From Mesorhizobium sp. (GTDB lineage Bacteria; Pseudomonadota; Alphaproteobacteria; Rhizobiales; Rhizobiaceae), in contig SAJS01000001.1 of the NCBI GenBank assembly GCA_004017535.1, forward strand, positions 372,001 through 436,000: a stretch of DNA of 64,000 nucleotides. Direction: 5' to 3'. The position numbers were made by a program, and so were the translations under genes. Under the pieces are notes generated by a model. It did not search any database and was not told the origin of the DNA. It saw nothing but the letters and a program-made list of their open reading frames with translations. Below, one piece after another: positions 1-64,000 of this stretch (position 1 is its first letter; each line of letters opens with the position of its first letter).

Positions 1-1
1 C

Positions 2-646
2 TGCGCCACGCTCGACGTGCCGCTCGGGCCGGAGATCGGCCAATGCTGCGGCGGCCGCGTCGAGGTGTCGATCCGCCTCGTCGACGGTTCGCTGGAACAG
101 CAACTGATCGCCAGGGCTGAAGCGGACGAGGCGCAGCTGCCGCATGTCTATCTCTTCGGCGGCGGCCATGTCGGCCAGGCGCTGGCCGCGTCGCTGGCGC
201 TGCTGCCGATCCACGTCGTCGTCGTCGAGACCCGAACCGAGGCATTTGATGGCATGCCGGAAACGGTCGAGACCCGGCTGGCGCCGATGCCCGAAGCCGT
301 GGTGCGCGAAGCGCCGGCCGGATCGGCCTTCGCCATCCTCACCCATGACCATGCGTTGGATTTCCTGATCGTCGCCGAGGCGCTGAAGCGCGACGATACC
401 GCCTATGTCGGCATGATCGGCTCCAGGACCAAGAAGGCCACTTTCAGGAGCTGGTTCCTGAAGTCCGCCGAGGGCAGCGAAGCCCAGTTCGACCGCCTTG
501 TATCGCCGATCGGCGGCAGCGCCGTGAAGGATAAGCGCCCGCCGGTAATTGCCGCGCTCGCCGCCGCCGAGATCATGACGGCGTTGGTGGCGCATGCGGC
601 GCAAATATCTGGCGCGACTGCCGTCGAAAAGGCGATGGCCGGCTGA
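2..646 (+). CDS. xdhC: Xanthine dehydrogenase accessory protein XdhC (5' truncated by window)
   Basis: C-terminal part of XdhC, the chaperone that inserts sulfurated molybdenum cofactor into xanthine dehydrogenase. The reading frame is already open at base 2 (CATLDV, then PLGPEIGQCCGG), so the true start lies upstream of the window. Visible are the GQCCGG segment that closes the N-terminal XdhC/CoxI domain and the Rossmann domain with VYLFGGGHVGQALA, then AILTHDHALDFL and GMIGSRTKKATF. It fits the purine-degradation genes that follow (puuD, guaD); xdhA and xdhB would be expected just upstream. Family call is firm; the length is unknown because of the truncation. Confidence 0.93.
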   Translation, partial: CATLDVPLGPEIGQCCGGRVEVSIRLVDGSLEQQLIARAEADEAQLPHVYLFGGGHVGQALAASLALLPIHVVVVETRTEAFDGMPETVETRLAPMPEAVVREAPAGSAFAILTHDHALDFLIVAEALKRDDTAYVGMIGSRTKKATFRSWFLKSAEGSEAQFDRLVSPIGGSAVKDKRPPVIAALAAAEIMTALVAHAAQISGATAVEKAMAG

Positions 647-785
647 CGTCCCGACTGCAATTCTCGGGGGTAGCGCCGAAGCTGACAGCTATGACTGCCG
701 CTCACAGCTGCTCGTCGCTTTCTTCGTTTCCCAAACCGAGCTGAACCGTGTTTTCTGCGCGCCTGACCAATACGAGGCGAGAGAC

Positions 786-1616
786 ATGGACGTTTTGCGC
801 ATAGCAGCCTTTTCGGACGGCAACACCGGCGGCAATCCCGCCGGCGTGGTGATCGGCGAGGCTTTGCCGGACGCGGCCGATATGCAGCGCATCGCGGCCG
901 AAGTCGGCTTTTCCGAAACCGCCTTCGCGGCGCCCGACGGCGATAGCTGGCGCGTCCGCTACTTTTCGCCGGAGTCGGAAGTGCCGTTCTGCGGCCATGC
1001 CACCATTGCGCTCGGCGCGGCGCTGGTCAGGAAGTTTGGCAACGGGGTCTTCGCGCTGATCCTCAATCAGGCGAACATCACCGTCGAAGGTTTTTGCGAC
1101 GGCGCCAACTTCGCCGCGGCGCTGCAATCGCCGCCGACGCGCAGCCGGCCGGCTTCATCGGAAAAGGCAGGCGAAGCGCTCGCCTTGTTCGGCTATGAGC
1201 CGGGCGATCTCGACCCAGCCCTCCCGCCGGCCCTCATCCATGGCGGCGCCGATCATCTCTTGCTGGCGCTGAACTCTCGTGATGCCTTGGCCGCCATGGC
1301 TTACGACTTGAAGCAAGGCCAGTCATTCATGCGGCGCGAAGGCTTGGTCACGATCCTGCTCGCCTATGCCGAGACGCCTCGCCTCTTCCACACGCGTAAT
1401 CCCTTCGCTTCCGGCGGCATCTATGAGGACCCGGCGACGGGTGCAGCGACCGCTGCCTTTGCCGGCTATCTGCGCGACCTCGGCTGGCCGCATGGCGGCG
1501 CCATCGACATCGTCCAGGGCGAGGATATGGGCATGCGCTCGCGCCTCCATGCCGATATTCCGGCGGCGCCAGGCAGCTCGATCCGGGTGTCCGGAACGGC
1601 ACGGCTAATGGACTGA
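786..1616 (+). CDS. PhzF-family isomerase/epimerase
   Basis: 276-aa protein of the PhzF (diaminopimelate epimerase-fold) family. The start is the ATG after a 139-bp gap; longer upstream readings begin inside xdhC and lack family sequence. Family marks are the N-terminal FSDGNTGGNPAGVV, the acid/base glutamate in FSETAFA (about residue 44), the FCGHATIALG loop, and GIYEDPATGAA near the C-terminus. PhzF itself isomerises a phenazine precursor, but most relatives in bacteria without phenazine genes have unknown small-molecule substrates. No phenazine genes are visible here, so a phenazine role is not supported. Confidence 0.85.
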   Translation: MDVLRIAAFSDGNTGGNPAGVVIGEALPDAADMQRIAAEVGFSETAFAAPDGDSWRVRYFSPESEVPFCGHATIALGAALVRKFGNGVFALILNQANITVEGFCDGANFAAALQSPPTRSRPASSEKAGEALALFGYEPGDLDPALPPALIHGGADHLLLALNSRDALAAMAYDLKQGQSFMRREGLVTILLAYAETPRLFHTRNPFASGGIYEDPATGAATAAFAGYLRDLGWPHGGAIDIVQGEDMGMRSRLHADIPAAPGSSIRVSGTARLMD

Positions 1617-1620
1617 GCTG

Positions 1621-1668
1621 AAGCAATTCCAGGAAAAGTGCGCCGCGGTTTTCCGTCCGGAATTGCGA
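1621..1668 (+). repeat. Short palindromic intergenic repeat, family C (half copy)
   Basis: Starts a few bases after the PhzF stop codon. Arms GCAATTCC and GGAATTGC enclose GGTTTTCCGTC. The same core recurs at 23432, 27376, 39561, 52296, 58361 and 63612. Confidence 0.8.
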
Positions 1669-1679
1669 AACCAAGAATC

Positions 1680-2930
1680 TTAGACCGGCCGCTTCAGACC
1701 GAGATGGCCGCGCAGCGTACTGCCTTCATAGTCCTTGCGGAACAGGCCGCGCCGCTGCAGTTCCGGCACGACCAGTGTCGCAAAGGCGTCGAGCTCGCCC
1801 GGGAACCAGCACGGCATGACGTTGAATCCGTCAGCTGCGCCCCCTTCGAAGCGCGCCTGCAATTCGTCGGCGATCTCTCCGGCCGTGCCGACCATGCGCC
1901 AATGGCCCCGCGCGCCGGCAAAGTAACGCGCCAGCTCCCGGATCGAGAGACCGTCGCGGCGCGCCTGCTCGATCACCAGCGCTTGCCGGCTCTTCATGCC
2001 TTCGCTCTCTGGCAGTTCGGGCAGCGGCCCTTCGATCGGGTAGCGGCCGAGGTCGGAGATGCTGAGATAGCTGGAGAGCAGCGCCACGCCGACATCGTCG
2101 GGAATCAATTCCTGCAGCGCATCGTATTTCGCCTGCGCCTCGGCTTTCGTGGCGGCGACGATCGGCGCTACGCCGGGCATGATCTTCACATCGTCCGGCT
2201 GGCGGCCGTAAGCGGCGACCCGCCCTTTGAGATCGTCATAGAAGGCCTTGGCTTCCTCGAAAGTCTGCGCCGCCGAGAACACGACATCGGCGGTGCGCGC
2301 GGCCAAATCCTTGCCGTCGTCCGAGGCGCCCGCCTGCACCATCACCGGCGCGCCTTGCGGCGAGGGCGGTATGTCGAGCGGGTCTCGCACCGTGAAGCTT
2401 TCGCCATCTGGGCCGGCAGGCTTGCGGTGCCAGAGCCCGGTCGTCACGGTGGCGAACTCGCGCGCCCGCGCATAGCGGTCGGCATGCGGCCGCAAACCCG
2501 TCGCGCCGAAATTCGCGGCCTCGATCGGGCTCGCCGACGTGACGAGATTCCAGCCGGCGCGGCCGCCGCTCAGATTGTCGAGCGAGGCGAACATGCGCGC
2601 CAGGCCGTAGGGCTCGTTGTAGCTGGTCGACGCCGTGGAAACCAACCCGATGCGCTCGGTCCGCGCGGCTAGCGCCGACAACAGGCTGATCGGCTCGAAG
2701 CCGATCGAGCGCGACGTCTGGCTGGCAATGTTGACATTGGCCTCACGCAGGCCGGCGGCATCCTCGCAGAACACCATGTCGAACTTCGCCGCTTCAGCCG
2801 TGCGGGCAAGTTGAATGTAGTGGTCGATGTCGATGCCGGCGGTGACATGCGCGTCCGGATGGCGCCAGGCGGCGATGTGGTGTCCGGTCGCCCACAAGAA
2901 CAGGCCGAGCTTCATCTGGCGCGCGCTCAT
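1680..2930 (-). CDS. LLM-class flavin-dependent monooxygenase (NtaA/SnaA/DszA type)
   Basis: 416-aa bacterial luciferase-like monooxygenase of the nitrilotriacetate/DszA group, which uses FMNH2 from a separate reductase. Recognisable are KLGLFLWATGHHIAAWRHP at the N-terminus, FDMVFCEDAAGLRE, the segment LDNLSGGRAGWNLVTS that is typical of this group, and PVMVQAGASDDGKDLAA. Its ATG overlaps the stop of the upstream LLM gene by 4 bases (ATGA), so the two are translationally coupled. No flavin reductase is adjacent; the nearest FMN reductase-like gene is at 46 kb. The substrate cannot be read from sequence; such pairs often serve sulfonate or xenobiotic oxidation, which is inference. Confidence 0.88.
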   Translation of the reverse strand: MSARQMKLGLFLWATGHHIAAWRHPDAHVTAGIDIDHYIQLARTAEAAKFDMVFCEDAAGLREANVNIASQTSRSIGFEPISLLSALAARTERIGLVSTASTSYNEPYGLARMFASLDNLSGGRAGWNLVTSASPIEAANFGATGLRPHADRYARAREFATVTTGLWHRKPAGPDGESFTVRDPLDIPPSPQGAPVMVQAGASDDGKDLAARTADVVFSAAQTFEEAKAFYDDLKGRVAAYGRQPDDVKIMPGVAPIVAATKAEAQAKYDALQELIPDDVGVALLSSYLSISDLGRYPIEGPLPELPESEGMKSRQALVIEQARRDGLSIRELARYFAGARGHWRMVGTAGEIADELQARFEGGAADGFNVMPCWFPGELDAFATLVVPELQRRGLFRKDYEGSTLRGHLGLKRPV

Positions 2931-3889
2931 TTTGCGCCTCCTGTACCGAGGCCAAGACGGGCGCGCATCGTCGCGCCCTGTTGGCCCCGGCCCGAGAGGC
3001 CGTGGCGCTGGAGCTCCGGCAAAATACGGTCGGTGAAACTCTGAAGTGCAAGGACATCAGCCGGCAAAACAAAATTGAAGTTGTCACAGCCACTCGAGCC
3101 CAGCAAGCCTCGAAGCCTGTCGATGGGAGGCTCGGATCCAATGGCGACCGTCAGCAGCACCTTCGGGGCTTCCGATTTGCGGCCTGCGGCAAGCGCCCGG
3201 CGCCTCAAGTCTGCGGTCACAGCATTGGCAGCGTCGGCCGACTGTTCCGCGATCAGGATGACGTCGGCGACACGGCTTGCGAAATCTCGATCGATTTCGT
3301 TCAAACCGGACATGACCAGCACCGGCGTGTCCTGCGGCGAGCGCGCCACATTGAGCGGCCCGCGCACCGAGAAGAACTCGCCTTTATGGTCGAGCACATG
3401 CATCCTGTCGGGATCGTGGAACCGCCCGCCCGCCTTATCGAACAGCAGGGCATCAGCGTCCCAGCCCTGCCATAACCCCTGTACGACCCCGATATATTCT
3501 TTCGCGCGACGGCGAAAATCGTCATCGGAGAACCCTTCCGGGCGGCTGAAATTCGCCGCCTCGCGCGGGTTTTGCCGCAGCGTGGCATTCCAGCCGATGC
3601 GACCATGGCTGATGATGTCGAGCGACGCAAACCGTCGCGCCAGATTGTAGGGCTGGTGCGCGAGCATCGAGGCGCCGGCCACCAGCCCGATCCTGTCGGT
3701 CACCGCTGCCAGAGCCGCCAGCAGCGTCGTCGCTTCGAATGGGCTGGTTGACGGCTCCCCGGCGGAGTCGGAAATGATGACCATGTCGACGCCCGCCGCT
3801 TCCGCCTTCCCAACGAAGGCACTGATCTGGCCGAAGTCCAGGATGTCTTGTCCTGTAGCTGCGATGTTGAGCGAAACGGCGAAATGCAT
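2927..3889 (-). CDS. LLM-class flavin-dependent oxidoreductase, short form
   Basis: 320-aa luciferase-like monooxygenase, first gene of a coupled pair with the monooxygenase downstream. It shares the group pattern: MHFAVSLNIAATGQD, VDMVIISDSAGEPS, SLDIISHGRIGWNATL, and PVLVMSGLNEIDRDFAS. At 320 residues it is about 100 shorter than its partner. The missing stretch lies between the middle barrel strands and the C-terminal helices, where the partner has a longer insertion. It may be a diverged paralogue acting as a second subunit or on a related substrate. The frame is uninterrupted, so it does not look like a pseudogene. Confidence 0.83.
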   Translation of the reverse strand: MHFAVSLNIAATGQDILDFGQISAFVGKAEAAGVDMVIISDSAGEPSTSPFEATTLLAALAAVTDRIGLVAGASMLAHQPYNLARRFASLDIISHGRIGWNATLRQNPREAANFSRPEGFSDDDFRRRAKEYIGVVQGLWQGWDADALLFDKAGGRFHDPDRMHVLDHKGEFFSVRGPLNVARSPQDTPVLVMSGLNEIDRDFASRVADVILIAEQSADAANAVTADLRRRALAAGRKSEAPKVLLTVAIGSEPPIDRLRGLLGSSGCDNFNFVLPADVLALQSFTDRILPELQRHGLSGRGQQGATMRARLGLGTGGAK

Positions 3890-4006
3890 GTGGCGGCCCT
3901 TCGGTTGCCTTTAAGATCGGGCAGCCTGGCCACCAACCTAGGCCCGTCTTCGCGCAAGACAACCGGGCCGGATGGGCCACGAGCCCGTCACGTGCCGGCC
4001 AGCATC

Positions 4007-4927
4007 CTACTTCCCCGCCAAAATATCCTTGATCAGCCGCTGGCAGCGCTCGGCCATGAAGTCGAGCAGCAGCCGCACCTTCGGGTCCTGCAGCTTCTTG
4101 TGCGGATAGACGGCGGCGAATTGCACCGGCGTCGGCGGCGTCTGGGGCAGGATCACCTTCAGCCGGCGGTCGCGGATGAAGGGCTCGACCTCGAAACGCG
4201 GCTTATTGATGATGCCGCGCCCCGACAGCGCCCAGCCGGTCAGAACGTCGCCGTCGTCTGTGTCGTAGGGGCCGTGCACCTCGAACTTCTGCGGGCCGCT
4301 CGGCGTCTGCAGCGTCCAGACATATTCGCGCGCGCCGGCATAGCGCAGCATCAGACAGTCGTGTTTCCTGCCGATCAGATCCTGCGGCTCGGCGGGCTCG
4401 CCGCGCGCCTCCAGATATTTCGGCGCCGCCACCAGCACGCGTTCGCATTCCATGATGCCGCGCATCCGAAGGCTCGAATCCTCGATAATGCCGAGCCGGA
4501 AAGCGACGTCGATGCCTTCCTTCATGATGTCGACATTGTGGTCGGAGAGCCTGAGTCGCACCTCGATGTCGGGATATTTGTCGTGGAAATCCGGGATGCC
4601 GGAAGCGACCAGCCGCCGTCCGAGGCCGAGCGGCGCCGTCACCCTGATCGTGCCGCGCGGCTGGCCGGAAAGCGCTGCGACCGCGGCTTCCGCCTCGGTG
4701 ATGGCATCCAGCACCTGCTTGGCGCCGGTGTAAAACACCGTGCCGTGCTCGGTCGGCATCAATTGACGAGTCGTGCGGTTGAACAGCCGCACCCCCAGAT
4801 GCTTTTCCAGCTCCTTGATGCGGTTGGAGGCGACGGCGGGAGAAATACGCATGTCGCGCCCAGCCGCCGAAAGATTGCCGAGCTCGACGACGCGGACGAA
4901 GACGGCGATGTTGTCGAGATAGGCCAT
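4007..4927 (-). CDS. LysR-family transcriptional regulator
   Basis: 306-aa LysR-type regulator. The N-terminal winged helix-turn-helix covers about residues 1-60 (NLSAAGRDMRISPAVASNRIKELEKHLG, here split across the helix pair, then VRLFNRTTRQL), followed by the periplasmic-binding-like effector domain with RVTAPLGLGRRLV. It is transcribed divergently from puuD across 132 bp (4928-5059). That gap holds a run of nine T (4973-4981) and probably both promoters, so control of the urate/guanine genes is a reasonable inference. It could instead serve the LLM pair behind it on the same strand. Confidence 0.9.
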   Translation of the reverse strand: MAYLDNIAVFVRVVELGNLSAAGRDMRISPAVASNRIKELEKHLGVRLFNRTTRQLMPTEHGTVFYTGAKQVLDAITEAEAAVAALSGQPRGTIRVTAPLGLGRRLVASGIPDFHDKYPDIEVRLRLSDHNVDIMKEGIDVAFRLGIIEDSSLRMRGIMECERVLVAAPKYLEARGEPAEPQDLIGRKHDCLMLRYAGAREYVWTLQTPSGPQKFEVHGPYDTDDGDVLTGWALSGRGIINKPRFEVEPFIRDRRLKVILPQTPPTPVQFAAVYPHKKLQDPKVRLLLDFMAERCQRLIKDILAGK

Positions 4928-5059
4928 GCGTGGCTCTCAAACGGCTACGAGGGGTAAGCCTAGTATTTTCCATTTTTTTTTGAAAGTCATCGCGCACCTC
5001 GCCTCTTTTCGTTTGCGCTGCACACCGTAAAGTCGCTCTCATCGGCAGGGACGATTTCA

Positions 5060-6286
5060 ATGATGGATTTCGCGATTTTCTGGGACTGGCTGAGCTTCGC
5101 CGTCCGCTGGCTGCATGTCATCACCGGCATCGCCTGGATCGGCTCATCCTTCTATTTCGTCGCCCTCGATCTCGGGCTGCGCCAGCGTCCCGGCCTGCCT
5201 GCCGGCGCCTTCGGCGAGGAATGGCAGGTGCATGGCGGCGGCTTCTACCACATCCAGAAATACCTCGTGGCGCCGGCCGAAATGCCGGAGCATCTCACCT
5301 GGTTCAAATGGGAATCCTATGCCACCTGGCTGTCGGGCTTCGCCATGCTCTGCGTGGTCTACTATGCCGGCGCGGATCTCTTCCTGATCGATCCCAACGT
5401 GCTCAACATCTCGGCGCCGGTCGGCATCCTCTTGTCGATGGCCACCATCGGCGTCGGCTGGATTGTCTACGATCTCCTCTGCCGCTCGCCGCTGGGCAAA
5501 AGCGACACCGGGCTGATGCTGGTGCTTTACTGCGTGCTGGTGTTCATCGCCTGGGGGCTCACCCATCTCTTCACCGGCCGCGCCGCCTTCCTGCATCTCG
5601 GCGCCATCACCGCCACGATCATGTCGGCCAACGTCTTCATGGTCATCATCCCCAACCAGAAGATCGTCGTCGCCGACCTGATCGCCGGCCGCAAGCCGGA
5701 TCCGAAATACGGCAAGATCGCCAAGCAGCGCTCGCTGCACAACAACTACCTGACCTTGCCGGTCCTGTTCCTGATGCTGTCGAACCACTACCCGCTGGCC
5801 TTCGGCACGCAGTTCAACTGGGTCATCGCCTCGCTGGTCTTCATCATCGGCGTGCTGATCCGGCACTATTTCAACACGGTCCACGCGCGCAAAGGCAACC
5901 CGACCTGGACCTGGCTGGGCGCCGCCGTGCTGTTCATGATCATCATCTGGCTGTCGACCGTGCCGAAGGTGCTGACCGGCGAGCCGAAGAAGTCCGCCGC
6001 CTCCGCCGCCGCTCAGGTCTACATCGCCTCGGCCCATTTCCCGGCGGTGCGCGACACCGTGCTCGGCCGCTGCTCCATGTGCCACACGGAAGAGCCGGTC
6101 TATGAAGGCATCTACCATGCGCCGAAGGGCGTGCTGCTCGACACCGACGAGCGCATCGCCGAGCATGCGCGCGAGATCTATATCCAGGCCGGCCGGGCGC
6201 ATGCCATGCCGCCCGCCAACGTCACCCAGATCACCGACCAGGAACGGGCCCTTCTGGTCGCCTGGTTCGAGGGCGCCGGAAAGTAA
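5060..6286 (+). CDS. puuD: Membrane urate hydroxylase PuuD with C-terminal cytochrome c
   Basis: 408-aa membrane-bound urate oxidase of the PuuD type, which turns urate into 5-hydroxyisourate and passes electrons to the respiratory chain rather than to oxygen. The first about 300 residues form eight or so hydrophobic segments (WLHVITGIAWIGSSFYF, LNISAPVGILLSMATIG, SLVFIIGVLIRHYF). The C-terminal domain carries a haem-binding CSMCH (C338, C341, H342) and a likely axial Met at about 383 (HAMPP). It is the first gene of a run with guaD 2 bases downstream, which links guanine deamination and urate oxidation. A second in-frame ATG directly follows the chosen one. Confidence 0.93.
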   Translation: MMDFAIFWDWLSFAVRWLHVITGIAWIGSSFYFVALDLGLRQRPGLPAGAFGEEWQVHGGGFYHIQKYLVAPAEMPEHLTWFKWESYATWLSGFAMLCVVYYAGADLFLIDPNVLNISAPVGILLSMATIGVGWIVYDLLCRSPLGKSDTGLMLVLYCVLVFIAWGLTHLFTGRAAFLHLGAITATIMSANVFMVIIPNQKIVVADLIAGRKPDPKYGKIAKQRSLHNNYLTLPVLFLMLSNHYPLAFGTQFNWVIASLVFIIGVLIRHYFNTVHARKGNPTWTWLGAAVLFMIIIWLSTVPKVLTGEPKKSAASAAAQVYIASAHFPAVRDTVLGRCSMCHTEEPVYEGIYHAPKGVLLDTDERIAEHAREIYIQAGRAHAMPPANVTQITDQERALLVAWFEGAGK

Positions 6287-6288
6287 GC

Positions 6289-7602
6289 ATGACAGCGAAA
6301 ATTCTGCGCGGCCGCACGCTCTCCTTCCTGCGCTGGCCCGAAACGATCGACGACCATTCCGCTTGGCGCTACGAGGAGGATGGCGCCCTGCTGATTGACA
6401 ATGGCAGGATCGTCGCCGCCGGCGCCTATGCGGATGTCTCGAAGAAGGCGGATGCGGGCGTCGAGACGATCGACCATCGTCCGCATCTGATCCTGCCGGG
6501 CTTCCTCGACGCCCACGTGCATGTGCCGCAGATGCAGATCATCGCCTCCTACGGCGCCGAGCTGCTCGACTGGCTGAACAAATACACCTTTCCCGAAGAG
6601 TCGAAGTTCCAGAACGCGCAGCATGGCCGCCGCATCGCGCGGCTGTTCCTCGACGAGATGCTGCGGCACGGCACGACCACGGTCGCCGCCTATTGCTCGG
6701 TGCACAAATCATCGGCGGAAGCCTTCTTCGCCGAGTCGCATGAGCGCAACATGCTCAACATCGCCGGCAAGGTGATGATGGACCGGAACGCGCCGGATGG
6801 CGTGCTCGACACGCCGCAGACGGGCTACGACGATACAAAGGCGCTGATTGCCGACTGGCACGGCAAGGGCCGCCAACTCTATGCCATCACGCCGCGCTTC
6901 GCCATCACCTCGACGCCCGAGCAGATGGAGATGGCCGGCGCGCTCTGCCGCGAGCATCCCGACCTGCACATGCAGACGCATCTGTCGGAGAACCACGCCG
7001 AGATCGCCTTCACCCAGGAGCTTTACCCCTGGTCGCGCGACTACACCGACGTCTATGAGCATTACGGCCTGCTCGGCAAGAAGAGCCTGTTCGGCCACTG
7101 CATCCATCTGTCGGAGCGCGAGGCGGATGCGCTGTCGCACTCGGGCTCGGTCGCGGTGTTCTGCCCGACCTCCAATCTTTTCCTCGGTTCCGGCCTGTTC
7201 GACTTCCAGCGCTATCGCCGGCGCGAGAAGCCGCTCCGGATTGCGGCCGCCACCGATGTCGGCGGCGGCACCAACTATTCGATGCTGCGCACCATGGACG
7301 AGGGCTACAAGGTGATCGCGCTGAACGGCGAGAAGCTGAACCCGTTCCAGTCCTTCTGGCAATTGACGCGCGGCAACGCCGAGGCGCTGTCGGTGGCCGA
7401 CAAGGTCGGCACGCTGGAGGAGGGCACCGATGCCGACATCGTCGTGCTCGATGCCCATGCCACGCCGGCGATGCGGCTCAGGATGGAGACGGTGGAAACG
7501 CTGGCCGAGGAGCTCTTCCTCTTGCAGACGCTGGGCGACGACCGTGTTTTGCGCGAGGTCTATGTTGCGGGCCGTCCGGCCAAGAGCGCGATTGTCGCAT
7601 AG
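6289..7602 (+). CDS. guaD: Guanine deaminase
   Basis: 437-aa amidohydrolase that deaminates guanine to xanthine in the cytoplasm. Metal-binding and active-site motifs are in order: PGFLDAHVHVPQMQ (first two His), HGTTTVAAYCSVH, MQTHLSENHAEI (third His), GHCIHLSEREADAL (fourth His), and ATDVGGGTNYSML with the metal Asp. The length matches the family. It starts 2 bases after puuD, so the two are almost certainly co-transcribed; with XdhC upstream, the enzymes for guanine to xanthine to urate to hydroxyisourate are implied. Confidence 0.95.
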   Translation: MTAKILRGRTLSFLRWPETIDDHSAWRYEEDGALLIDNGRIVAAGAYADVSKKADAGVETIDHRPHLILPGFLDAHVHVPQMQIIASYGAELLDWLNKYTFPEESKFQNAQHGRRIARLFLDEMLRHGTTTVAAYCSVHKSSAEAFFAESHERNMLNIAGKVMMDRNAPDGVLDTPQTGYDDTKALIADWHGKGRQLYAITPRFAITSTPEQMEMAGALCREHPDLHMQTHLSENHAEIAFTQELYPWSRDYTDVYEHYGLLGKKSLFGHCIHLSEREADALSHSGSVAVFCPTSNLFLGSGLFDFQRYRRREKPLRIAAATDVGGGTNYSMLRTMDEGYKVIALNGEKLNPFQSFWQLTRGNAEALSVADKVGTLEEGTDADIVVLDAHATPAMRLRMETVETLAEELFLLQTLGDDRVLREVYVAGRPAKSAIVA

Positions 7603-7677
7603 ATTAAATACGCTGGTCGCTTGACCCCGCGTCAGCCATCGGCCAAAGCGTGCGTCGACATTGACAGGGGAAACGCC

Positions 7678-8181
7678 ATGGCCACCGCCGACGACATCGC
7701 TCTGATCAAGAAACAGGAAGCCACGCTGGTTTTCCCGGCCTTCGACGAGGCCGTCGCCTTCAAGATCGGTTCCGCCATCAGGGATCAGGCGCTGAACGAA
7801 GACCTGCCGATCATCGTCGACATCAGGACCTTCGACCGGCCGCTCTTCTATGCCGCCATGCCGGGCTCCAACGCCTCCAATCAAGACTGGGCGCGGCGCA
7901 AGATCAATGTTGTGAAGCGCTATCTGAGAAGCACCTATCGCCTTGTGCTGGAGCAGCAGCGTCCCGACCGCACCTTCAAGATCGGCGAAGCGCTCGACAT
8001 CGCCGATTACGTGCTCGCGGGCGGCGGCTTTCCGGTCACGGTCAAGGGAGCCGGGGTCATTGGCGTCATCGCCGTCTCGGGCCTGCCGGAGCGCGAGGAT
8101 CATGGTGTCGTGGTCGATGCGATCTGCGCGCATCTGGGCGTCGATGCGAGCAAGCTCAGATTGCCGCCGGAAGACAAATGA
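7678..8181 (+). CDS. UPF0303 / haem-degrading-domain (HbpS-like) protein
   Basis: 167-aa protein of the PF03928 (Haem_degrading/UPF0303) family. The ATG at 7678 was chosen over an earlier in-frame codon because CAGGGGAA lies just upstream and the family sequence begins here (MATADDIALIKKQEATLVF). Other family stretches are PGSNASNQDWARRKINVV and GGGFPVTVKGAGVIGVI. Members bind cobalamin or haem, or have unknown roles in small-molecule catabolism; nothing here decides between them. Its stop overlaps the start of the glycerate kinase gene (ATGA), so the two are coupled and may serve the same pathway. Confidence 0.85.
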   Translation: MATADDIALIKKQEATLVFPAFDEAVAFKIGSAIRDQALNEDLPIIVDIRTFDRPLFYAAMPGSNASNQDWARRKINVVKRYLRSTYRLVLEQQRPDRTFKIGEALDIADYVLAGGGFPVTVKGAGVIGVIAVSGLPEREDHGVVVDAICAHLGVDASKLRLPPEDK

Positions 8182-9437
8182 CCGATCCAAAAACCTTCCT
8201 CACCTCGATCTTCAACGCTGCCGTCGCCGCCGCCGACCCGGAAAAGACGATCCGCAATCATTTGCCGGCGAAGCCCAAGGGCCGCACCATCGTCATCGGC
8301 GCGGGAAAGGGCTCGGCGCAGATGGCGGCGGCCTTCGAGAAGGTCTGGGACGGCCCGATCGACGGCCTTGTCGTCACGCGCTACGGCTATGGCGCAAGAT
8401 GCGAGCGCATCGAGATCATCGAGGCGGCGCATCCGGTGCCGGACGCCGCTGGCCTCGAAGCCTCGCGCCGGCTGCTGGAGAAGGTGCGGGGTCTGACCGC
8501 AGACGATCTGGTGGTGGCGCTGATTTCCGGCGGCGGCTCGGCCCTGCTGCCGTCGCCTGCTCCCGGCCTGACCCTGGCCGACGAGATTGCCGTCAACGAG
8601 GCGCTGCTTGCCTCCGGCGCGCCGATCGCGGCGATGAACACCATCCGCAAGCATGTCTCGACCATCAAGGGCGGACGCCTGGCTGCTGCCGCTCACCCGG
8701 CGCGGGTCGTGTCGCTGGTCGTCTCCGACATCCCCGGCGACAATCCGGCGCTGGTCGCCTCGGGCCCGACCGTTCCCGACACCGGCAGCCGTCAGGATGC
8801 TCTGACCTCGATCGCCGCTTATGGCATGAAGCTGCCGGCCTCGGTCATGGCCCATATCAATTCGTCTGCGGCCGATGCGCCACGCCCCGACGATCCGCGC
8901 TTTGCCGGCAATGAAGTGCATCTGACCGCCTCGGCTGGGGTCTCGCTGGAAGCTGCCGCCGCCGAGGCCAAGCGGCAAGGCATTGAGGCCGTCATCCTGT
9001 CGGATGCGATCGAGGGCGAGGCCCGCGAGGTCGGCGGCGTCCACGCCGCGATCGCGCGCGAAGTGGCGACGCGCAACCGGCCTTTCGCCAAGCCCGTGCT
9101 GATCCTGTCCGGCGGCGAGACGACCGTCACCTTGCGGGCCAAGGGTAAGGGCGGCCGCAACTCGGAATTCCTCCTCGCCTTTGCCATCGGCATCGATGGC
9201 GTCGACGGCATTCATGCCCTTGCTGCCGACACCGACGGAATAGACGGTTCGGAGAACAATGCCGGGGCCTTCGCCGACGGCTCGACCGTGTCGCGCATGC
9301 GCGCGGCAGGCGTCGATGCCAAGGCAATGCTCGCCGGCAACAACGCCTGGACGGCATTTAATGCGGTTGGAGATTTGTTCGTGCCGGGGCCGACCGGCAC
9401 GAATGTGAATGATCTGAGGGCAATCCTGGTTAGGTAG
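8178..9437 (+). CDS. Glycerate 2-kinase (GckA/TtuD, MOFRL family)
   Basis: 419-aa type II glycerate kinase (DUF4147 plus C-terminal MOFRL domain), which phosphorylates D-glycerate to 2-phosphoglycerate; older annotation calls it hydroxypyruvate reductase TtuD. Visible are TIVIGAGKGSAQMAAAFE near the N-terminus, LISGGGSALLPSPAPG, NTIRKHVSTIKGGRLA, and the MOFRL block GGETTVTLRAKGKGGRNSEF. Glycerate arises from glyoxylate, an end product of allantoin degradation, so the gene fits a purine-catabolic run that begins with puuD. Start overlaps the preceding stop (ATGA). Transcription ends in a repeat-bearing 278-bp gap. Confidence 0.9.
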   Translation: MTDPKTFLTSIFNAAVAAADPEKTIRNHLPAKPKGRTIVIGAGKGSAQMAAAFEKVWDGPIDGLVVTRYGYGARCERIEIIEAAHPVPDAAGLEASRRLLEKVRGLTADDLVVALISGGGSALLPSPAPGLTLADEIAVNEALLASGAPIAAMNTIRKHVSTIKGGRLAAAAHPARVVSLVVSDIPGDNPALVASGPTVPDTGSRQDALTSIAAYGMKLPASVMAHINSSAADAPRPDDPRFAGNEVHLTASAGVSLEAAAAEAKRQGIEAVILSDAIEGEAREVGGVHAAIAREVATRNRPFAKPVLILSGGETTVTLRAKGKGGRNSEFLLAFAIGIDGVDGIHALAADTDGIDGSENNAGAFADGSTVSRMRAAGVDAKAMLAGNNAWTAFNAVGDLFVPGPTGTNVNDLRAILVR

Positions 9438-9455
9438 CGCGGAGCCCCACAGAGG

Positions 9456-9638
9456 TCGTCATTCTAGGGCGGAGCAAGGAGCGAAGCGACGCGCGCAGAC
9501 CCTAGAATCCATTCCGTGACCTTGGCCGAAAAGTGCAGCGGAGCAGAATTCTGGACCGTTGCGGCGCGTTCAAGTCACGGCATGGATCCTCGGGTCTGCG
9601 CTGCGTCGCTTCGCTCCTTGCTCCGCCCGTGGATGACG
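9456..9638. repeat. ~180-bp palindromic element, family A, copy 1
   Basis: Occupies most of the 278-bp gap between two convergent genes. The left end (GTCATTCTAGGGCGGAGCAA) is mirrored by the right end (TTGCTCCGCCCGTGGATGAC). Further inside, GAGCGAAGCGAC pairs with GTCGCTTCGCTC and CCGTGAC with GTCACGG, so most of the element can fold into one long stem. Related copies lie at 20101-20279 and 61085-61254. No transposase is encoded. Confidence 0.9.
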
Positions 9639-9715
9639 AAGTGATGGAGGTTTCGGCTAATCTCAAAGGTCCCCGACCGTGCGACAGTATCCGCGTGCGA
9701 ACTCCCCTAAATCGA

Positions 9716-11182
9716 TCAAGCGCCCATCAGCTGCTTGACCTTCCGCATATCCTGCAAGAACCGCTCCCGCTCGGCCTCCTTGTCCTCCTGCTCCCGGATG
9801 CGCAGGATGAAGGACGGGTGGATGGTCAGGAACACCCGCAAGCCATCCTCGAGCTCGACCACGTCGCCGCGCATCTTGGTGATCGGCACCGCCTTGCCGA
9901 GCAGCGATTGCGCCGCCGTCGCTCCGAGCGCCACAACGAGGTTGGGCTTGACCAAGTCAAGCTCCTTGTCCAGCCACCAGCGGCAGGCCTGGATCTCGCC
10001 GGCATTGGGCTTGGAGTGGATGCGCCTTTTGCCGCGCGGCTCGAATTTGAAGTGCTTCACCGCATTGGTCACATAGACCTTGCGTCGATCGATCGCGGCG
10101 TCGTCCAGGATGCTGTCGAACACCTTGCCCGCCGGCCCGACGAACGGCTTGCCGGCCAGATCCTCTTGGTCGCCAGGCTGCTCGCCGACGAAGATCACGT
10201 CGGCATTCTCCGGCCCTTCGCCGAAGACGGTCTGCGTCGCGTCGCGCCAGAGCGGGCAGCGGCGGCAGGCTTTCGCCTCCTCGCGCAGCTCCGGAATATC
10301 GTCGGCCTCTGGCGCCACCACATCGGACCGCTCGGGCGTAGGCCAGTGCTTGGCCTTCACCTTGGCATGATGCGGTGCTGGGCTGGTTGGCATCCGGGCG
10401 ATCATGTCTGACGCGGCTTTGTCCGCTCCTGCTATCAGATCTGGAATGAGCGAGGCCTCGGGAAGGTTCCGCCAATATTTCTTCGGCATCTCCTTCTGCA
10501 TCGCCTTCACCTTGAGGCGCGCCGGGTTGAAGACGTTTTCGAAATAGGTCCGCCACAACGCCTCGGCATCGTCTTCCGCCGGCGCGTCGCGCTTGGCCGC
10601 ACCCGGCCCCACCGCCAGCCTCTCGCCGTCCCAGTCGGCCGAGGCATGCGGGGTGAGGATCGTCCAGCGCATGCCAGTGAAACGACGCACGAAGAAATCG
10701 GCATTGCGCTCGACGATGTAATGGTCGGGCTCGAACCACGCGACATAGCGCTCGTCCGCGCCTTCGCCGATCTTCCGGAAACGCACGAAGGCGCGCATCT
10801 TGTGGATGTCGCGGTGCACGGCCTTCTCCATCGCCTCCAGCCGCCGGATGTCGGGATCGGTCGCGATCGAAAGCAGCTTCGGCTCCGAACGCAAACGCCA
10901 GAGCAGCCGGTAAAGAAAGCCGAAGCGCTCGGGGTCGCAATGGCAGATCACCGTCTCGGCGCGCTCGATGAAGTCGCGCGGTACGACCAGTCGCGCATCG
11001 GCTTGCGCGGCCGGCAATTCGCTGGCGCCATCTTCGCGATCCGGCTCGACCTGCCACGCGACATCTTCCGGCGGAATGTCGTTCGTCGCCAGCCGCCGCG
11101 CCGCGTCGCGCCAGCCGGCGAAATCCGTCTGGCTTTCGAGCCGGACGACATGAGCGGCGAGGTTGAGCTGGGTTCTTGCCAT
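9716..11182 (-). CDS. DUF4130-UdgX fusion: uracil-DNA glycosylase-type DNA repair protein
   Basis: 488-aa two-domain protein. Residues about 70-250 match DUF4130 (TIGR03915 type, often fused to or beside UdgX). Residues about 290-488 are a UdgX-type uracil-DNA glycosylase: CRRC (C306, C309) and C400 as Fe-S ligands, GEQPGDQEDLAG at 333-344, VTNAVKHFKF, the UdgX-specific loop KRRIHSKP with H389, and TIHPSFILR. In characterised UdgX this histidine forms a covalent bond with the abasic site after uracil removal. Where family-4 glycosylases have another Cys ligand (VKC) this protein has H377. It starts 2 bases after the radical SAM gene, so both form one operon behind an SOS box. Confidence 0.92.
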   Translation of the reverse strand: MARTQLNLAAHVVRLESQTDFAGWRDAARRLATNDIPPEDVAWQVEPDREDGASELPAAQADARLVVPRDFIERAETVICHCDPERFGFLYRLLWRLRSEPKLLSIATDPDIRRLEAMEKAVHRDIHKMRAFVRFRKIGEGADERYVAWFEPDHYIVERNADFFVRRFTGMRWTILTPHASADWDGERLAVGPGAAKRDAPAEDDAEALWRTYFENVFNPARLKVKAMQKEMPKKYWRNLPEASLIPDLIAGADKAASDMIARMPTSPAPHHAKVKAKHWPTPERSDVVAPEADDIPELREEAKACRRCPLWRDATQTVFGEGPENADVIFVGEQPGDQEDLAGKPFVGPAGKVFDSILDDAAIDRRKVYVTNAVKHFKFEPRGKRRIHSKPNAGEIQACRWWLDKELDLVKPNLVVALGATAAQSLLGKAVPITKMRGDVVELEDGLRVFLTIHPSFILRIREQEDKEAERERFLQDMRKVKQLMGA

Positions 11183-11184
11183 GG

Positions 11185-12420
11185 TCAGAACAAGGAAAGC
11201 TGCTCGCAGGAGCGGGTGATCGCCTGGCGCAAGCCGGCCTTGTCGGTCAGCGCGCCCGGCGACCAGTCTTCCGCGACGATGAAAGGCCGCACCTTGGCGA
11301 CCGAATGGCAGAGCCGGCCGACATCCTCGAGCCGCAGCCGGCGATGGCGGCGGGTCTCGACGATCCTGTCGGTGACCTTGGTGCCGAGCCCTGGAACGCG
11401 CAGCAGCGCTTCCCGCTCGGCGCGGTTGATGTCGACCGGGAACCGGCCCCGGTTGCGCAGCGCCCAGGCGAGTTTTGGGTCGATTGCCAGGTCGAGCATC
11501 CCGTCATTGCTGCCGGCCAGGATTTCCGGCTGCGAGAAACCGTAGAACCGCATCAGCCAGTCCGCCTGGTAGAGCCGGTGCTCGCGCATCAACGGCGGCT
11601 TCTGCGAGGGCAGCGAAGATGATGAATCGGGGATCGGGCTGAAGGCGGAGTAATAAACGCGGCGCAGGTGATAGCTGCCATAAAGCCGGGCGCTTGCGCG
11701 CAGAATGCCATCGTCGGAGGTCTTGTCGGCACCCACGATCATCTGCGTCGACTGGCCGCCCGGCGCGAAGCGCTCGCGCCTGCGGCTCTGCAATGTCGGC
11801 TCGGCCTTCTCCTCGATCTTGCGGCGCAGCTTGGCCATCGAAAGCCGGATCGTTTCCGGCTTCTTTTCCGGCGCCAGCTTCTTGACGCCTTCGTCCGTCG
11901 GCAGCTCGACATTGATCGACAGACGGTCGGCATAGAGGCCGGCCTTCTCGATCAGCTCGGCCGATGCCTCCGGAATTGTTTTCAGATGAATGTAGCCGCC
12001 GAACTTCTCCTCGATCCTGAGCCTGCGCGCCACCTCGACCATCTCGCCCATCGTCTCGTCGGGCGAGTGGATGACGCCCGACGACAGGAACAGTCCCTCG
12101 ATGTAGTTGCGGCGATAGAAATCCATGGTGAGCTTCACCACCTCATCGACGCTGAAGCGGGCGCGCCGCACATTCGAGGACGAGCGGTTGATGCAATAGC
12201 TGCAGTCATAGATGCAGAAATTGGTGAGCAGGATTTTCAAGAGCGAGATGCGGCGCCCGTCCGGCGCGTAGGAATGGCAGATGCCGGAACCCTCCGTCGA
12301 GCCGATGCCGCCCGATCTCAGCGAGTCGCGCTTCGCCGAGCCGGATGACGCGCAGGAAGCGTCGTATTTGGCGGCGTCGGAAAGGATCGCCAGTTTCTCG
12401 CGGACGGAAAGCGTAGCCAT
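11185..12420 (-). CDS. Putative DNA-modification/repair radical SAM protein (TIGR03916 type)
   Basis: 411-aa radical SAM protein, first gene of an operon with the UdgX fusion. The [4Fe-4S] motif CxxxCxxC is C69-C73-C76 in NFCIYDCSYCINR. A helix-hairpin-helix near residues 335-362 (LLRVPGLGTKVTDRIVETRR) indicates DNA binding. Two more conserved-looking cysteines are at 23 and 48. The last residues are EQLSLF, a perfect match to the bacterial beta-clamp-binding consensus QL(S/D)LF. The partner DUF4130 family nearly always travels with this family, but the chemistry is not known. A role in processing damaged or modified bases is inference from the HhH domain, partner and SOS box. Confidence 0.92.
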   Translation of the reverse strand: MATLSVREKLAILSDAAKYDASCASSGSAKRDSLRSGGIGSTEGSGICHSYAPDGRRISLLKILLTNFCIYDCSYCINRSSSNVRRARFSVDEVVKLTMDFYRRNYIEGLFLSSGVIHSPDETMGEMVEVARRLRIEEKFGGYIHLKTIPEASAELIEKAGLYADRLSINVELPTDEGVKKLAPEKKPETIRLSMAKLRRKIEEKAEPTLQSRRRERFAPGGQSTQMIVGADKTSDDGILRASARLYGSYHLRRVYYSAFSPIPDSSSSLPSQKPPLMREHRLYQADWLMRFYGFSQPEILAGSNDGMLDLAIDPKLAWALRNRGRFPVDINRAEREALLRVPGLGTKVTDRIVETRRHRRLRLEDVGRLCHSVAKVRPFIVAEDWSPGALTDKAGLRQAITRSCEQLSLF

Positions 12421-12422
12421 TT

Positions 12423-12437
12423 GTTCATGATATGTTC
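12423..12437 (+). promoter_or_regulatory. LexA (SOS) box GTTC-N7-GTTC
   Basis: GTTC at 12423-12426, seven bases ATGATAT, GTTC at 12434-12437: an exact match to the alphaproteobacterial LexA consensus. It ends two bases before the start codon of the radical SAM gene, overlapping the region where ribosomes bind. On the minus strand an upstream TTATAGCC and TTGCCG could be promoter elements. Binding by LexA is inferred from consensus, not shown. Confidence 0.82.
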
Positions 12438-12509
12438 CAGAAATGCAATTGGCTATAACTTTTGATTGTCCGCGGCAAAACGTGATCGCCGCGCGCGTGT
12501 CGGTCCGCC

Positions 12510-13931
12510 TTACACCTCGTGCAGATAAAGGTGATAGTCTAATTCGCTGACCGTGCGCGCGACGCGCAGGTACTCGGCTTGCTTGATCGCCACGAAGGTC
12601 CGGTGCAGGTCTGGGCCCAGCGCCGATTTCAGGAAATCGGAGCCCCTGGCCGCCTCGATCGCGGCGCGCCAGTCAGCCGGCATGGTCGATCTCTCGCTCG
12701 CCTGCTCGTAACCGTTCCCAGTGGTCTCTGGCCCCGGATCCAGCCCCTCGTCGAGCCCTTTGACGATGCCGGCCAGCACCGTCGCCGCCACCAGATAGGG
12801 ATTGGCGTCGACGCCCGACGGCCTGTGCTCGATCCGGCGGTTCCTGGCCTCGCCCGCCGGCACGCGCAGCGCCACCGAGCGGTTGTTGACTCCCCATGTC
12901 GGCGCCACCGGCGCGTAGGATTGCGAGACGAAGCGCCGCCATGAATTGGCGTGCGGCGCGAACACCAGCATCGATTCCGCCATGGTGTGGATCAGGCCGC
13001 CAAGCGCGTTGAGCAGCGCCGGTGACCATTTCTCGCCGGCGGCCTCGGTGAAGACGTTGCGGCCGGCATCGTCCTGCAGCGAGACGTGGAAATGCATGCC
13101 GGAGCCCGCATAGGCCTCGATGGGCTTGGCCATGAAGCAGGCGGTGACGCCGTGCCGCCGCGCCTGCGCCCTGACAAGCCGCTTCAGCATGACGAGATCG
13201 TCGGCTGCCCGCATCACGTCCTTGCGGTAGTTCAGCGTCAGCTCGTACTGGCCGGGCGCATATTCGGAAATGACGGTCTCGGCCGGAATGCCTTGCGCCT
13301 TGGCCGCGGCGTAGATGTCGGAAAACAGCGGTTCCATGCCGTGCAGATGGTCGACCGAATAGACTTCCGTCTTCGCCGAACGGCGGCCGTCGAGCACCGC
13401 GCGGGCAGGCTGCACTTTGCCATCCGCGTCGCGCTCATTGGACAGCAGGAAGAACTCCAGCTCGAAGGCGCCAGCAGGATGCAGGCCGCGCGCCGCCAGC
13501 AATTCCACCTGCCTTGCCAGCACCAGGCGCGGATCGGAGGTCATCGGCTGGCCGTCGAGATGATACATCGACATCAGCACCTGGCCGCGCGCCGGGCTGG
13601 TGCCGTAGAGCGGCACCAGCGTGCCCGGAATCGGCCATGCCCTGAGGTCGCCGTCGCCTGTATCCCACACCAGTCCGGTCTCGTGCACATCCTCGCCGGT
13701 GATGTCGAGGCCGAGGATCGAGATCGGCAGGTGCCTACCATTCTCGAAAATGCCCAACAGCTCATGCCGGCGCACGATCTTGCCGCGGCCGATGCCGTTG
13801 GCGTCGGTGAGCACGATGTCGAACGCCTCGATCTCGGGATGCGCGTCGAGAAAGGCCTTCGCCTCGACGGGCGTCGAGCCGGAAGGGGACGTGGTAACGG
13901 CGTTCGGATTGTCCATGGCCGCTTTTCTCAC
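12510..13931 (-). CDS. Glutamine synthetase-family enzyme (PuuA-like gamma-glutamyl ligase)
   Basis: 473 aa, shaped like type-I glutamine synthetase but of the gamma-glutamylpolyamine synthetase branch. Motifs: AFELEFFLL (metal Glu), SEYAPGQYELTL, MAKPIEAYAGSGMHFHVSL, SYAPVAPTWGVNNRSVALR and IEHRPSGVDANPYL. These enzymes join glutamate to an amine such as putrescine, ethanolamine or another amine. A GTG start overlaps the stop of the upstream aminotransferase (GTGA); an ATG 15 bases later (13916) is the alternative start. Pairing with a class III aminotransferase suggests amine or polyamine breakdown; a candidate gamma-glutamyl-GABA hydrolase lies at 24 kb. Confidence 0.88.
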   Translation of the reverse strand: MRKAAMDNPNAVTTSPSGSTPVEAKAFLDAHPEIEAFDIVLTDANGIGRGKIVRRHELLGIFENGRHLPISILGLDITGEDVHETGLVWDTGDGDLRAWPIPGTLVPLYGTSPARGQVLMSMYHLDGQPMTSDPRLVLARQVELLAARGLHPAGAFELEFFLLSNERDADGKVQPARAVLDGRRSAKTEVYSVDHLHGMEPLFSDIYAAAKAQGIPAETVISEYAPGQYELTLNYRKDVMRAADDLVMLKRLVRAQARRHGVTACFMAKPIEAYAGSGMHFHVSLQDDAGRNVFTEAAGEKWSPALLNALGGLIHTMAESMLVFAPHANSWRRFVSQSYAPVAPTWGVNNRSVALRVPAGEARNRRIEHRPSGVDANPYLVAATVLAGIVKGLDEGLDPGPETTGNGYEQASERSTMPADWRAAIEAARGSDFLKSALGPDLHRTFVAIKQAEYLRVARTVSELDYHLYLHEV

Positions 13932-15304
13932 GCCGTAAGCCTGGCCGCAACCGCGGCGAAGGCGGCGATCAGCCGGCTCACTTGCGCTGAAGTCGTCACC
14001 GGCGAGATCAGCATCATGTTGTGGAACGGCGCGATCAGCACGCCGCGATTGACCAGCGCGACATGGATGGCGGCTTCGAGCTCGGGCGCATGCGCCTTCT
14101 CGGCCTCGGCGCCATCATGCAGCGGTCCGGGCGCGCAGATGAATTCGACGCGCGCGCCGACCCGCGCGACATGCCAGGGCAGCTTGTTGCGCTGGATGAC
14201 GGCGGTCAGCCCCGCATCGAGCCGGCGCGCCAGCCGGTCCATATGCGCGTAGGCTTGCTCCGTCATCACCACTTCCAGCGTCGCGCGCATGGCCGCGAAT
14301 TGCAGCGGGTTGGCCGACAGCGTCGTGCCCATGCCGGAATAGCCGGGCTCCTTGGTCCGGTTACAGGCGGCGTAACGCGTGGCGACCTCCTCGCGCATCC
14401 CCCAGATGCTTGCCGGCACGCCGCCGGCCACTGGCTTGCCGAGCACGAACAGGTCCGGCTCCAGCCCGTGCTTCTTGGTATAGCCGCCCGGGCCGGTGGA
14501 GATCGTGTGCGTTTCGTCGATCAAAAGCAGCGTGCCGGCCGCGCGGGTCAGCCGCCGCAGCGCGTCATGGAAGCCGGCATCCGGCAACACCATGCAGGAA
14601 TTGGTCAGCACCGGCTCGGTGATGACGCAGGCTACGTCGCGGTCCGCGAGCGCTGCTTCCAATGCGGCAACATCGTTGAACTCGACGATCTTGGTCGCCC
14701 GCGTGAGATCGCGGAATTCGCCGGCCAATCCAGGCCGGTTCACCGGCTTGCCGTCGATCAGCCGCACCATCGTCTCATCGACCGAGCCGTGATAGCAGCC
14801 GTTGAACACCAGGATCTTTTCACGGCCCGTCACGGCGCGGGCGACGCGCAGCGCGAAGCGGTTGGCGTCGGTGGCGGTGGTGGCGATCTGCCAGTATGGC
14901 AGACCGAAGCGCTGCTGCAGGAGCGGGCCGATAGCCAGCGCATCCTCGCTGGGCAGCATGTAGGTCAGGCCGCGCGCTGCCTGCCTGCGGATCGCGCGGG
15001 CGACCGCCGGCGGTGAATGGCCGAGCATCGAGCCGGTGTCGCCCAGGCAGAAATCGTCGAGCCTGTTGCCGTCGATGTCGGTGATGGTAGCGCCCTTCGC
15101 ACCGTCGACCAGGATCGGAAACGGCGTCGGCCAGTCTGTCATCCAGTGCATCGGCACGCCGCCGAGGAAACCGGCGATGCCGTTGCCGAGCTTCGCCTCG
15201 GATTTCGGCCGCGCCTTGCGGAAGGCGGCCGCCTCCGCCTCGCGCATCTCGGCGATGCGTGCGATGTCGATGCCGCCGATGTAAGTCCGGTCGATTGAAT
15301 GCAT
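13928..15304 (-). CDS. Class III PLP aminotransferase
   Basis: 458-aa aminotransferase of the class III (omega-aminotransferase / glutamate-1-semialdehyde aminomutase-like) fold. Visible are DFCLGDTGSMLGHSPPAVA, the cofactor site around FNGCYHGSVDE, the Asp pair region LLLIDETHT, and the Schiff-base lysine in LFVLGKPVAGGVPASIWG. YSGMGTTLSANPL marks the dimer-interface loop. It overlaps the PuuA-like gene by 4 bases, so both are made from one transcript. A likely role is removal of an amino group from an amine or amino acid next to the glutamyl ligase. Haem synthesis (HemL) is possible but less likely in this context. Confidence 0.87.
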   Translation of the reverse strand: MHSIDRTYIGGIDIARIAEMREAEAAAFRKARPKSEAKLGNGIAGFLGGVPMHWMTDWPTPFPILVDGAKGATITDIDGNRLDDFCLGDTGSMLGHSPPAVARAIRRQAARGLTYMLPSEDALAIGPLLQQRFGLPYWQIATTATDANRFALRVARAVTGREKILVFNGCYHGSVDETMVRLIDGKPVNRPGLAGEFRDLTRATKIVEFNDVAALEAALADRDVACVITEPVLTNSCMVLPDAGFHDALRRLTRAAGTLLLIDETHTISTGPGGYTKKHGLEPDLFVLGKPVAGGVPASIWGMREEVATRYAACNRTKEPGYSGMGTTLSANPLQFAAMRATLEVVMTEQAYAHMDRLARRLDAGLTAVIQRNKLPWHVARVGARVEFICAPGPLHDGAEAEKAHAPELEAAIHVALVNRGVLIAPFHNMMLISPVTTSAQVSRLIAAFAAVAARLTA

Positions 15305-15315
15305 GAGTCCCCCTC

Positions 15316-15380
15316 GGCAGTAGGCAGTAGGCAGTAGGCAGCAGGTGCCGTCGTCCCTAAGCCCTACTGCCTACTGCCTA
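15316..15380. repeat. Inverted heptamer array 1 (unit GGCAGTA)
   Basis: Four tandem 7-base units (GGCAGTA three times, then GGCAGCA) at 15316-15343 face two inverted units (TACTGCC) at 15365-15378, so transcripts can fold into a repeat-built hairpin. The last bases supply the TAG stop of the WD40 gene. The second array at 50641 has the same architecture with a related unit. Confidence 0.85.
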
Positions 15381-16364
15381 TGCTGTGATATCAATCACGC
15401 CGCAATCGCCGGCTGCACTTCCGAAGACGATGCGGCGCTCTTCCTTGTCCCACATCATCGACGTGATGGCGCCCTTGCCGGGGCGGCGCAGCAGCACCTC
15501 CTTGGCGTCGGCGAAGCGCGCCGCGATCACCATACCGTCCTCGTAGCCGATGGCCACGACATCTTGGCTCGGATGGCAGGCGACGCAGGTCACCATCGTG
15601 TTGCCGCGCGTGCCGAGCTCCAGCGGCGCCTTGCCCATCGGCCCGTCCTTGGCTTGAAACGGCCAGACGATCGCCGCCGGCGCGCCGGAGCTCGCCAGCC
15701 ATTTGCCCTTGACGCTCCACGACAGGCTCTTCACCTTGCCGGGATAGCCTGACATGCGCATGTGCTTGCCGTCGACGAGCTTCCAGCCATGCAGCGCGTT
15801 TTCCTGCATGGTGGTGATGAGGAAGGCGCCGTCCGGTGAAAAGGTGATGCCGGTGTGGGCGCCGGCCCATTCGAGTTCCACCGGCTTGCCCTCAGCCGCT
15901 GGAAAATGCAGCGTCGCGCCATTGTAACGGGCGGCGGCAAAACGCATGCCCTTGGGCGAGAAGGCTAGTCCTTCCACCGAGCGCGGGTGGGTGAATTCCT
16001 TGGTTTTGCCGTCGGCGAAACGCACAAAGGCGGTCTTGCCGGAAGCATAGGCGATCGCGCCCTGCGGACCCGCGGCGACGCTGGTGATCCATTTTTTTCC
16101 AGCGCTTGCGAGTTCATTCACCTCGCCGCCGGCCTTCACGGCAAACACCTTGCCGTCCTCGCCTCCGGTGATCAGCCGGTCGTTGGCCGAATCATGAAAG
16201 GCGGCAAGCAGACCGTCATTGGCCTGCACCGTCTTCTGCCCATTGTCCAACCGATGGATCGCGCCGTCGGCCAGCGCGAAATGCGGCACGTCGTTGAGGA
16301 AGACGGCGGCGACGCAATGGCCTTCAAGATCAAGCGGGGCGACTGTGGGCATAGGGCGGTCCAT
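15378..16364 (-). CDS. WD40-repeat beta-propeller protein
   Basis: 328 aa. The ATG at 16364 is chosen because the upstream extension translates only a repeat element. The sequence is a series of about seven blade-like units with fading WD40 signatures: RLITGGEDGKVFAV, GLAFSPKGMRFAAARYNG, GITFSPDGAFLITTMQEN, SLSWSVKGKWLASSGAPA, CVACHPSQDVVAIGYEDG, SMMWDKEERRIVFGSAAG. No signal peptide or enzymatic domain is visible. It follows a CobW-type GTPase on the same strand 227 bp downstream. This neighbourhood may mean a link to metal handling, but no function can be assigned from sequence. Confidence 0.85.
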   Translation of the reverse strand: MDRPMPTVAPLDLEGHCVAAVFLNDVPHFALADGAIHRLDNGQKTVQANDGLLAAFHDSANDRLITGGEDGKVFAVKAGGEVNELASAGKKWITSVAAGPQGAIAYASGKTAFVRFADGKTKEFTHPRSVEGLAFSPKGMRFAAARYNGATLHFPAAEGKPVELEWAGAHTGITFSPDGAFLITTMQENALHGWKLVDGKHMRMSGYPGKVKSLSWSVKGKWLASSGAPAAIVWPFQAKDGPMGKAPLELGTRGNTMVTCVACHPSQDVVAIGYEDGMVIAARFADAKEVLLRRPGKGAITSMMWDKEERRIVFGSAAGDCGVIDITA

Positions 16365-16410
16365 TCGGGCTTCTGTGCACGAAGCCGGTGCGGCTAGGTG
16401 CGACCTTGCC

Positions 16411-16556
16411 TTCTCCCCTTGTGGGAGAAGGTGGATCGGCGCGCAGCGCCGAGACGGTTGAGGGGTGTTGGACGGATCGCCGTCATCGCCAAGCTGGAGC
16501 ACCCCTCATCCGACCTCGCTTCGCGAGGCCACCTTCTCCCACAAGGGGAGAAGGGA
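16411..16556. repeat. ~150-bp palindromic element, family B, copy 1
   Basis: Ends are perfect mirror images: TTCTCCCCTTGTGGGAGAAG on the left and CTTCTCCCACAAGGGGAGAA on the right. The interior carries GCGCGCAGCGCC, GAGGGGTG and its complement CACCCCTC. It lies between the CobW and WD40 genes. A variant copy is at 26161. Confidence 0.9.
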
Positions 16557-16591
16557 AGAACGGGCAGCGCTAGCGCCTGAAGGTGAGGAAA

Positions 16592-17647
16592 TCAAGCCGC
16601 CTGGCAGGCTTCAAAACTCTTCCTGAGCCGCTCCGCATCGAGATCCCGGCCGATGAAGACCAGCCGGCTCTCATGCTTCTCGCCGTCCTTCCAGGCGCGC
16701 TGGTGGTCGCCCTCGAGGATCATGTGCACGCCCTGCAGCACATAGCGGTCCTCGTCGCCCTTGAGCGCGATGATGCCCTTCAGCCGCAGGATGTTCGGCC
16801 CCTCCATCTGGGTCACCTTCTCGATCCAGGGGAAGAACTTCTTGGGATCCATCTCGCCGCCGCGCAGCGACACCGACTTCACCGTCACGTCATGGATGTC
16901 GGAAGCATGGTGGTGATGGTGATCGTGGCCGTCATGATGATGGTGGTCGTGGTCGCAGTCCGGGCCGCATTCATGGTCGTGATCGTGGTCATGCGCCTCG
17001 AGGAAGTGCGGATCGTTCTCCAGCGCGCGCGACAGGTCGAAGGCGCCGCGGTCGAGCACTTCGTCGAGCGCCACGCCGGACCGCTGCGTACGATGGATCT
17101 TTGCCGCCGGATTGATGGCGCGGATCGTCGCCTCGACCTTTTCCAGCTCTTCCGGCGTGACGAGGTCGGTCTTGTTCAGCACCACCACGTCGGCGAAGGC
17201 GATCTGGTCCTCGGCCTCCTTGGAATCCTTCAAGCGCAGCGGCAGGTGCTTGGCGTCGACCAGCGCCACCACCGCGTCGAGCTTGGTCTTGGTGCGCACG
17301 TCGTCATCCATGAAGAAGGTCTGCGCCACCGGCACCGGGTCGGCGAGGCCGGTGGTCTCCACGACGATGGCGTCGAAGCGGCCGGGCCGGCGCATCAGGC
17401 CCTCGACGACCCGGATCAGGTCGCCGCGCACCGTGCAGCACACGCAGCCATTGTTCATCTCGTAGATTTCCTCGTCGGATTCCACGATCAGGTCGTTGTC
17501 GATGCCGATCTCACCGAACTCGTTGACGATGACGGCGTAGCGCTTGCCGTGGTTCTCCGACAGGATGCGGTTGAGCAGCGTCGTCTTGCCCGCGCCGAGA
17601 TAACCGGTGAGAACGGTTACGGGGATTTGCGTCTGTGCATCGCTCAT
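16592..17647 (-). CDS. CobW/P47K-type metal-chaperone GTPase with His-rich loop
   Basis: 351-aa COG0523 GTPase. Walker A GYLGAGKT is at 15-22, the metal motif CVCC at 68-71 (GCVCCTVRGDL), NKTD at 158-161, and the CobW C-terminal domain follows residue 250. Between the domains lies a metal-sequestering stretch (about 219-247) with 15 or so histidines in DHDHD and HHHH blocks plus two Cys. Proteins of this shape deliver zinc, cobalt or iron to client enzymes; the His-rich loop favours zinc, cobalt or nickel. I see no Zur-type palindrome upstream. The client cannot be named; the WD40 gene follows downstream. Confidence 0.92.
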   Translation of the reverse strand: MSDAQTQIPVTVLTGYLGAGKTTLLNRILSENHGKRYAVIVNEFGEIGIDNDLIVESDEEIYEMNNGCVCCTVRGDLIRVVEGLMRRPGRFDAIVVETTGLADPVPVAQTFFMDDDVRTKTKLDAVVALVDAKHLPLRLKDSKEAEDQIAFADVVVLNKTDLVTPEELEKVEATIRAINPAAKIHRTQRSGVALDEVLDRGAFDLSRALENDPHFLEAHDHDHDHECGPDCDHDHHHHDGHDHHHHHASDIHDVTVKSVSLRGGEMDPKKFFPWIEKVTQMEGPNILRLKGIIALKGDEDRYVLQGVHMILEGDHQRAWKDGEKHESRLVFIGRDLDAERLRKSFEACQAA

Positions 17648-18027
17648 GGCTTGCCTCGAAATCTTGGTCTCGAAAAATCTGGATTGTCGGCCTCATATAG
17701 GATGGGCGTCGCGCTTTTGCACGCGTCAAACCGATGGGCCAGGCGGACCCTCTGACGGGGATGGCGGCGAGGAGGGATTTGGTGGCGGTCGAGGCCGACC
17801 AAAGGGGGAGCCGCGTGCGCTGCCAACGGCCATTCCCCGTTGCCGCTGTGAATCTCCGCTCCTCAAAAGTCGTTTGTCATCTAACTGAAATAAACATCTG
17901 GCATCACCTGCGCGGGCACCGCAATGCTTGCCGGCAAAGCGTTCCGCAAGCCGGGTTCTTAGAGATCGTCATTTGCCAACCGTCGGGCAGCCTCTATGCT
18001 GGCCGCGCCGGTTCGGCCGAAGAGGGA
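17648..18027. other. 380-bp intergenic region between divergent genes
   Basis: Separates the CobW and MarR genes. It must hold both promoters, but I find no clear operator, hairpin or small gene. No Zur-like palindrome is evident. Confidence 0.6.
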
Positions 18028-18507
18028 ATGGCCATGGCCAAGGCGGACAAGACAGCGACAATGAGCCGGCTGCATTCGGCGGCGAGGCTGGCGCGCACGG
18101 CGCTGGCGGCGCGGCTTCTGGCGCATGGCTTTTACGCCGGCCAGGACCAGATCATGCTGGCGCTCGACCGCGAGGACGGCCAGACCCCCGGCAACCTCGC
18201 CGGCAAGCTCGGCGTGCGGCCGCCCACCATCACCAAGACCATCAACCGGTTGCAGGCCCAGGGTTTCCTCGAAAAGCGCGCCTCCAACGCCGATGCCCGC
18301 CAGGCCCATATCTTCCTAACCGAATCCGGCCGCGAAACCATCCGCGCCATCGAGAAGTCGGTCAAGAAGACCGAGAAGCAGGCGCTGAGAGGCCTCGACA
18401 AGAAGGACCAGAAGGCGCTGTTCAAGCTGCTCGCCCGTATCGAGGCGAATTTGTCGAACGAAGATCTGGTCCTGATCGACGACGACGCGGAGATGGATGA
18501 GGCGTGA
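18028..18507 (+). CDS. MarR-family transcriptional regulator
   Basis: 159-aa winged-helix regulator. The ATG at 18028 follows AGAGGG. The upstream in-frame extension has no family sequence. The DNA-binding wing is in TPGNLAGKLGVRPPTITKTINRLQAQGFLEKR and NADARQAHIFLTESGRE, each typical of MarR. The N-terminal helix pair (HSAARLARTALAARLLAHGF) and C-terminal helices would form the dimer. The C-terminus is strongly acidic (VLIDDDAEMDEA). The target is unknown; it faces away from CobW and toward AraC, and it ends directly in a palindrome cluster. Confidence 0.88.
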   Translation: MAMAKADKTATMSRLHSAARLARTALAARLLAHGFYAGQDQIMLALDREDGQTPGNLAGKLGVRPPTITKTINRLQAQGFLEKRASNADARQAHIFLTESGRETIRAIEKSVKKTEKQALRGLDKKDQKALFKLLARIEANLSNEDLVLIDDDAEMDEA

Positions 18508-18735
18508 CGCGCAGCGTCATCGCTCAGGCGCGACGCGCAGCGTCGTCGCTCAACCGCGAGACGTTCCCGTTAACGAGCGACGCGCAAGCGTCGTCTCGCG
18601 AGCGCGATGCCAAGCATCGTCGCGCAACCGTGGACCTGCATCGTGGGTTTAGAAAAAAGGGCGACGACGCTACGCGTCACGCCTGAGCGCCATCATCGGG
18701 CGTCTCGCGGTTAGCGACGATGCTGCGCATCGCGC
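18508..18735. repeat. Cluster of micro-palindromes between convergent genes
   Basis: At least five short hairpins of one design, GA(C/T)GC-N2/4-GC(G/A)TC, fill the space between the MarR and AraC stop codons: GACGCGCAGCGTC (twice), GACGCGCAAGCGTC, GATGCCAAGCATC, GACGCTACGCGTC and GATGCTGCGCATC. They are interspersed with GTCGCTCA/CGCGAGACG linkers. The cluster runs into both gene ends. No coding signal is present. Confidence 0.75.
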
Positions 18736-19599
18736 CTACGCGTCGCGCCTCACCAGCGCCGCCCAACGCCCCGGCGTCAAGCCGAACGCCTTCTTGAAAT
18801 GCCGGTTGAAATGGCTCTGGTCGCTGAAGCCGGCGCCGGCGGCGATCTCCGCCAGCGGTTCTCCCTCGGCGATCATGCGTCGCGCCTTTTGCAGCCGGCG
18901 CATCAACAGGAAGCGATGCGGGCTGGTCGAATAGGTGGCGCGAAAATGGCGCGACAGCGCGTAGCGGTCGAGGCCGGTGACAGCTTCCAACTCATCAGAG
19001 CGCACCGGCCGTTCGGCATTCTCTGCAAGATAGTCTCGGGCAAGTGCTGCCGCGCGCCATGCGGCCTTGGCCGTCGACTTTGCTGGCTTCCCGGCGTGGC
19101 GTCTCAGCTGTTGCGCCAACTGCGCGACGAAGTCCGCCACGAACAGGTCGTCGAGCTCTTCGTCCAGCGGCGCCAGTGCCGAGAGCAGCGTGTCCCGTAG
19201 CGCCGGATCGTCGACCACGGCGTCACGGACAAAAGGCAGCGGCTCGCCGTCAAGGCAGTCAAGCAGCAGGGAGGGCTCCAGGTAGAGGATCCGGTAGCGC
19301 AGACCGTCTTCCGTGCCGGCGCCGCCATCATGCAATTCGTCCGGATGCAGCACGATCGCCTGGCCGGGCAGGCTGTGTTGCAGCGCGCCGCGATAATGGA
19401 AGCGCTGCACGCCATCGAGCGTCACGCCGATGGCATAGGTGTCATGCCGGTGCGGCTCGAAGGCGTTGCCGTGGAAGCGCGCCTCGATGCGTTCGAGGCC
19501 AACACCGCCCGGCGCCGATACGATGCGATCGCCGTTGGCCACGTTGGCGCACGAACGTTCAAGACCTTGCTTCGCTTCTGCGCCTAGAGCCTGCGCCAT
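18736..19599 (-). CDS. AraC-family regulator with cupin sensor domain
   Basis: 287 aa. An N-terminal AraC-type cupin (FEPHRHDTYAIGVTLDGVQ, GQAIVLHPDELHDG) is followed by two helix-turn-helix units in the last 100 residues: RSDELEAVTGLDRYALSRHF and PLAEIAAGAGFSDQSHFNRHFKKAFG (split across both helices), then LTPGRW. It is divergent from the DUF2000 gene with only 42 bp between starts, so it probably controls that gene. Its last codons (VRRDA) are encoded by the palindrome cluster, so the C-terminus may have been extended by repeat sequence. Confidence 0.9.
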   Translation of the reverse strand: MAQALGAEAKQGLERSCANVANGDRIVSAPGGVGLERIEARFHGNAFEPHRHDTYAIGVTLDGVQRFHYRGALQHSLPGQAIVLHPDELHDGGAGTEDGLRYRILYLEPSLLLDCLDGEPLPFVRDAVVDDPALRDTLLSALAPLDEELDDLFVADFVAQLAQQLRRHAGKPAKSTAKAAWRAAALARDYLAENAERPVRSDELEAVTGLDRYALSRHFRATYSTSPHRFLLMRRLQKARRMIAEGEPLAEIAAGAGFSDQSHFNRHFKKAFGLTPGRWAALVRRDA

Positions 19600-19641
19600 C
19601 GCCCTGTTCCGCCCGTCGCGGGCTATTCCGGAGTCTCAATC

Positions 19642-20052
19642 TTGGTGTTCGATACGAAAATTGCAATTGTTCTCAGAGAGGATCTTCCCGTGTGGCAGAA
19701 GCTTAACGTCACCGCCTTCCTCACCAGCGGCATCGTCGCGCAATTCTCCGAGATCATCGGCGAGCCGTATCGCGACCGTGCCGGCAACCTCTATAATCCG
19801 ATGTCGGTCCAGCCGGTCATCGTCCTGTCGGCCGACGCGGCGACGCTGGGCACGATCCATCGCCGGTCATTGGAGCGCGGTGTGACGACATCCGCCTATG
19901 TCGAGGAGATGTTTTCGACCGGCCACGACGTCGCCAACCGCGCCGTCTTCGCAGAATTCGCCCCGGACGATGCCAAGGTCGTCGGCATCGCCCTGCGCGG
20001 CGAGAAGAAGCTGGTCGACAAGATCACAAAGGGCGCCCGCATGCATGGCTGA
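19642..20052 (+). CDS. DUF2000-family protein
   Basis: 136-aa protein of DUF2000 (PF09391). Family-like stretches are FDTKIAIVLREDLPVWQKLN, MSVQPVIVLSADAATLGTI and YVEEMFSTGHDVANRAVF. The TTG at 19642 is 9 bases after GGAG; a GTG one codon later is also possible. Function is unknown; the fold is reported for uncharacterised relatives of peptidyl-tRNA hydrolase-like proteins, which is a loose guide only. Divergence from an AraC regulator is a common arrangement for this family and suggests that it is inducible. Confidence 0.83.
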   Translation: MVFDTKIAIVLREDLPVWQKLNVTAFLTSGIVAQFSEIIGEPYRDRAGNLYNPMSVQPVIVLSADAATLGTIHRRSLERGVTTSAYVEEMFSTGHDVANRAVFAEFAPDDAKVVGIALRGEKKLVDKITKGARMHG

Positions 20053-20100
20053 TTTTTATACCGTCTTGAACGTTCGGGATTAGCAGCGACCTCGCCAACT

Positions 20101-20279
20101 TCGTCATCCTTGGGCGTAGCGACGCGAAGCGGAGCGAAGACCCATGGATCCTTGCCGTGACCTTCGCCGAGGTTCGCAACGGAGCAGAATTTTGCACCGT
20201 TGGTGGAGCGTCGATGTAACGGCATCGATCCTCTGGTCTGAGCGCGTCGCTTCGCTCCTTGCTCCGCCCGTGGATGACG
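20101..20279. repeat. ~180-bp palindromic element, family A, copy 2
   Basis: Begins TCGTCATCCTTGGGCGTAGC and ends GCTCCGCCCGTGGATGACG. The middle shares GGAGCAGAATT and CACCGTTG with the other copies. It fills the 289-bp gap after the DUF2000 gene. Confidence 0.88.
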
Positions 20280-20422
20280 GCCCGCGAGAACCGTTCAAGC
20301 CAATCGCCGACAGCGATGCGCCCTAATCCTGTCCGAAGCGCTTGTTGGGCCAGTCGCTTTTGGCTTGCCGGCCAGCGGCGATTGCCGCAGAAGGGGACGT
20401 CTATCCTCCCTTCGGCCCGACC

Positions 20423-21364
20423 TTGAGCGTTCCCAAAAACAACGACGACAGCGCAACGCCGCCCGTGGCGATGCTTCTGATGCTTTGCGTCTATGTCTGC
20501 TTCACCTTTCTCGACACCTCCAGCAAATATCTGGTGCTTGCCGGCGTCTCGGCGCTGATCGTCGCCTGGGCCCGCTTCACCGTTCATGTCTTGCTCGTCG
20601 GTGTCTTCCTGCGCGGCTGGCGCGAGCCGGCGCGCTTTCGCGCCAACAACCTGCCGGCGCATATATTGCGCGGCTGCATGCTCTTCGGCTCGACCATGTT
20701 CAACATCCTGGCGCTGAAGACGCTGCAACTGGCCGAGACGACGTCGATCTATTTCTTCGGCCCGATGGTCATCACCGCCCTTGCCGGGCCGCTGCTCGGC
20801 GAATGGGCCGGCTGGCGGCGCTGGCTGGCGATCCTCACCGGCTTTGTCGGTGTCCTGATCATCACCCGCCCGGGCGTGGGCGTGTTCGGCATCGGCCATC
20901 TCTTCGCGCTCGGCTCGATGCTGTCGAACAGCTTCTATGTCCTCATGACGCGGCGCATGTCTTCGACCGAAACATCGGAGAGCCTGATACTGTTCTCGGC
21001 ACTGGCGCCTTCGGTGCTGCTGGCTCCAATGCTCTTACTGTCGCCAGCGCTGCCCCATGGCGGCTTTCAATGGTTCGTCGTCCTGATGCTGGGCGTCTTC
21101 GGCGCCGGCGGCCACTATCTGCTGGTCCGGGCCTATCGTCTGGCGACCACAACGCAACTGGCGCCTTTCCCTTATTCGCAGATGGTGTGGATGATCATTT
21201 CCGGCTGGTTGATCTTCCACCAGTTCCCCGACCGCTGGACGTTGCTTGGTGCTGCCATCATCGTTGCCAGCGGCCTCTACATCATCCACCGCGAGCACCG
21301 GCTTCGCGTCCGCAACTCCGCCTCGCTCGACACCGAGGCCGAGGCGCTGGCGAAAAAACTTTGA
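20423..21364 (+). CDS. DMT-superfamily (EamA) transporter
   Basis: About 313-aa inner-membrane protein with ten hydrophobic segments in two EamA repeats (AMLLMLCVYVCFTFLDTSSK opens the first; FALGSMLSNSFYVLMTRRMS opens the second). Members export amino acids, nucleosides or drugs, so the substrate is open. The start is uncertain: the TTG at 20423 gives MSVPKNNDD before the first helix and fits family length; a TTG at 20342 would add 27 residues that read like repeat-flanking sequence. Neither has a strong ribosome site. The LacI gene follows 66 bases later on the same strand. Confidence 0.85.
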   Translation: MSVPKNNDDSATPPVAMLLMLCVYVCFTFLDTSSKYLVLAGVSALIVAWARFTVHVLLVGVFLRGWREPARFRANNLPAHILRGCMLFGSTMFNILALKTLQLAETTSIYFFGPMVITALAGPLLGEWAGWRRWLAILTGFVGVLIITRPGVGVFGIGHLFALGSMLSNSFYVLMTRRMSSTETSESLILFSALAPSVLLAPMLLLSPALPHGGFQWFVVLMLGVFGAGGHYLLVRAYRLATTTQLAPFPYSQMVWMIISGWLIFHQFPDRWTLLGAAIIVASGLYIIHREHRLRVRNSASLDTEAEALAKKL

Positions 21365-21394
21365 TTTGCCCCCGATCGATGGCATAAGGCCGAT

Positions 21395-21409
21395 TTTAAA
21401 CAGTTTAAA
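21395..21409. promoter_or_regulatory. Perfect 15-bp palindrome, candidate LacI operator
   Basis: TTTAAAC-A-GTTTAAA, 21 bases upstream of the LacI gene start and 30 after the DMT stop. AT-rich palindromes of this size near a LacI-family gene are typical autoregulatory operators. Binding is inference. Confidence 0.55.
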
Positions 21410-21430
21410 GACCCTGGGGAGCGAAGGGCG

Positions 21431-22453
21431 CTGGCACAGAAGATCAAGCTTTCGACAATCGCGGATGCGCTCGGCGTCTCCACGGCGACCGTATCGCTGG
21501 CGCTGCGCGATAGCCCGCTGGTGGCCGGCGCCACGCGTGAGCGCATCAAGGAGCACGCGCGCGCCATCGGATATATCTACAACCGCCGCGCCGCCTCGCT
21601 GCGCACCTCGCGCTCCGGCATCGTCGGCGTCGTCGTGCACGACATCATGAATCCGTTCTTCGCCGAGATCCTGCGTTCGATCGAAAGCGAGCTGGACCGC
21701 AGCCGCCAGACCTTCATCCTGTCCAATCACTACGACCAGTTGGAAAAGCAGCGCACCTTCATCGACACGCTGCTGCAGCTCGGCGCCGACGGCGTGATCA
21801 TGTCGCCGGCCATAGGCACGCCGGCCGAGGACATCACCATGGCCGAGGAAAACGGCCTGCCGGCGGTGCTGATCGCGCGCAGCGTCGCCGGCGCCGACGT
21901 GCCGGTGTTCCGCGGCGACGATGCCTATGGCACAGCACTTGCCACCAATCATCTGATCTCGCTCGGCCACAAGCGCATCGCCATGGTCGGCGGCACCGAC
22001 CAGACCTCGACAGGCCGCGACCGTTACCAGGGCTATCTCAACGCCATGGAGGCGGCCGGCCTGGAGGTGAAGCCGTCCTGGCGCATTCCCGGCCCCCGCA
22101 CCAAGCAGGCCGGCTTCGAAGCCGCGGGGCAGTTCCTGGCGCTGAAGGACAAGCCCACCGCCGCCTGCTGCTGGAACGACTTGGTCGCGATCGGGCTGAT
22201 GAACGGCATCGCGCGCGCCGGCCTCGTTCCCGGCGTCGATATCTCGGTCACCGGCTATGACGATCTCGAGGAGGCGGCAATCGCGACGCCGGCCCTGACC
22301 ACGGTCTGGAACGGCCAGCGCGAGGTCGGCCGCCGCGCCGCGAGCGCCTTGCTCGACAAATTGAACGGGCAGGCGGTGCGGCCATCGCAGGAACTGATCA
22401 AGCCGGAACTGCATGTGCGGCAGTCGACCGGCAAGCCGGTGGAGCGTGCATGA
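21431..22453 (+). CDS. LacI-family transcriptional regulator (probable CTG start)
   Basis: About 340-aa repressor. The conserved helix-turn-helix (KLSTIADALGVSTATVSLAL) is only complete if translation starts at CTG 21431, giving (M)AQKIKLSTIADALG; the next GTG (21521) would delete it. No ATG, GTG or TTG lies between the in-frame stop at 21362 and the HTH. GGGGAG at 21416-21421 is at proper distance from the CTG. The remainder is a periplasmic-binding-protein fold: GIVGVVVHDIMNPFFAEIL, GVIMSPAIGTPAED, GYDDLEEAAIATPALTTVW. Its stop overlaps the ATG of the hydroxyacid dehydrogenase gene, so both probably concern one sugar-acid or hydroxyacid pathway. Confidence 0.88.
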   Translation: MAQKIKLSTIADALGVSTATVSLALRDSPLVAGATRERIKEHARAIGYIYNRRAASLRTSRSGIVGVVVHDIMNPFFAEILRSIESELDRSRQTFILSNHYDQLEKQRTFIDTLLQLGADGVIMSPAIGTPAEDITMAEENGLPAVLIARSVAGADVPVFRGDDAYGTALATNHLISLGHKRIAMVGGTDQTSTGRDRYQGYLNAMEAAGLEVKPSWRIPGPRTKQAGFEAAGQFLALKDKPTAACCWNDLVAIGLMNGIARAGLVPGVDISVTGYDDLEEAAIATPALTTVWNGQREVGRRAASALLDKLNGQAVRPSQELIKPELHVRQSTGKPVERA

Positions 22454-23433
22454 CCAGTGCAGAAGGAAATTTGCCGGTCGCCATCCTGGTGCCTGGCGAT
22501 TTCAACGACCATGCCGTCAGCCGCATAGACAAGGCATTCAGGCTTGTGCGCGTCGAACGCGCCGACCCTTCGCTGGTCACGCATGAGATGCGCGCCACTG
22601 TGCGCGGCATAGCCTCCTATGCGGGTATCAACGCGGCAATGATCGACGCGCTGCCCAACCTTGAGATCATCGCCAGTTTCGGAGTCGGCTACGATTCGGT
22701 CGACGCCAATCACGCGGCCAAGTGCGGCGTCATGGTCACCAACACGCCCGACGTCCTGACCGAGGAGGTCGCCGACACCGCCATCGGCCTGTTGATCAAC
22801 ACCGTGCGCGAGTTCTACGCCGCCGAGAAGTGGCTGCGCGACGGCGACTGGGTGAAGAAGGGCAATTATCGCCTTAGCCGGCTTACCTTGCGCGGCCGCA
22901 GCGTCGGCATTTTCGGCATGGGCCGCATCGGCCGCGCCGTCGCCCGCCGCCTTGAAGCCTTCGGCCTGCCGATCGCCTACCACAATCGCCGCAAGGTCGA
23001 AGGCCTGGCTTACGACTATCATGCCACTTTGAAAGGCCTTGCCGAGGCCGTCGACACGCTGATCTGCATTGCCCCGGGCGGCGCCGCCACAGAGAAAGCG
23101 ATCAACGCCGAAATCTTGTCGGCGCTGGGTTCGAAGGGCGTCTTCGTCAATATCGGCCGCGGCTCGGCGGTGGACGAGGCAGCACTGGCCGCCGCCCTGA
23201 AGAGCGGTACCATCGCCGCCGCGGGGCTCGACGTCTTTGCCGACGAACCGAACGTGCCGCGGGCCCTGCTCGACGCTACCAATGCCTCGCTTCTGCCGCA
23301 TGTCGGCTCGGCGTCCGTCCACACCCGCCGCGCCATGGCGGATCTCTGCGTCGACAATCTGTTGTCCTGGTTTGCCGAGCGCCGGCCGCTGACGCCCGTG
23401 CCGGAGACGATCAACGTCAAGGCGCGCCGGTAG
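22450..23433 (+). CDS. D-2-hydroxyacid dehydrogenase (NAD(P)-dependent)
   Basis: 327-aa enzyme of the D-isomer 2-hydroxyacid dehydrogenase family, reducing glyoxylate, hydroxypyruvate or a related 2-oxoacid. The cofactor site is GIFGMGRIGRAVARRLEAFG. The catalytic triad fits: Arg in NIGRGSAVDE, Glu in DVFADEPNVP and His in LLPHVGSAS. NHRRK-like AYHNRRKVEG after the beta-B strand suggests NADP(H). ATGA overlap couples it to the LacI regulator. Its TAG stop coincides with the first bases of a family C repeat. Confidence 0.92.
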   Translation: MTSAEGNLPVAILVPGDFNDHAVSRIDKAFRLVRVERADPSLVTHEMRATVRGIASYAGINAAMIDALPNLEIIASFGVGYDSVDANHAAKCGVMVTNTPDVLTEEVADTAIGLLINTVREFYAAEKWLRDGDWVKKGNYRLSRLTLRGRSVGIFGMGRIGRAVARRLEAFGLPIAYHNRRKVEGLAYDYHATLKGLAEAVDTLICIAPGGAATEKAINAEILSALGSKGVFVNIGRGSAVDEAALAAALKSGTIAAAGLDVFADEPNVPRALLDATNASLLPHVGSASVHTRRAMADLCVDNLLSWFAERRPLTPVPETINVKARR

Positions 23434-23475
23434 AGCAATTCCAGGGAAGCTGTGAAATGCTTTTCCGTCCAGGAA
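23432..23475 (+). repeat. Family C palindromic repeat (degenerate half copy)
   Basis: TAGAGCAATTCCAGGGAAGC at its left end, then CTTTTCCGTCCAGGAA. The initial TAG is the stop codon of the dehydrogenase. The inverted arm is damaged. Confidence 0.7.
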
Positions 23476-23562
23476 CCTCGGCGCTTTCGCCACACGTGTT
23501 AATGCTTTGGTGGCGCGTTAACGCCTGCTTAACGCTTTGAAATCATTTTCCATACTGATCGA

Positions 23563-23970
23563 GTGTGGAGAAGCGGCGTGAAGCTGGTTGCCGGGTTGAT
23601 TGTGTCGGCTGCGTTGTTCGGGGGCGCGCATGTCCTGTATGACGGCCAAGGTCCAAGCACGGCTGTCGAGACGGTCTCCTCCAGCACCTATCGATTGACG
23701 GCCAATGGCGACGAAGCTGCCTGCGCCGTGCAGCGGGGCGCCGCCGTCTCGGACGGCCTGTCGCGACTCAAGATCGCCCCGGATTGCCGCCAGCTGATGC
23801 CCGGCATCGAGCGGGCAAAATTCTGGCGTGAGCAGGCGGATGGCTCGGTCGCCTTCAGCGCCGATGGCGTGGATCCGATCGTTACGTTCAGCGTTGCCGA
23901 CGGCGACGGCTACGAATCCTACGCGCCGTCCGCGCCGCTTCTGGCTTTGGACAGCGACAGCAGCAACTGA
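23563..23970 (+). CDS. AprI/Inh-like secreted small protein
   Basis: 135 aa. An N-terminal hydrophobic segment (VKLVAGLIVSAALFGGAHVL) is a signal anchor or signal peptide. The rest resembles the eight-stranded AprI/Inh metalloprotease-inhibitor/Omp19 barrel: STYRLTANGDEAACAVQRG, a likely disulfide C54-C75, then AKFWREQADGSVAFSADGV. The GTG at 23563 (MWRSGVK) or the GTG five codons later could be the start. No serralysin-type protease gene is near, so a protease-inhibitor role is uncertain; in rhizobia and Brucella such domains are often envelope proteins. Confidence 0.65.
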   Translation: MWRSGVKLVAGLIVSAALFGGAHVLYDGQGPSTAVETVSSSTYRLTANGDEAACAVQRGAAVSDGLSRLKIAPDCRQLMPGIERAKFWREQADGSVAFSADGVDPIVTFSVADGDGYESYAPSAPLLALDSDSSN

Positions 23971-23997
23971 ACTCAAGCCAGTCCAGGAAACAGCGGA

Positions 23998-24789
23998 TTA
24001 TTCCGCTGCGGCGCGCACGCCCGTCTTGGCCGCCGCGTGCAGACGCACGGCATCGCCGAAAGCGCGAAAGATCTTGGCGGAATTGCTGTCCGACTTCACC
24101 CAATATTCGGGGTGCCACTGCACCCCGACCGCGAAGGCGTGGGCGTCCTTGACCGAAACCGCTTCGATCGTGCCGTCGGTGGCCAAAGCCTCGATTTGCA
24201 GTTTCGAGCCGAGCCGGTCGATCCCCTGCCGGTGCAGCGAGTTCACCTTGATGTCGCCGGCGCCGAACACGCCGGCTAAGCAACTGCCCGGCTTGATCGA
24301 GACCGTCTGATGGATGGCGAAGCGCTCGTCCTGATTCTCGCTCACCGGCGCGCGATGGTCGAGCGAGCCTTCGCGCTCCTGGATCTCTGTGCCCAGCGAG
24401 CCGCCCAGCGCCACGTTCAATTCCTGGATGCCGCGGCAGATCGCAAGCACCGGCACGCCGCGCTCCAGCGCCTTGCGGATCAGCGGCAGCGTCGTGGCAT
24501 CGCGCGCCGGATCGTAGGGACCGTTGGCCTCGCTCGGGTCGCCGTCATATAGCGAGGGATGCACATTGGATTTAGAACCCGTCAGCATGACGCCGTCGAC
24601 CGAGGACAGCAATTCGTCAAGATCGAGCCGATCGCCGAAGGACGGCACCAGCAGCGGGAACACGCCGGCGCCGGCCACCGCCGCTTCCAGATACTGCTGG
24701 GGCGCGGCGTGCCAGGTGTAGTTGTCGAACTGGCGGACGTCGGTTGAGACGGCGACGAGCGGTTGCTGCATTTTGAGTTTGGTTTCCAT
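23998..24789 (-). CDS. Gamma-glutamyl-gamma-aminobutyrate hydrolase family protein (peptidase C26)
   Basis: 263-aa class I glutamine amidotransferase-like hydrolase, of the family that frees GABA from gamma-glutamyl-GABA in the Puu polyamine route. The nucleophile is C118 in AICRGIQELNVALGG; H226 and E228 sit in GVQWHPEYW. VMLTGSKSNVHPSLY forms the oxyanion strand. It stands alone, convergent to the AprI-like gene and divergent from dctP, with a 248-bp gap upstream. A link with the PuuA-like ligase at 12.5-13.9 kb is plausible but not adjacent. The shared name PuuD is avoided because urate hydroxylase here also carries it. Confidence 0.9.
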   Translation of the reverse strand: METKLKMQQPLVAVSTDVRQFDNYTWHAAPQQYLEAAVAGAGVFPLLVPSFGDRLDLDELLSSVDGVMLTGSKSNVHPSLYDGDPSEANGPYDPARDATTLPLIRKALERGVPVLAICRGIQELNVALGGSLGTEIQEREGSLDHRAPVSENQDERFAIHQTVSIKPGSCLAGVFGAGDIKVNSLHRQGIDRLGSKLQIEALATDGTIEAVSVKDAHAFAVGVQWHPEYWVKSDSNSAKIFRAFGDAVRLHAAAKTGVRAAAE

Positions 24790-24896
24790 TCAGGCCAAGG
24801 AATTGTTCTGCCTATAAAATAAGCGATCCGTCGCGGCTTTTCCATGGCAAGTTTGGTCGCCTCGCATGGGCCAGGGAACTGAGCGTTAGACTATAG

Positions 24897-26147
<1,251 letters not shown>

Positions 26148-26160
26148 GCCTGGCCTTCGC

Positions 26161-26326
26161 TTCTCCCCTTGTGGGGTCCGAAGGACGGGGCGAGACGCGT
26201 GGCTCGCCCCCGGGCGGTGGCGCGCAGCGCCGAGACGGATGAGGGGTGTTGGACGGACCGCGCCAAGCTGGAGCACCCCTCATCCGTCGCCTTCGGCCAC
26301 ACCTTCTCCCACAATGGGAGAAGGGA
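26161..26326. repeat. ~150-bp palindromic element, family B, copy 2 (variant)
   Basis: Right half matches copy 1 (GAGGGGTGTTGGACGGA, then CACCTTCTCCCACAATGGGA with one change). The left half diverges after TTCTCCCCTTGTGGGG and carries an extra GGACGGGGCGAGACGCGTGG. It lies between the convergent dctP and adh genes. Confidence 0.85.
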
Positions 26327-26342
26327 GAACTGTGTCTCCACC

Positions 26343-27365
26343 TCAGCCTGGCACCACCAGCACCTTGACCTCGCCCGGCGCCGGCGGATTGGCGATGACG
26401 TCGGGCGCCTCCTCCAGGCTGACCTGCTTGGAAATCAGCTTGTCGATCTCGATCGCGCCGGAGGCGATCATCTGCGCCGCCCGGCCATGCGTGAACGGGT
26501 TGAGGAAGGAGCTCAGCACTTTTAACTCGCGGAACAAAAGATCGAACGGCTCGATCTCCACCTTCATGCCTTGCGGCACCACGCCGACGATCACGACCGT
26601 GCCGCCGGCCTTGGCAATCCGCATCGACTGTTCGACCGTGTCGCGCACGCCGGCGCATTCCAGCACCACGTCGACGCCGCCGGGCGTCAGACCATTCGGC
26701 CCGGCGATGGCTGCTATAAGATCGCCGGCGCTTGGATCGACCGTTGCCGTCGCGCCGAGCTCCTCGGCAAGCGCGCGCCGCGAGGCCTGCCTGGTCGACA
26801 GGATGATGGTCGCAGCACCGGCGAGCCTCGCCAACTGCACGACGAGCAGGCCGATGACGCCGCCGCCGAGCACCGCGACCGACGCGCCCGGCCGGATCGC
26901 GGCAAGGTCCGCGCCGTGCAGGCAGCAGGCCAATGGCTCGCAGAAGGCGCCATGCGTCGGCTTGAGATCTGCGGGCAGCCGGAAGGCCTGCTTGTGCGGC
27001 ATCAGCACATAGTCGGCAAAGCCGCCGTCGCGGTGGATGCCGATGGCGCTCAGATTGCTGCACAGGTTGACGCGGCCGGCATGGCAGTGGGCGCAGCGCC
27101 CGCAGGCGATGTTGGGATCTCCGGTGACGCGGTCGCCGATGGCAATGCCGGACACTGCCGCGCCGACGGCTTCCACGATGCCGGAGAATTCATGGCCGAG
27201 CGTCACCGGCGGCGTGCAGGGGAACTCGCCGTGGAAAAGGTGCCGGTCGGTGCCGCAGACGCCGCAGGCCTCGATGCGCACGAGAACGTCCTCGAGCCCG
27301 GGAACGGGCTTGGGAATCTCGCGCAACCCGATCTTGCCTACCGCTTCCAACCGCACGGCTCTCAT
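26343..27365 (-). CDS. Zinc-dependent medium-chain alcohol/polyol dehydrogenase
   Basis: 340-aa MDR dehydrogenase. Catalytic zinc ligands are C37 in GVCGTDRH and H58-E59 in GHEFSG; the structural zinc site is C88, C91, C94, C102. The NAD-binding turn is VAVLGGGVIGLLVVQLA. It resembles sorbitol, threonine and L-iditol dehydrogenases; the substrate is not decided. It lies 110 bp behind dctM on the same strand, with a family C repeat in between, so it may be the last gene of the dctQ-dctM unit and oxidise what the transporter brings in. Confidence 0.9.
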   Translation of the reverse strand: MRAVRLEAVGKIGLREIPKPVPGLEDVLVRIEACGVCGTDRHLFHGEFPCTPPVTLGHEFSGIVEAVGAAVSGIAIGDRVTGDPNIACGRCAHCHAGRVNLCSNLSAIGIHRDGGFADYVLMPHKQAFRLPADLKPTHGAFCEPLACCLHGADLAAIRPGASVAVLGGGVIGLLVVQLARLAGAATIILSTRQASRRALAEELGATATVDPSAGDLIAAIAGPNGLTPGGVDVVLECAGVRDTVEQSMRIAKAGGTVVIVGVVPQGMKVEIEPFDLLFRELKVLSSFLNPFTHGRAAQMIASGAIEIDKLISKQVSLEEAPDVIANPPAPGEVKVLVVPG

Positions 27366-27375
27366 GGTCCACCTC

Positions 27376-27478
27376 AGAGCAATTTCAGGAAAAGTGTGAA
27401 GCGGTTTTCCGTCCGAAATTGCGTCAAAACAAAGAGATAGGACATTTCGGCGTTTCTATGAAACGGTGAAATGTCCTA
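27376..27478 (+). repeat. Family C palindromic repeat (full, two-hairpin copy)
   Basis: First hairpin GCAATTTC...GAAATTGC, then a linker AAAACAAAGAGATA and a second hairpin GGACATTTCGGCGTTTC/GAAACGGTGAAATGTCC. The terminal CTA is the stop codon of dctM read on the minus strand. The second hairpin differs from other copies in both arms at once. Confidence 0.85.
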
Positions 27479-29266
27479 GTTGAATTTGGGCGGCTGCGAG
27501 AGATCGGGCGCCGGTGCCGCCGGCTTGGCCGGCGCGTCGCCGAAGCTGGGCGGCTGCGACAGGTCGGGCGTGCCGGGCGCCGCCGGCGCGCCGCCATTGG
27601 CCGGTGCCGCGCCGTTATTGGCGGGCGGGGTGCCGAGCGGCGACAGCGAAGGCATGTCGGGCAGCTTCAGGTCTATCGTGCTGGGCTCCACCCCCGCTCC
27701 CTTGTAGCGCATGACCATTTGCGGGAAGGCGATGGTGAGGCCGATCATGATCACCTGGATGCAGACGAACGGCACGGCGCCCCAATAGATCTGCCCGGTA
27801 GAGACCGGCGCGATCTGCTTGCCGGTGATCCTGTCCAGGTAAGGCACGCGGGCCGCGACCGAGCGCAGGTAGAACAGCGCGAAGCCGAAGGGCGGATGCA
27901 TGAAGCTGGTCTGCATGTTGACGCCAAGCAGCACGCCGAACCAGATCAGGTCGATGCCGAGCTTGTCGGCGGCGGGCGCCAGCAGCGGCACGATGATGAA
28001 GGCGAGCTCGAAGAAATCGAGGAAGAAGGCAAGCAGGAAGACCAGGATGTTGACGCCGATCAGGAAGCCAGTCTCGCCGCCGGGCAGCGAGGTTAACAGA
28101 TGCTCGACCCAGATGTGACCGTTGACGCCGTAGAAGGTCAGCGAGAAGACGCGCGCGCCGATCAGGATGAACAGCACGAAGGAGGAAAGCCTGGTCGTCG
28201 AGGCGAGCGCCTGTTTGACGACGTCGAGCGACAGCCGCCCCTTGGCCGCCGCCATGATCAGTGCTCCGACGGAGCCCATTGCGCCGCCCTCGGTCGGCGT
28301 GGCGATGCCGAGGAAGATCGTGCCCAGCACCAGGAAGATCAGCGCCAGCGGCGGGATCAGCACGATCACCACCTGCTGCGCCAGCTTGGACATCATGTTG
28401 ATGCGCAGCCGCTGGTCGACAATGGCGGCGACATAGATGACGATGACGCCGACGGCGAAGCCGAGGATGTCGGCATTGTCGCCCTGCGTCGGCGCAAGAT
28501 AGCGATAGGCGCCGTAGGAGATCGCGCCGGTGGCCAGCAGCGCCACGATAAGCGACAGCACGCCGCGACCGAGCGTTCGGGCTTCGAGCGGCAGCGCCGG
28601 CATCGAGTTCGGCCGGACGATCGACATGATCAGGATGTAGAGCATGTAGATGCCGGTCAGTACGATGCCCGGGATCAAGGCACCGGCATACATGTCGCCG
28701 ACCGAGCGGCCGAGCTGGTCGGCAAGCACGATCAGCACCAGCGAGGGCGGGATGATCTGGGCAAGCGTGCCTGAGGCCGCGATGACGCCGGAGGCAACCC
28801 TGCGGTCATAGCCGTAGCGCAGCATGATCGGCAGCGAGATCAGGCCCATGGCGATGACCGAGGCCGCCACCACGCCGGTCGTTGCAGCCAACAGCGCGCC
28901 GACGAAGATGACCGCATAGGCAAGGCCGCCGCGGATCGGCCCGAACAACTGGCCGATCGTGTCGAGAAGGTCTTCGGCCATGCCGGATCGTTCGAGCACG
29001 ATGCCCATGAAGGTGAAGAACGGTATCGCCAGCAGCGTGTCGTTGGACATCACCCTGGTGCCGTAGAAATTGTCCGGCAGCGCATGCAGCAGCGGCCAGG
29101 CGAGATTGATCGACCCGCCGGAATAGGGCGAGACCAGCACGCCGATGAAGAAGAACAGCAGGCCGTTGGCGGCGAGCGAGAAGGCGACGGGATAGCCGAT
29201 CAAAAGGAAAATGATCAGCGAGGCGAACATGATCGGCGCCATGTTCTGCGCGATGAACTCGATCAT
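27476..29266 (-). CDS. dctM: TRAP transporter large permease DctM with Pro-rich tail
   Basis: 596-aa membrane permease, about 160 residues longer than the common DctM. It has the usual helices (FASLIIFLLIGYPVAFSLAA; LAIPFFTFMGIVLERSGMAED) and a mid-protein insertion of two to three extra helices (about 220-310, from GRGVLSLIVALLATGAIS). The last about 60 residues are a hydrophilic Pro/Ala/Gly tail with PDLSQPPSF and PDLSQPPKF repeated. Large variants of this kind occur in the mannitol/2-oxo acid TRAP group, in keeping with the TakP-like DctP. Its start overlaps the dctQ stop (ATGA). The stop codon lies in a repeat. Confidence 0.9.
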   Translation of the reverse strand: MIEFIAQNMAPIMFASLIIFLLIGYPVAFSLAANGLLFFFIGVLVSPYSGGSINLAWPLLHALPDNFYGTRVMSNDTLLAIPFFTFMGIVLERSGMAEDLLDTIGQLFGPIRGGLAYAVIFVGALLAATTGVVAASVIAMGLISLPIMLRYGYDRRVASGVIAASGTLAQIIPPSLVLIVLADQLGRSVGDMYAGALIPGIVLTGIYMLYILIMSIVRPNSMPALPLEARTLGRGVLSLIVALLATGAISYGAYRYLAPTQGDNADILGFAVGVIVIYVAAIVDQRLRINMMSKLAQQVVIVLIPPLALIFLVLGTIFLGIATPTEGGAMGSVGALIMAAAKGRLSLDVVKQALASTTRLSSFVLFILIGARVFSLTFYGVNGHIWVEHLLTSLPGGETGFLIGVNILVFLLAFFLDFFELAFIIVPLLAPAADKLGIDLIWFGVLLGVNMQTSFMHPPFGFALFYLRSVAARVPYLDRITGKQIAPVSTGQIYWGAVPFVCIQVIMIGLTIAFPQMVMRYKGAGVEPSTIDLKLPDMPSLSPLGTPPANNGAAPANGGAPAAPGTPDLSQPPSFGDAPAKPAAPAPDLSQPPKFN

Positions 29267-29868
29267 GGGCGAACCTCGCCGGCGATGGCTTTGGCTTCCT
29301 TGGCCAGCGCCTCCGCCTCGAGCCTGGCCTGCTCATGCGCCGATATGAAGGGATTGGGATCGTCCATGTCGCCGCGCATGATGGCGATCTTCTTGATGAT
29401 CTCGGAAATGCCCTGCAAGGCCAGCAGGAAGAAGCCGACGAGCAGGATGGCCTTGGCCGGCCAGACGATCAGGCCGCCGGCGTTGGTCGACATCTCGCCG
29501 CTGTGGAAGGACAGCGATACATAGGGCACGAAATAGATCACCATCAGCACGACGAATGGCATCAGGAAGAATAGGTGGCCGAAGAGGTCGATCCAGTGCT
29601 GCACGCGCCGCGAGAACATGCCGTAGACGATGTCGATGCGGATATGGTCGTTCTGCTTCAGCGTGTAGGCCGCGGCCAGCATGAAGGCGGCGCCGAACAG
29701 ATACCATTGCAGCTCAAGCCAGGCATTAGAGGAGGTGTCGAACACCTTGCGAATGACGGCATTGCCGGCGCTCACGAGGATAGCGAGCAGGATCAGCCAT
29801 GACACCCAGCGCCCGATGAACTCGTTGATGCGGTCGATCGTCCTGGATAGAGCGAGCAGCCCTGCCAT
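29263..29868 (-). CDS. dctQ: TRAP transporter small permease DctQ
   Basis: 201-aa protein with four predicted membrane helices: WVSWLILLAILVSAGNAVI, WYLFGAAFMLAAAYTLKQ, LFGHLFFLMPFVVLMVIYFV and ILLVGFFLLALQGISEII. The N-terminal half carries NAWLELQWYLFGAAFML and DHIRIDIVYGMF, both typical of DctQ. A charged C-terminal extension (about 45 residues, rich in Ala/Glu) follows the last helix. First gene of dctQ-dctM, with ATGA overlap. Confidence 0.92.
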   Translation of the reverse strand: MAGLLALSRTIDRINEFIGRWVSWLILLAILVSAGNAVIRKVFDTSSNAWLELQWYLFGAAFMLAAAYTLKQNDHIRIDIVYGMFSRRVQHWIDLFGHLFFLMPFVVLMVIYFVPYVSLSFHSGEMSTNAGGLIVWPAKAILLVGFFLLALQGISEIIKKIAIMRGDMDDPNPFISAHEQARLEAEALAKEAKAIAGEVRP

Positions 29869-29882
29869 GCATATCCTCCCTC

Positions 29883-29930
29883 GCGCATCGGCCCGAAAAT
29901 CGGTTGCGATTTTCGGAAAGCACGATGCGC
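29883..29930. repeat. Nested palindrome GCGCATCG / CCGAAAATCG
   Basis: Outer arms GCGCATCG (29883-29890) and CGATGCGC (29923-29930) enclose inner arms CCGAAAATCG (29893-29902) and CGATTTTCGG (29907-29916) with a GTTG loop. It sits just upstream of dctQ in a 278-bp gap that shows nothing else. It is unrelated in sequence to families A-C. Confidence 0.8.
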
Positions 29931-30146
29931 AGACTCAAAGTGCCATGCGGCGCGCCCGATTCCCCCTCCGGTGTCGCGTCGCTTGGCCCAACGGTATGCA
30001 GTGCGTGGTCCGGCAGGTCAACATGCCAAAGCCGCGCCGAACAGATCGATGAGCCGCGCAGAGGGCGCAATGCCGCCGCCTGACGATGCGTCATGCAACG
30101 AAAGTCTGTGGCCAGCAAAAGTCCGGAGAGAACGGAGGTCTGGGGC

Positions 30147-31052
30147 TCAGGCGATCTTGGCCTGGTCGCGCCCGGCGCCGATCAGCACCAGCATGGCGAC
30201 GAGGAAGAGATAGATCCAGGCATCGCGCCATTCGAGCGGGAAGTAGCCGGCCCAGAGCGATTCAGCCATGCCGAAGGCCGCGGCGCCAAGGGCCGCTCGA
30301 AGCGGCGACAAGTAGCCGCCGACTGCCGTCACGAACAGGATCTTCAGGCCGTAGACCAGCCCGGTGCCGAAGGAGACATTGCCATAATAGAGGCCGGCAA
30401 GCACCCCGGCCAGGGCCGCGCAGAAACCCCCGAACAGCACGGCGCGGCGGAACACCGCGCGCACATCGACCCCGCACATCGCCGCTGCTTTCGGATCGTC
30501 GGAGACGGCACGCCAGGCGCGGCCGAAGCGCGAATGCGAAAACAGCCAGGCCGCCAGCGCCACCAGCGCGACGACCCCCGCGCAGTCGAGCAGCTGGATG
30601 ACGGTGAGCGTGACCTTGAAACCCTCGCCCTGGGCAAAGACGACCGGAGTGGCAAGCATCGGCGGCAGCCAGAGGTCATGCGTGTCAGCCGCGATGCGGC
30701 TCGCCTCCGACAGGAAGATCAAGATGCCGAGCGTCGTCACCACGATGGCGTTGGGCGAGCGGTCGGCGAGCCTCTCGAACACGCTGCGCGACAGGATGTG
30801 GCTGATCAGCGCGGCGTAGAGCAGGGCCGCGGCGACGCCGAGCGCCACCGCGGCGGCCAGCGTCAGCCACAGCGCCTGATAACCGAAGGCGGCGGCCAGG
30901 ATCATTGTCTGGCCGCAAAAGGCGAACAGCGCGCCATAGGCCAGGTTTGTGCGGTGCAGGATGCCGTTGGTCAGCACATAGCCGAAGGCCAGCAGCGCGT
31001 AGAGCGCGCCTGAATGCAGCCCGTTCAGCACCTGCTGGAAGAAATAGAGCAT
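30147..31052 (-). CDS. Lone LivH-type branched-chain amino acid ABC permease
   Basis: About 301-aa permease of the LivH family. ATG 31052 is chosen because AAGGA precedes it by 6 bases and family sequence starts there (MLYFFQQVLNGLHSGALYAL). It has eight or so hydrophobic segments; conserved-looking parts are ALLAFGYVLTNGILHRTNLA, GRAWRAVSDDPKAAAMCGVD (EAA-like loop) and LKILFVTAVGGYLSPLRAALG. None of LivM, LivG, LivF or LivK is adjacent, which is unusual because LivH works only in a full complex. It is divergent from the CGNR regulator across 94 bp. Confidence 0.88.
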   Translation of the reverse strand: MLYFFQQVLNGLHSGALYALLAFGYVLTNGILHRTNLAYGALFAFCGQTMILAAAFGYQALWLTLAAAVALGVAAALLYAALISHILSRSVFERLADRSPNAIVVTTLGILIFLSEASRIAADTHDLWLPPMLATPVVFAQGEGFKVTLTVIQLLDCAGVVALVALAAWLFSHSRFGRAWRAVSDDPKAAAMCGVDVRAVFRRAVLFGGFCAALAGVLAGLYYGNVSFGTGLVYGLKILFVTAVGGYLSPLRAALGAAAFGMAESLWAGYFPLEWRDAWIYLFLVAMLVLIGAGRDQAKIA

Positions 31053-31104
31053 GCGGCGTCCTTGGGGCCGCATGACGCGACCCTGCAGGGAGCGTTACAT
31101 TCAG

Positions 31105-31140
31105 AATCTAACTTGTCAAACACGTTTTATAGGTTAGATT
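31105..31140 (+). promoter_or_regulatory. Inverted repeat AATCTAAC/GTTAGATT overlapping a sigma70-like promoter
   Basis: Perfect 8-base arms at 31105-31112 and 31133-31140, 20 bases apart. Within them TTGTCA (31113-31118) and TAGATT (31135-31140) are separated by 16 bases, a good -35/-10 pair. Transcription would start within about one base of the ATG at 31147, so the message may be leaderless. The site lies between the divergent livH-like and CGNR genes. Confidence 0.55.
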
Positions 31141-31146
31141 TCTGCT

Positions 31147-31755
31147 ATGACGGTTTCCTGGACCCCGCACCGCTTCACCGGCGGCATCCTTGCGCTCGAT
31201 ACGGCGAACACCGTGGTGCTGCGCAACGATCCGCAAAGGTCCTTCGACCGTTTCGACGACCCGGCCGAGATCGCCCGCTTCGCCGAGGCGGCCAGCGGCT
31301 TCCGCGCCGCCGAGCTCGGCGGTCGGCGGCTGCGGGCGCCGGAGCCGGGCGAGATCAAACCGACCGTCATCTCGATCCGCGAGGCGACCGATCGTCTGTT
31401 TCGCCATGCCGTGTCGAATGGCGCGGTGGCGACCAACCACCTGCCGGATTTCCTCACGGCCTGCGCCAGGGGGCTGTCCGGCAGCGCGACCGAGATCGGA
31501 ACGCCTGGCCAGCCTTTCGGCGACCCGCGAACGCCCATCGCGTTCGAGGCGGCTTTGGCCGTCTCGGCGCTGTCGCTGCTGCGCGACGAAACAGTGGCGA
31601 GGCTCAGAATCTGTCCCAATTGCAGCTGGCTGTTCGTCGACCGCAGCCGCAACGCCAGCCGCTTGTGGTGCGACATGGCCGTTTGCGGCAACCGCCAGAA
31701 GGCAAACCGCTACTACCGCCGCCGCACGGCGGCGAGGGAGGTTCCCAATGCTTAG
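31147..31755 (+). CDS. CGNR zinc-finger (ABATE-domain) protein
   Basis: 202-aa putative regulator. The N-terminal about 140 residues are the ABATE domain (GILALDTANTVVLRN; TVISIREATDRLFRHAV). The C-terminal CGNR zinc finger has C156, C159, C175, C180 in CPNCSWLFVDRSRN and CDMAVCGNRQKANRYYRR. CGNR proteins are thought to bind DNA or RNA and often sit beside DMT or ABC transporter genes, here the divergent LivH-like permease. The ATG is only 6 bases after a -10-like TAGATT, and no ribosome site is visible. Its stop overlaps the next gene by 8 bases. Confidence 0.9.
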   Translation: MTVSWTPHRFTGGILALDTANTVVLRNDPQRSFDRFDDPAEIARFAEAASGFRAAELGGRRLRAPEPGEIKPTVISIREATDRLFRHAVSNGAVATNHLPDFLTACARGLSGSATEIGTPGQPFGDPRTPIAFEAALAVSALSLLRDETVARLRICPNCSWLFVDRSRNASRLWCDMAVCGNRQKANRYYRRRTAAREVPNA

Positions 31756-32278
31756 AAAACTATCGCGTTCGGCTTTGATCGGCGCCGCCCTTGTCGCCGC
31801 TGTCGCGCTCGGCGCCTGCCGCGACAGCGGCAAGGAGCAGCTCTTCGCCATTTCCGGCAAGCTGTTCGAATTCAATTACCGGCTGGCCATCGCCACCTAT
31901 GTCATCACGTTGAAGCCGCTGCGGCCCATGGTCGACGGCCAGGTCGCGGTGGTGAGCTTTCAGAATCCCGCCGGCGGCGACCCGCTCATCGTCAACCAGA
32001 AGATCTGGCCGAAGCTGCCGCACATCACGCTCACCAGCCCGCCGCTCACCTGCGTGGTCAAAGATAAACCCTATTCCGTCTCGATCCGCATCGAGGATGC
32101 GAGCGGCACGCTGCTGCAGAGCATCGATACCACGATGACCTCGTCCGAGGACCAGACGATGCTGCCGGACCGGCCACTGGTGATCGGGCCGAAATACGAG
32201 CTCAACCCGGACCTTGCCGGCCATCCCGACGGCAAGCTGCCCGGCGAGCAGAAGCCGGATTGCTCGAGAGCGACCTGA
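31748..32278 (+). CDS. Small predicted lipoprotein, function unknown
   Basis: 176 aa. A positively charged N-terminus, a hydrophobic core and the lipobox ALGAC (Cys24) mark a lipoprotein anchored to the membrane. The remainder has no motif I recognise: alternating beta-like stretches (YVITLKPLRPMVDGQVAVVSF; ITLTSPPLTCVVKDKPYSVS, each split by turns) and two further Cys suggest a small beta sandwich. It overlaps the end of the CGNR gene by 8 bases, so translation is probably coupled. A link to the same transport process is guesswork. 207 bp without visible signals follow. Confidence 0.75.
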   Translation: MLRKLSRSALIGAALVAAVALGACRDSGKEQLFAISGKLFEFNYRLAIATYVITLKPLRPMVDGQVAVVSFQNPAGGDPLIVNQKIWPKLPHITLTSPPLTCVVKDKPYSVSIRIEDASGTLLQSIDTTMTSSEDQTMLPDRPLVIGPKYELNPDLAGHPDGKLPGEQKPDCSRAT

Positions 32279-32485
32279 AACGCACAGCACTCACGAAATT
32301 TTTGTTCTTGGGGAAGCGGTTAGCATGATCTTGCATGCGCCGCCGGCCACTCGCCAGATCGTTTGTTGCGTGCTATCTGGCCTCTGCGATTTTGTTTGAC
32401 CTCACCGCCAAGGGACGAAAGACTGCGGCGTCCCACTCCGACGTTGGCTGCCTGATTTGAGGCGCCTCCGCAGAGGAAATACCTG

Positions 32486-35400
32486 ATGACGCTGCACGAC
32501 GTCGCGCTCGACGACAAGTTCGACCTTGGCAAGGAGCGCGTCTTCCTATCGGGTGCGCAAGCGGTTGTGCGCATGCTTCTGATGCAGCGCGAGCGCGACC
32601 GCCGCGCCGGCCTCAACACCGCGGGCTTCGTCTCCGGCTATCGCGGCTCGCCCTTGGGCGGTCTCGACATGCAGCTGTGGCGGGCGAAGAAGCAGCTTGC
32701 GCAGGCCGACATCGTCTTTCAGCCGGGCCTCAACGAGGAACTCGCCGCCACCGCCTGCTGGGGTTCGCAGCAGACCGAATTGCTGGGCGAGGGCACGCAT
32801 GACGGCGTCTTTTCCGTCTGGTACGGCAAGGGGCCGGGCGTCGACCGGTCCGGCGACGTCTTCCGCCACGCCAATCTTGCCGGCTCCTCGAAGCATGGCG
32901 GCGTGCTTGCCCTGATGGGCGACGACCATATGGCCGAATCCTCGACCAACGCGCATGCCACCGAATTCCTCTTCGTCGACACCATGGTGCCGATCCTCAA
33001 CCCGGCCGGCGTCCAGGAGATCATCGACTACGGCCTCTACGGCTTTGCCATGTCGCGCTTCGCCGGCACCTGGGCGGCGATCAAATGCGTCAAGGACAAT
33101 ATCGAATCGACGGCCTCGGTCGACGCCTCGATCGAGCGTCTGGGCATCGTCATTCCCGAATTCGACATGCCGCCGGGCGGCTTGAACATCCGCCACGAGA
33201 TCGACATGCTCGGCCAGGAAGAGAGGCTGCATGAATACAAGCGCGCCGCCGCCTCGGCCTTCATCCAGGCCAATGGGTTGAATCGCATCGTCTATTCCGG
33301 CGGCCGCAATCCCAAGCTCGGCGTCATCACCATCGGCAAGAGCTATCTCGACGTCCGCCAGGCGCTGGAGGATATCGGCATCGACGAGGCGGCCGCCAAC
33401 CGCATCGGCATCCGCCTGTTCAAGGTAGGCTGCCCATGGCCGCTCGATTTTCAGCATATCGCCGAGTTCGCGCGCGGCCTCGACACCATCGTCGTCGTCG
33501 AGGAAAAGCGCTCGCTGATCGAGGTGCAACTGCGCGAGAACCTCTACGGCACCGCCACACAGCCGATGATCGTCGGCAAGAAGGACGAGCGCGGCGACTG
33601 GCTGTTTCCGGCCAAGGGCGCGCTCGACCCGAACGAGATCGCGATTGCGCTCGGCGAGCGGATCCTGCGCACCATCGGCCCCTCGGAAGAAATCGGGGCG
33701 CGGGTGGCGAAGCTGCGCCAGTTCCAGGCGATGCTCGCCGACACGGTCGATATCGGTTCGCGCACGCCCTTCTTCTGCTCAGGCTGCCCGCATAATTCCT
33801 CGACCAAGGTGCCGGACGGCTCGCTCGCCGCCGCCGGTATCGGCTGCCATTTCATGGCGCTGTGGATGGACAGGAACACCGTCGGCTTCACCGCTATGGG
33901 CGGCGAGGGCGCGCAATGGGTCGGACAGGCGCCGTTCTCCAAACGCGACCACATCTTCCAGAATCTGGGTGACGGCACTTACAACCATTCCGGCGTGCTG
34001 GCGATCCGCTTCGCGCTGTCCTCCGGCGCCAACATCACCTACAAGATCCTCTACAACGATGCCGTGGCGATGACCGGCGGCCAGCCGCATGAGGGCGGCC
34101 TGACCGTCGACATGATCGCCAGGCAAGTGCGCGCCGAGGGCGTCGAGCGCATCGCCGTCGTCACCGACGAGCCCAGCAAATATGCCGGGAAGGCCGATTT
34201 CCCGGCCGGCATAACCATCCACCACCGCGACGATCTCGATCTCGTTCAGCGCGAGTTGCGTGGGTTCAAAGGCGTTTCCGTTCTCATATACGATCAGACC
34301 TGCGCCGCGGAAAAGCGCCGTCGCCGCAAGCGCGGCACCTTCCCCGATCCGGACAAACGCGTCTTCATCAACGAGCTGGTCTGCGAAGGCTGCGGCGATT
34401 GCGGCGTGCAGTCCAACTGCGTCTCTATCCAGCCGGTCGAGACCGAATTCGGCCGCAAGCGCCGCATCGACCAATCGAGCTGCAACAAGGATTTTTCCTG
34501 CCTCAACGGTTTCTGCCCGTCCTTCGTCACCGTGCATGGCGGCAAGATCAGGAAGGGCGAAGGCATTGCCGGCAAGGCCGATCCGCTGGACGGCGTGCCC
34601 GTGCCGGCTGAATTCAGCATGGGCAATCAGGGCTGGGCGGCGATCATCGATGGGGTCGGCGGCACCGGCGTCGTCACCATCGGCGCGGTGCTTGGCATGG
34701 CCGCGCATCTGGAAGGAAAGGGCTGCGGCATGATCGACATGGCCGGCCTCGCCCAGAAGGGCGGCTCGGTCTTCACCCATGTCCGCATCGCCCCGACACC
34801 CGAGGACATCCACGCCATTCGCGTCTCGGCCGGCAAGGCCGACCTTGTGCTCGGCTGCGACCTCGTCGTCTCCGGCGCCAAGAAGGTGCTGGGCGCGGTG
34901 CGCGAGGGTCATACGATCTTCCTCGCCAACACTGCCGAGATCATGCCCGGCGAATTCACCCGTTCCGCCGACTTCTCGCTGCCTGTCGAGCGGCTGAAGA
35001 AGGCGATCCGGGCGGCGGCGGGCGACGACAAGGCGCATTTCTTCGACGCCACCCGCACCGCGACCGCTTTGTTCGGCAATTCGCTTGGCGCCAACATGTT
35101 CATGCTGGGCTTCGCCTTCCAGCATGGCGGCCTGCCGCTTTCGGCTGAAGCCGTTGAAAAGGCGATAGAATTGAACGGCGAAGCGGTGGCGATGAATATC
35201 GCGGCTTTCCGCTGGGGCCGTCGTGCCGCACATCAGCCCGATTTCGTGCGTGGTCTGGTCGCCCAAACCGGCAAGCCTGCGTCACAACCGGCCGAGACGC
35301 TGGACGATGTCATCGCCCGCCGCGTCGCCTTCCTCACCGCCTACCAGAACGCCGCCTATTCCAGGCGCTACGCCGACCGCGTGGCGGCGTTGCGCGCCAC

Positions 35401-35959
35401 TGAAGCCAAGGCCGTGCCGGGTTCGACCGCGGTGACCGAGGCTGTCGCCAGGAACCTCTTCAAGCTGATGGCGATCAAGGATGAGTATGAGGTGGCGCGG
35501 CTCTACACCGACGGCACTTTCGCCGCCGACCTCGCCAAGCAGTTCCAGAGCTACGAGAGGCTTGAATTCCACCTCGCGCCGCCGATCCTCGGCCGCCGCG
35601 GCAATGACGGCAAGCCCAGGAAATCGAGCTTCGGCCCGTGGATGATGAAGGGCTTTCGGCTGCTGGCGGCGATGAAGGGCCTGCGCGGCACCACCTTCGA
35701 CCTCTTCGGCTACACAGCCGAGCGGCGCATGGAGCGGCAATTGCTGAGCGAGTACGAGGCCGATCTCGACTTCATCGCCGGCGCGTTGGCGCCCGGCAGG
35801 GTGGAGGCGGCGACGGCCCTGGCCTCCGTCCCGGCGCTGATCCGCGGCTACGGTCATGTCCGGCAGGCCAGCGCCGCGAAGGCGGCGGGCGAGCGCTCGC
35901 GGCTGATCGAGCGTTTGAAGCAAGCCCCCGCGGAGCCATCTCTTCGGGCGGCTGAGTGA
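32486..35959 (+). CDS. Indolepyruvate ferredoxin oxidoreductase, fused alpha-gamma form
   Basis: 1157-aa cytoplasmic 2-oxoacid:acceptor oxidoreductase that decarboxylates indolepyruvate and other aryl pyruvates with CoA. N-terminal pyrimidine-binding region: GFVSGYRGSPLGGLD. The ThDP-binding half has GCHFMALWMDRNTVGFTAMG and NLGDGTYNHSG. Around residue 633 a cysteine cluster CEGCGDCGVQSNC (C633, C636, C639, C645) and CNKDFSCLNGFCPS hold Fe-S clusters. The gamma domain follows (GVGGTGVVTIGAVLGMAA). This single-chain form is usual in Alphaproteobacteria and other aerobes. It stands alone; electrons likely go to ferredoxin or another acceptor encoded elsewhere. Confidence 0.95.
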   Translation: MTLHDVALDDKFDLGKERVFLSGAQAVVRMLLMQRERDRRAGLNTAGFVSGYRGSPLGGLDMQLWRAKKQLAQADIVFQPGLNEELAATACWGSQQTELLGEGTHDGVFSVWYGKGPGVDRSGDVFRHANLAGSSKHGGVLALMGDDHMAESSTNAHATEFLFVDTMVPILNPAGVQEIIDYGLYGFAMSRFAGTWAAIKCVKDNIESTASVDASIERLGIVIPEFDMPPGGLNIRHEIDMLGQEERLHEYKRAAASAFIQANGLNRIVYSGGRNPKLGVITIGKSYLDVRQALEDIGIDEAAANRIGIRLFKVGCPWPLDFQHIAEFARGLDTIVVVEEKRSLIEVQLRENLYGTATQPMIVGKKDERGDWLFPAKGALDPNEIAIALGERILRTIGPSEEIGARVAKLRQFQAMLADTVDIGSRTPFFCSGCPHNSSTKVPDGSLAAAGIGCHFMALWMDRNTVGFTAMGGEGAQWVGQAPFSKRDHIFQNLGDGTYNHSGVLAIRFALSSGANITYKILYNDAVAMTGGQPHEGGLTVDMIARQVRAEGVERIAVVTDEPSKYAGKADFPAGITIHHRDDLDLVQRELRGFKGVSVLIYDQTCAAEKRRRRKRGTFPDPDKRVFINELVCEGCGDCGVQSNCVSIQPVETEFGRKRRIDQSSCNKDFSCLNGFCPSFVTVHGGKIRKGEGIAGKADPLDGVPVPAEFSMGNQGWAAIIDGVGGTGVVTIGAVLGMAAHLEGKGCGMIDMAGLAQKGGSVFTHVRIAPTPEDIHAIRVSAGKADLVLGCDLVVSGAKKVLGAVREGHTIFLANTAEIMPGEFTRSADFSLPVERLKKAIRAAAGDDKAHFFDATRTATALFGNSLGANMFMLGFAFQHGGLPLSAEAVEKAIELNGEAVAMNIAAFRWGRRAAHQPDFVRGLVAQTGKPASQPAETLDDVIARRVAFLTAYQNAAYSRRYADRVAALRATEAKAVPGSTAVTEAVARNLFKLMAIKDEYEVARLYTDGTFAADLAKQFQSYERLEFHLAPPILGRRGNDGKPRKSSFGPWMMKGFRLLAAMKGLRGTTFDLFGYTAERRMERQLLSEYEADLDFIAGALAPGRVEAATALASVPALIRGYGHVRQASAAKAAGERSRLIERLKQAPAEPSLRAAE

Positions 35960-36108
35960 TCGCGCCGGCGCGTTGATGGCGCTCCGGTATCCCCTGAATT
36001 TCCTGACCTGTCCCGCGGATCCAACCCTCTGCAACCGGCATGGAGCGCCGTTCTAAGCCTTTCTTAAGGCGGGTGTGGCATGACAAGGCGTAGCGTTGGG
36101 CCAGCGGC

Positions 36109-38424
36109 ATGGGTAGAACAAAGACCGAGAACATCCCGGCGGATGTCTATATCCAGTTCGTGCGGGCATTGTTCGACAACGCCGGCATGGTCGCGATCGG
36201 CGGCGTATGCTACTGGATTCTCGGCTTCATGGTCTACCTGCGTACGCAGGATCTGCTTTATCTGACGTTGGCTTTCGTTCTGCTATCGGCCAGCCTCTGG
36301 CGGTACTTCAGCATCCGAGGCTTCCATAGAGCGGGCGGCACTATAGCAAGTGTCGCAGAGGCAGAAGCGATAGAGCGCAATTACATTCTCAAAGGCAGCG
36401 CGCAGGGCCTCGCATTGGGGTCATTCTGCTTCGTGTCGATCTACCTGCGTCCTGATCAATTTGCTGAACTGGCGTCGGTGTCGTTGTCGTTGACGACCTT
36501 GGTAACGGTTGTCGGACGAAGCTACGGGTCCATGCGCATGGTCCAGATTTTTTCCTTGACCCTCGTCGGGCCCGCGGCGCTTGCGCTCATTCTGCGCATG
36601 GATATGGCTTCTGTCGTCCTCGGCTTGATGATCTTCCCATTGACGTTCGTCACCATCAACAGCGCCGACCATGTCCGCAACGTGCTCTTCTCCGCGGTCA
36701 TCGGCCACAAGGAGGCCAGGAAACTGACGCGCCGGTTCGATCGCGCGCTCAACACCATGTCGCATGGCCTGGTCATGCTGGGGCCCGACGGGCGCGTCGC
36801 GGTGGCCAATGCAGAGGCCGCCCGCCTGATGTCGCTGAGATCGGGCGATGCCTTGCTCGGACGCTCGATCCACGGCCTTTTGATGCGCGGCGTCGCCGGC
36901 GGCATGCTGGCGCCGAAAGACTGCCGCTACATCGAGGCGCAGCTGACGCGCGCCCTGCGTGAAGGCCGTGACCGCAAGGTGCTCGTTTCGCTGGCCAACG
37001 GTCAGCATTACGAATTCTCCGCCCGCGAAGGCAGCCAGGAATTGGGCGTCATCACCTTCGAGGACGTGACGGTGCGCGTCGAGGCGGAGGAAAAGATACG
37101 CTTCATGGCGCGCTACGACAATCTGACGGGCCTGCCGAACCGCGCCTATTTCCACGAGCTGGTCCGTGAGGCCATGGCTTCCGGCGAGGAGGATCGGCTC
37201 TGCGGCCTCGCGGTGCTCGATCTCGACGACTTCAAGAGCGTCAACGACACGCTCGGCCATCCGGTCGGCGACGGGCTGATCTACGCCGTGGCCGAGCGTC
37301 TCGCGGCGATCGCCGGACCTGGTATCACCGTCAGCCGCTTCGGCGGCGACGAGTTCATGATCTTCTTCGATCGCGTCGAGGACGAGAGCCACCTCAGCAC
37401 CCTGCTCGACCAGATCTTCGCGGACCTGCAGGGCGAAGTCGACGTCGCCGGCCACGGGTTGCGCATCCAGGCCAGCGGCGGCGCGGTGCTGTCCAAAGTG
37501 AAGGATACCGACGCGGACGCCATGATCGTCAAGGCAGACCTTGCCCTCTACAAGGCCAAGGAACTCGGCAAGAACAGCTGGCGGCTGTTCGAGGCGGCCA
37601 TGGATGCCGCTTTCCGCAATCGCCAGTTGATGAAGGCCGATCTGCGCAACGCCGTGCAGGCCAGGGACTTGCGCGTCGTCTATCAGCCGATCGTGGCCGT
37701 CAGCACCATGCGCATCGCCAGTTGCGAGGCGCTCTGCCGTTGGAACCATCCCGACCTCGGTCCGATCTCGCCCAGCGTCTTCATTCCGCTCGCCGAGGAG
37801 ATGGGCATCGTTTCGGACATAAGCACGTTCGTGCTGGAGGCCGCGTGCGCCGAATGCGCCAAATGGCCGGCCCAGACCAGCGTGTCGGTCAACCTCTCGG
37901 CCAAGGATTTCCGCAGCCGCGATATCGTCCAGAAGGTCAGGGAAGCCTTGGCGAAGTCGGGCCTTGCGGCGCACCGGCTCGAGATCGAGGTCACCGAGAC
38001 CGCCTTGCTCGATGACAAGTCGCTGACGCGCGAATCGATCGAGGACTTGAAGGCGCTTGGCGTGCGCATCGCGCTTGACGATTTCGGGACCGGCTATTCC
38101 AGCCTGAGCTATCTCCACAAACTGCCGCTCGACAAGATCAAGATCGACCGCTCTTTCCTGGTCGATATGAACCAGAACCGGCAGTCGCTCGATCTGCTGA
38201 AGGGCATCGTCGGCCTGTCGCGGACATTGGGCCTTTTGGTGACCATCGAAGGCGTCGAGACCTTCGAGCAGCTGAAGACGCTGGTTCATCTGGTCAAGCC
38301 GGACTTCGTGCAGGGCTTCCTCTTCGGCGCCGCGCTCAGCGCGTCGGGCATCGAGACGATGTCGAGCGTCACATGGCCATTTGCCGCAGACCTGCATATC
38401 GCCGGCAAACGAACGGCCAGCTGA
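36109..38424 (+). CDS. Membrane-bound GGDEF-EAL cyclic-di-GMP protein
   Basis: 771 aa. Five to six N-terminal helices (about 20-200) form a membrane sensor without a recognised name. A PAS-like segment (LNTMSHGLVMLGPDGRVAV) follows at about 220-330. The GGDEF domain has an intact RFGGDEF (412-416) but no RxxD inhibitory site upstream. The EAL domain keeps EALCRW (540-542), VNLSAKDF, EVTETAL, LDDFGTGYSS, KIKIDRSF and TIEGVET, the residues needed for phosphodiesterase activity. Both activities are therefore possible. The gene stands alone, followed 336 bp later by a FeeM-like synthase. Confidence 0.94.
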   Translation: MGRTKTENIPADVYIQFVRALFDNAGMVAIGGVCYWILGFMVYLRTQDLLYLTLAFVLLSASLWRYFSIRGFHRAGGTIASVAEAEAIERNYILKGSAQGLALGSFCFVSIYLRPDQFAELASVSLSLTTLVTVVGRSYGSMRMVQIFSLTLVGPAALALILRMDMASVVLGLMIFPLTFVTINSADHVRNVLFSAVIGHKEARKLTRRFDRALNTMSHGLVMLGPDGRVAVANAEAARLMSLRSGDALLGRSIHGLLMRGVAGGMLAPKDCRYIEAQLTRALREGRDRKVLVSLANGQHYEFSAREGSQELGVITFEDVTVRVEAEEKIRFMARYDNLTGLPNRAYFHELVREAMASGEEDRLCGLAVLDLDDFKSVNDTLGHPVGDGLIYAVAERLAAIAGPGITVSRFGGDEFMIFFDRVEDESHLSTLLDQIFADLQGEVDVAGHGLRIQASGGAVLSKVKDTDADAMIVKADLALYKAKELGKNSWRLFEAAMDAAFRNRQLMKADLRNAVQARDLRVVYQPIVAVSTMRIASCEALCRWNHPDLGPISPSVFIPLAEEMGIVSDISTFVLEAACAECAKWPAQTSVSVNLSAKDFRSRDIVQKVREALAKSGLAAHRLEIEVTETALLDDKSLTRESIEDLKALGVRIALDDFGTGYSSLSYLHKLPLDKIKIDRSFLVDMNQNRQSLDLLKGIVGLSRTLGLLVTIEGVETFEQLKTLVHLVKPDFVQGFLFGAALSASGIETMSSVTWPFAADLHIAGKRTAS

Positions 38425-38760
38425 CCGAATTTCCGGGGAAAGCGCAAAACGGCTTCCACTTCGCAGAATTGCGACCCGTATTGAGGGCCCGCCAAATATA
38501 TTGGCCGCTACAGGGCAAGTGTAGGCTGGGCATGCCTCGGCGCTTTCGTAGCTCTGACTTCGAAACGACTTCGTCAATTATAACCGGTTGGCATTAGACG
38601 GTCACTCGCGTCGGGATTTGCTTTTTTTCGCGCATGATCAGCGAAATTGGGCGCCCGGCATTAAGGTTAACAAGAGGTAAATCAGCAATATCGAATTTTC
38701 AGCTTGTGTCTCATTTCAACTCGAATAGCCTTAGTCGCAGGCGGAATTCGAGGACTGACG
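38425..38760 (+). other. 336-bp AT-richer region upstream of the FeeM-like gene
   Basis: AT-richer than its neighbours, with a T7 tract near 38624 and TTAAGGTTAACAAGAGG around 38660. It starts with a decayed family C repeat (GGAAAGCGCAAAACGGCTTC). It probably carries the promoter and a long leader; no small gene or convincing operator is seen. Confidence 0.55.
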
Positions 38761-39522
38761 ATGGATGTTGCGAGGAAGAGTGCGTCGGCTGACGCCAGCG
38801 CTAGGATGGACTCGGCACTCAACCGATCCATGATGGAACTGCTGGATCATGTCGAATATCGTCTCATCACGGGGGGTGAAGATCAGGAGGCGATCTATCG
38901 GCTCCGCTACAACTCCTATCGGCGCTCAGGTATGTGTGGTCCGATCGCCAGTGGGATGTTCGAGGATCGCTGGGATAATCTACCCAACGCCTATCGGTTC
39001 GGTGTCTATTGCTATGACCAATTGGTCAGCACACTGCGTTTCCATTATATCACCAGTGCGCAGCCATACTCGCCTTCGGTCGATGCCTATCCCGAAGTCT
39101 TGCTTCCACGGCTCGCCCGCGGCGAAACCTTCATTGACGGAACCCGCTTCGCAGCCGACCCTGACAGCGCGCCGGCGCCGGGGGTGCTGCCTTTCCTGAC
39201 TCTCAGGATCGCCATGGTCGCCTCCTGCTACTTCGGTCAGGACTCGGTGCTGACGCCGGTCAAGATGGAGCATTCCGCTTTTTACGTTCGTTACTTTCAA
39301 GCCGTGCAGAGGACAGAGGGTAAAGCATTTCCGGGCGTTCTTCCCCCGCTCGCACTGTTCGAAATACCGGCCGGCGAAAACATGCGCCTGACGCTCAAAC
39401 GATTGCCGTTCTTCAGATCGACGCCGATGGAGCAGCGGCTGATGTTCGGCAATCCGGCCATCAACCGGCTGACGCCCCTCTCGATCGTGCCGACGGCGAA
39501 ATACTATCGCGCCGCTGCCTGA
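38761..39522 (+). CDS. FeeM-like N-acyl amino acid synthase
   Basis: 253-aa protein that I place in the FeeM/acyl-homoserine-lactone-synthase-like GNAT group. ATG 38761 is preceded by GAGG. Cues are YRLITGGEDQEAIYRLRYNSYRRSG (split in the usual acceptor region), DRWDNLPNAYRFGVYCYDQL, LVSTLRFHYI, ETFIDGTRFAAD, and LTLRIAMVASCYFGQDSVLT. Known FeeM enzymes acylate tyrosine or similar amino acids from acyl-ACP. The product here cannot be told. A membrane c-di-GMP protein lies just upstream, although a 336-bp gap argues for separate promoters. LuxR-type genes are absent, so true quorum signalling is unsupported. Confidence 0.72.
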   Translation: MDVARKSASADASARMDSALNRSMMELLDHVEYRLITGGEDQEAIYRLRYNSYRRSGMCGPIASGMFEDRWDNLPNAYRFGVYCYDQLVSTLRFHYITSAQPYSPSVDAYPEVLLPRLARGETFIDGTRFAADPDSAPAPGVLPFLTLRIAMVASCYFGQDSVLTPVKMEHSAFYVRYFQAVQRTEGKAFPGVLPPLALFEIPAGENMRLTLKRLPFFRSTPMEQRLMFGNPAINRLTPLSIVPTAKYYRAAA

Positions 39523-39560
39523 ACGCGGGCCATGAACCTTCTGCCGGCGGCGGCGTTAGC

Positions 39561-39605
39561 AAGCAATTCCGGCAAAGTGTGAGCGGTTTTCCGCCCGGAT
39601 TTGCC
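39561..39605 (+). repeat. Family C palindromic repeat (half copy)
   Basis: AAGCAATTCCGGCAAAGTGT, then GGTTTTCCGCCCGGATTTGCC. Lies 38 bases behind the FeeM-like gene. Confidence 0.72.
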
Positions 39606-39666
39606 ATCACGACAAGCTCCGCAGCCGCCTGAGAGGCGATCGTCTGTCAAATGAAGGGATTGCGAC

Positions 39667-39816
39667 ATGACCATCCATTCGCTCGCGCTGACGCCGCTGA
39701 TCTCGCTGATCGCCGGCGTGCTGATCCTGGCGATGCCGCGGCTCCTCAACTACATCGTCGCACTTTACCTGATCGTCGTCGGCCTGCTCGGCCCGTTTCC
39801 CCAACTCGCCGGCTGA
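39667..39816 (+). CDS. DUF3096 small membrane protein
   Basis: 49-aa single-domain membrane peptide (MTIHSLALTPLISLIAGV onward), with two hydrophobic segments joined by PRLLNY. The pattern of a Pro-Arg turn between two short helices and the ending GLLGPFPQLAG is that of DUF3096, common in Rhizobiales and marine Alphaproteobacteria. Upstream GAAGGGATT lies 7-15 bases before the ATG and may be the ribosome site. No function is known. Confidence 0.78.
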   Translation: MTIHSLALTPLISLIAGVLILAMPRLLNYIVALYLIVVGLLGPFPQLAG

Positions 39817-39962
39817 AGTCCCCCTTGCCGCGGGCGAGGGCGCGCCGTTCAATTTCAACTTTCATTTGAGGCTGTTGTCGCAGGCTGTGCGGCAATAGCG
39901 CCATTGCTCTTGGTTCGGCTTTTCGCTATGTGCCTCAAAGGCTTTTTCGAAGGGGTACTTCC

Positions 39963-40187
39963 ATGGCTGATCACACGCCCGCCGGTCCGGTCGAGCTTGG
40001 CGCGCAGATGGACTATGCCGAGCACGACCGCACCTACAAGGCCTTCCTCGGCCTTGCCAAATACGGCTCGCTGGTCTGCGCCGCCATCCTCATCGCCATG
40101 GCCTTTGGCTTCTTCGTCGGCGGCTTCTTCTCGGGTCTCATCGTGTTCATCCTGATCACGGCCATCGGCACTCTCATTCTGCGGTAG
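39963..40187 (+). CDS. aa3-type cytochrome c oxidase subunit IV
   Basis: 74-aa membrane protein of PF07835. The ATG at 39963 (MADHTPAGPVELGAQMDY) is chosen over an earlier in-frame start that adds 11 unrelated residues. The family block is MDYAEHDRTYKAFLGLAKYG followed by one long helix (about 48-72). It is a small accessory subunit of aa3-type oxidases in the inner membrane. The main cox genes are not nearby; the transhydrogenase operon follows 84 bp downstream, an order seen in other rhizobia. Confidence 0.88.
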   Translation: MADHTPAGPVELGAQMDYAEHDRTYKAFLGLAKYGSLVCAAILIAMAFGFFVGGFFSGLIVFILITAIGTLILR

Positions 40188-40271
40188 ACTTCCCAAGCCC
40201 ATCCCCTCGACGTCGCCGGACGTCCGGCCGACGCCTTGCGTGATCAAGGTTCCAGCCGAAAGGATCGTCCG

Positions 40272-41525
40272 GTGGGACAAATAGTGTTCATCCCTCGTGA
40301 GCTTGACCCGAACGAGCCGCGCGTCGCGGCCTCGCCGGAAACTGTCAAACGTCTGGCGGGTCTCGGCTTCGACGTCATCGTCGAGAAGGGCGCCGGCCTC
40401 GGCTCCCGCATCCCCGACCAGGATTTTGCTGCGGTAGGTGCCGCGATCGGCAAGGCGACCGATGCGTCGAAGGCCGACGTGGTGCTGAAAGTGCGCCGGC
40501 CGACGGATGCCGAGCTGAAGGGCTACAAATCCGGCGCCGCCGTGATCGCCATCATGGACCCCTATGGCAACGATGCCGCGGTGGCCGCCATGGCCAAGGC
40601 CGGCATCACCGCCTTCTCCATGGAATTCATGCCGCGCATCACCCGCGCGCAGGTGATGGACGTGCTGTCCTCGCAGGCCAACCTTGCCGGCTACCAGGCG
40701 GTGATCGACGCGGCCGCCGAATATGATCGCGCATTGCCGATGATGATGACGGCGGCTGGCACCGTGCCGGCGGCCAAGACCTTCATTATGGGCGTCGGCG
40801 TCGCCGGCCTGCAGGCGATCGCCACGGCGCGCCGTCTCGGGGCGGTCGTCACAGCCACCGACGTGCGCCCGGCGGTGAAGGAGCAGGTGCAGTCGCTTGG
40901 CGCCAAGTTCCTGGCGGTCGAGGACGAGGAGTTCAAGGCGGCCGAGACCGCCGGCGGCTACGCCAAGGAAATGTCGAAGGAATACCAGGCCAAGCAGGCG
41001 GCGCTGACCGCCGAGCACATCGCCAAGCAGGACATCGTCATCACCACCGCGCTTATCCCAGGACGCCCTGCGCCGAAGCTGGTCTCGGCCGCCATGGTCG
41101 CCTCGATGAAGCCGGGCTCCGTGATCGTCGACCTTGCGGTGGAACGCGGCGGCAATGTCGAGGGTGCGGTTCCAGGCAGGGTCGTGACGACCGAGAACGG
41201 CGTCAAGATCGTCGGCCACCTCAACGTGCCGGGCCGTGTCGCGGCCTCGGCCTCGCTGCTCTACGCCAAGAACCTCTACGCCTTCCTCGAGACGATGGTC
41301 GACAAGACGACCAAGACGCTCGCCATCAAGCGCGACGACGAACTGGTCAAGGCGACGATGCTGACTGACGCTGGCCAAGTCGTGCATCCTGCCTTCGCCA
41401 AGGCAGGGGAGGAGCCGCGCACTGAGCCGGCGGCCATTCCGGCGACGACCTTGGTCGCCGATGCCGCCGACGCGAAGCCGGCGGCAAAGAAGAAGGCCGC
41501 AGCCAAGCCTAAGGGGACCGCGTGA
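40272..41525 (+). CDS. pntAA: NAD(P) transhydrogenase subunit alpha part 1
   Basis: 417-aa NAD(H)-binding domain I of the proton-translocating transhydrogenase, which reduces NADP+ with NADH at the expense of the proton gradient. GTG 40272 lies 8 bases after AAAGGA and starts [20 protein letters not shown], the normal N-terminus. Key parts are [25 protein letters not shown]-like [38 protein letters not shown] (Rossmann loop) and [19 protein letters not shown] Lys/Ala-rich tail of about 25 residues ends it. First of three genes; its stop overlaps the next start. Confidence 0.95.
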
Positions 41526-41947
41526 TGGACGCCTTGCAGAAAGCCCTCGACCAACTCGACCAGGCGACCGCCGCCGTGCGGCTGGCGGTGCAGGATCTTG
41601 CCAACGCGCCTGCCGGCGCCGAGGCCGCCGGCAACGCCGCGCATGCGCTCTCGGGCGGCGCCATCGATCCCTTCGTCTTCCGCTTTGCCATCTTTGTGCT
41701 GGCGATCTTCGTCGGCTATTATGTCGTGTGGTCGGTGACGCCGGCGCTGCACACGCCGCTGATGGCTGTCACCAACGCCATCTCTTCCGTCATCGTCGTC
41801 GGCGCGCTGCTTGCCGTCGGCATTGCCGCTTCCGGCCTTGCCGCGGGCTTCGGCTTCGTCGCCCTGGTGCTGGTCTCGGTCAACATCTTCGGCGGCTTCC
41901 TGGTGACCCAGCGCATGCTCGCCATGTACAAGAAGAAGGAAAAGTGA
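41525..41947 (+). CDS. pntAB: NAD(P) transhydrogenase subunit alpha part 2
   Basis: 140-aa membrane subunit (half of domain II). Three to four helices: [40 protein letters not shown] and [20 protein letters not shown]. The ATG is chosen; a GTG directly before it is in frame. It overlaps the pntAA stop (GTGATG) and ends one base before pntB, as expected for a coupled complex. Confidence 0.94.
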
Positions 41948-41948
41948 C

Positions 41949-43346
41949 GTGACCGTCAATCTCGCTTCCTTCCTCTATCTCGTCTCCGGCATCCTGTTCA
42001 TCCTGGCGCTGCGCGGCCTCTCGCATCCGACCACCAGCCGCCAGGGCAATCTCTACGGCATGATCGGCATGGCCATTGCCATCGCCACCACGCTGGCCCT
42101 GGCGACACCCTCGGCCGGCCGCTTCGGCCTGATCGTGCTCGGCCTCGCGATCGGCGGCGGTATCGGCGCCGTCACCGCGCGCCGCATCGCCATGACCTCG
42201 ATGCCGCAGTTGGTCGCCGCCTTCCACTCGCTCGTCGGCTTCGCCGCCGTCATGGTGGCCGCGGCCGCCATCTATGCGCCGGAAAGCTTCGGCATCGGCA
42301 CGGCGGGCGATATCCATGCCCAGGCGCTGGTCGAGATGAGCCTGGGCGTCGCCATCGGCGCCATCACCTTCACCGGCTCGGTCATCGCCTTCCTGAAGCT
42401 CGACGGCCGCATGTCCGGCAAGCCGATCATGATTGGCGGCCGCCACCTCATCAACATCGCGCTCGGCGTCGCCCTGGTGGTGCTGATCGTGCTTCTGGTC
42501 ACAACCGAATCCAAGCTCGTCTTCTGGCTGATCGTCGCCGCCTCGCTGGTGCTCGGCGTGCTCCTGATCATCCCGATCGGCGGCGCCGACATGCCGGTCG
42601 TAGTGTCGATGCTGAATTCCTATTCCGGCTGGGCGGCGGCGGCGCTTGGCTTCACGCTCGGCAATCTGGCCCTGATCATCACCGGCGCGCTGGTCGGCTC
42701 GTCCGGCGCGATCCTGTCCTACATCATGTGCAAGGGCATGAACCGGTCCTTCATCTCGGTCATCCTAGGCGGCTTCGGCGGCGAGACGGCCGTGGCGGCG
42801 GACGACGGCATCGAGCGCACGGTCAAGCAGGGCTCGGCCGACGACGCGGCCTATCTGATGATGAACGCGCAGAAGGTCATCATCGTGCCCGGCTACGGCA
42901 TGGCGGTCGCCCAGGCTCAGCATGCGCTTCGCGAAATGGCCGACAAGCTCAAGGCCAACGGCGTAGAGGTGAAATACGCCATCCATCCGGTCGCCGGCCG
43001 CATGCCCGGCCACATGAACGTGCTCTTGGCTGAAGCCAACGTGCCCTATGACGAGGTGTTCGAGCTCGAGGACATCAACTCGGAGTTCGCGCAGGCCGAC
43101 GTCGCCTATGTCATCGGCGCCAACGACGTCACCAACCCATCCGCGCGGGATGACAAGAGCAGCCCGATCTACGGCATGCCGATCCTCGACGTCGACAAGG
43201 CCCGCACCTGCCTCTTCGTCAAGCGCTCGCTCGGCTCCGGCTACGCCGGCATCGACAACACGCTGTTCTACAAGGACGGCACCATGATGCTGCTCGGCGA
43301 CGCCAAGAAGATGACCGAGGAAATCGTCAAGGCGATGGACCACTGA
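41949..43346 (+). CDS. pntB: NAD(P) transhydrogenase subunit beta
   Basis: 465 aa. The N-terminal about 270 residues carry eight or nine helices of domain II, with the MPQLVAAFHSLVGFAA loop including the proton-relay His. The C-terminal NADP(H)-binding domain III has KVIIVPGYGMAVAQAQHAL, HPVAGRMPGHMNVLLAEANV and YVIGANDVTNPSARDD. A GTG start directly follows the pntAB stop. Length and gene order match the three-gene transhydrogenase of rhizobia. A strong terminator follows. Confidence 0.96.
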   Translation: MTVNLASFLYLVSGILFILALRGLSHPTTSRQGNLYGMIGMAIAIATTLALATPSAGRFGLIVLGLAIGGGIGAVTARRIAMTSMPQLVAAFHSLVGFAAVMVAAAAIYAPESFGIGTAGDIHAQALVEMSLGVAIGAITFTGSVIAFLKLDGRMSGKPIMIGGRHLINIALGVALVVLIVLLVTTESKLVFWLIVAASLVLGVLLIIPIGGADMPVVVSMLNSYSGWAAAALGFTLGNLALIITGALVGSSGAILSYIMCKGMNRSFISVILGGFGGETAVAADDGIERTVKQGSADDAAYLMMNAQKVIIVPGYGMAVAQAQHALREMADKLKANGVEVKYAIHPVAGRMPGHMNVLLAEANVPYDEVFELEDINSEFAQADVAYVIGANDVTNPSARDDKSSPIYGMPILDVDKARTCLFVKRSLGSGYAGIDNTLFYKDGTMMLLGDAKKMTEEIVKAMDH

Positions 43347-43361
43347 GCTTGATTGAAGGCG

Positions 43362-43402
43362 CAAAAAGAAAGGCCCGGCAGACGTCGGGCCTTTCTCTTT
43401 TT
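43362..43402. terminator. Bidirectional rho-independent terminator
   Basis: Stem AGAAAGGCCCG (43367-43377) with CGGGCCTTTCT (43386-43396), A-run before and T-run (CTTTTT) after. It serves pntB on the plus strand and gyrB on the minus strand. Confidence 0.9.
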
Positions 43403-43420
43403 GGCGTGTGTGGCTTGCGC

Positions 43421-46704
<3,284 letters not shown>

Positions 46705-46886
46705 GTGAGGGGTCCTTGCTTGGCGGTATCCATTGGTGACTAACGCAGGCTGCCGCCGGCAACAAGCAGCTATTGGCTGATGCCGGTCACATTCCGGCGA
46801 GATGGCGCGACAGTGCGCTGCCGTCCGGTCACATGGACGCCGGCCTTGTCGGGCACTACATTCGGCGATGACAGCGGAGCATCTTC

Positions 46887-48257
46887 ATGGACACCAAGCC
46901 CGCCCCTTTCGTGCCGCCGGCGCCCAAGCCGCGCACCGAGCCGCCCTCGACGCTGGAGATGATGCGCATCGTCTACCGCAACCCGCTCGAATTGTGGGGC
47001 GAGCACACTTACAACGAACCCTGGGTTTCGGCCAATGGCGTCGGCGGACACCTGATCGTCGCCAACGATCCCGGCCTCATCCGACACGTGCTGATCGACA
47101 ACGCAAGGAACTACAAGATGGCGACGGTGCGCCAGCTGATCCTGCGGCCGATCCTGCGCGACGGGCTGCTGACCGCCGAGGGCGAGGTCTGGAAACGTTC
47201 GCGCAAGGCGATGGCGCCGGTTTTCACGCCGCGCCACATTTTCGGCTTCGCCGGGCCGATGCTGAGGCGCACGCTGGAATTTGTCACCCGCTATGAAGCG
47301 GGCGGCATGACGGATGTCGCGCATGACATGACGCTGCTCACTTACGACATCCTGGCCGAGACGCTGTTTTCCGGCGAGATCGCCGGCGAGCCGGGCAGCT
47401 TCGCCAAGGAGATCGACCGCCTGTTCGAGACCATGGGCCGCGTCGACCCGCTCGACCTGCTGCGCGCGCCCGAATGGCTGCCGCGCCTTACCCGCATCCG
47501 CGGTCGCAAGACCATGGCCTATTTCCGCAACATCGTCGCCGGCACGGTGAGGATGCGCGAGGAGCGGATGAAGCGCGATCCGGGTGGCGTGCCGCAGGAT
47601 TTCCTCACGCTTCTGCTGCGCGCCGAGGGGCCGGACGGGCTGACCCGCGCCGAAGTCGAGGACAACATCATCACCTTCATCGGCGCCGGCCACGAGACGA
47701 CGGCGCGGGCGCTGGGCTGGACGATCTATTGCCTGGCCGAGGCGCCCTGGGAACGCGACAGGGTCGAGCAGGAGATCGACGCCGTGCTGGCGCGCGAGCC
47801 CGATCCGACCAAGTGGCTGGACGCCATGCCGCTCACTCGCGCCGCCTTCGAGGAGGCGCTCAGGCTCTATCCGCCGGCGCCTTCGATCAACCGCGAGCCG
47901 ATCGAGCCGGAGACCTGGAACGGCCTTTATATTCCGAAATACGCCGCCGTGCTGGTGATGCCCTGGGTCGTGCACCGCCACAGAAAACTCTGGGACAGGC
48001 CGAATGCGTTCATGCCGGAGCGCTTCCATCCGGAAAACCGCGACAAGATCGACCGCTTCCAGTACCTGCCCTTCGGCGCCGGCCCGCGCGTGTGCATAGG
48101 CGCCAGCTTCGCCATGCAGGAGGCGATCATCGCTTTAGCGATCCTGTTGTCGCGCTTCCGCTTCGATGCGACGCCCGAGACCCGGCCATGGCCGGTGCAG
48201 AAGCTGACCACGCAGCCGCAGGGCGGCCTGCCGATGCAGGTCTCCCGGCGCGGCTGA
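46887..48257 (+). CDS. Cytochrome P450
   Basis: 456-aa soluble P450 (no membrane anchor). The oxygen-binding I-helix has FIGAGHETTARAL, the K-helix ExxR is in FEEALRLYPPAPS, and the haem thiolate is C403 in FGAGPRVCIGASFAMQEAI. The N-terminal sequence PPSTLEMMRIVYRNPLELWG and the CYP102-like core place it near bacterial fatty acid or terpenoid P450s, but the substrate is open. No ferredoxin or reductase gene is adjacent, so partners are elsewhere. Convergent with the NDUFA9-like gene, 10 bases apart. Confidence 0.95.
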   Translation: MDTKPAPFVPPAPKPRTEPPSTLEMMRIVYRNPLELWGEHTYNEPWVSANGVGGHLIVANDPGLIRHVLIDNARNYKMATVRQLILRPILRDGLLTAEGEVWKRSRKAMAPVFTPRHIFGFAGPMLRRTLEFVTRYEAGGMTDVAHDMTLLTYDILAETLFSGEIAGEPGSFAKEIDRLFETMGRVDPLDLLRAPEWLPRLTRIRGRKTMAYFRNIVAGTVRMREERMKRDPGGVPQDFLTLLLRAEGPDGLTRAEVEDNIITFIGAGHETTARALGWTIYCLAEAPWERDRVEQEIDAVLAREPDPTKWLDAMPLTRAAFEEALRLYPPAPSINREPIEPETWNGLYIPKYAAVLVMPWVVHRHRKLWDRPNAFMPERFHPENRDKIDRFQYLPFGAGPRVCIGASFAMQEAIIALAILLSRFRFDATPETRPWPVQKLTTQPQGGLPMQVSRRG

Positions 48258-48267
48258 GGCTGCCTGA

Positions 48268-49251
48268 TCACCGGTCGGCGATCGGCCGGCGCTGCTGGAA
48301 CTGGCCGGCGGCGCGGAAGCGCCAGAGATAGCTGGGCAGGATGGTGGCGATCGCCTGCGGCTGGATGCCCAGCCCCACAAGCGTCCTGGCGGCCTTGGCG
48401 GCTTCGTCCGAGACCACATTGTGCTCGCGCAGCTGCAGCACTTGGTCCTTGGTCAGGAGCGGATTGGGCAGCAGCTGGAGGATCGAGGCCTGGATGTTCG
48501 CCACCCAGAACGGCACCGGCACCAGCAGCCGACGGCGCTCGATGACCGTCAGCAGCTCTTCCATGCATTCCTTGAAGGTCAGCACCTGCGGGCCGCCGAG
48601 CTCATAGACCTGGCCACCTTTGACATTGCCGTCGACCGAGCGCGCCACCGCTTCGGCGACATCGCCGACATAGACCGGCTGCAGTTTGTTCTGTCCACCG
48701 CCGATCAGTGGCAGCACCGGAGAGTAGCGCGCCATGTTGGCGAAGCGGTTGAAGAAGGAGTCCTCCGGCCCGAAATTGATCGACGGCCGGAAGATGACGG
48801 CGTCCGCGATCGTATCGAACACCGCCTTTTCGCCGAGCGCCTTGGTGCGGGCATAGCTGGACGGGGAATTCGGGTCGGCTCCGAGCGCGGAGATGTGGGT
48901 GAGGCCGGCGCCGACCGATCGTGCGGCCTCGGCGACGGCGCGCGCGCCGAAATCGTGCACCGCGCCGAATTTCTGGCGGCCGGTCTCATGCAGGATGGCG
49001 ACGAGGTTGACGACGTGATCTGCGCCCTGCACGGCGCGGTCGACCGACCAGCGCACGCGCACATTGGCCTGCACCGGCTGGATCTGGCCGACATTGCCGA
49101 GCGGCTGCACATGGCCGGCAAGATCGGGCCGCCGGCAGGCGACACGGATGCGGTAGCCGCGCTTGGCAAGGGCACGGACGACATGGCGACCGACGAAGCC
49201 CGAGCCGCCGAAGACGACGACGAGCTTGGGGGTCTGCAGGATTTCGGTCAT
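48268..49251 (-). CDS. NDUFA9-like NAD(P)-binding (atypical SDR) protein
   Basis: 327-aa extended/atypical SDR related to the NDUFA9 (39-kDa) accessory subunit of complex I. The ATG at 49251 (MTEILQTPKLVVVFGGSGFVGRHVV) begins the Rossmann fold; a 98-residue upstream extension is not protein-like. Marks: GGSGFVGRHVV, VNLVAILHETGRQKFGAVH, YARTKALGEKAV (Tyr and Lys of the SDR site as Y-x3-K), FRPSINFGPEDSFFNRFANM. In Alphaproteobacteria its role in complex I assembly or ubiquinone synthesis is proposed, not shown here. Confidence 0.88.
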   Translation of the reverse strand: MTEILQTPKLVVVFGGSGFVGRHVVRALAKRGYRIRVACRRPDLAGHVQPLGNVGQIQPVQANVRVRWSVDRAVQGADHVVNLVAILHETGRQKFGAVHDFGARAVAEAARSVGAGLTHISALGADPNSPSSYARTKALGEKAVFDTIADAVIFRPSINFGPEDSFFNRFANMARYSPVLPLIGGGQNKLQPVYVGDVAEAVARSVDGNVKGGQVYELGGPQVLTFKECMEELLTVIERRRLLVPVPFWVANIQASILQLLPNPLLTKDQVLQLREHNVVSDEAAKAARTLVGLGIQPQAIATILPSYLWRFRAAGQFQQRRPIADR

Positions 49252-49381
49252 GACTGGCTCCGCGCGCGTGCTTGGCTGAAGCCGTTTCTTAATCCGTTTC
49301 TCGCCAAAGGCAAAGAGCGACCGGAAGTCGCCATCGGCTTGCTTTCTGACTGCCCGGAATGCCGCTCCGCCGCGTTTGGAG

Positions 49382-49410
49382 AAAACAGAAAACCCCGCCG
49401 AAGCGGGGTT
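49382..49410 (-). terminator. Rho-independent terminator with TTCG loop
   Basis: On the minus strand: AACCCCGC-TTCG-GCGGGGTT followed by TTCTGTTTTC. Located 214 bases behind the Ldh-family gene and before the NDUFA9-like gene, so it separates the two. Confidence 0.85.
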
Positions 49411-49623
49411 CTCCGGGCAGTTCCACGCCGAAGCAGGGTCCAACGAGGCGGCCTGACCTGAGACGGCATCAAGGTGGCGTGAAGCAAGCACGCCCGCCCC
49501 CGCCCTGAACGCCCGGCGCGGCCCCACCAACCGCGAGCCGAACAAAGCAACCAGGCGGTGCGCGGCGAGGGTGCCGCAGATGGGTCGCAGCAGGGCGAGA
49601 AAAGGTTCAATCGCTGGGGGAAA

Positions 49624-50625
49624 TCAGGCCGAGTAACGCTCGGCGAATTCCGAAATGCGCTGCACCACCGCCCTGGAAGTGGTGATGCCGCGCGCCCTTG
49701 CCTTCTCCGCGGCTTCGGCGCGGGAGCGTCCAGGAATATGCACGCCATAACGCCGCCGCAGCCGGTCGAGCTGGTCCTTCATGCGCAGCTCGAAATCCGG
49801 ATCGAGCAGCTTGGGCTCGATGGCGAGAACGAAGAGGCCTGTGCCGGGGCTGTCTTGGCCACCGGTGAATGAGGGCGCATCGAGCGACCAGTTGGCGCCG
49901 GAAATGCCGGCGGCCAGCACCTCGACCATCAAAGCGATGTTGGCGCCACGCTGGCCGCCGAAGGCAAGCATCGCGCCCTTCATCGCCGCTGCCGGGTCGG
50001 TGGTCGGGTTGCCGCTGGCATCAAGCGCCCAGCCTTCGGGGATCTTCTTGCCGTCCTCGGCCGCCTTGCGGATGTTGACGAAGGCGGTAGCGCTCGACGA
50101 CTGATCGATGACCAGCGGCGGCCCGTCGGCGGCAGGCGAGGCGAAGGACAGCGGGTTCGTGCAATAGACCGGCTTGACCGAGCCTGAGCCGGCAAGCAGG
50201 GCCGGCCCGTTGGTGGCGGCGAGGGACACCAGCCCCTGCTCGGCCAGCCGCCCGGTGAAATAGCCGAGCGCGCCGCATGTATAGGCGTTCTTCTGCGAGA
50301 AGATCGACACGCCGAACAATCTCGCAGCCTTGACCAGGTCATCGATCGTGCGGTCGAAGCCGGTATGGGCAAGCCCGCCGCGCGCATCCGAAAGATAGAC
50401 GGCGAGCGCCGGCCTGGTGATTGCCGGATCGGCATTGCCGTCGATGCGGCCGGCTTCGAGCGCCTCCAGATAATCGATGAAATGCGACAGCCCGACCGTC
50501 GACAGGCCTTCGGTCTCGGCCGCGATGATGGAAGCGGTCAGCGACTGCGCCGCCTCCTCACTGGCGCCGGCGCCGAGCGCCGCCATCCGGCATAGGCCTG
50601 TTGCCTGGTCGAGGGTGAGTTGCAT
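49624..50625 (-). CDS. Ldh-family (malate/L-lactate-type) NAD(P)-dependent oxidoreductase
   Basis: 333-aa enzyme of the PF02615 family, which includes ureidoglycolate dehydrogenase and delta1-piperideine/pyrroline-2-carboxylate reductase (DpkA). Marks: GLSTVGLSHFIDYLEALEAG, GGLAHTGFDRTIDDLVKAA, SQKNAYTCGALGYF, YCTNPLSFASPAADGPPL and WALDASGNPTTDPAAAMKG. ATG 50625 is preferred over a TTG one codon before. It is the last gene behind the ABC transporter genes on this strand, separated by a heptamer array. Reduction of a cyclic imino acid from arginine/ornithine or lysine breakdown would fit the neighbourhood; this is inference. Confidence 0.85.
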   Translation of the reverse strand: MQLTLDQATGLCRMAALGAGASEEAAQSLTASIIAAETEGLSTVGLSHFIDYLEALEAGRIDGNADPAITRPALAVYLSDARGGLAHTGFDRTIDDLVKAARLFGVSIFSQKNAYTCGALGYFTGRLAEQGLVSLAATNGPALLAGSGSVKPVYCTNPLSFASPAADGPPLVIDQSSSATAFVNIRKAAEDGKKIPEGWALDASGNPTTDPAAAMKGAMLAFGGQRGANIALMVEVLAAGISGANWSLDAPSFTGGQDSPGTGLFVLAIEPKLLDPDFELRMKDQLDRLRRRYGVHIPGRSRAEAAEKARARGITTSRAVVQRISEFAERYSA

Positions 50626-50640
50626 CAAAGTTGCCCTGCA

Positions 50641-50714
50641 GCGAGTAGCGAATAGGGAATAGCGAGCAGGGGAGATAAAGGAACTACTCGCTATTCGCTA
50701 CTCTCTATTCGCTA
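50641..50714. repeat. Inverted heptamer array 2 (unit GCGARTA)
   Basis: Left units GCGAGTA, GCGAATA, GGGAATA, GCGAGCA (50641-50668) face right units TACTCGC, TATTCGC, TACTCTC, TATTCGC (50685-50712) in inverted order. The last bases include the TAG stop of the hisM-like gene. Same layout as array 1 at 15316: behind one minus-strand gene and before the start of the next. Confidence 0.85.
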
Positions 50715-51521
50715 CCCGATCTTCACCGGAATCCTCGCCTCGATGCGGCTGAACGCAAAGACCAGGATGCCGGTGATCGTCATATAGATCAGTGCCAGAA
50801 GCAGCAAAGGCTCGTAGGTCAGGTAAGTGTCCTGCCGCACCTTGGAGGAGACGGCGAAGATGTCGATAACGCTGATCGTCGCCACCAGCGGCGTCGACTT
50901 CAGCTGCAGCACGGTCTCGCCGGTCAAGGTCGGCAGCGCCCGGTAGAAGGCCTGCGGCAGCCAGATGCGGCGGAAGATCTTCCAGCGGCTCATGCCGAAG
51001 GCGCGGGCGGCCTCCAGCTGTCCGTGCGGCACGCCGGCAAAGGCGCCGCGCATCACTTCGCCCTCATAGCCGGCGAAGGAGAAGGTCAGCGCCACCACGG
51101 CATAGGGCCAGGCCTGCCTGAGATACGGCCAGAGCCAGGATTCGCGGATCCACGGATATTGCGGAAAGATCGAGCCGAGGCCGTAATAGAGCAGCCAGAG
51201 CTGCAGGAGCAGCGGCGTTCCGCGGATGATGGTGCAGAAGACCTTGGCCGGTGCCGAGAACCAGATCGGTCCGCCGGCCTGGGCAAGCCCGAGCGGCACC
51301 GCAAGCGCAAAGCCCAGCGCGCTGGTGACGGCCAGGATCCAGAGCGCCCGCCAGATGCCCATCAGGCCCATCTCCCAATATTGCGGCAGCCAGTCCCAGC
51401 GCATGAAGAGGGCCGCGCAGAGCACCAGCGCAAAGGCGATCAGGATAAGCACGATGCGATGCGGCTTGAGCCAGATCGAGGCCCGCGCAGCCATGTTGAT
51501 CGCGGTGGCTTCGGCCGACAT
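50712..51521 (-). CDS. Amino acid ABC transporter permease (HisM/OccM type)
   Basis: 269-aa permease with five to six helices. ATG 51521 (MSAEATAINMAARASIWLKP) shares its A with the TGA stop of the upstream permease (TGATG), a tight coupling. A longer reading in this frame merely runs antiphase through that gene and is not real. The EAA loop is GQLEAARAFGMSRWKIFRRIWLPQA (split at the usual Gly), and IIRGTPLLLQLWLLYYGLG is typical of the polar amino acid family. Works with the next three listed genes as an importer of basic amino acids. Confidence 0.92.
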   Translation of the reverse strand: MSAEATAINMAARASIWLKPHRIVLILIAFALVLCAALFMRWDWLPQYWEMGLMGIWRALWILAVTSALGFALAVPLGLAQAGGPIWFSAPAKVFCTIIRGTPLLLQLWLLYYGLGSIFPQYPWIRESWLWPYLRQAWPYAVVALTFSFAGYEGEVMRGAFAGVPHGQLEAARAFGMSRWKIFRRIWLPQAFYRALPTLTGETVLQLKSTPLVATISVIDIFAVSSKVRQDTYLTYEPLLLLALIYMTITGILVFAFSRIEARIPVKIG

Positions 51522-52213
51522 CAGCGGGCCTCCTTGACGGAGGGCATGCCGCGCCGCGACCAGGCCTCGACGCGGCCGATGATCAGGTTGGAGAAGAGTG
51601 TCACCGCCAGGTAAAGCACGCCGGCGGCGACGTAGAAGAGCAGATAGGCCTTGGTGACACCGGCTGCCTGGCGCGTCGCCAGCGTCAGCTCGAAGAAGCC
51701 GACGACGGCAAGCAGCGCCGTGTCCTTGGTGGCGATGAGCCAGAGATTGGCAAGGCCGGGAATGGCGAAGGGCAGCATGGCCGGCAGGGTTATGCGCCGC
51801 AGCATAAGGCCGGGCGGCATGCCATAGGCGCGGGCGGCCTCGATCTGGCCTTGCGGGATGGCGAGGATGGCGCCGCGGATGACTTCGGTCGAATAGGCTC
51901 CCTGGACGAAACCCAGAACGAAAATGCCGGCCGCCAGTCCGCTGATGTCGACACGGCTGTATCCCATCGCCGCCAGCACCTGGTTGATGAGGTCGGTGCC
52001 GGCATAATAGAGCAGCAGGATCAGCACCAGTTCCGGCACCGCGCGGACCACGGTGGTGTAGACGGCCAGAAGGTCGCGCGTCACTGGCCCGCCATAGAGC
52101 TTGCCGAAGGCGCCGGCGGTACCGATCAGCAGGCCAAGGCAGGTGGCGCCAATGGCGATCTCGAGCGAATGCAGCAACCCGACCAGCAGCGTGCCGCCCC
52201 AGCCGGGCGCCAC
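51521..52213 (-). CDS. Amino acid ABC transporter permease (HisQ/OccQ type)
   Basis: 230 aa from the GTG at 52213 (MAPGWGGTLLVGLLHSLEIA). The EAA loop is GQIEAARAYGMPPGLMLRRI; VVRAVPELVLILLLYYAGTD is the conserved helix region. Relatives carry a slightly longer N-terminus, and the frame stays open to CTG 52270, adding LIDAFLPASAAGIFELLSP, which reads like genuine protein and has GGGGGCG before it. The start is therefore uncertain. A family C repeat ends 26 bases before the CTG and may have displaced the original start region. Confidence 0.9.
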   Translation of the reverse strand: MAPGWGGTLLVGLLHSLEIAIGATCLGLLIGTAGAFGKLYGGPVTRDLLAVYTTVVRAVPELVLILLLYYAGTDLINQVLAAMGYSRVDISGLAAGIFVLGFVQGAYSTEVIRGAILAIPQGQIEAARAYGMPPGLMLRRITLPAMLPFAIPGLANLWLIATKDTALLAVVGFFELTLATRQAAGVTKAYLLFYVAAGVLYLAVTLFSNLIIGRVEAWSRRGMPSVKEAR

Positions 52214-52295
52214 GGGTGACAGGAGCTCGAAAATGCCGGCCGCGGAGGCCGGAAGAAAGGCGTCGATCAGCTTCGCCCCCGGATTGCTGGCTACA

Positions 52296-52394
52296 GTGGT
52301 TCACCGTTTCACGGAAACGGCGAACCGCTCTATTTCTTTGTTTCACGCAAATTCCGGACGGAAAACCGCTCACACTTTTCCTGGAATTGCTCTA
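52296..52394 (-). repeat. Family C palindromic repeat (full, two-hairpin copy)
   Basis: Reverse orientation: GTGGTTCACCGTTTCACGGA, then AACGGCGAACCGCTC, linker ATTTCTTTGTTTCACG and the GCAAATTCC/GGAATTGC hairpin. Lies inside the ABC operon, between the binding-protein gene and the hisQ-like gene. A short hairpin CGCTGAC/GTCAGCG (52397-52416) adjoins it and may end part of the binding-protein transcripts. Confidence 0.85.
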
Positions 52395-52480
52395 GCCGCT
52401 GACGTCGAGGTCAGCGACTTGCATGCGTGGCAAGGTTGGGCATGGCGCGTGCGCAATGCCCTCACTCATCGGCGAGAGGC

Positions 52481-53278
52481 TCAGTTCGACTGCGTGGCGC
52501 CGCCATAGATGTCGAAGTCGAAATACTTCTTCGAGATCTCGTCATATTTGCCGTTGGCGCGGATCGCCTTGATGCCGGCGTTGAACTTTTCCTTGAGCGC
52601 GGTGTCTTCCTTGCGGATGCCGGCGCCGACACCCGGTCCCAGCACCTCGTCGTCCGGGGCCACCATGCCCTTCAGGTCGCAGCAGGCCTTGCCCTGGTCG
52701 GATTTCAGGAATTCGCCGAGCGCGATCGAGTCGGCCTGCACCGCGTCGATGCGGCCGGCGGCCAGGTCGTTGTTGGCTTCATCCTGCGTCTGGTATTCCT
52801 TGATCTCCTGCGCGCCGGTGAAGTGCTTCTTGGCGTAGACGGCATGCACCGTGGACACCTGGACGCCGATCACCTTGCCCTTGAGATCGTCCGGCGTGGC
52901 GCCGAACTTCTGGTCCTTCGGCCCGATGATGGCGGTCGGGGTGTTATAGTACTTGTCCGAGAAGTCGATCGTCTTCTCGCGCTCGGCGGTGATCGACATC
53001 GAGGAGACGATGGCGTCGATCTTCTTGGTGGTCAGCGCCGGGATGATACCGTCCCAGGCAACCGGCGTGATGACGCAGTCGAGCTTCTCTTCGGCGCAGA
53101 CCGCGTCGACGAAATCGATCTCCCAGCCCACCCATTTGCCGCTGGCGTCGGGCGAGGTGAAAGGCGGGTAAGGTTCGGCGGCGACGCCGATCTTGACCTG
53201 CTCGGCCTTGGCCACGCCGCCCATCGCCGCGACGCCGAGAAGCAGCGCGGCGGCGAAGGTCTTGAGAACAGTCTTCAT
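52481..53278 (-). CDS. Basic amino acid ABC transporter binding protein (HisJ/ArgT/OccT type)
   Basis: 265-aa periplasmic binding protein of family 3. The signal peptide is MKTVLKTFAAALLLGVAAMG followed by AKA-E cleavage. VKIGVAAEPYPPFTSPDASG, VGWEIDFVDAVCAEE, and DAIVSSMSITAEREKTIDFS are the lysine-arginine-ornithine/histidine signature stretches. A Cys pair CCDLKG may be a disulfide unusual for this family. It is encoded between the ATPase and permease genes. The ligand is probably arginine, ornithine, octopine or a related guanidino compound, judged by the enzymes next door. Confidence 0.92.
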   Translation of the reverse strand: MKTVLKTFAAALLLGVAAMGGVAKAEQVKIGVAAEPYPPFTSPDASGKWVGWEIDFVDAVCAEEKLDCVITPVAWDGIIPALTTKKIDAIVSSMSITAEREKTIDFSDKYYNTPTAIIGPKDQKFGATPDDLKGKVIGVQVSTVHAVYAKKHFTGAQEIKEYQTQDEANNDLAAGRIDAVQADSIALGEFLKSDQGKACCDLKGMVAPDDEVLGPGVGAGIRKEDTALKEKFNAGIKAIRANGKYDEISKKYFDFDIYGGATQSN

Positions 53279-53334
53279 GTCAGGACTCCCAGTTTGTTGT
53301 TGTTCCCGGTTTTCACTCCGCTTGATGCCGGCCC

Positions 53335-54150
53335 CTAGCCGACATTGCGGAGGAATTGTTTGAGCCTTTCGGATTTGGGCGCGCCGAACAGCTGTTCGGG
53401 CGGACCCTCTTCCTCGACCAGCCCGTTGTAGAGGTAGACGACATGCGTCGCGACCTCGCGGGCAAACTTCATTTCATGCGTCACCAGCACCATGGTGCGC
53501 CCCTCGCGCGCCAGATCGCCGATCACTTTCAGCACCTCGCCGACCAGTTCCGGATCGAGCGCCGACGTCGGCTCGTCGAACAGCATCACGCGGGGATTGA
53601 TCGCCAGCGCCCGCGCGATCGCGGCGCGCTGCTGCTGGCCACCGGACAGGAATGCCGGATAGACGTCGCGCTTTTCCGCCAGCCCGACGCGGGCGAGCAG
53701 CTTCTCCGCCTGGGCTATCGCCGCGTCGCGCTTGACGCCGAGCACATGCACCGGAACCTCGATGACGTTCTCGATCAGCGTCATGTGGCTCCACAGGTTG
53801 AAATTCTGGAACACCATGCCGAGCCTCGAGCGGATGCGCTCGATCTGCCGGCGGTCGGCCGGAACGGTGTGGCCGTGACTGTCGGCCTTGAGCTTGATCT
53901 CCTCGCCATTGACCCGGATGATGCCGCTGGTCGGGTTTTCCAGGCAGTTGATGCAGCGCAACAGCGTCGATTTGCCGGAGCCGGAGCCGCCGATGATAGC
54001 AACCACCTCGCCGTCTCGCGCCGACAGCGAAACGCCCTTCAGCACATGCAATTGGCCGAATTTCTTGTGCAGATTCTCGACATGAATGGCTTCGGCGGCG
54101 GCGCTTTGCGCCTTGCCGGATTGGACTGGGGCGGCATCCGCCACGCTCAC
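53335..54150 (-). CDS. Amino acid ABC transporter ATPase (HisP/OccP type)
   Basis: 271-aa ATP-binding subunit. Walker A GGSGSGKST is at about 54-62, the Q-loop in VFQNFNLWSHMTL, signature LSGGQQQR, Walker B VMLFDEPTSALDPE and the H-loop VLVTHEMKFA. An N-terminal extension of about 20 residues (Ala/Ser-rich) precedes the usual start. First gene of the transporter unit on the minus strand, divergent from the amidinohydrolase gene across 210 bp, so both may share control by the BetI-like regulator. Confidence 0.94.
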   Translation of the reverse strand: MSVADAAPVQSGKAQSAAAEAIHVENLHKKFGQLHVLKGVSLSARDGEVVAIIGGSGSGKSTLLRCINCLENPTSGIIRVNGEEIKLKADSHGHTVPADRRQIERIRSRLGMVFQNFNLWSHMTLIENVIEVPVHVLGVKRDAAIAQAEKLLARVGLAEKRDVYPAFLSGGQQQRAAIARALAINPRVMLFDEPTSALDPELVGEVLKVIGDLAREGRTMVLVTHEMKFAREVATHVVYLYNGLVEEEGPPEQLFGAPKSERLKQFLRNVG

Positions 54151-54283
54151 CGGGCGACCTCTCTATGGTCGAAGGAAGGTCGTCGAACGTCCATCCGGCT
54201 AATCAACATACGCTGTACTGCCCACTCCAGACCTCAGCATGGACCCGACAGCGCGAGCCCGTCAATCCCGCTCATTACGGCAC

Positions 54284-54311
54284 TTGCGGCGTTGTTGTGC
54301 AAGTGTATAAA
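54284..54311 (+). promoter_or_regulatory. Possible sigma70 promoter for the amidinohydrolase operon
   Basis: TTGCGG (54284-54289) and TATAAA (54306-54311), 16 bases apart, about 50 bases before the ATG at 54361. The leader is AT-rich with T-tracts. Sequence match only. Confidence 0.4.
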
Positions 54312-54360
54312 TAGTCTTTCATGAAATTTTTTCGCTTTTTTTCATCTTAGAAGGGCATCG

Positions 54361-55233
54361 ATGAGCGCTTTCGGATCACAGTCCATGGCGGCGCCGTTGC
54401 GGCGCGTGCTGATGCGTTCGGCGGCCAACGCCATGCGCGGCGCCGACAGGGCTGCCTGGCACTATGGCCCGGGTTTCGACCCGGCGAAAGCAGCAATGCA
54501 GCATGCGCTCCTTGCCGAACTGGTGGCGGTTTCGGGTGCCGAGATCGAGTGGATCGAGGACAAGGCCGACGGTCTCGCGGATTCGGTGTTCACGCATGAC
54601 CCGTCGCTGATGACCGATCGCGGCGCGCTGATCCTGTCCATGGGCAAACCGTTGCGCGCCAAGGAGCCTTCGCTGCATGAGGAGACCTATGGAAGGCTGG
54701 GCATTCCGGTCCTCGGCCGCGTCGAGGCGCCCGGTCAGGTCGAGGGTGGCGACTGCGTATGGGTGGATGCCCGCACGCTGGCGATCGGGCGCGGCGTGCG
54801 CACCAATCAGGAAGGCATCCAGCAGGTCGCCAACCTGCTGACGCCGCTCGGCATTTCCGTCTACGGTTTCGACCTGCCGCTGTGGCAGGGCGAGGAGGCC
54901 TGCCTGCATCTGATGTCGGTGATCAGCCCGCTGGCCGACGACCTCGCGCTGGTCTATTCGCCGCTTCTGCCGGCCCCGTTCTATCAGATGCTGAAGGCGC
55001 GTGGCATCCGCTTGGTCGAAGGCGATCCGCAAGAGTTCGCCGCGTCCAACGGCCTCAGCCTGAACGTGCTGCCGACCAGCCCGTTGAAGGTCATTGCCGT
55101 TGCCGGCTTTCCCAAGACCAAAGCAGCGATGGAAGCCGCCGGCTGCGCGGTCGAGATCTTCGAGGCGGATGCGCTTTGCATCGCCTGCGAAGGCGGACCG
55201 ACATGCCTGACGCGGCCGATCCTTCGCCAATGA
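54361..55233 (+). CDS. Arginine deiminase/dimethylargininase-family amidinohydrolase
   Basis: 290-aa guanidino-group hydrolase of the amidinotransferase fold. Substrate and catalytic stretches: DSVFTHDPSLMTDRGAL, VEGGDCVWVD with the Glu-Gly-Gly-Asp at 128-131, catalytic His at 183 in CLHLMSV, and the nucleophile Cys at 282 in EGGPTCLTRP, as in DDAH and arginine deiminase. It would free ammonia or an amine from arginine, methylarginine or another guanidino compound to give citrulline or a ureido product. Its start opens a plus-strand operon with tetR, the decarboxylase and possibly the SDR. Exact substrate is open. Confidence 0.85.
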   Translation: MSAFGSQSMAAPLRRVLMRSAANAMRGADRAAWHYGPGFDPAKAAMQHALLAELVAVSGAEIEWIEDKADGLADSVFTHDPSLMTDRGALILSMGKPLRAKEPSLHEETYGRLGIPVLGRVEAPGQVEGGDCVWVDARTLAIGRGVRTNQEGIQQVANLLTPLGISVYGFDLPLWQGEEACLHLMSVISPLADDLALVYSPLLPAPFYQMLKARGIRLVEGDPQEFAASNGLSLNVLPTSPLKVIAVAGFPKTKAAMEAAGCAVEIFEADALCIACEGGPTCLTRPILRQ

Positions 55234-55862
55234 ATGCGCCGTCCCGTCGCAAGTTCCGCCGCGAGGGCGAGGAGCGGCGGCGGCAGGACCTGATCGACGC
55301 GACCCTGGACAGCGTTGCCGAACATGGCCTTGAGCGCGCCACTGTGCGCACCATCGCCTTGCGCGCCGGCGTCACCGCCGGGCTGATCCGCCACTATTTC
55401 CCCGGCAAGGAAGATTTGCTGCGGGAAGCCTATGCGGCGTTGATGGGCCGCATGACCGAGCAGGCGAAAGCGGCATTGCTCATGGAAGATGCCTCGCCGC
55501 GCCGGCGACTTGCCGCCTTCATCACCGCCAATCTCAACGCGCCGATCATCGACCAGCGGGTGTTTTCGCTCTGGGCGACCTTCATCGGCCGCGCCGGCGC
55601 CGATCCGACGCTCGCCCGCGCCCACCGGGAGGGCTATCTCGGCTTTCGCAACGAGGTGGAAGCGGTCGTGGCCGAAGTGCTCGCCGCCGAAAGGCGCAAG
55701 CCGGACGCAAGCGAACTGCGCCACCATGCCATCGCCATCAACGCCATCATCGACGGGCTCTGGATCGAAGGCTGCCTGGCCGGCGAGATGTTCTCGCCTG
55801 GCGAATTGGCGGCGATCGGCATCAAAGCCATAGAGGCCGAGCTCGGCCTTGCGCCGGAATAG
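55230..55862 (+). CDS. TetR/BetI-like transcriptional regulator
   Basis: 210 aa. The ATG at 55230 overlaps the preceding stop (ATGA); an in-frame ATG at 55203 is a less likely start. The HTH is VRTIALRAGVTAGLIRHYFP within the first 60 residues. The C-terminal half has the BetI-type ligand domain: FSLWATFIGRAGADPTLARA and HAIAINAIIDGLWIEGCL. BetI-like regulators often control genes for quaternary amines or amino acids and sit inside the operon they control; the same is likely here. Confidence 0.9.
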   Translation: MNAPSRRKFRREGEERRRQDLIDATLDSVAEHGLERATVRTIALRAGVTAGLIRHYFPGKEDLLREAYAALMGRMTEQAKAALLMEDASPRRRLAAFITANLNAPIIDQRVFSLWATFIGRAGADPTLARAHREGYLGFRNEVEAVVAEVLAAERRKPDASELRHHAIAINAIIDGLWIEGCLAGEMFSPGELAAIGIKAIEAELGLAPE

Positions 55863-55872
55863 GAGGAAATTG

Positions 55873-57453
55873 ATGACCACCGTTGGCGAAGCGCTGATCA
55901 CCTTGCTTGAGGCGCATGGCGTCGATACCGTCTTCGGCATTCCGGGCGTGCATACGGTCGAGCTCTATCGGGGCCTGGCGCGCTCGAAGATCCGCCATGT
56001 CACGCCGCGCCACGAGCAGGGCGCCGGCTTCATGGCGGACGGCTATGCGCGCGCCGGCGGCCGGCCGGGCGTCGCCTTCGTCATCACCGGACCGGGGCTG
56101 ACCAACACCATCACCGCCATGGGCCAGGCGCGCGCCGATTCGGTGCCGATGCTGGTCATCTCCGGCGTCAATGCCACCGATACGCTGGGCAAGGGTCTGG
56201 GCTACCTGCATGAGTTGCCCGACCAGCGCGGCATGATGGAAAAGGTCGCGCTGTCTTCCGAGCGCATCACCGAGGCCGGACAATTGCCGGGCGCGCTCGC
56301 CCGCGCCTTCGCGCTATTTTCGTCGGATCGGCCGGGGCCGGTCCATATCGAGATTCCCACCGACGTCATGGTCAAGCCCGCCGACGGCATCGCGGCGGCG
56401 CTGAGCAACGCCGCGCCGCCGGCGCCGGACGCGGCGGCGATCGCCGAGGCGGCGAAGTTGATCAGGGCCGCCAGCCGCCCGCTGATCCTCGCTGGCGGCG
56501 GCGCCAGGAAAGCCGACGCGGCGTTGCGGCGCTTCGCCGAGACGCTCGGCGCTCCGGTCGTCGAGACCGCCAATGCGCGCGGCCTGCTGCATGGCCATCC
56601 GCTCTGCGTGCCGGCGAGCCCCAGCCTCAAGGCGGTGCGCGCGCTGGTGGCGGACGCCGATCTGGTGATCGCCGCCGGCACCGAATTCGGCCCGACTGAC
56701 TATGACGGCTATGGCGACGGCGGCTTTGTGCTGCCGAACAACCTGATCCGCATCGACATCGGCGCCGACCAGATCGCGCGCCGGCCGGTGACGGTCGGCA
56801 TCCAGGCAGATTGCGCAGAGGGGATCGAGGCTCTGCTGTCGGCAATCGGGCCCGGTCACCCTGCGGCCAAGGACGGCGAAGCCCGTGCGGCCGCCGCACG
56901 GAAAGCAGCGCTGGCGGAGCTGAAGCCCGAATGCCTGGCGCAGATGCGCGCGGTGGAGATGATCCGCGACGCGCTGCCGGGCGCCATCATCGTCGGCGAT
57001 TCGACCCAGCCGATCTATGCCGCCAACCTCTACTACGACCATGATCGTCCCGGCGGCTGGTTCAACGCCGCGACCGGCTTCGGCGCGCTGGGCTACGGTC
57101 CGCCGGCGGCGATCGGCGCGGCACTTGCCGTTCCGCAAGCGCCCGTGGTGTGCCTCACCGGCGATGGCGGCTTCCAGTTCACGTTGCCGGAGATCGGCGC
57201 CGCGCTCGATGCCGACACGCCGGTCATCTTCGTCGTCTGGAACAATCGCGGCTATCGCGAGATCGAGACCTCGATGCTCGATGTCGGTGTCGAGCCGGTC
57301 GGCGTCTCGCCGGCGCCGCCGGATTTCTGCAAGCTCGCCGAGGCCTATGGCATCGCGGCCGAGCGGTTAACAGGGACCGCTGATCTGGCCGGGGCGCTGA
57401 AGCGCGCGCGGGCGGCCGGCAAGCCGCGCGTCATCGAAATCACCGTCGACTGA
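55873..57453 (+). CDS. ThDP enzyme, probable 5-guanidino-2-oxopentanoate decarboxylase (AruI-like)
   Basis: 526-aa acetolactate synthase-like enzyme with its own AGGAGGA site 5 bases before the ATG. The catalytic Glu is E48 in TPRHEQGAGFMADGYAR; GDGGFQFTLPEIGAALD (from residue 430) and NNRGY form the thiamine diphosphate/Mg site. Valine or isoleucine genes are absent and no regulatory subunit (IlvH) follows, so a decarboxylase is likelier than acetolactate synthase. The closest known role is AruI, which decarboxylates 2-ketoarginine in the arginine transaminase route. The neighbouring guanidino hydrolase and basic amino acid importer support this. Confidence 0.8.
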   Translation: MTTVGEALITLLEAHGVDTVFGIPGVHTVELYRGLARSKIRHVTPRHEQGAGFMADGYARAGGRPGVAFVITGPGLTNTITAMGQARADSVPMLVISGVNATDTLGKGLGYLHELPDQRGMMEKVALSSERITEAGQLPGALARAFALFSSDRPGPVHIEIPTDVMVKPADGIAAALSNAAPPAPDAAAIAEAAKLIRAASRPLILAGGGARKADAALRRFAETLGAPVVETANARGLLHGHPLCVPASPSLKAVRALVADADLVIAAGTEFGPTDYDGYGDGGFVLPNNLIRIDIGADQIARRPVTVGIQADCAEGIEALLSAIGPGHPAAKDGEARAAAARKAALAELKPECLAQMRAVEMIRDALPGAIIVGDSTQPIYAANLYYDHDRPGGWFNAATGFGALGYGPPAAIGAALAVPQAPVVCLTGDGGFQFTLPEIGAALDADTPVIFVVWNNRGYREIETSMLDVGVEPVGVSPAPPDFCKLAEAYGIAAERLTGTADLAGALKRARAAGKPRVIEITVD

Positions 57454-57652
57454 AAGGCTGGTGCGGCCGTCGCCCGGACGGTGCCGGCAGGTCGGCAATT
57501 GTCGTCACCGGCCACGACCCCCCACACATGCAAAGACGCTGCGCCAGCCATGTCGATATTTCAATTGAGTGACAGAGCGAAAGGCGCGACGTTCGAGCCT
57601 GGGGCGGCATAACCCAAGATATAATTATAAAAATGACAGGAGCGGTCAAAGG

Positions 57653-58360
57653 ATGACGGAAACGCTTAACGGCAGGCATGTCGTGATCACCGGCGGCACT
57701 GGGGCGCTCGGCGGCGCGGTTGTCGGCAGATTGCTGGAGCAAGGCGCGATCTGCCACGTGCCCAATGCCCACGCGGCGGCCCCGCCGCATTTTCCCTACA
57801 CGGCCCACGCCAGCGTGCATCTGGCGCACAATGTCGACCTGTCGGATTCGGCCAAGGTCGAAGCTTTCTACCATCAGGTGCCCGGGCTCTGGGCCTCGAT
57901 CCATCTTGCCGGCGGCTTCGCCATGGCGCCGGTCGAAAAGATCGAGTCGGCCTCCTTCGCCGAAATGATGGACACCAACGCCCGCACGACCTTCCTGTGC
58001 AGCCGCGCCGCGGTGCGCTCGATGCTGGCGTCCGACACGGCCGGCCGCATCGTCAACGTCACCGCGCGCGCCGGCCTGGAACCGCGCAAAGGGTCGGGCA
58101 TGGTCGCTTATGCTGCGAGCAAGGCGGCGGTCGCGGCAATGACGGTGGCGATGGCCGAGGAGTTGAAGGGCAAGGGCATACTGGTCAACGCCGTGGCCCC
58201 CTCGACGCTCGACACGCAGGCCAACCGCGAAGCCATGCCAGACGCCGATTTCGCCAAATGGGTCAGCCTTGAAGCAGCTGCGGAAGCGATAGCTTACCTG
58301 GCCTCGCCCGCAAACCAGGCCATGAGCGGCACGCTGGTCCCGCTCTACGGCAGGGCCTGA
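57653..58360 (+). CDS. Short-chain dehydrogenase/reductase (SDR) family protein
   Basis: 235 aa. ATG 57653 follows AAAGG closely, with AGGAG a little farther up; a longer frame adds no family sequence. The cofactor loop is TGGTGALGGAV and the active site Y-x3-K is in VAYAASKAAVAAM. The usual catalytic Ser (N-V-S-S-x-A-G) is replaced: here NVTARAGLEPRKGSG. The same change is seen in a subgroup of small SDRs, so activity is not excluded. A 199-bp gap with TATAAT (57620-57625) suggests its own promoter in addition to reading through from the decarboxylase. Confidence 0.85.
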   Translation: MTETLNGRHVVITGGTGALGGAVVGRLLEQGAICHVPNAHAAAPPHFPYTAHASVHLAHNVDLSDSAKVEAFYHQVPGLWASIHLAGGFAMAPVEKIESASFAEMMDTNARTTFLCSRAAVRSMLASDTAGRIVNVTARAGLEPRKGSGMVAYAASKAAVAAMTVAMAEELKGKGILVNAVAPSTLDTQANREAMPDADFAKWVSLEAAAEAIAYLASPANQAMSGTLVPLYGRA

Positions 58361-58427
58361 GCTCTATCTCTTTGTTTTACGCAATTCCGGACGGAAAACC
58401 GCTAACACTTTTCCAGGAATTGCTCTG
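58361..58427 (-). repeat. Family C palindromic repeat (partial copy with linker)
   Basis: Starts immediately after the SDR stop: GCTCTATCTCTTTGTTTTAC, then GCAATTCCGGACGGAAAACC and TTCCAGGAATTGCTCT. The second hairpin is missing. Confidence 0.82.
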
Positions 58428-58437
58428 ATATCCCGAC

Positions 58438-58477
58438 AAAAGAAAGCCCCGCCGGATCGCTCCGGCGGGGTTTTGTT
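58438..58477. terminator. Bidirectional rho-independent terminator
   Basis: Perfect ten-base stem CCCCGCCGGA (58447-58456) with TCCGGCGGGG (58461-58470), loop TCGC, flanked by AAAAGAAAG and TTTTGTT. It separates the SDR gene (plus) from rpsA (minus). Confidence 0.93.
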
Positions 58478-58496
58478 ATTCGCGAGGCGAAAGGGC

Positions 58497-60194
58497 TTAG
58501 TTGCCCTGCTTCTTCAGCGCCGCGCCAAGAATGTCGCCAAGCGAGGCGCCGGAGTCGGTCGAGCCGTACTGGGCGACCGCTTCCTTTTCCTCGGCGATTT
58601 CCAGCGCCTTGATCGAGACCTGCAGCTTGCGGGTCTTCTTGTCGAAGGCGATGACGCGGGCGTCGACCTTCTGGCCGACGGTGAAGCGCTCGGGGCGCTG
58701 CTCGTCGCGGTCTCGCGAAAGGTCGGAGCGCTTGATGAAGGTCTCGATGCCGCTGTCGACCAGCCGCACGTCCAGACCGCCATCCTTCACGCCGATGACC
58801 TCGCAGGTGACGACGGCGTTCTTGCGCAGCTCGCCGCTGGTGGCCGCTTCGCCGACCGTGTCACGCGCCAGCTGCTTGATGCCGAGCGAGATGCGCTCCT
58901 TCTCGATGTCGACGTCGAGCACCTGCGCCTTGACCATGTCGCCGCGATTGTACTCTTCGATGACCTGCTCGCCCGGACGGGTCCAGTCGAGGTCGGAGAG
59001 GTGCACCATGCCGTCCACGTCGCCTTCCAGGCCGATGAACAGGCCGAACTCGGTCTTGTTCTTGACCTCGCCCTCGACCTGGCTGCCGACCGGATGGCTC
59101 GAGGCAAAAGCCTGCCATGGGTTCTCCAGCGTCTGCTTCAGGCCGAGCGAGATGCGGCGCTTGGCCGGATCGACCTCGAGCACGACCACGTCGACTTCCT
59201 GCGTCGTCGACAGGATCTTGCCGGGGTGCACGTTCTTCTTCGTCCACGACATTTCCGAAACGTGGATGAGGCCCTCGATGCCCGGCTCCAGCTCGACGAA
59301 CGCGCCGTAGTCGGTGATGTTGGTGACAGTGCCCTTGATCTTCTTGCCGATCGGGAACTTGGTGCCGATATCCGACCACGGATCCGACTCGAGCTGCTTC
59401 ATGCCGAGCGAGATGCGGTGGGTTTCCTGGTTGATGCGGATGATCTGCACCTTGACCGTCTGGCCGATGTTGAGGATCTCGGTCGGATGGTTGACGCGGC
59501 GCCATGCCATGTCGGTGACATGCAGCAGGCCGTCGATGCCGCCGAGGTCGACGAACGCACCGTAATCGGTGATGTTCTTGACCACGCCTTCGACCACCTG
59601 GCCTTCCTCGAGGTTCTGCACGATTTCCGAACGCTGTTCGGCGCGGCTCTCCTCGAGCACGGTGCGGCGCGACACCACGATGTTGCCGCGGCGGCGATCC
59701 ATCTTGAGGATCTCGAAGGGCTGCGGGTTGTGCATCAGCGGGGTGACGTCGCGGATCGGGCGGATGTCGACCTGGCTGCGCGGCAGGAACGCCACGGCGC
59801 CGTCGAGGTCGACGGTGAAGCCGCCCTTGACCTGGTTGAAGATGACGCCTTCGACGCGCTCACCCTTGGTGAACTTCTCCTCGAGACGCACCCAGCTCTC
59901 CTCGCGGCGAGCCTTCTCGCGCGACAGCATGGCTTCGCCAAGCGCGTTCTCAATGCGCTCGACATAGACCTCGACGGTGTCGCCGACCTTGAGGGAGGAG
60001 TCCTTGCCCTTGGCGCCGAATTCCTTCAGCGGCACGCGGCCTTCGACCTTGAGGCCGACATCGATGATGGCCATGTCCTTTTCGATCGCGGTGATCGTGC
60101 CCCGGACAACCTGGCCCTCGCCGGAATGGCCGGCGGTGAATGATTCTTCGAGCATGCTCGCGAAATCGTCGCGAGACGGATTAGCTACTGACAT
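58497..60194 (-). CDS. rpsA: 30S ribosomal protein S1
   Basis: 565-aa S1 with six OB-fold S1 domains in tandem. Typical stretches: VVRGTITAIEKDMAIIDVGL (domain 1), VEGVVKNITDYGAFVDLGGI (domain 3), IKGTVTNITDYGAFVELEPG (4), VEGEVKNKTEFGLFIGLEGD (5). It binds mRNA and brings it to the 30S subunit. It lies 194 bp behind cmk on the same strand, the usual cmk-rpsA order. The leader holds several GC-rich inverted stretches (around 60220-60330) that could serve S1 autoregulation, an inference by analogy. Confidence 0.98.
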   Translation of the reverse strand: MSVANPSRDDFASMLEESFTAGHSGEGQVVRGTITAIEKDMAIIDVGLKVEGRVPLKEFGAKGKDSSLKVGDTVEVYVERIENALGEAMLSREKARREESWVRLEEKFTKGERVEGVIFNQVKGGFTVDLDGAVAFLPRSQVDIRPIRDVTPLMHNPQPFEILKMDRRRGNIVVSRRTVLEESRAEQRSEIVQNLEEGQVVEGVVKNITDYGAFVDLGGIDGLLHVTDMAWRRVNHPTEILNIGQTVKVQIIRINQETHRISLGMKQLESDPWSDIGTKFPIGKKIKGTVTNITDYGAFVELEPGIEGLIHVSEMSWTKKNVHPGKILSTTQEVDVVVLEVDPAKRRISLGLKQTLENPWQAFASSHPVGSQVEGEVKNKTEFGLFIGLEGDVDGMVHLSDLDWTRPGEQVIEEYNRGDMVKAQVLDVDIEKERISLGIKQLARDTVGEAATSGELRKNAVVTCEVIGVKDGGLDVRLVDSGIETFIKRSDLSRDRDEQRPERFTVGQKVDARVIAFDKKTRKLQVSIKALEIAEEKEAVAQYGSTDSGASLGDILGAALKKQGN

Positions 60195-60388
60195 TGTTTC
60201 TCCTGGAATGCTCCGCGCTGGCGGAGCGGGCGCCGTGGGTTAGCGTTGCGTTGAGCCTGCCGGCGTTCCGGGCTAAAGAGCCCTTGGCCGCTGTTTGAGC
60301 GGCAAGTCCGGCGCATGAAGAATGCTGGCAGGCTGGTTCGTGCCCGATATGGGTATTTTCGCCGCTCAAGGCAACCGAAAAAGCCCGA

Positions 60389-61039
60389 TCAAGCCCTGTT
60401 TCTCTTGGCAAGGGCCTCGTCAACGATCGCCATCGCCGCCAGAAACGCGGCTTCTATAGCCATTTCGCTGGTATCAAGCAAGTGCGCGTCCGCCGCCGGC
60501 TTGAGCGGCGAGTCGGCGCGGCCCATGTCGCGCTCGTCGCGGCGCTCGATGTCGGCGAGGATGGTGGCGAGATCGGCGCTGCCGCCCATGCTCTCGATCT
60601 CGGCCAGCCGGCGCTTCGCCCGCACCTCGGCGCTTGCCGTGACATAGAGCTTGATGTCGGCATCCGGGCACACGACCGTGCCGATGTCGCGGCCGTCGAG
60701 CACGGCACCCGGCGGTGCCTTGGCGAAGGCCCGCTGCTTTTCCACCAGGATGCGCCGGACGGTAGGAATGACGGCAACCTTGGAGGCCGCTTCGCCAACC
60801 GCATGTGCAGAAAGCACCGTGCGGTCAAGATTGGAGAGATCGACCTGCCGCGCCGCGGTTTCCGCCGCCGAGACATTGTCGAGCGGCAGGCCGAGCCCGA
60901 GCAGCTTGTGCGCGACGGCGCGATAGGTGAGGCCGGTGTCGAGCAGGTTCAGCCGGTAGTGGTCGGCGAGACGGCGGGCCAGCGTGCCCTTGCCCGCGCC
61001 CGCGGGGCCGTCGATGGCGATGGTGAAGGTGTGGGTCAT
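60389..61039 (-). CDS. cmk: Cytidylate kinase
   Basis: 216-aa (d)CMP kinase. ATG 61039 ([20 protein letters not shown]) is chosen; the longer frame adds 11 unrelated residues. The P-loop is GPAGAGKGT at about 11-19, [20 protein letters not shown] and [19 protein letters not shown] contain the CMP-binding residues. Encoded between aroA and rpsA, all on one strand. A 262-bp gap towards aroA holds repeat A3, so cmk may have its own promoter. Confidence 0.97.
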
Positions 61040-61084
61040 GGATGGAGCGTCGCTTCGTTGGCGCGGCGACAAACCCTCACGCCT

Positions 61085-61254
61085 TCGTCATCCCAGGGCG
61101 AAGCGAAGCGGAGACCCTCGGATCCATGCCGTGACATCAGCCGAAGAATGCCACGGACCAAAATTCTGCACCGCTGCAGCGCGTTGGCGTCACGGCATGG
61201 ATCCTGGGGTCTGCGCCGCGTCGCGTCGCTCCTTGCTCCGCCCCAGGATGACGG
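61085..61254. repeat. ~180-bp palindromic element, family A, copy 3
   Basis: Begins TCGTCATCCCAGGGCGAAGC and ends CTCCTTGCTCCGCCCCAGGATGACG (end written in part). Interior CAAAATTCTGCACCG matches copy 2. It lies between aroA and cmk. Confidence 0.88.
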
Positions 61255-61301
61255 GACGGATGTTGGGTGCCAATCTCGAAAGTTTGCGATTTCCATCGCC
61301 G

Positions 61302-62741
<1,440 letters not shown>

Positions 62742-62854
62742 TCATCCCCTTGCGCGAGGCCTTCGAATACAGGCTTTTACGACGCCGGCTTTTAGCTTTG
62801 ACAGCGCCTCAAACTGCGGTTAAGGGGACCATTCTTTTTTTGACGAGGCCTGAC

Positions 62855-63250
62855 GTGGCAAAAGCTGAACTTGGCACCAAACGTATCGACCCCGAAACGG
62901 GTCGGAAATTCTACGATCTGAACAAGGACCCGATCGTCTCGCCCTATACCGGCAAGAGCTATCCGCGCTCCTATTTCGACGAAGGCAAGATTTCCGCCCT
63001 CGAGGAAGATGAGGAAGTTGCCGACAAGGAACTAGACGGCGACGAGGAAGAAGGCGCCGAAGTCGTCTCGCTCGAGGAAGCCGATGACGAGGCCAAGGGC
63101 GGCGGCGACGATCTTCCCGATCTCGGCGATGACGAGGACGATGTCGATCTCGGCGATGATGAAGACGACACCTTCCTTGCCGACGAAGAGGAAGAGGACG
63201 ACGACGTCTCCGATATGATCGGCGTCGGCGATGACGAGGACGAGGTCTGA
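62855..63250 (+). CDS. FYDLN-acid (TIGR02300) family protein
   Basis: 131 aa. GTG 62855 follows GAGGCC, and sequence before it is not family-like. The N-terminal 45 residues (MAKAELGTKRIDPETGRKFY, then DLNKDPIVSPYTG) are the family signature; about 75 acidic residues in runs of Asp and Glu complete the protein. In many relatives the N-terminal block is a CxxC...CxxC zinc ribbon; here all four positions are non-Cys. No function is known. It is divergent from aroA across 194 bp, with tRNA-Ala downstream, an order common to the Rhizobiales. Confidence 0.92.
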   Translation: MAKAELGTKRIDPETGRKFYDLNKDPIVSPYTGKSYPRSYFDEGKISALEEDEEVADKELDGDEEEGAEVVSLEEADDEAKGGGDDLPDLGDDEDDVDLGDDEDDTFLADEEEEDDDVSDMIGVGDDEDEV

Positions 63251-63427
63251 TTTTAGACCTCGGCGCGATTGTTTGCCGGCGATTTTCGCCTGTTACGAAA
63301 AAGCGGTCTTTGAAGGCTTGATCTTGACCGAAGGCGGCGCTAGAAGCCGCCAGCACTAAACGACGGCGCGGTTCCCAACCGCGTCGGATCTCTTCGCCGG
63401 AAACGGCGCCGGCTGACTGCCGGGAGT

Positions 63428-63503
<76 letters not shown>

Positions 63504-63611
63504 AACAGTCTTTCCTGAGCAGATTTTTTAGCGGCAGAAATCGTCCCCCCTGTTCACTCTTGTCTGCGCGGCGCTCGGGCCCGTATGGGTGGCCTGGGAC
63601 GCAATGCGGCG

Positions 63612-63715
63612 AGAGCAATTCCAGGAGAAGTGTGACACGGTTTTCCGTTCGGAATTGCGTAAAGACAAAGAGATAGAGCGGTTCGCCGTTTCCATGAAAC
63701 TGTGAAACGCTCTAA
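63612..63715 (+). repeat. Family C palindromic repeat (full, two-hairpin copy)
   Basis: GAGAGCAATTCCAGGAGAAG, then CGGTTTTCCGTTCGGAATTG, linker AAAGACAAAGAGATA and a second hairpin GAGCGGTTCGCCGTTTCC/GAAACTGTGAAACGCTC. The terminal CTAA includes the minus-strand TAG stop of the last gene. Confidence 0.88.
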
Positions 63716-64000
63716 CCGCGCTCGGCGCGGGTTCTGGCTGCCTTGCGCGCAGCCGCTGATCGTCCGGCGGCGCCTTTGGTGTGCGCGGCTTTCCTGGCCG
63801 CAGCCGACCGCTCTGCGGCCGTGCGGCCGGATGCGGCGCTCTTGGCCTGCCGCGACAGGGCATTGTGCGAGGCGGTGCTTTTCGGCTCGCCCTCGAGCAC
63901 TTTCGACACCGCCTTCGAGACCTTCGGCTGGCGCTTCGGCTTGCGTTCGCCCTGGCCTGCCTCGTAGGCATATTCGGCGCTCTTGCGCGTGGTCTCCTTC
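63712..64000 (-). CDS. Basic Ala/Lys/Arg-rich protein, histone H1-like tail (5' end outside window)
   Basis: Frame is open to the window end on the minus strand, so this is the C-terminal about 95 residues of a longer protein. It starts in the window with KETTRKSAEYAYEAGQGERK and continues KPKRQPKVSKAVSKVLEGEP. The tail is Ala/Arg/Lys-rich and repeats RSAAARKAA twice (AERSAAARKAAHTKGAAGRS in part), like bacterial histone H1-type or nucleoid-associated tails. I do not recognise the family. Its TAG stop falls in a family C repeat. DNA binding is an inference from composition alone. Confidence 0.6.
   Translation of the reverse strand, partial: KETTRKSAEYAYEAGQGERKPKRQPKVSKAVSKVLEGEPKSTASHNALSRQAKSAASGRTAAERSAAARKAAHTKGAAGRSAAARKAARTRAERG

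Follow-up and report, generated by a model that had tools for sequence, protein, structure and literature searches.

A putative LexA operator laid over the predicted -10 element of a two-gene radical SAM-UdgX repair operon in Mesorhizobium

The LexA operator of alphaproteobacteria is the direct repeat GTTC-N7-GTTC, as named in PMC8565304; Table 1 of PMC9578287 gives it for Caulobacter. Genes akin to those described here have been placed under LexA before. In the sections of PMC8565304 (2021) that deal with it, the two-gene base-excision operon COG1573-COG4277 is inferred to be a LexA target in Bacteroidetes from conserved motifs, and earlier reports that the SOS response regulates a uracil-DNA glycosylase system in Verrucomicrobia and Alphaproteobacteria are cited, with reference to the Caulobacter SOS regulon paper. 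LexA control of such a gene pair is hence largely known already, having been inferred or reported in other bacteria. In Streptomyces venezuelae, vnz_31145, which excerpts of PMC9380542 call a radical SAM protein and which is a possible member of the same family, is LexA-bound and damage-induced. To judge by paper titles, work on UdgX concerns its enzymology and its use as a tool in uracil mapping and base editing, and the R-loop histidine of M. smegmatis UdgX bonds covalently to an abasic site (passages of PMC10359453). DUF4130 has been linked to SplB-like proteins and uracil glycosylases (excerpts of PMC3765255). Within the open-licence literature, DUF4130 was found in that paper only and, among papers retrieved by family accession, COG4277 in PMC8565304 only; UdgX was found there together with neither LexA nor radical SAM, and two UdgX papers, PMC10359453 being one, contain neither 'SOS' nor 'operon'. 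Our additions, likewise not found by these searches of the open-licence literature, are a predicted leaderless geometry, the UdgX identity of the second gene product with its probable SOS link, and a switch of operator outside the alphaproteobacteria.

The operon studied here lies on the minus strand of a 64,000-nucleotide stretch of Mesorhizobium sp. DNA, referred to below as the window (Table 1). Its first product matches the radical SAM family TIGR03916 with 559.5 bits against a curated cut-off of 343.5, and also shows a helix-hairpin-helix match just below the Pfam cut-off; we take TIGR03916 to be the same family as COG4277. The second gene begins 2 nt past the stop codon of the first, and its product matches TIGR03914 with 332.5 bits (curated cut-off 189.95). 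The gene order proposed in the preliminary description, a radical SAM-UdgX operon, is therefore borne out, with DUF4130 fused to the UdgX part. The second protein also matches solved UdgX structures (best E 3.5e-53) and shares with M. smegmatis UdgX (structures such as 6ail and 6ajo; PMC10359453, in the sections on its motifs) GEQPG, KRRIH and the crosslinking histidine. These signature residues mark it as a probable UdgX, which would form a covalent crosslink with abasic sites derived from uracil. Unlike the M. smegmatis protein, the putative UdgX studied here is fused behind DUF4130 and follows a radical SAM gene.

Table 1. Features of the operon and its upstream region, in window coordinates.
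Feature	Position	Strand	Basis or remark
DUF4130 (TIGR03915) fused to UdgX (TIGR03914), 488 aa	9716..11182	-	Profile match
UdgX R-loop KRRIH, residues 385-389	10016..10030	-	Its His aligns with the crosslinking His109 of M. smegmatis UdgX
UdgX motif A GEQPG, residues 333-337	10172..10186	-	Motif as defined in the relevant part of PMC10359453
Radical SAM protein TIGR03916 (rSAM_link_UDG), 411 aa	11185..12420	-	Profile match
Putative LexA box GAACATATCATGAAC, in gene orientation	12423..12437	-	GTTC-N7-GTTC on the + strand; predicted from sequence
Predicted promoter -10 TATCAT	12427..12432	-	Inside the LexA box; its end is 6 nt from the start codon
Weak -35-like hexamer TAGCCA, spacer 17	12450..12455	-	Promoter scan; overlaps the conserved AT.GCG block

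The pairing of the two genes extends beyond the window. In 79 of the 80 named loci, which are the best 80 of 584 relatives, the first gene is followed on its own strand by a tblastn match to the second protein; the exception is L184, whose contig stops shortly after the first gene. We surveyed the R-loop in 225 loci, 65 of which did not extend over the site or had no motif-A match. Among the 160 scored, 144 have a KRRIH-type R-loop, 137 of them with GEQPG and 7 with GEG/GEA; six of the 16 non-matches were inspected and comprise three loci cut at or nearly at the locus end, two with KFRLH and one false motif-A match. Among the same best 80 of 584, and with records of its own genome possibly excluded, Mesorhizobium plurifarium and Mesorhizobium sp. 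SOD10 provide the nearest named relatives of the radical SAM protein, at 97% identity. Within the genus the gene has a scattered distribution, being present in 3 of 9 same-genus genomes among the matches listed, the window's own included. Of 72,556 plasmid records, 158 carry relatives of the radical SAM gene, and 142 of these 158 are predicted to be non-mobilizable.

The plus strand at 12423-12437 reads GTTCATGATATGTTC, an exact GTTC-N7-GTTC direct repeat. Since the operon is on the minus strand, the box in gene orientation is GAACATATCATGAAC, which is followed by AA and then by the ATG at 12420-12418, so that box and start codon are 2 nt apart, as the preliminary description had it. Its further remark that no other such box stands upstream of a gene in the window also holds: the second exact match, at 37561-37575, falls inside two long overlapping ORFs and was discounted as intragenic. 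The simplest objection to a LexA box is that it is a chance match before an ordinary promoter that LexA does not control, and on motif counts this objection fares well. The window holds two exact matches against a shuffle mean of 1.32, two or more being found in 37 of 100 shuffles, and the 6.86 Mb genome holds 156 against 172 for a reversed control pattern. The count of GTTC-N7-GTTC is above chance in neither. Motif counting alone cannot tell the box from chance, and the test was therefore moved to conservation among orthologues.

We assembled 205 deduplicated alphaproteobacterial orthologues by pooling family and class loci with the 80 named ones and with loci of further genomes; they are 212 loci less four duplicates and less L051, L059 and L074, which the protein pattern did not pick up and each of which carries the box. 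An exact box in either orientation lies within 120 nt upstream of the start in 200 of the 205, compared with 0.68 loci on average and at most 3 when the same regions were shuffled base by base 100 times; the loci are related to one another, so these counts are non-independent trials. By orientation, 182 of the 200 have GAAC and 19 GTTC, one having both. Only the N7 spacing is conserved, with N3-N6 and N8-N12 each found in 0-3 loci. The box is within 20 nt of the start in 180 of the 205 loci and exactly 2 nt from it in 79. Absence of the box from most orthologous operons had been named in the preliminary description as an outcome that would refute LexA control, and these counts are the reverse of it.

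Smaller comparisons gave the same picture. The radical SAM gene was matched in 68 of 151 genomes of a family-level sample, and exact GAAC-N7-GAAC lies within 60 nt of the start in 67 of these 68 loci (the window and 67 further family loci), the one miss, L076, being a partial gene under the family cut-off. A class sample added 24 loci above the cut-off, 22 of them with the box; one of the two misses, L081, has a flipped box 82 nt upstream. Scoring was confined to class matches above the cut-off, which leaves out L102-L106 and matches that have no locus; L076, also below the cut-off, was kept as a miss. One comparison added 76 of the 80 named loci, four duplicates having been removed; as the best 80 of 584 relatives, the named set leans toward close relatives. 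Alphaproteobacterial matches in a later genome sample were fetched in part. The box is seen in several orders, for example in Rhizobium, Brevundimonas, Phaeobacter, Sphingomonas and Gluconobacter.

Five loci of the 205 fail the box rule. Two of them, L144 and L169, have a box with one mismatch each, in L151 it is missed through the choice of start, and L076 is the partial gene mentioned above. The fifth, L080, lacks the box and comes from a 1.5 Mb genome without a lexA match above the cut-off. Such a match was present in 11 of 13 genomes checked; the 85% complete genome G195 gave no lexA match at all, though its locus L101 carries the box. Three loci (L020, L029 and L033) have three successive GAAC half-sites at N7, that is, two overlapping boxes, an arrangement that could accommodate more than one LexA dimer.

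The genome of the window has one TIGR00498 (lexA) match above the cut-off, and this gene has an exact box of its own. Exact boxes also precede two Y-family polymerase genes, ssb and a helicase-like gene, as well as genes without an evident SOS role, while the genome's own recA has a one-mismatch box only. The genome has 19 places that fit a narrower pattern with an AT-rich core and 7 that fit its reversed control (at these places the gene was taken to be the longest ORF close by; the polymerase ORF of L107 starts inside its box). Some of these places precede SOS-type genes and others precede, for example, genes for PPDK_N or DUF2130 proteins, for which reason we rejected the AT-core pattern as a clean definition of the regulon. 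An exact match also lies about 90 nt before the matched stretch of a second UDG-like gene, L281, which is below the TIGR03914 cut-off; the match lies in seemingly coding sequence and was not used.

The strongest argument for LexA comes from outside the alphaproteobacteria. CTGT-N8-ACAG is the LexA operator of gammaproteobacteria. All 29 non-alphaproteobacterial orthologues above the cut-off, which belong to further classes of Pseudomonadota, were fetched, at least nine of them from one genus, and CTGT-N8-ACAG is exact in 19, has one mismatch in five and is absent from five; the alphaproteobacterial box occurs in the examined upstream stretch of 0 of the 29, so that five loci have an operator of neither kind. 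Within a subset of 20 of these loci, CTGT-N8-ACAG is exact in 17 (shuffle mean 0.03) and other spacings are found in none. The E. coli LexA box for comparison with this motif is given in PMC9578287. Two unrelated sequences, which appear to share only the family of their repressor, thus fill the same place before the same operon. Three further features were observed at these loci: in L248, L249 and L260 the CTGT-N8-ACAG box runs into a GTG start codon; L246, L286 and L290, from one genus outside the class, are without both LexA operators; and the latter three have in common a near-palindrome around TCTCATCCAATGAGA about 23 nt upstream of the start, which may be the operator of another regulator or of a LexA that has diverged.

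Conservation in 200 of 205 orthologues at the N7 spacing alone and an exact second LexA operator in 19 of 29 non-alphaproteobacterial relatives are hard to square with a chance match, which we consider refuted as far as sequence can refute it and scarcely tenable as an explanation. Because the box is kept in almost every alphaproteobacterial orthologue scored and the gammaproteobacterial operator mostly takes its place elsewhere, LexA control of the operon is very probable, and we put its probability at about 0.88. The reading of the box offered in the preliminary description is in this respect upheld by conservation, by the boxes before SOS genes of the same genome and by operator replacement.

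We then considered where in the transcription unit the operator would act. Compared with the known alphaproteobacterial operator, the box has the same exact consensus, a predicted promoter and counterparts before lexA and polymerase genes, but it differs in overlapping the predicted -10 and in standing 2 nt from the start codon, which implies a leaderless mRNA. A promoter scan by consensus match of positions 12380-12620 returned a single site, TAGCCA-17-TATCAT, with 0.2 expected in shuffles. In 88 of the 205 alphaproteobacterial loci, the end of a -10-like hexamer falls exactly 6 nt upstream of the start (shuffle mean 4.2); 500 hexamer shuffles gave a maximum of 13 at any distance. The hexamer shuffle ignores the fixed distance of the box, and loci were therefore compared by spacing group; the nearest box is GAAC-oriented in 182 loci, and the groups take in 170 of these, spacings of 0-1 and 10-11 nt lying outside them.

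Of the 79 loci with a spacing of 2 nt, 70 have the -10-like hexamer within the box. This coincidence is what would be expected if the element were mainly a conserved core promoter, a -10 region whose GAAC repeats serve another regulator or none. Against such an explanation, when the spacing is 12-15 nt only 6 of 29 loci have the hexamer within the box and a separate one lies 5-7 nt before the start in 16 of 29, yet both GAAC half-sites are exact. Moreover, the flipped orientation is the only or the nearest one in 18 of the 205 loci, and the same box stands before lexA and the polymerase genes of the same genome. We regard a pure core-promoter element as highly improbable.

A second possibility accepts LexA control and supposes that the mRNA has a leader, made from a promoter further upstream, in which the box acts. 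A block of sequence, TCAAA....AT.GCG, is conserved upstream of the box in the window (12451-12465) and in 28 further family loci with 2-nt spacing, 29 in all, and could belong to such a promoter; its second part overlaps the -35 place and its TCAAA part is unexplained. Some loci also have the box further from the start, a few of these with a Shine-Dalgarno motif. Furthermore, the -10 inside the box could reflect the AT-rich core that LexA itself prefers: at spacings of 3-7 nt the hexamer is in the box in 26 of 40 loci, ending more than 6 nt from the start, and at more than 15 nt it is still in the box in 13 of 22, so part of these in-box hexamers may have that origin. However, -10-like hexamers peak sharply at 6 nt before the start despite the varying position of the box. 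A strong Shine-Dalgarno motif is likewise found in none of the 119 loci at spacings of 2-7 nt, in contrast to 5 of 51 where the spacing is at least 12 nt. A leader made from further upstream is on these grounds unlikely, though the possibility is not negligible.

We therefore favour a box that probably lies on the -10 itself. TATCAT ends 6 nt before the ATG, in keeping with the 6-7 nt or so that a leaderless promoter calls for, and upstream of the operon's first gene there is no strong Shine-Dalgarno motif; we rejected the latter as a stand-alone argument, the motif being uncommon in the window (9 of 43 ORFs). A -10 ending at this distance would start transcription from the ATG itself, and the mRNA of the operon is accordingly predicted, with somewhat better than even confidence, to be leaderless. 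The preliminary description had placed LexA on the 'promoter or leader' of the operon; the promoter half of this statement is the more probable, and the leader half is disfavoured by the predicted leaderless geometry.

The arrangement suggests how the operon may be switched. As long as a cell is undamaged, LexA sitting on the direct repeat would cover the -10 and block RNA polymerase. Upon DNA damage, RecA-driven self-cleavage of LexA would free the promoter, and transcription would begin at the ATG or a few bases from it. The radical SAM protein and DUF4130-UdgX would then be produced together, and UdgX would probably bind and crosslink uracil or abasic sites that become accessible in the course of SOS repair.

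In its general plan the operon resembles COG1573-COG4277, in that a gene of a uracil-DNA glycosylase family and a partner would be under LexA control. It differs in its Mesorhizobium-like lineage, in the geometry of its box, in the signature residues of UdgX and in the presence of CTGT-N8-ACAG in other classes, all absent from the corresponding sections of PMC8565304. SRAP proteins (YedK/HMCES) crosslink to abasic sites, and their fold is unrelated to that of UdgX. The logic would be similar by analogy, an SOS-linked protein covalently covering abasic sites; the SOS link of SRAP proteins is drawn in parts of PMC3765255.

Taken together, these results lead us to a tentative proposal, one we think possible rather than likely. 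In at least two classes of Pseudomonadota, class-specific LexA operators would switch on a suicidal UdgX trap for uracil and abasic sites along with its radical SAM partner, and in many alphaproteobacteria the mRNA would be leaderless, with operator, -10 and start codon merged within about 20 bp. The pair may shield uracil or abasic sites in the single-stranded gaps of the SOS response, as SRAP proteins are thought to do. Control of UdgX by LexA through unrelated operators, in more than one class, would show at what times a protein that attaches itself covalently to DNA is of use to the cell, and an operator merged with a leaderless promoter would constitute a compact natural switch.
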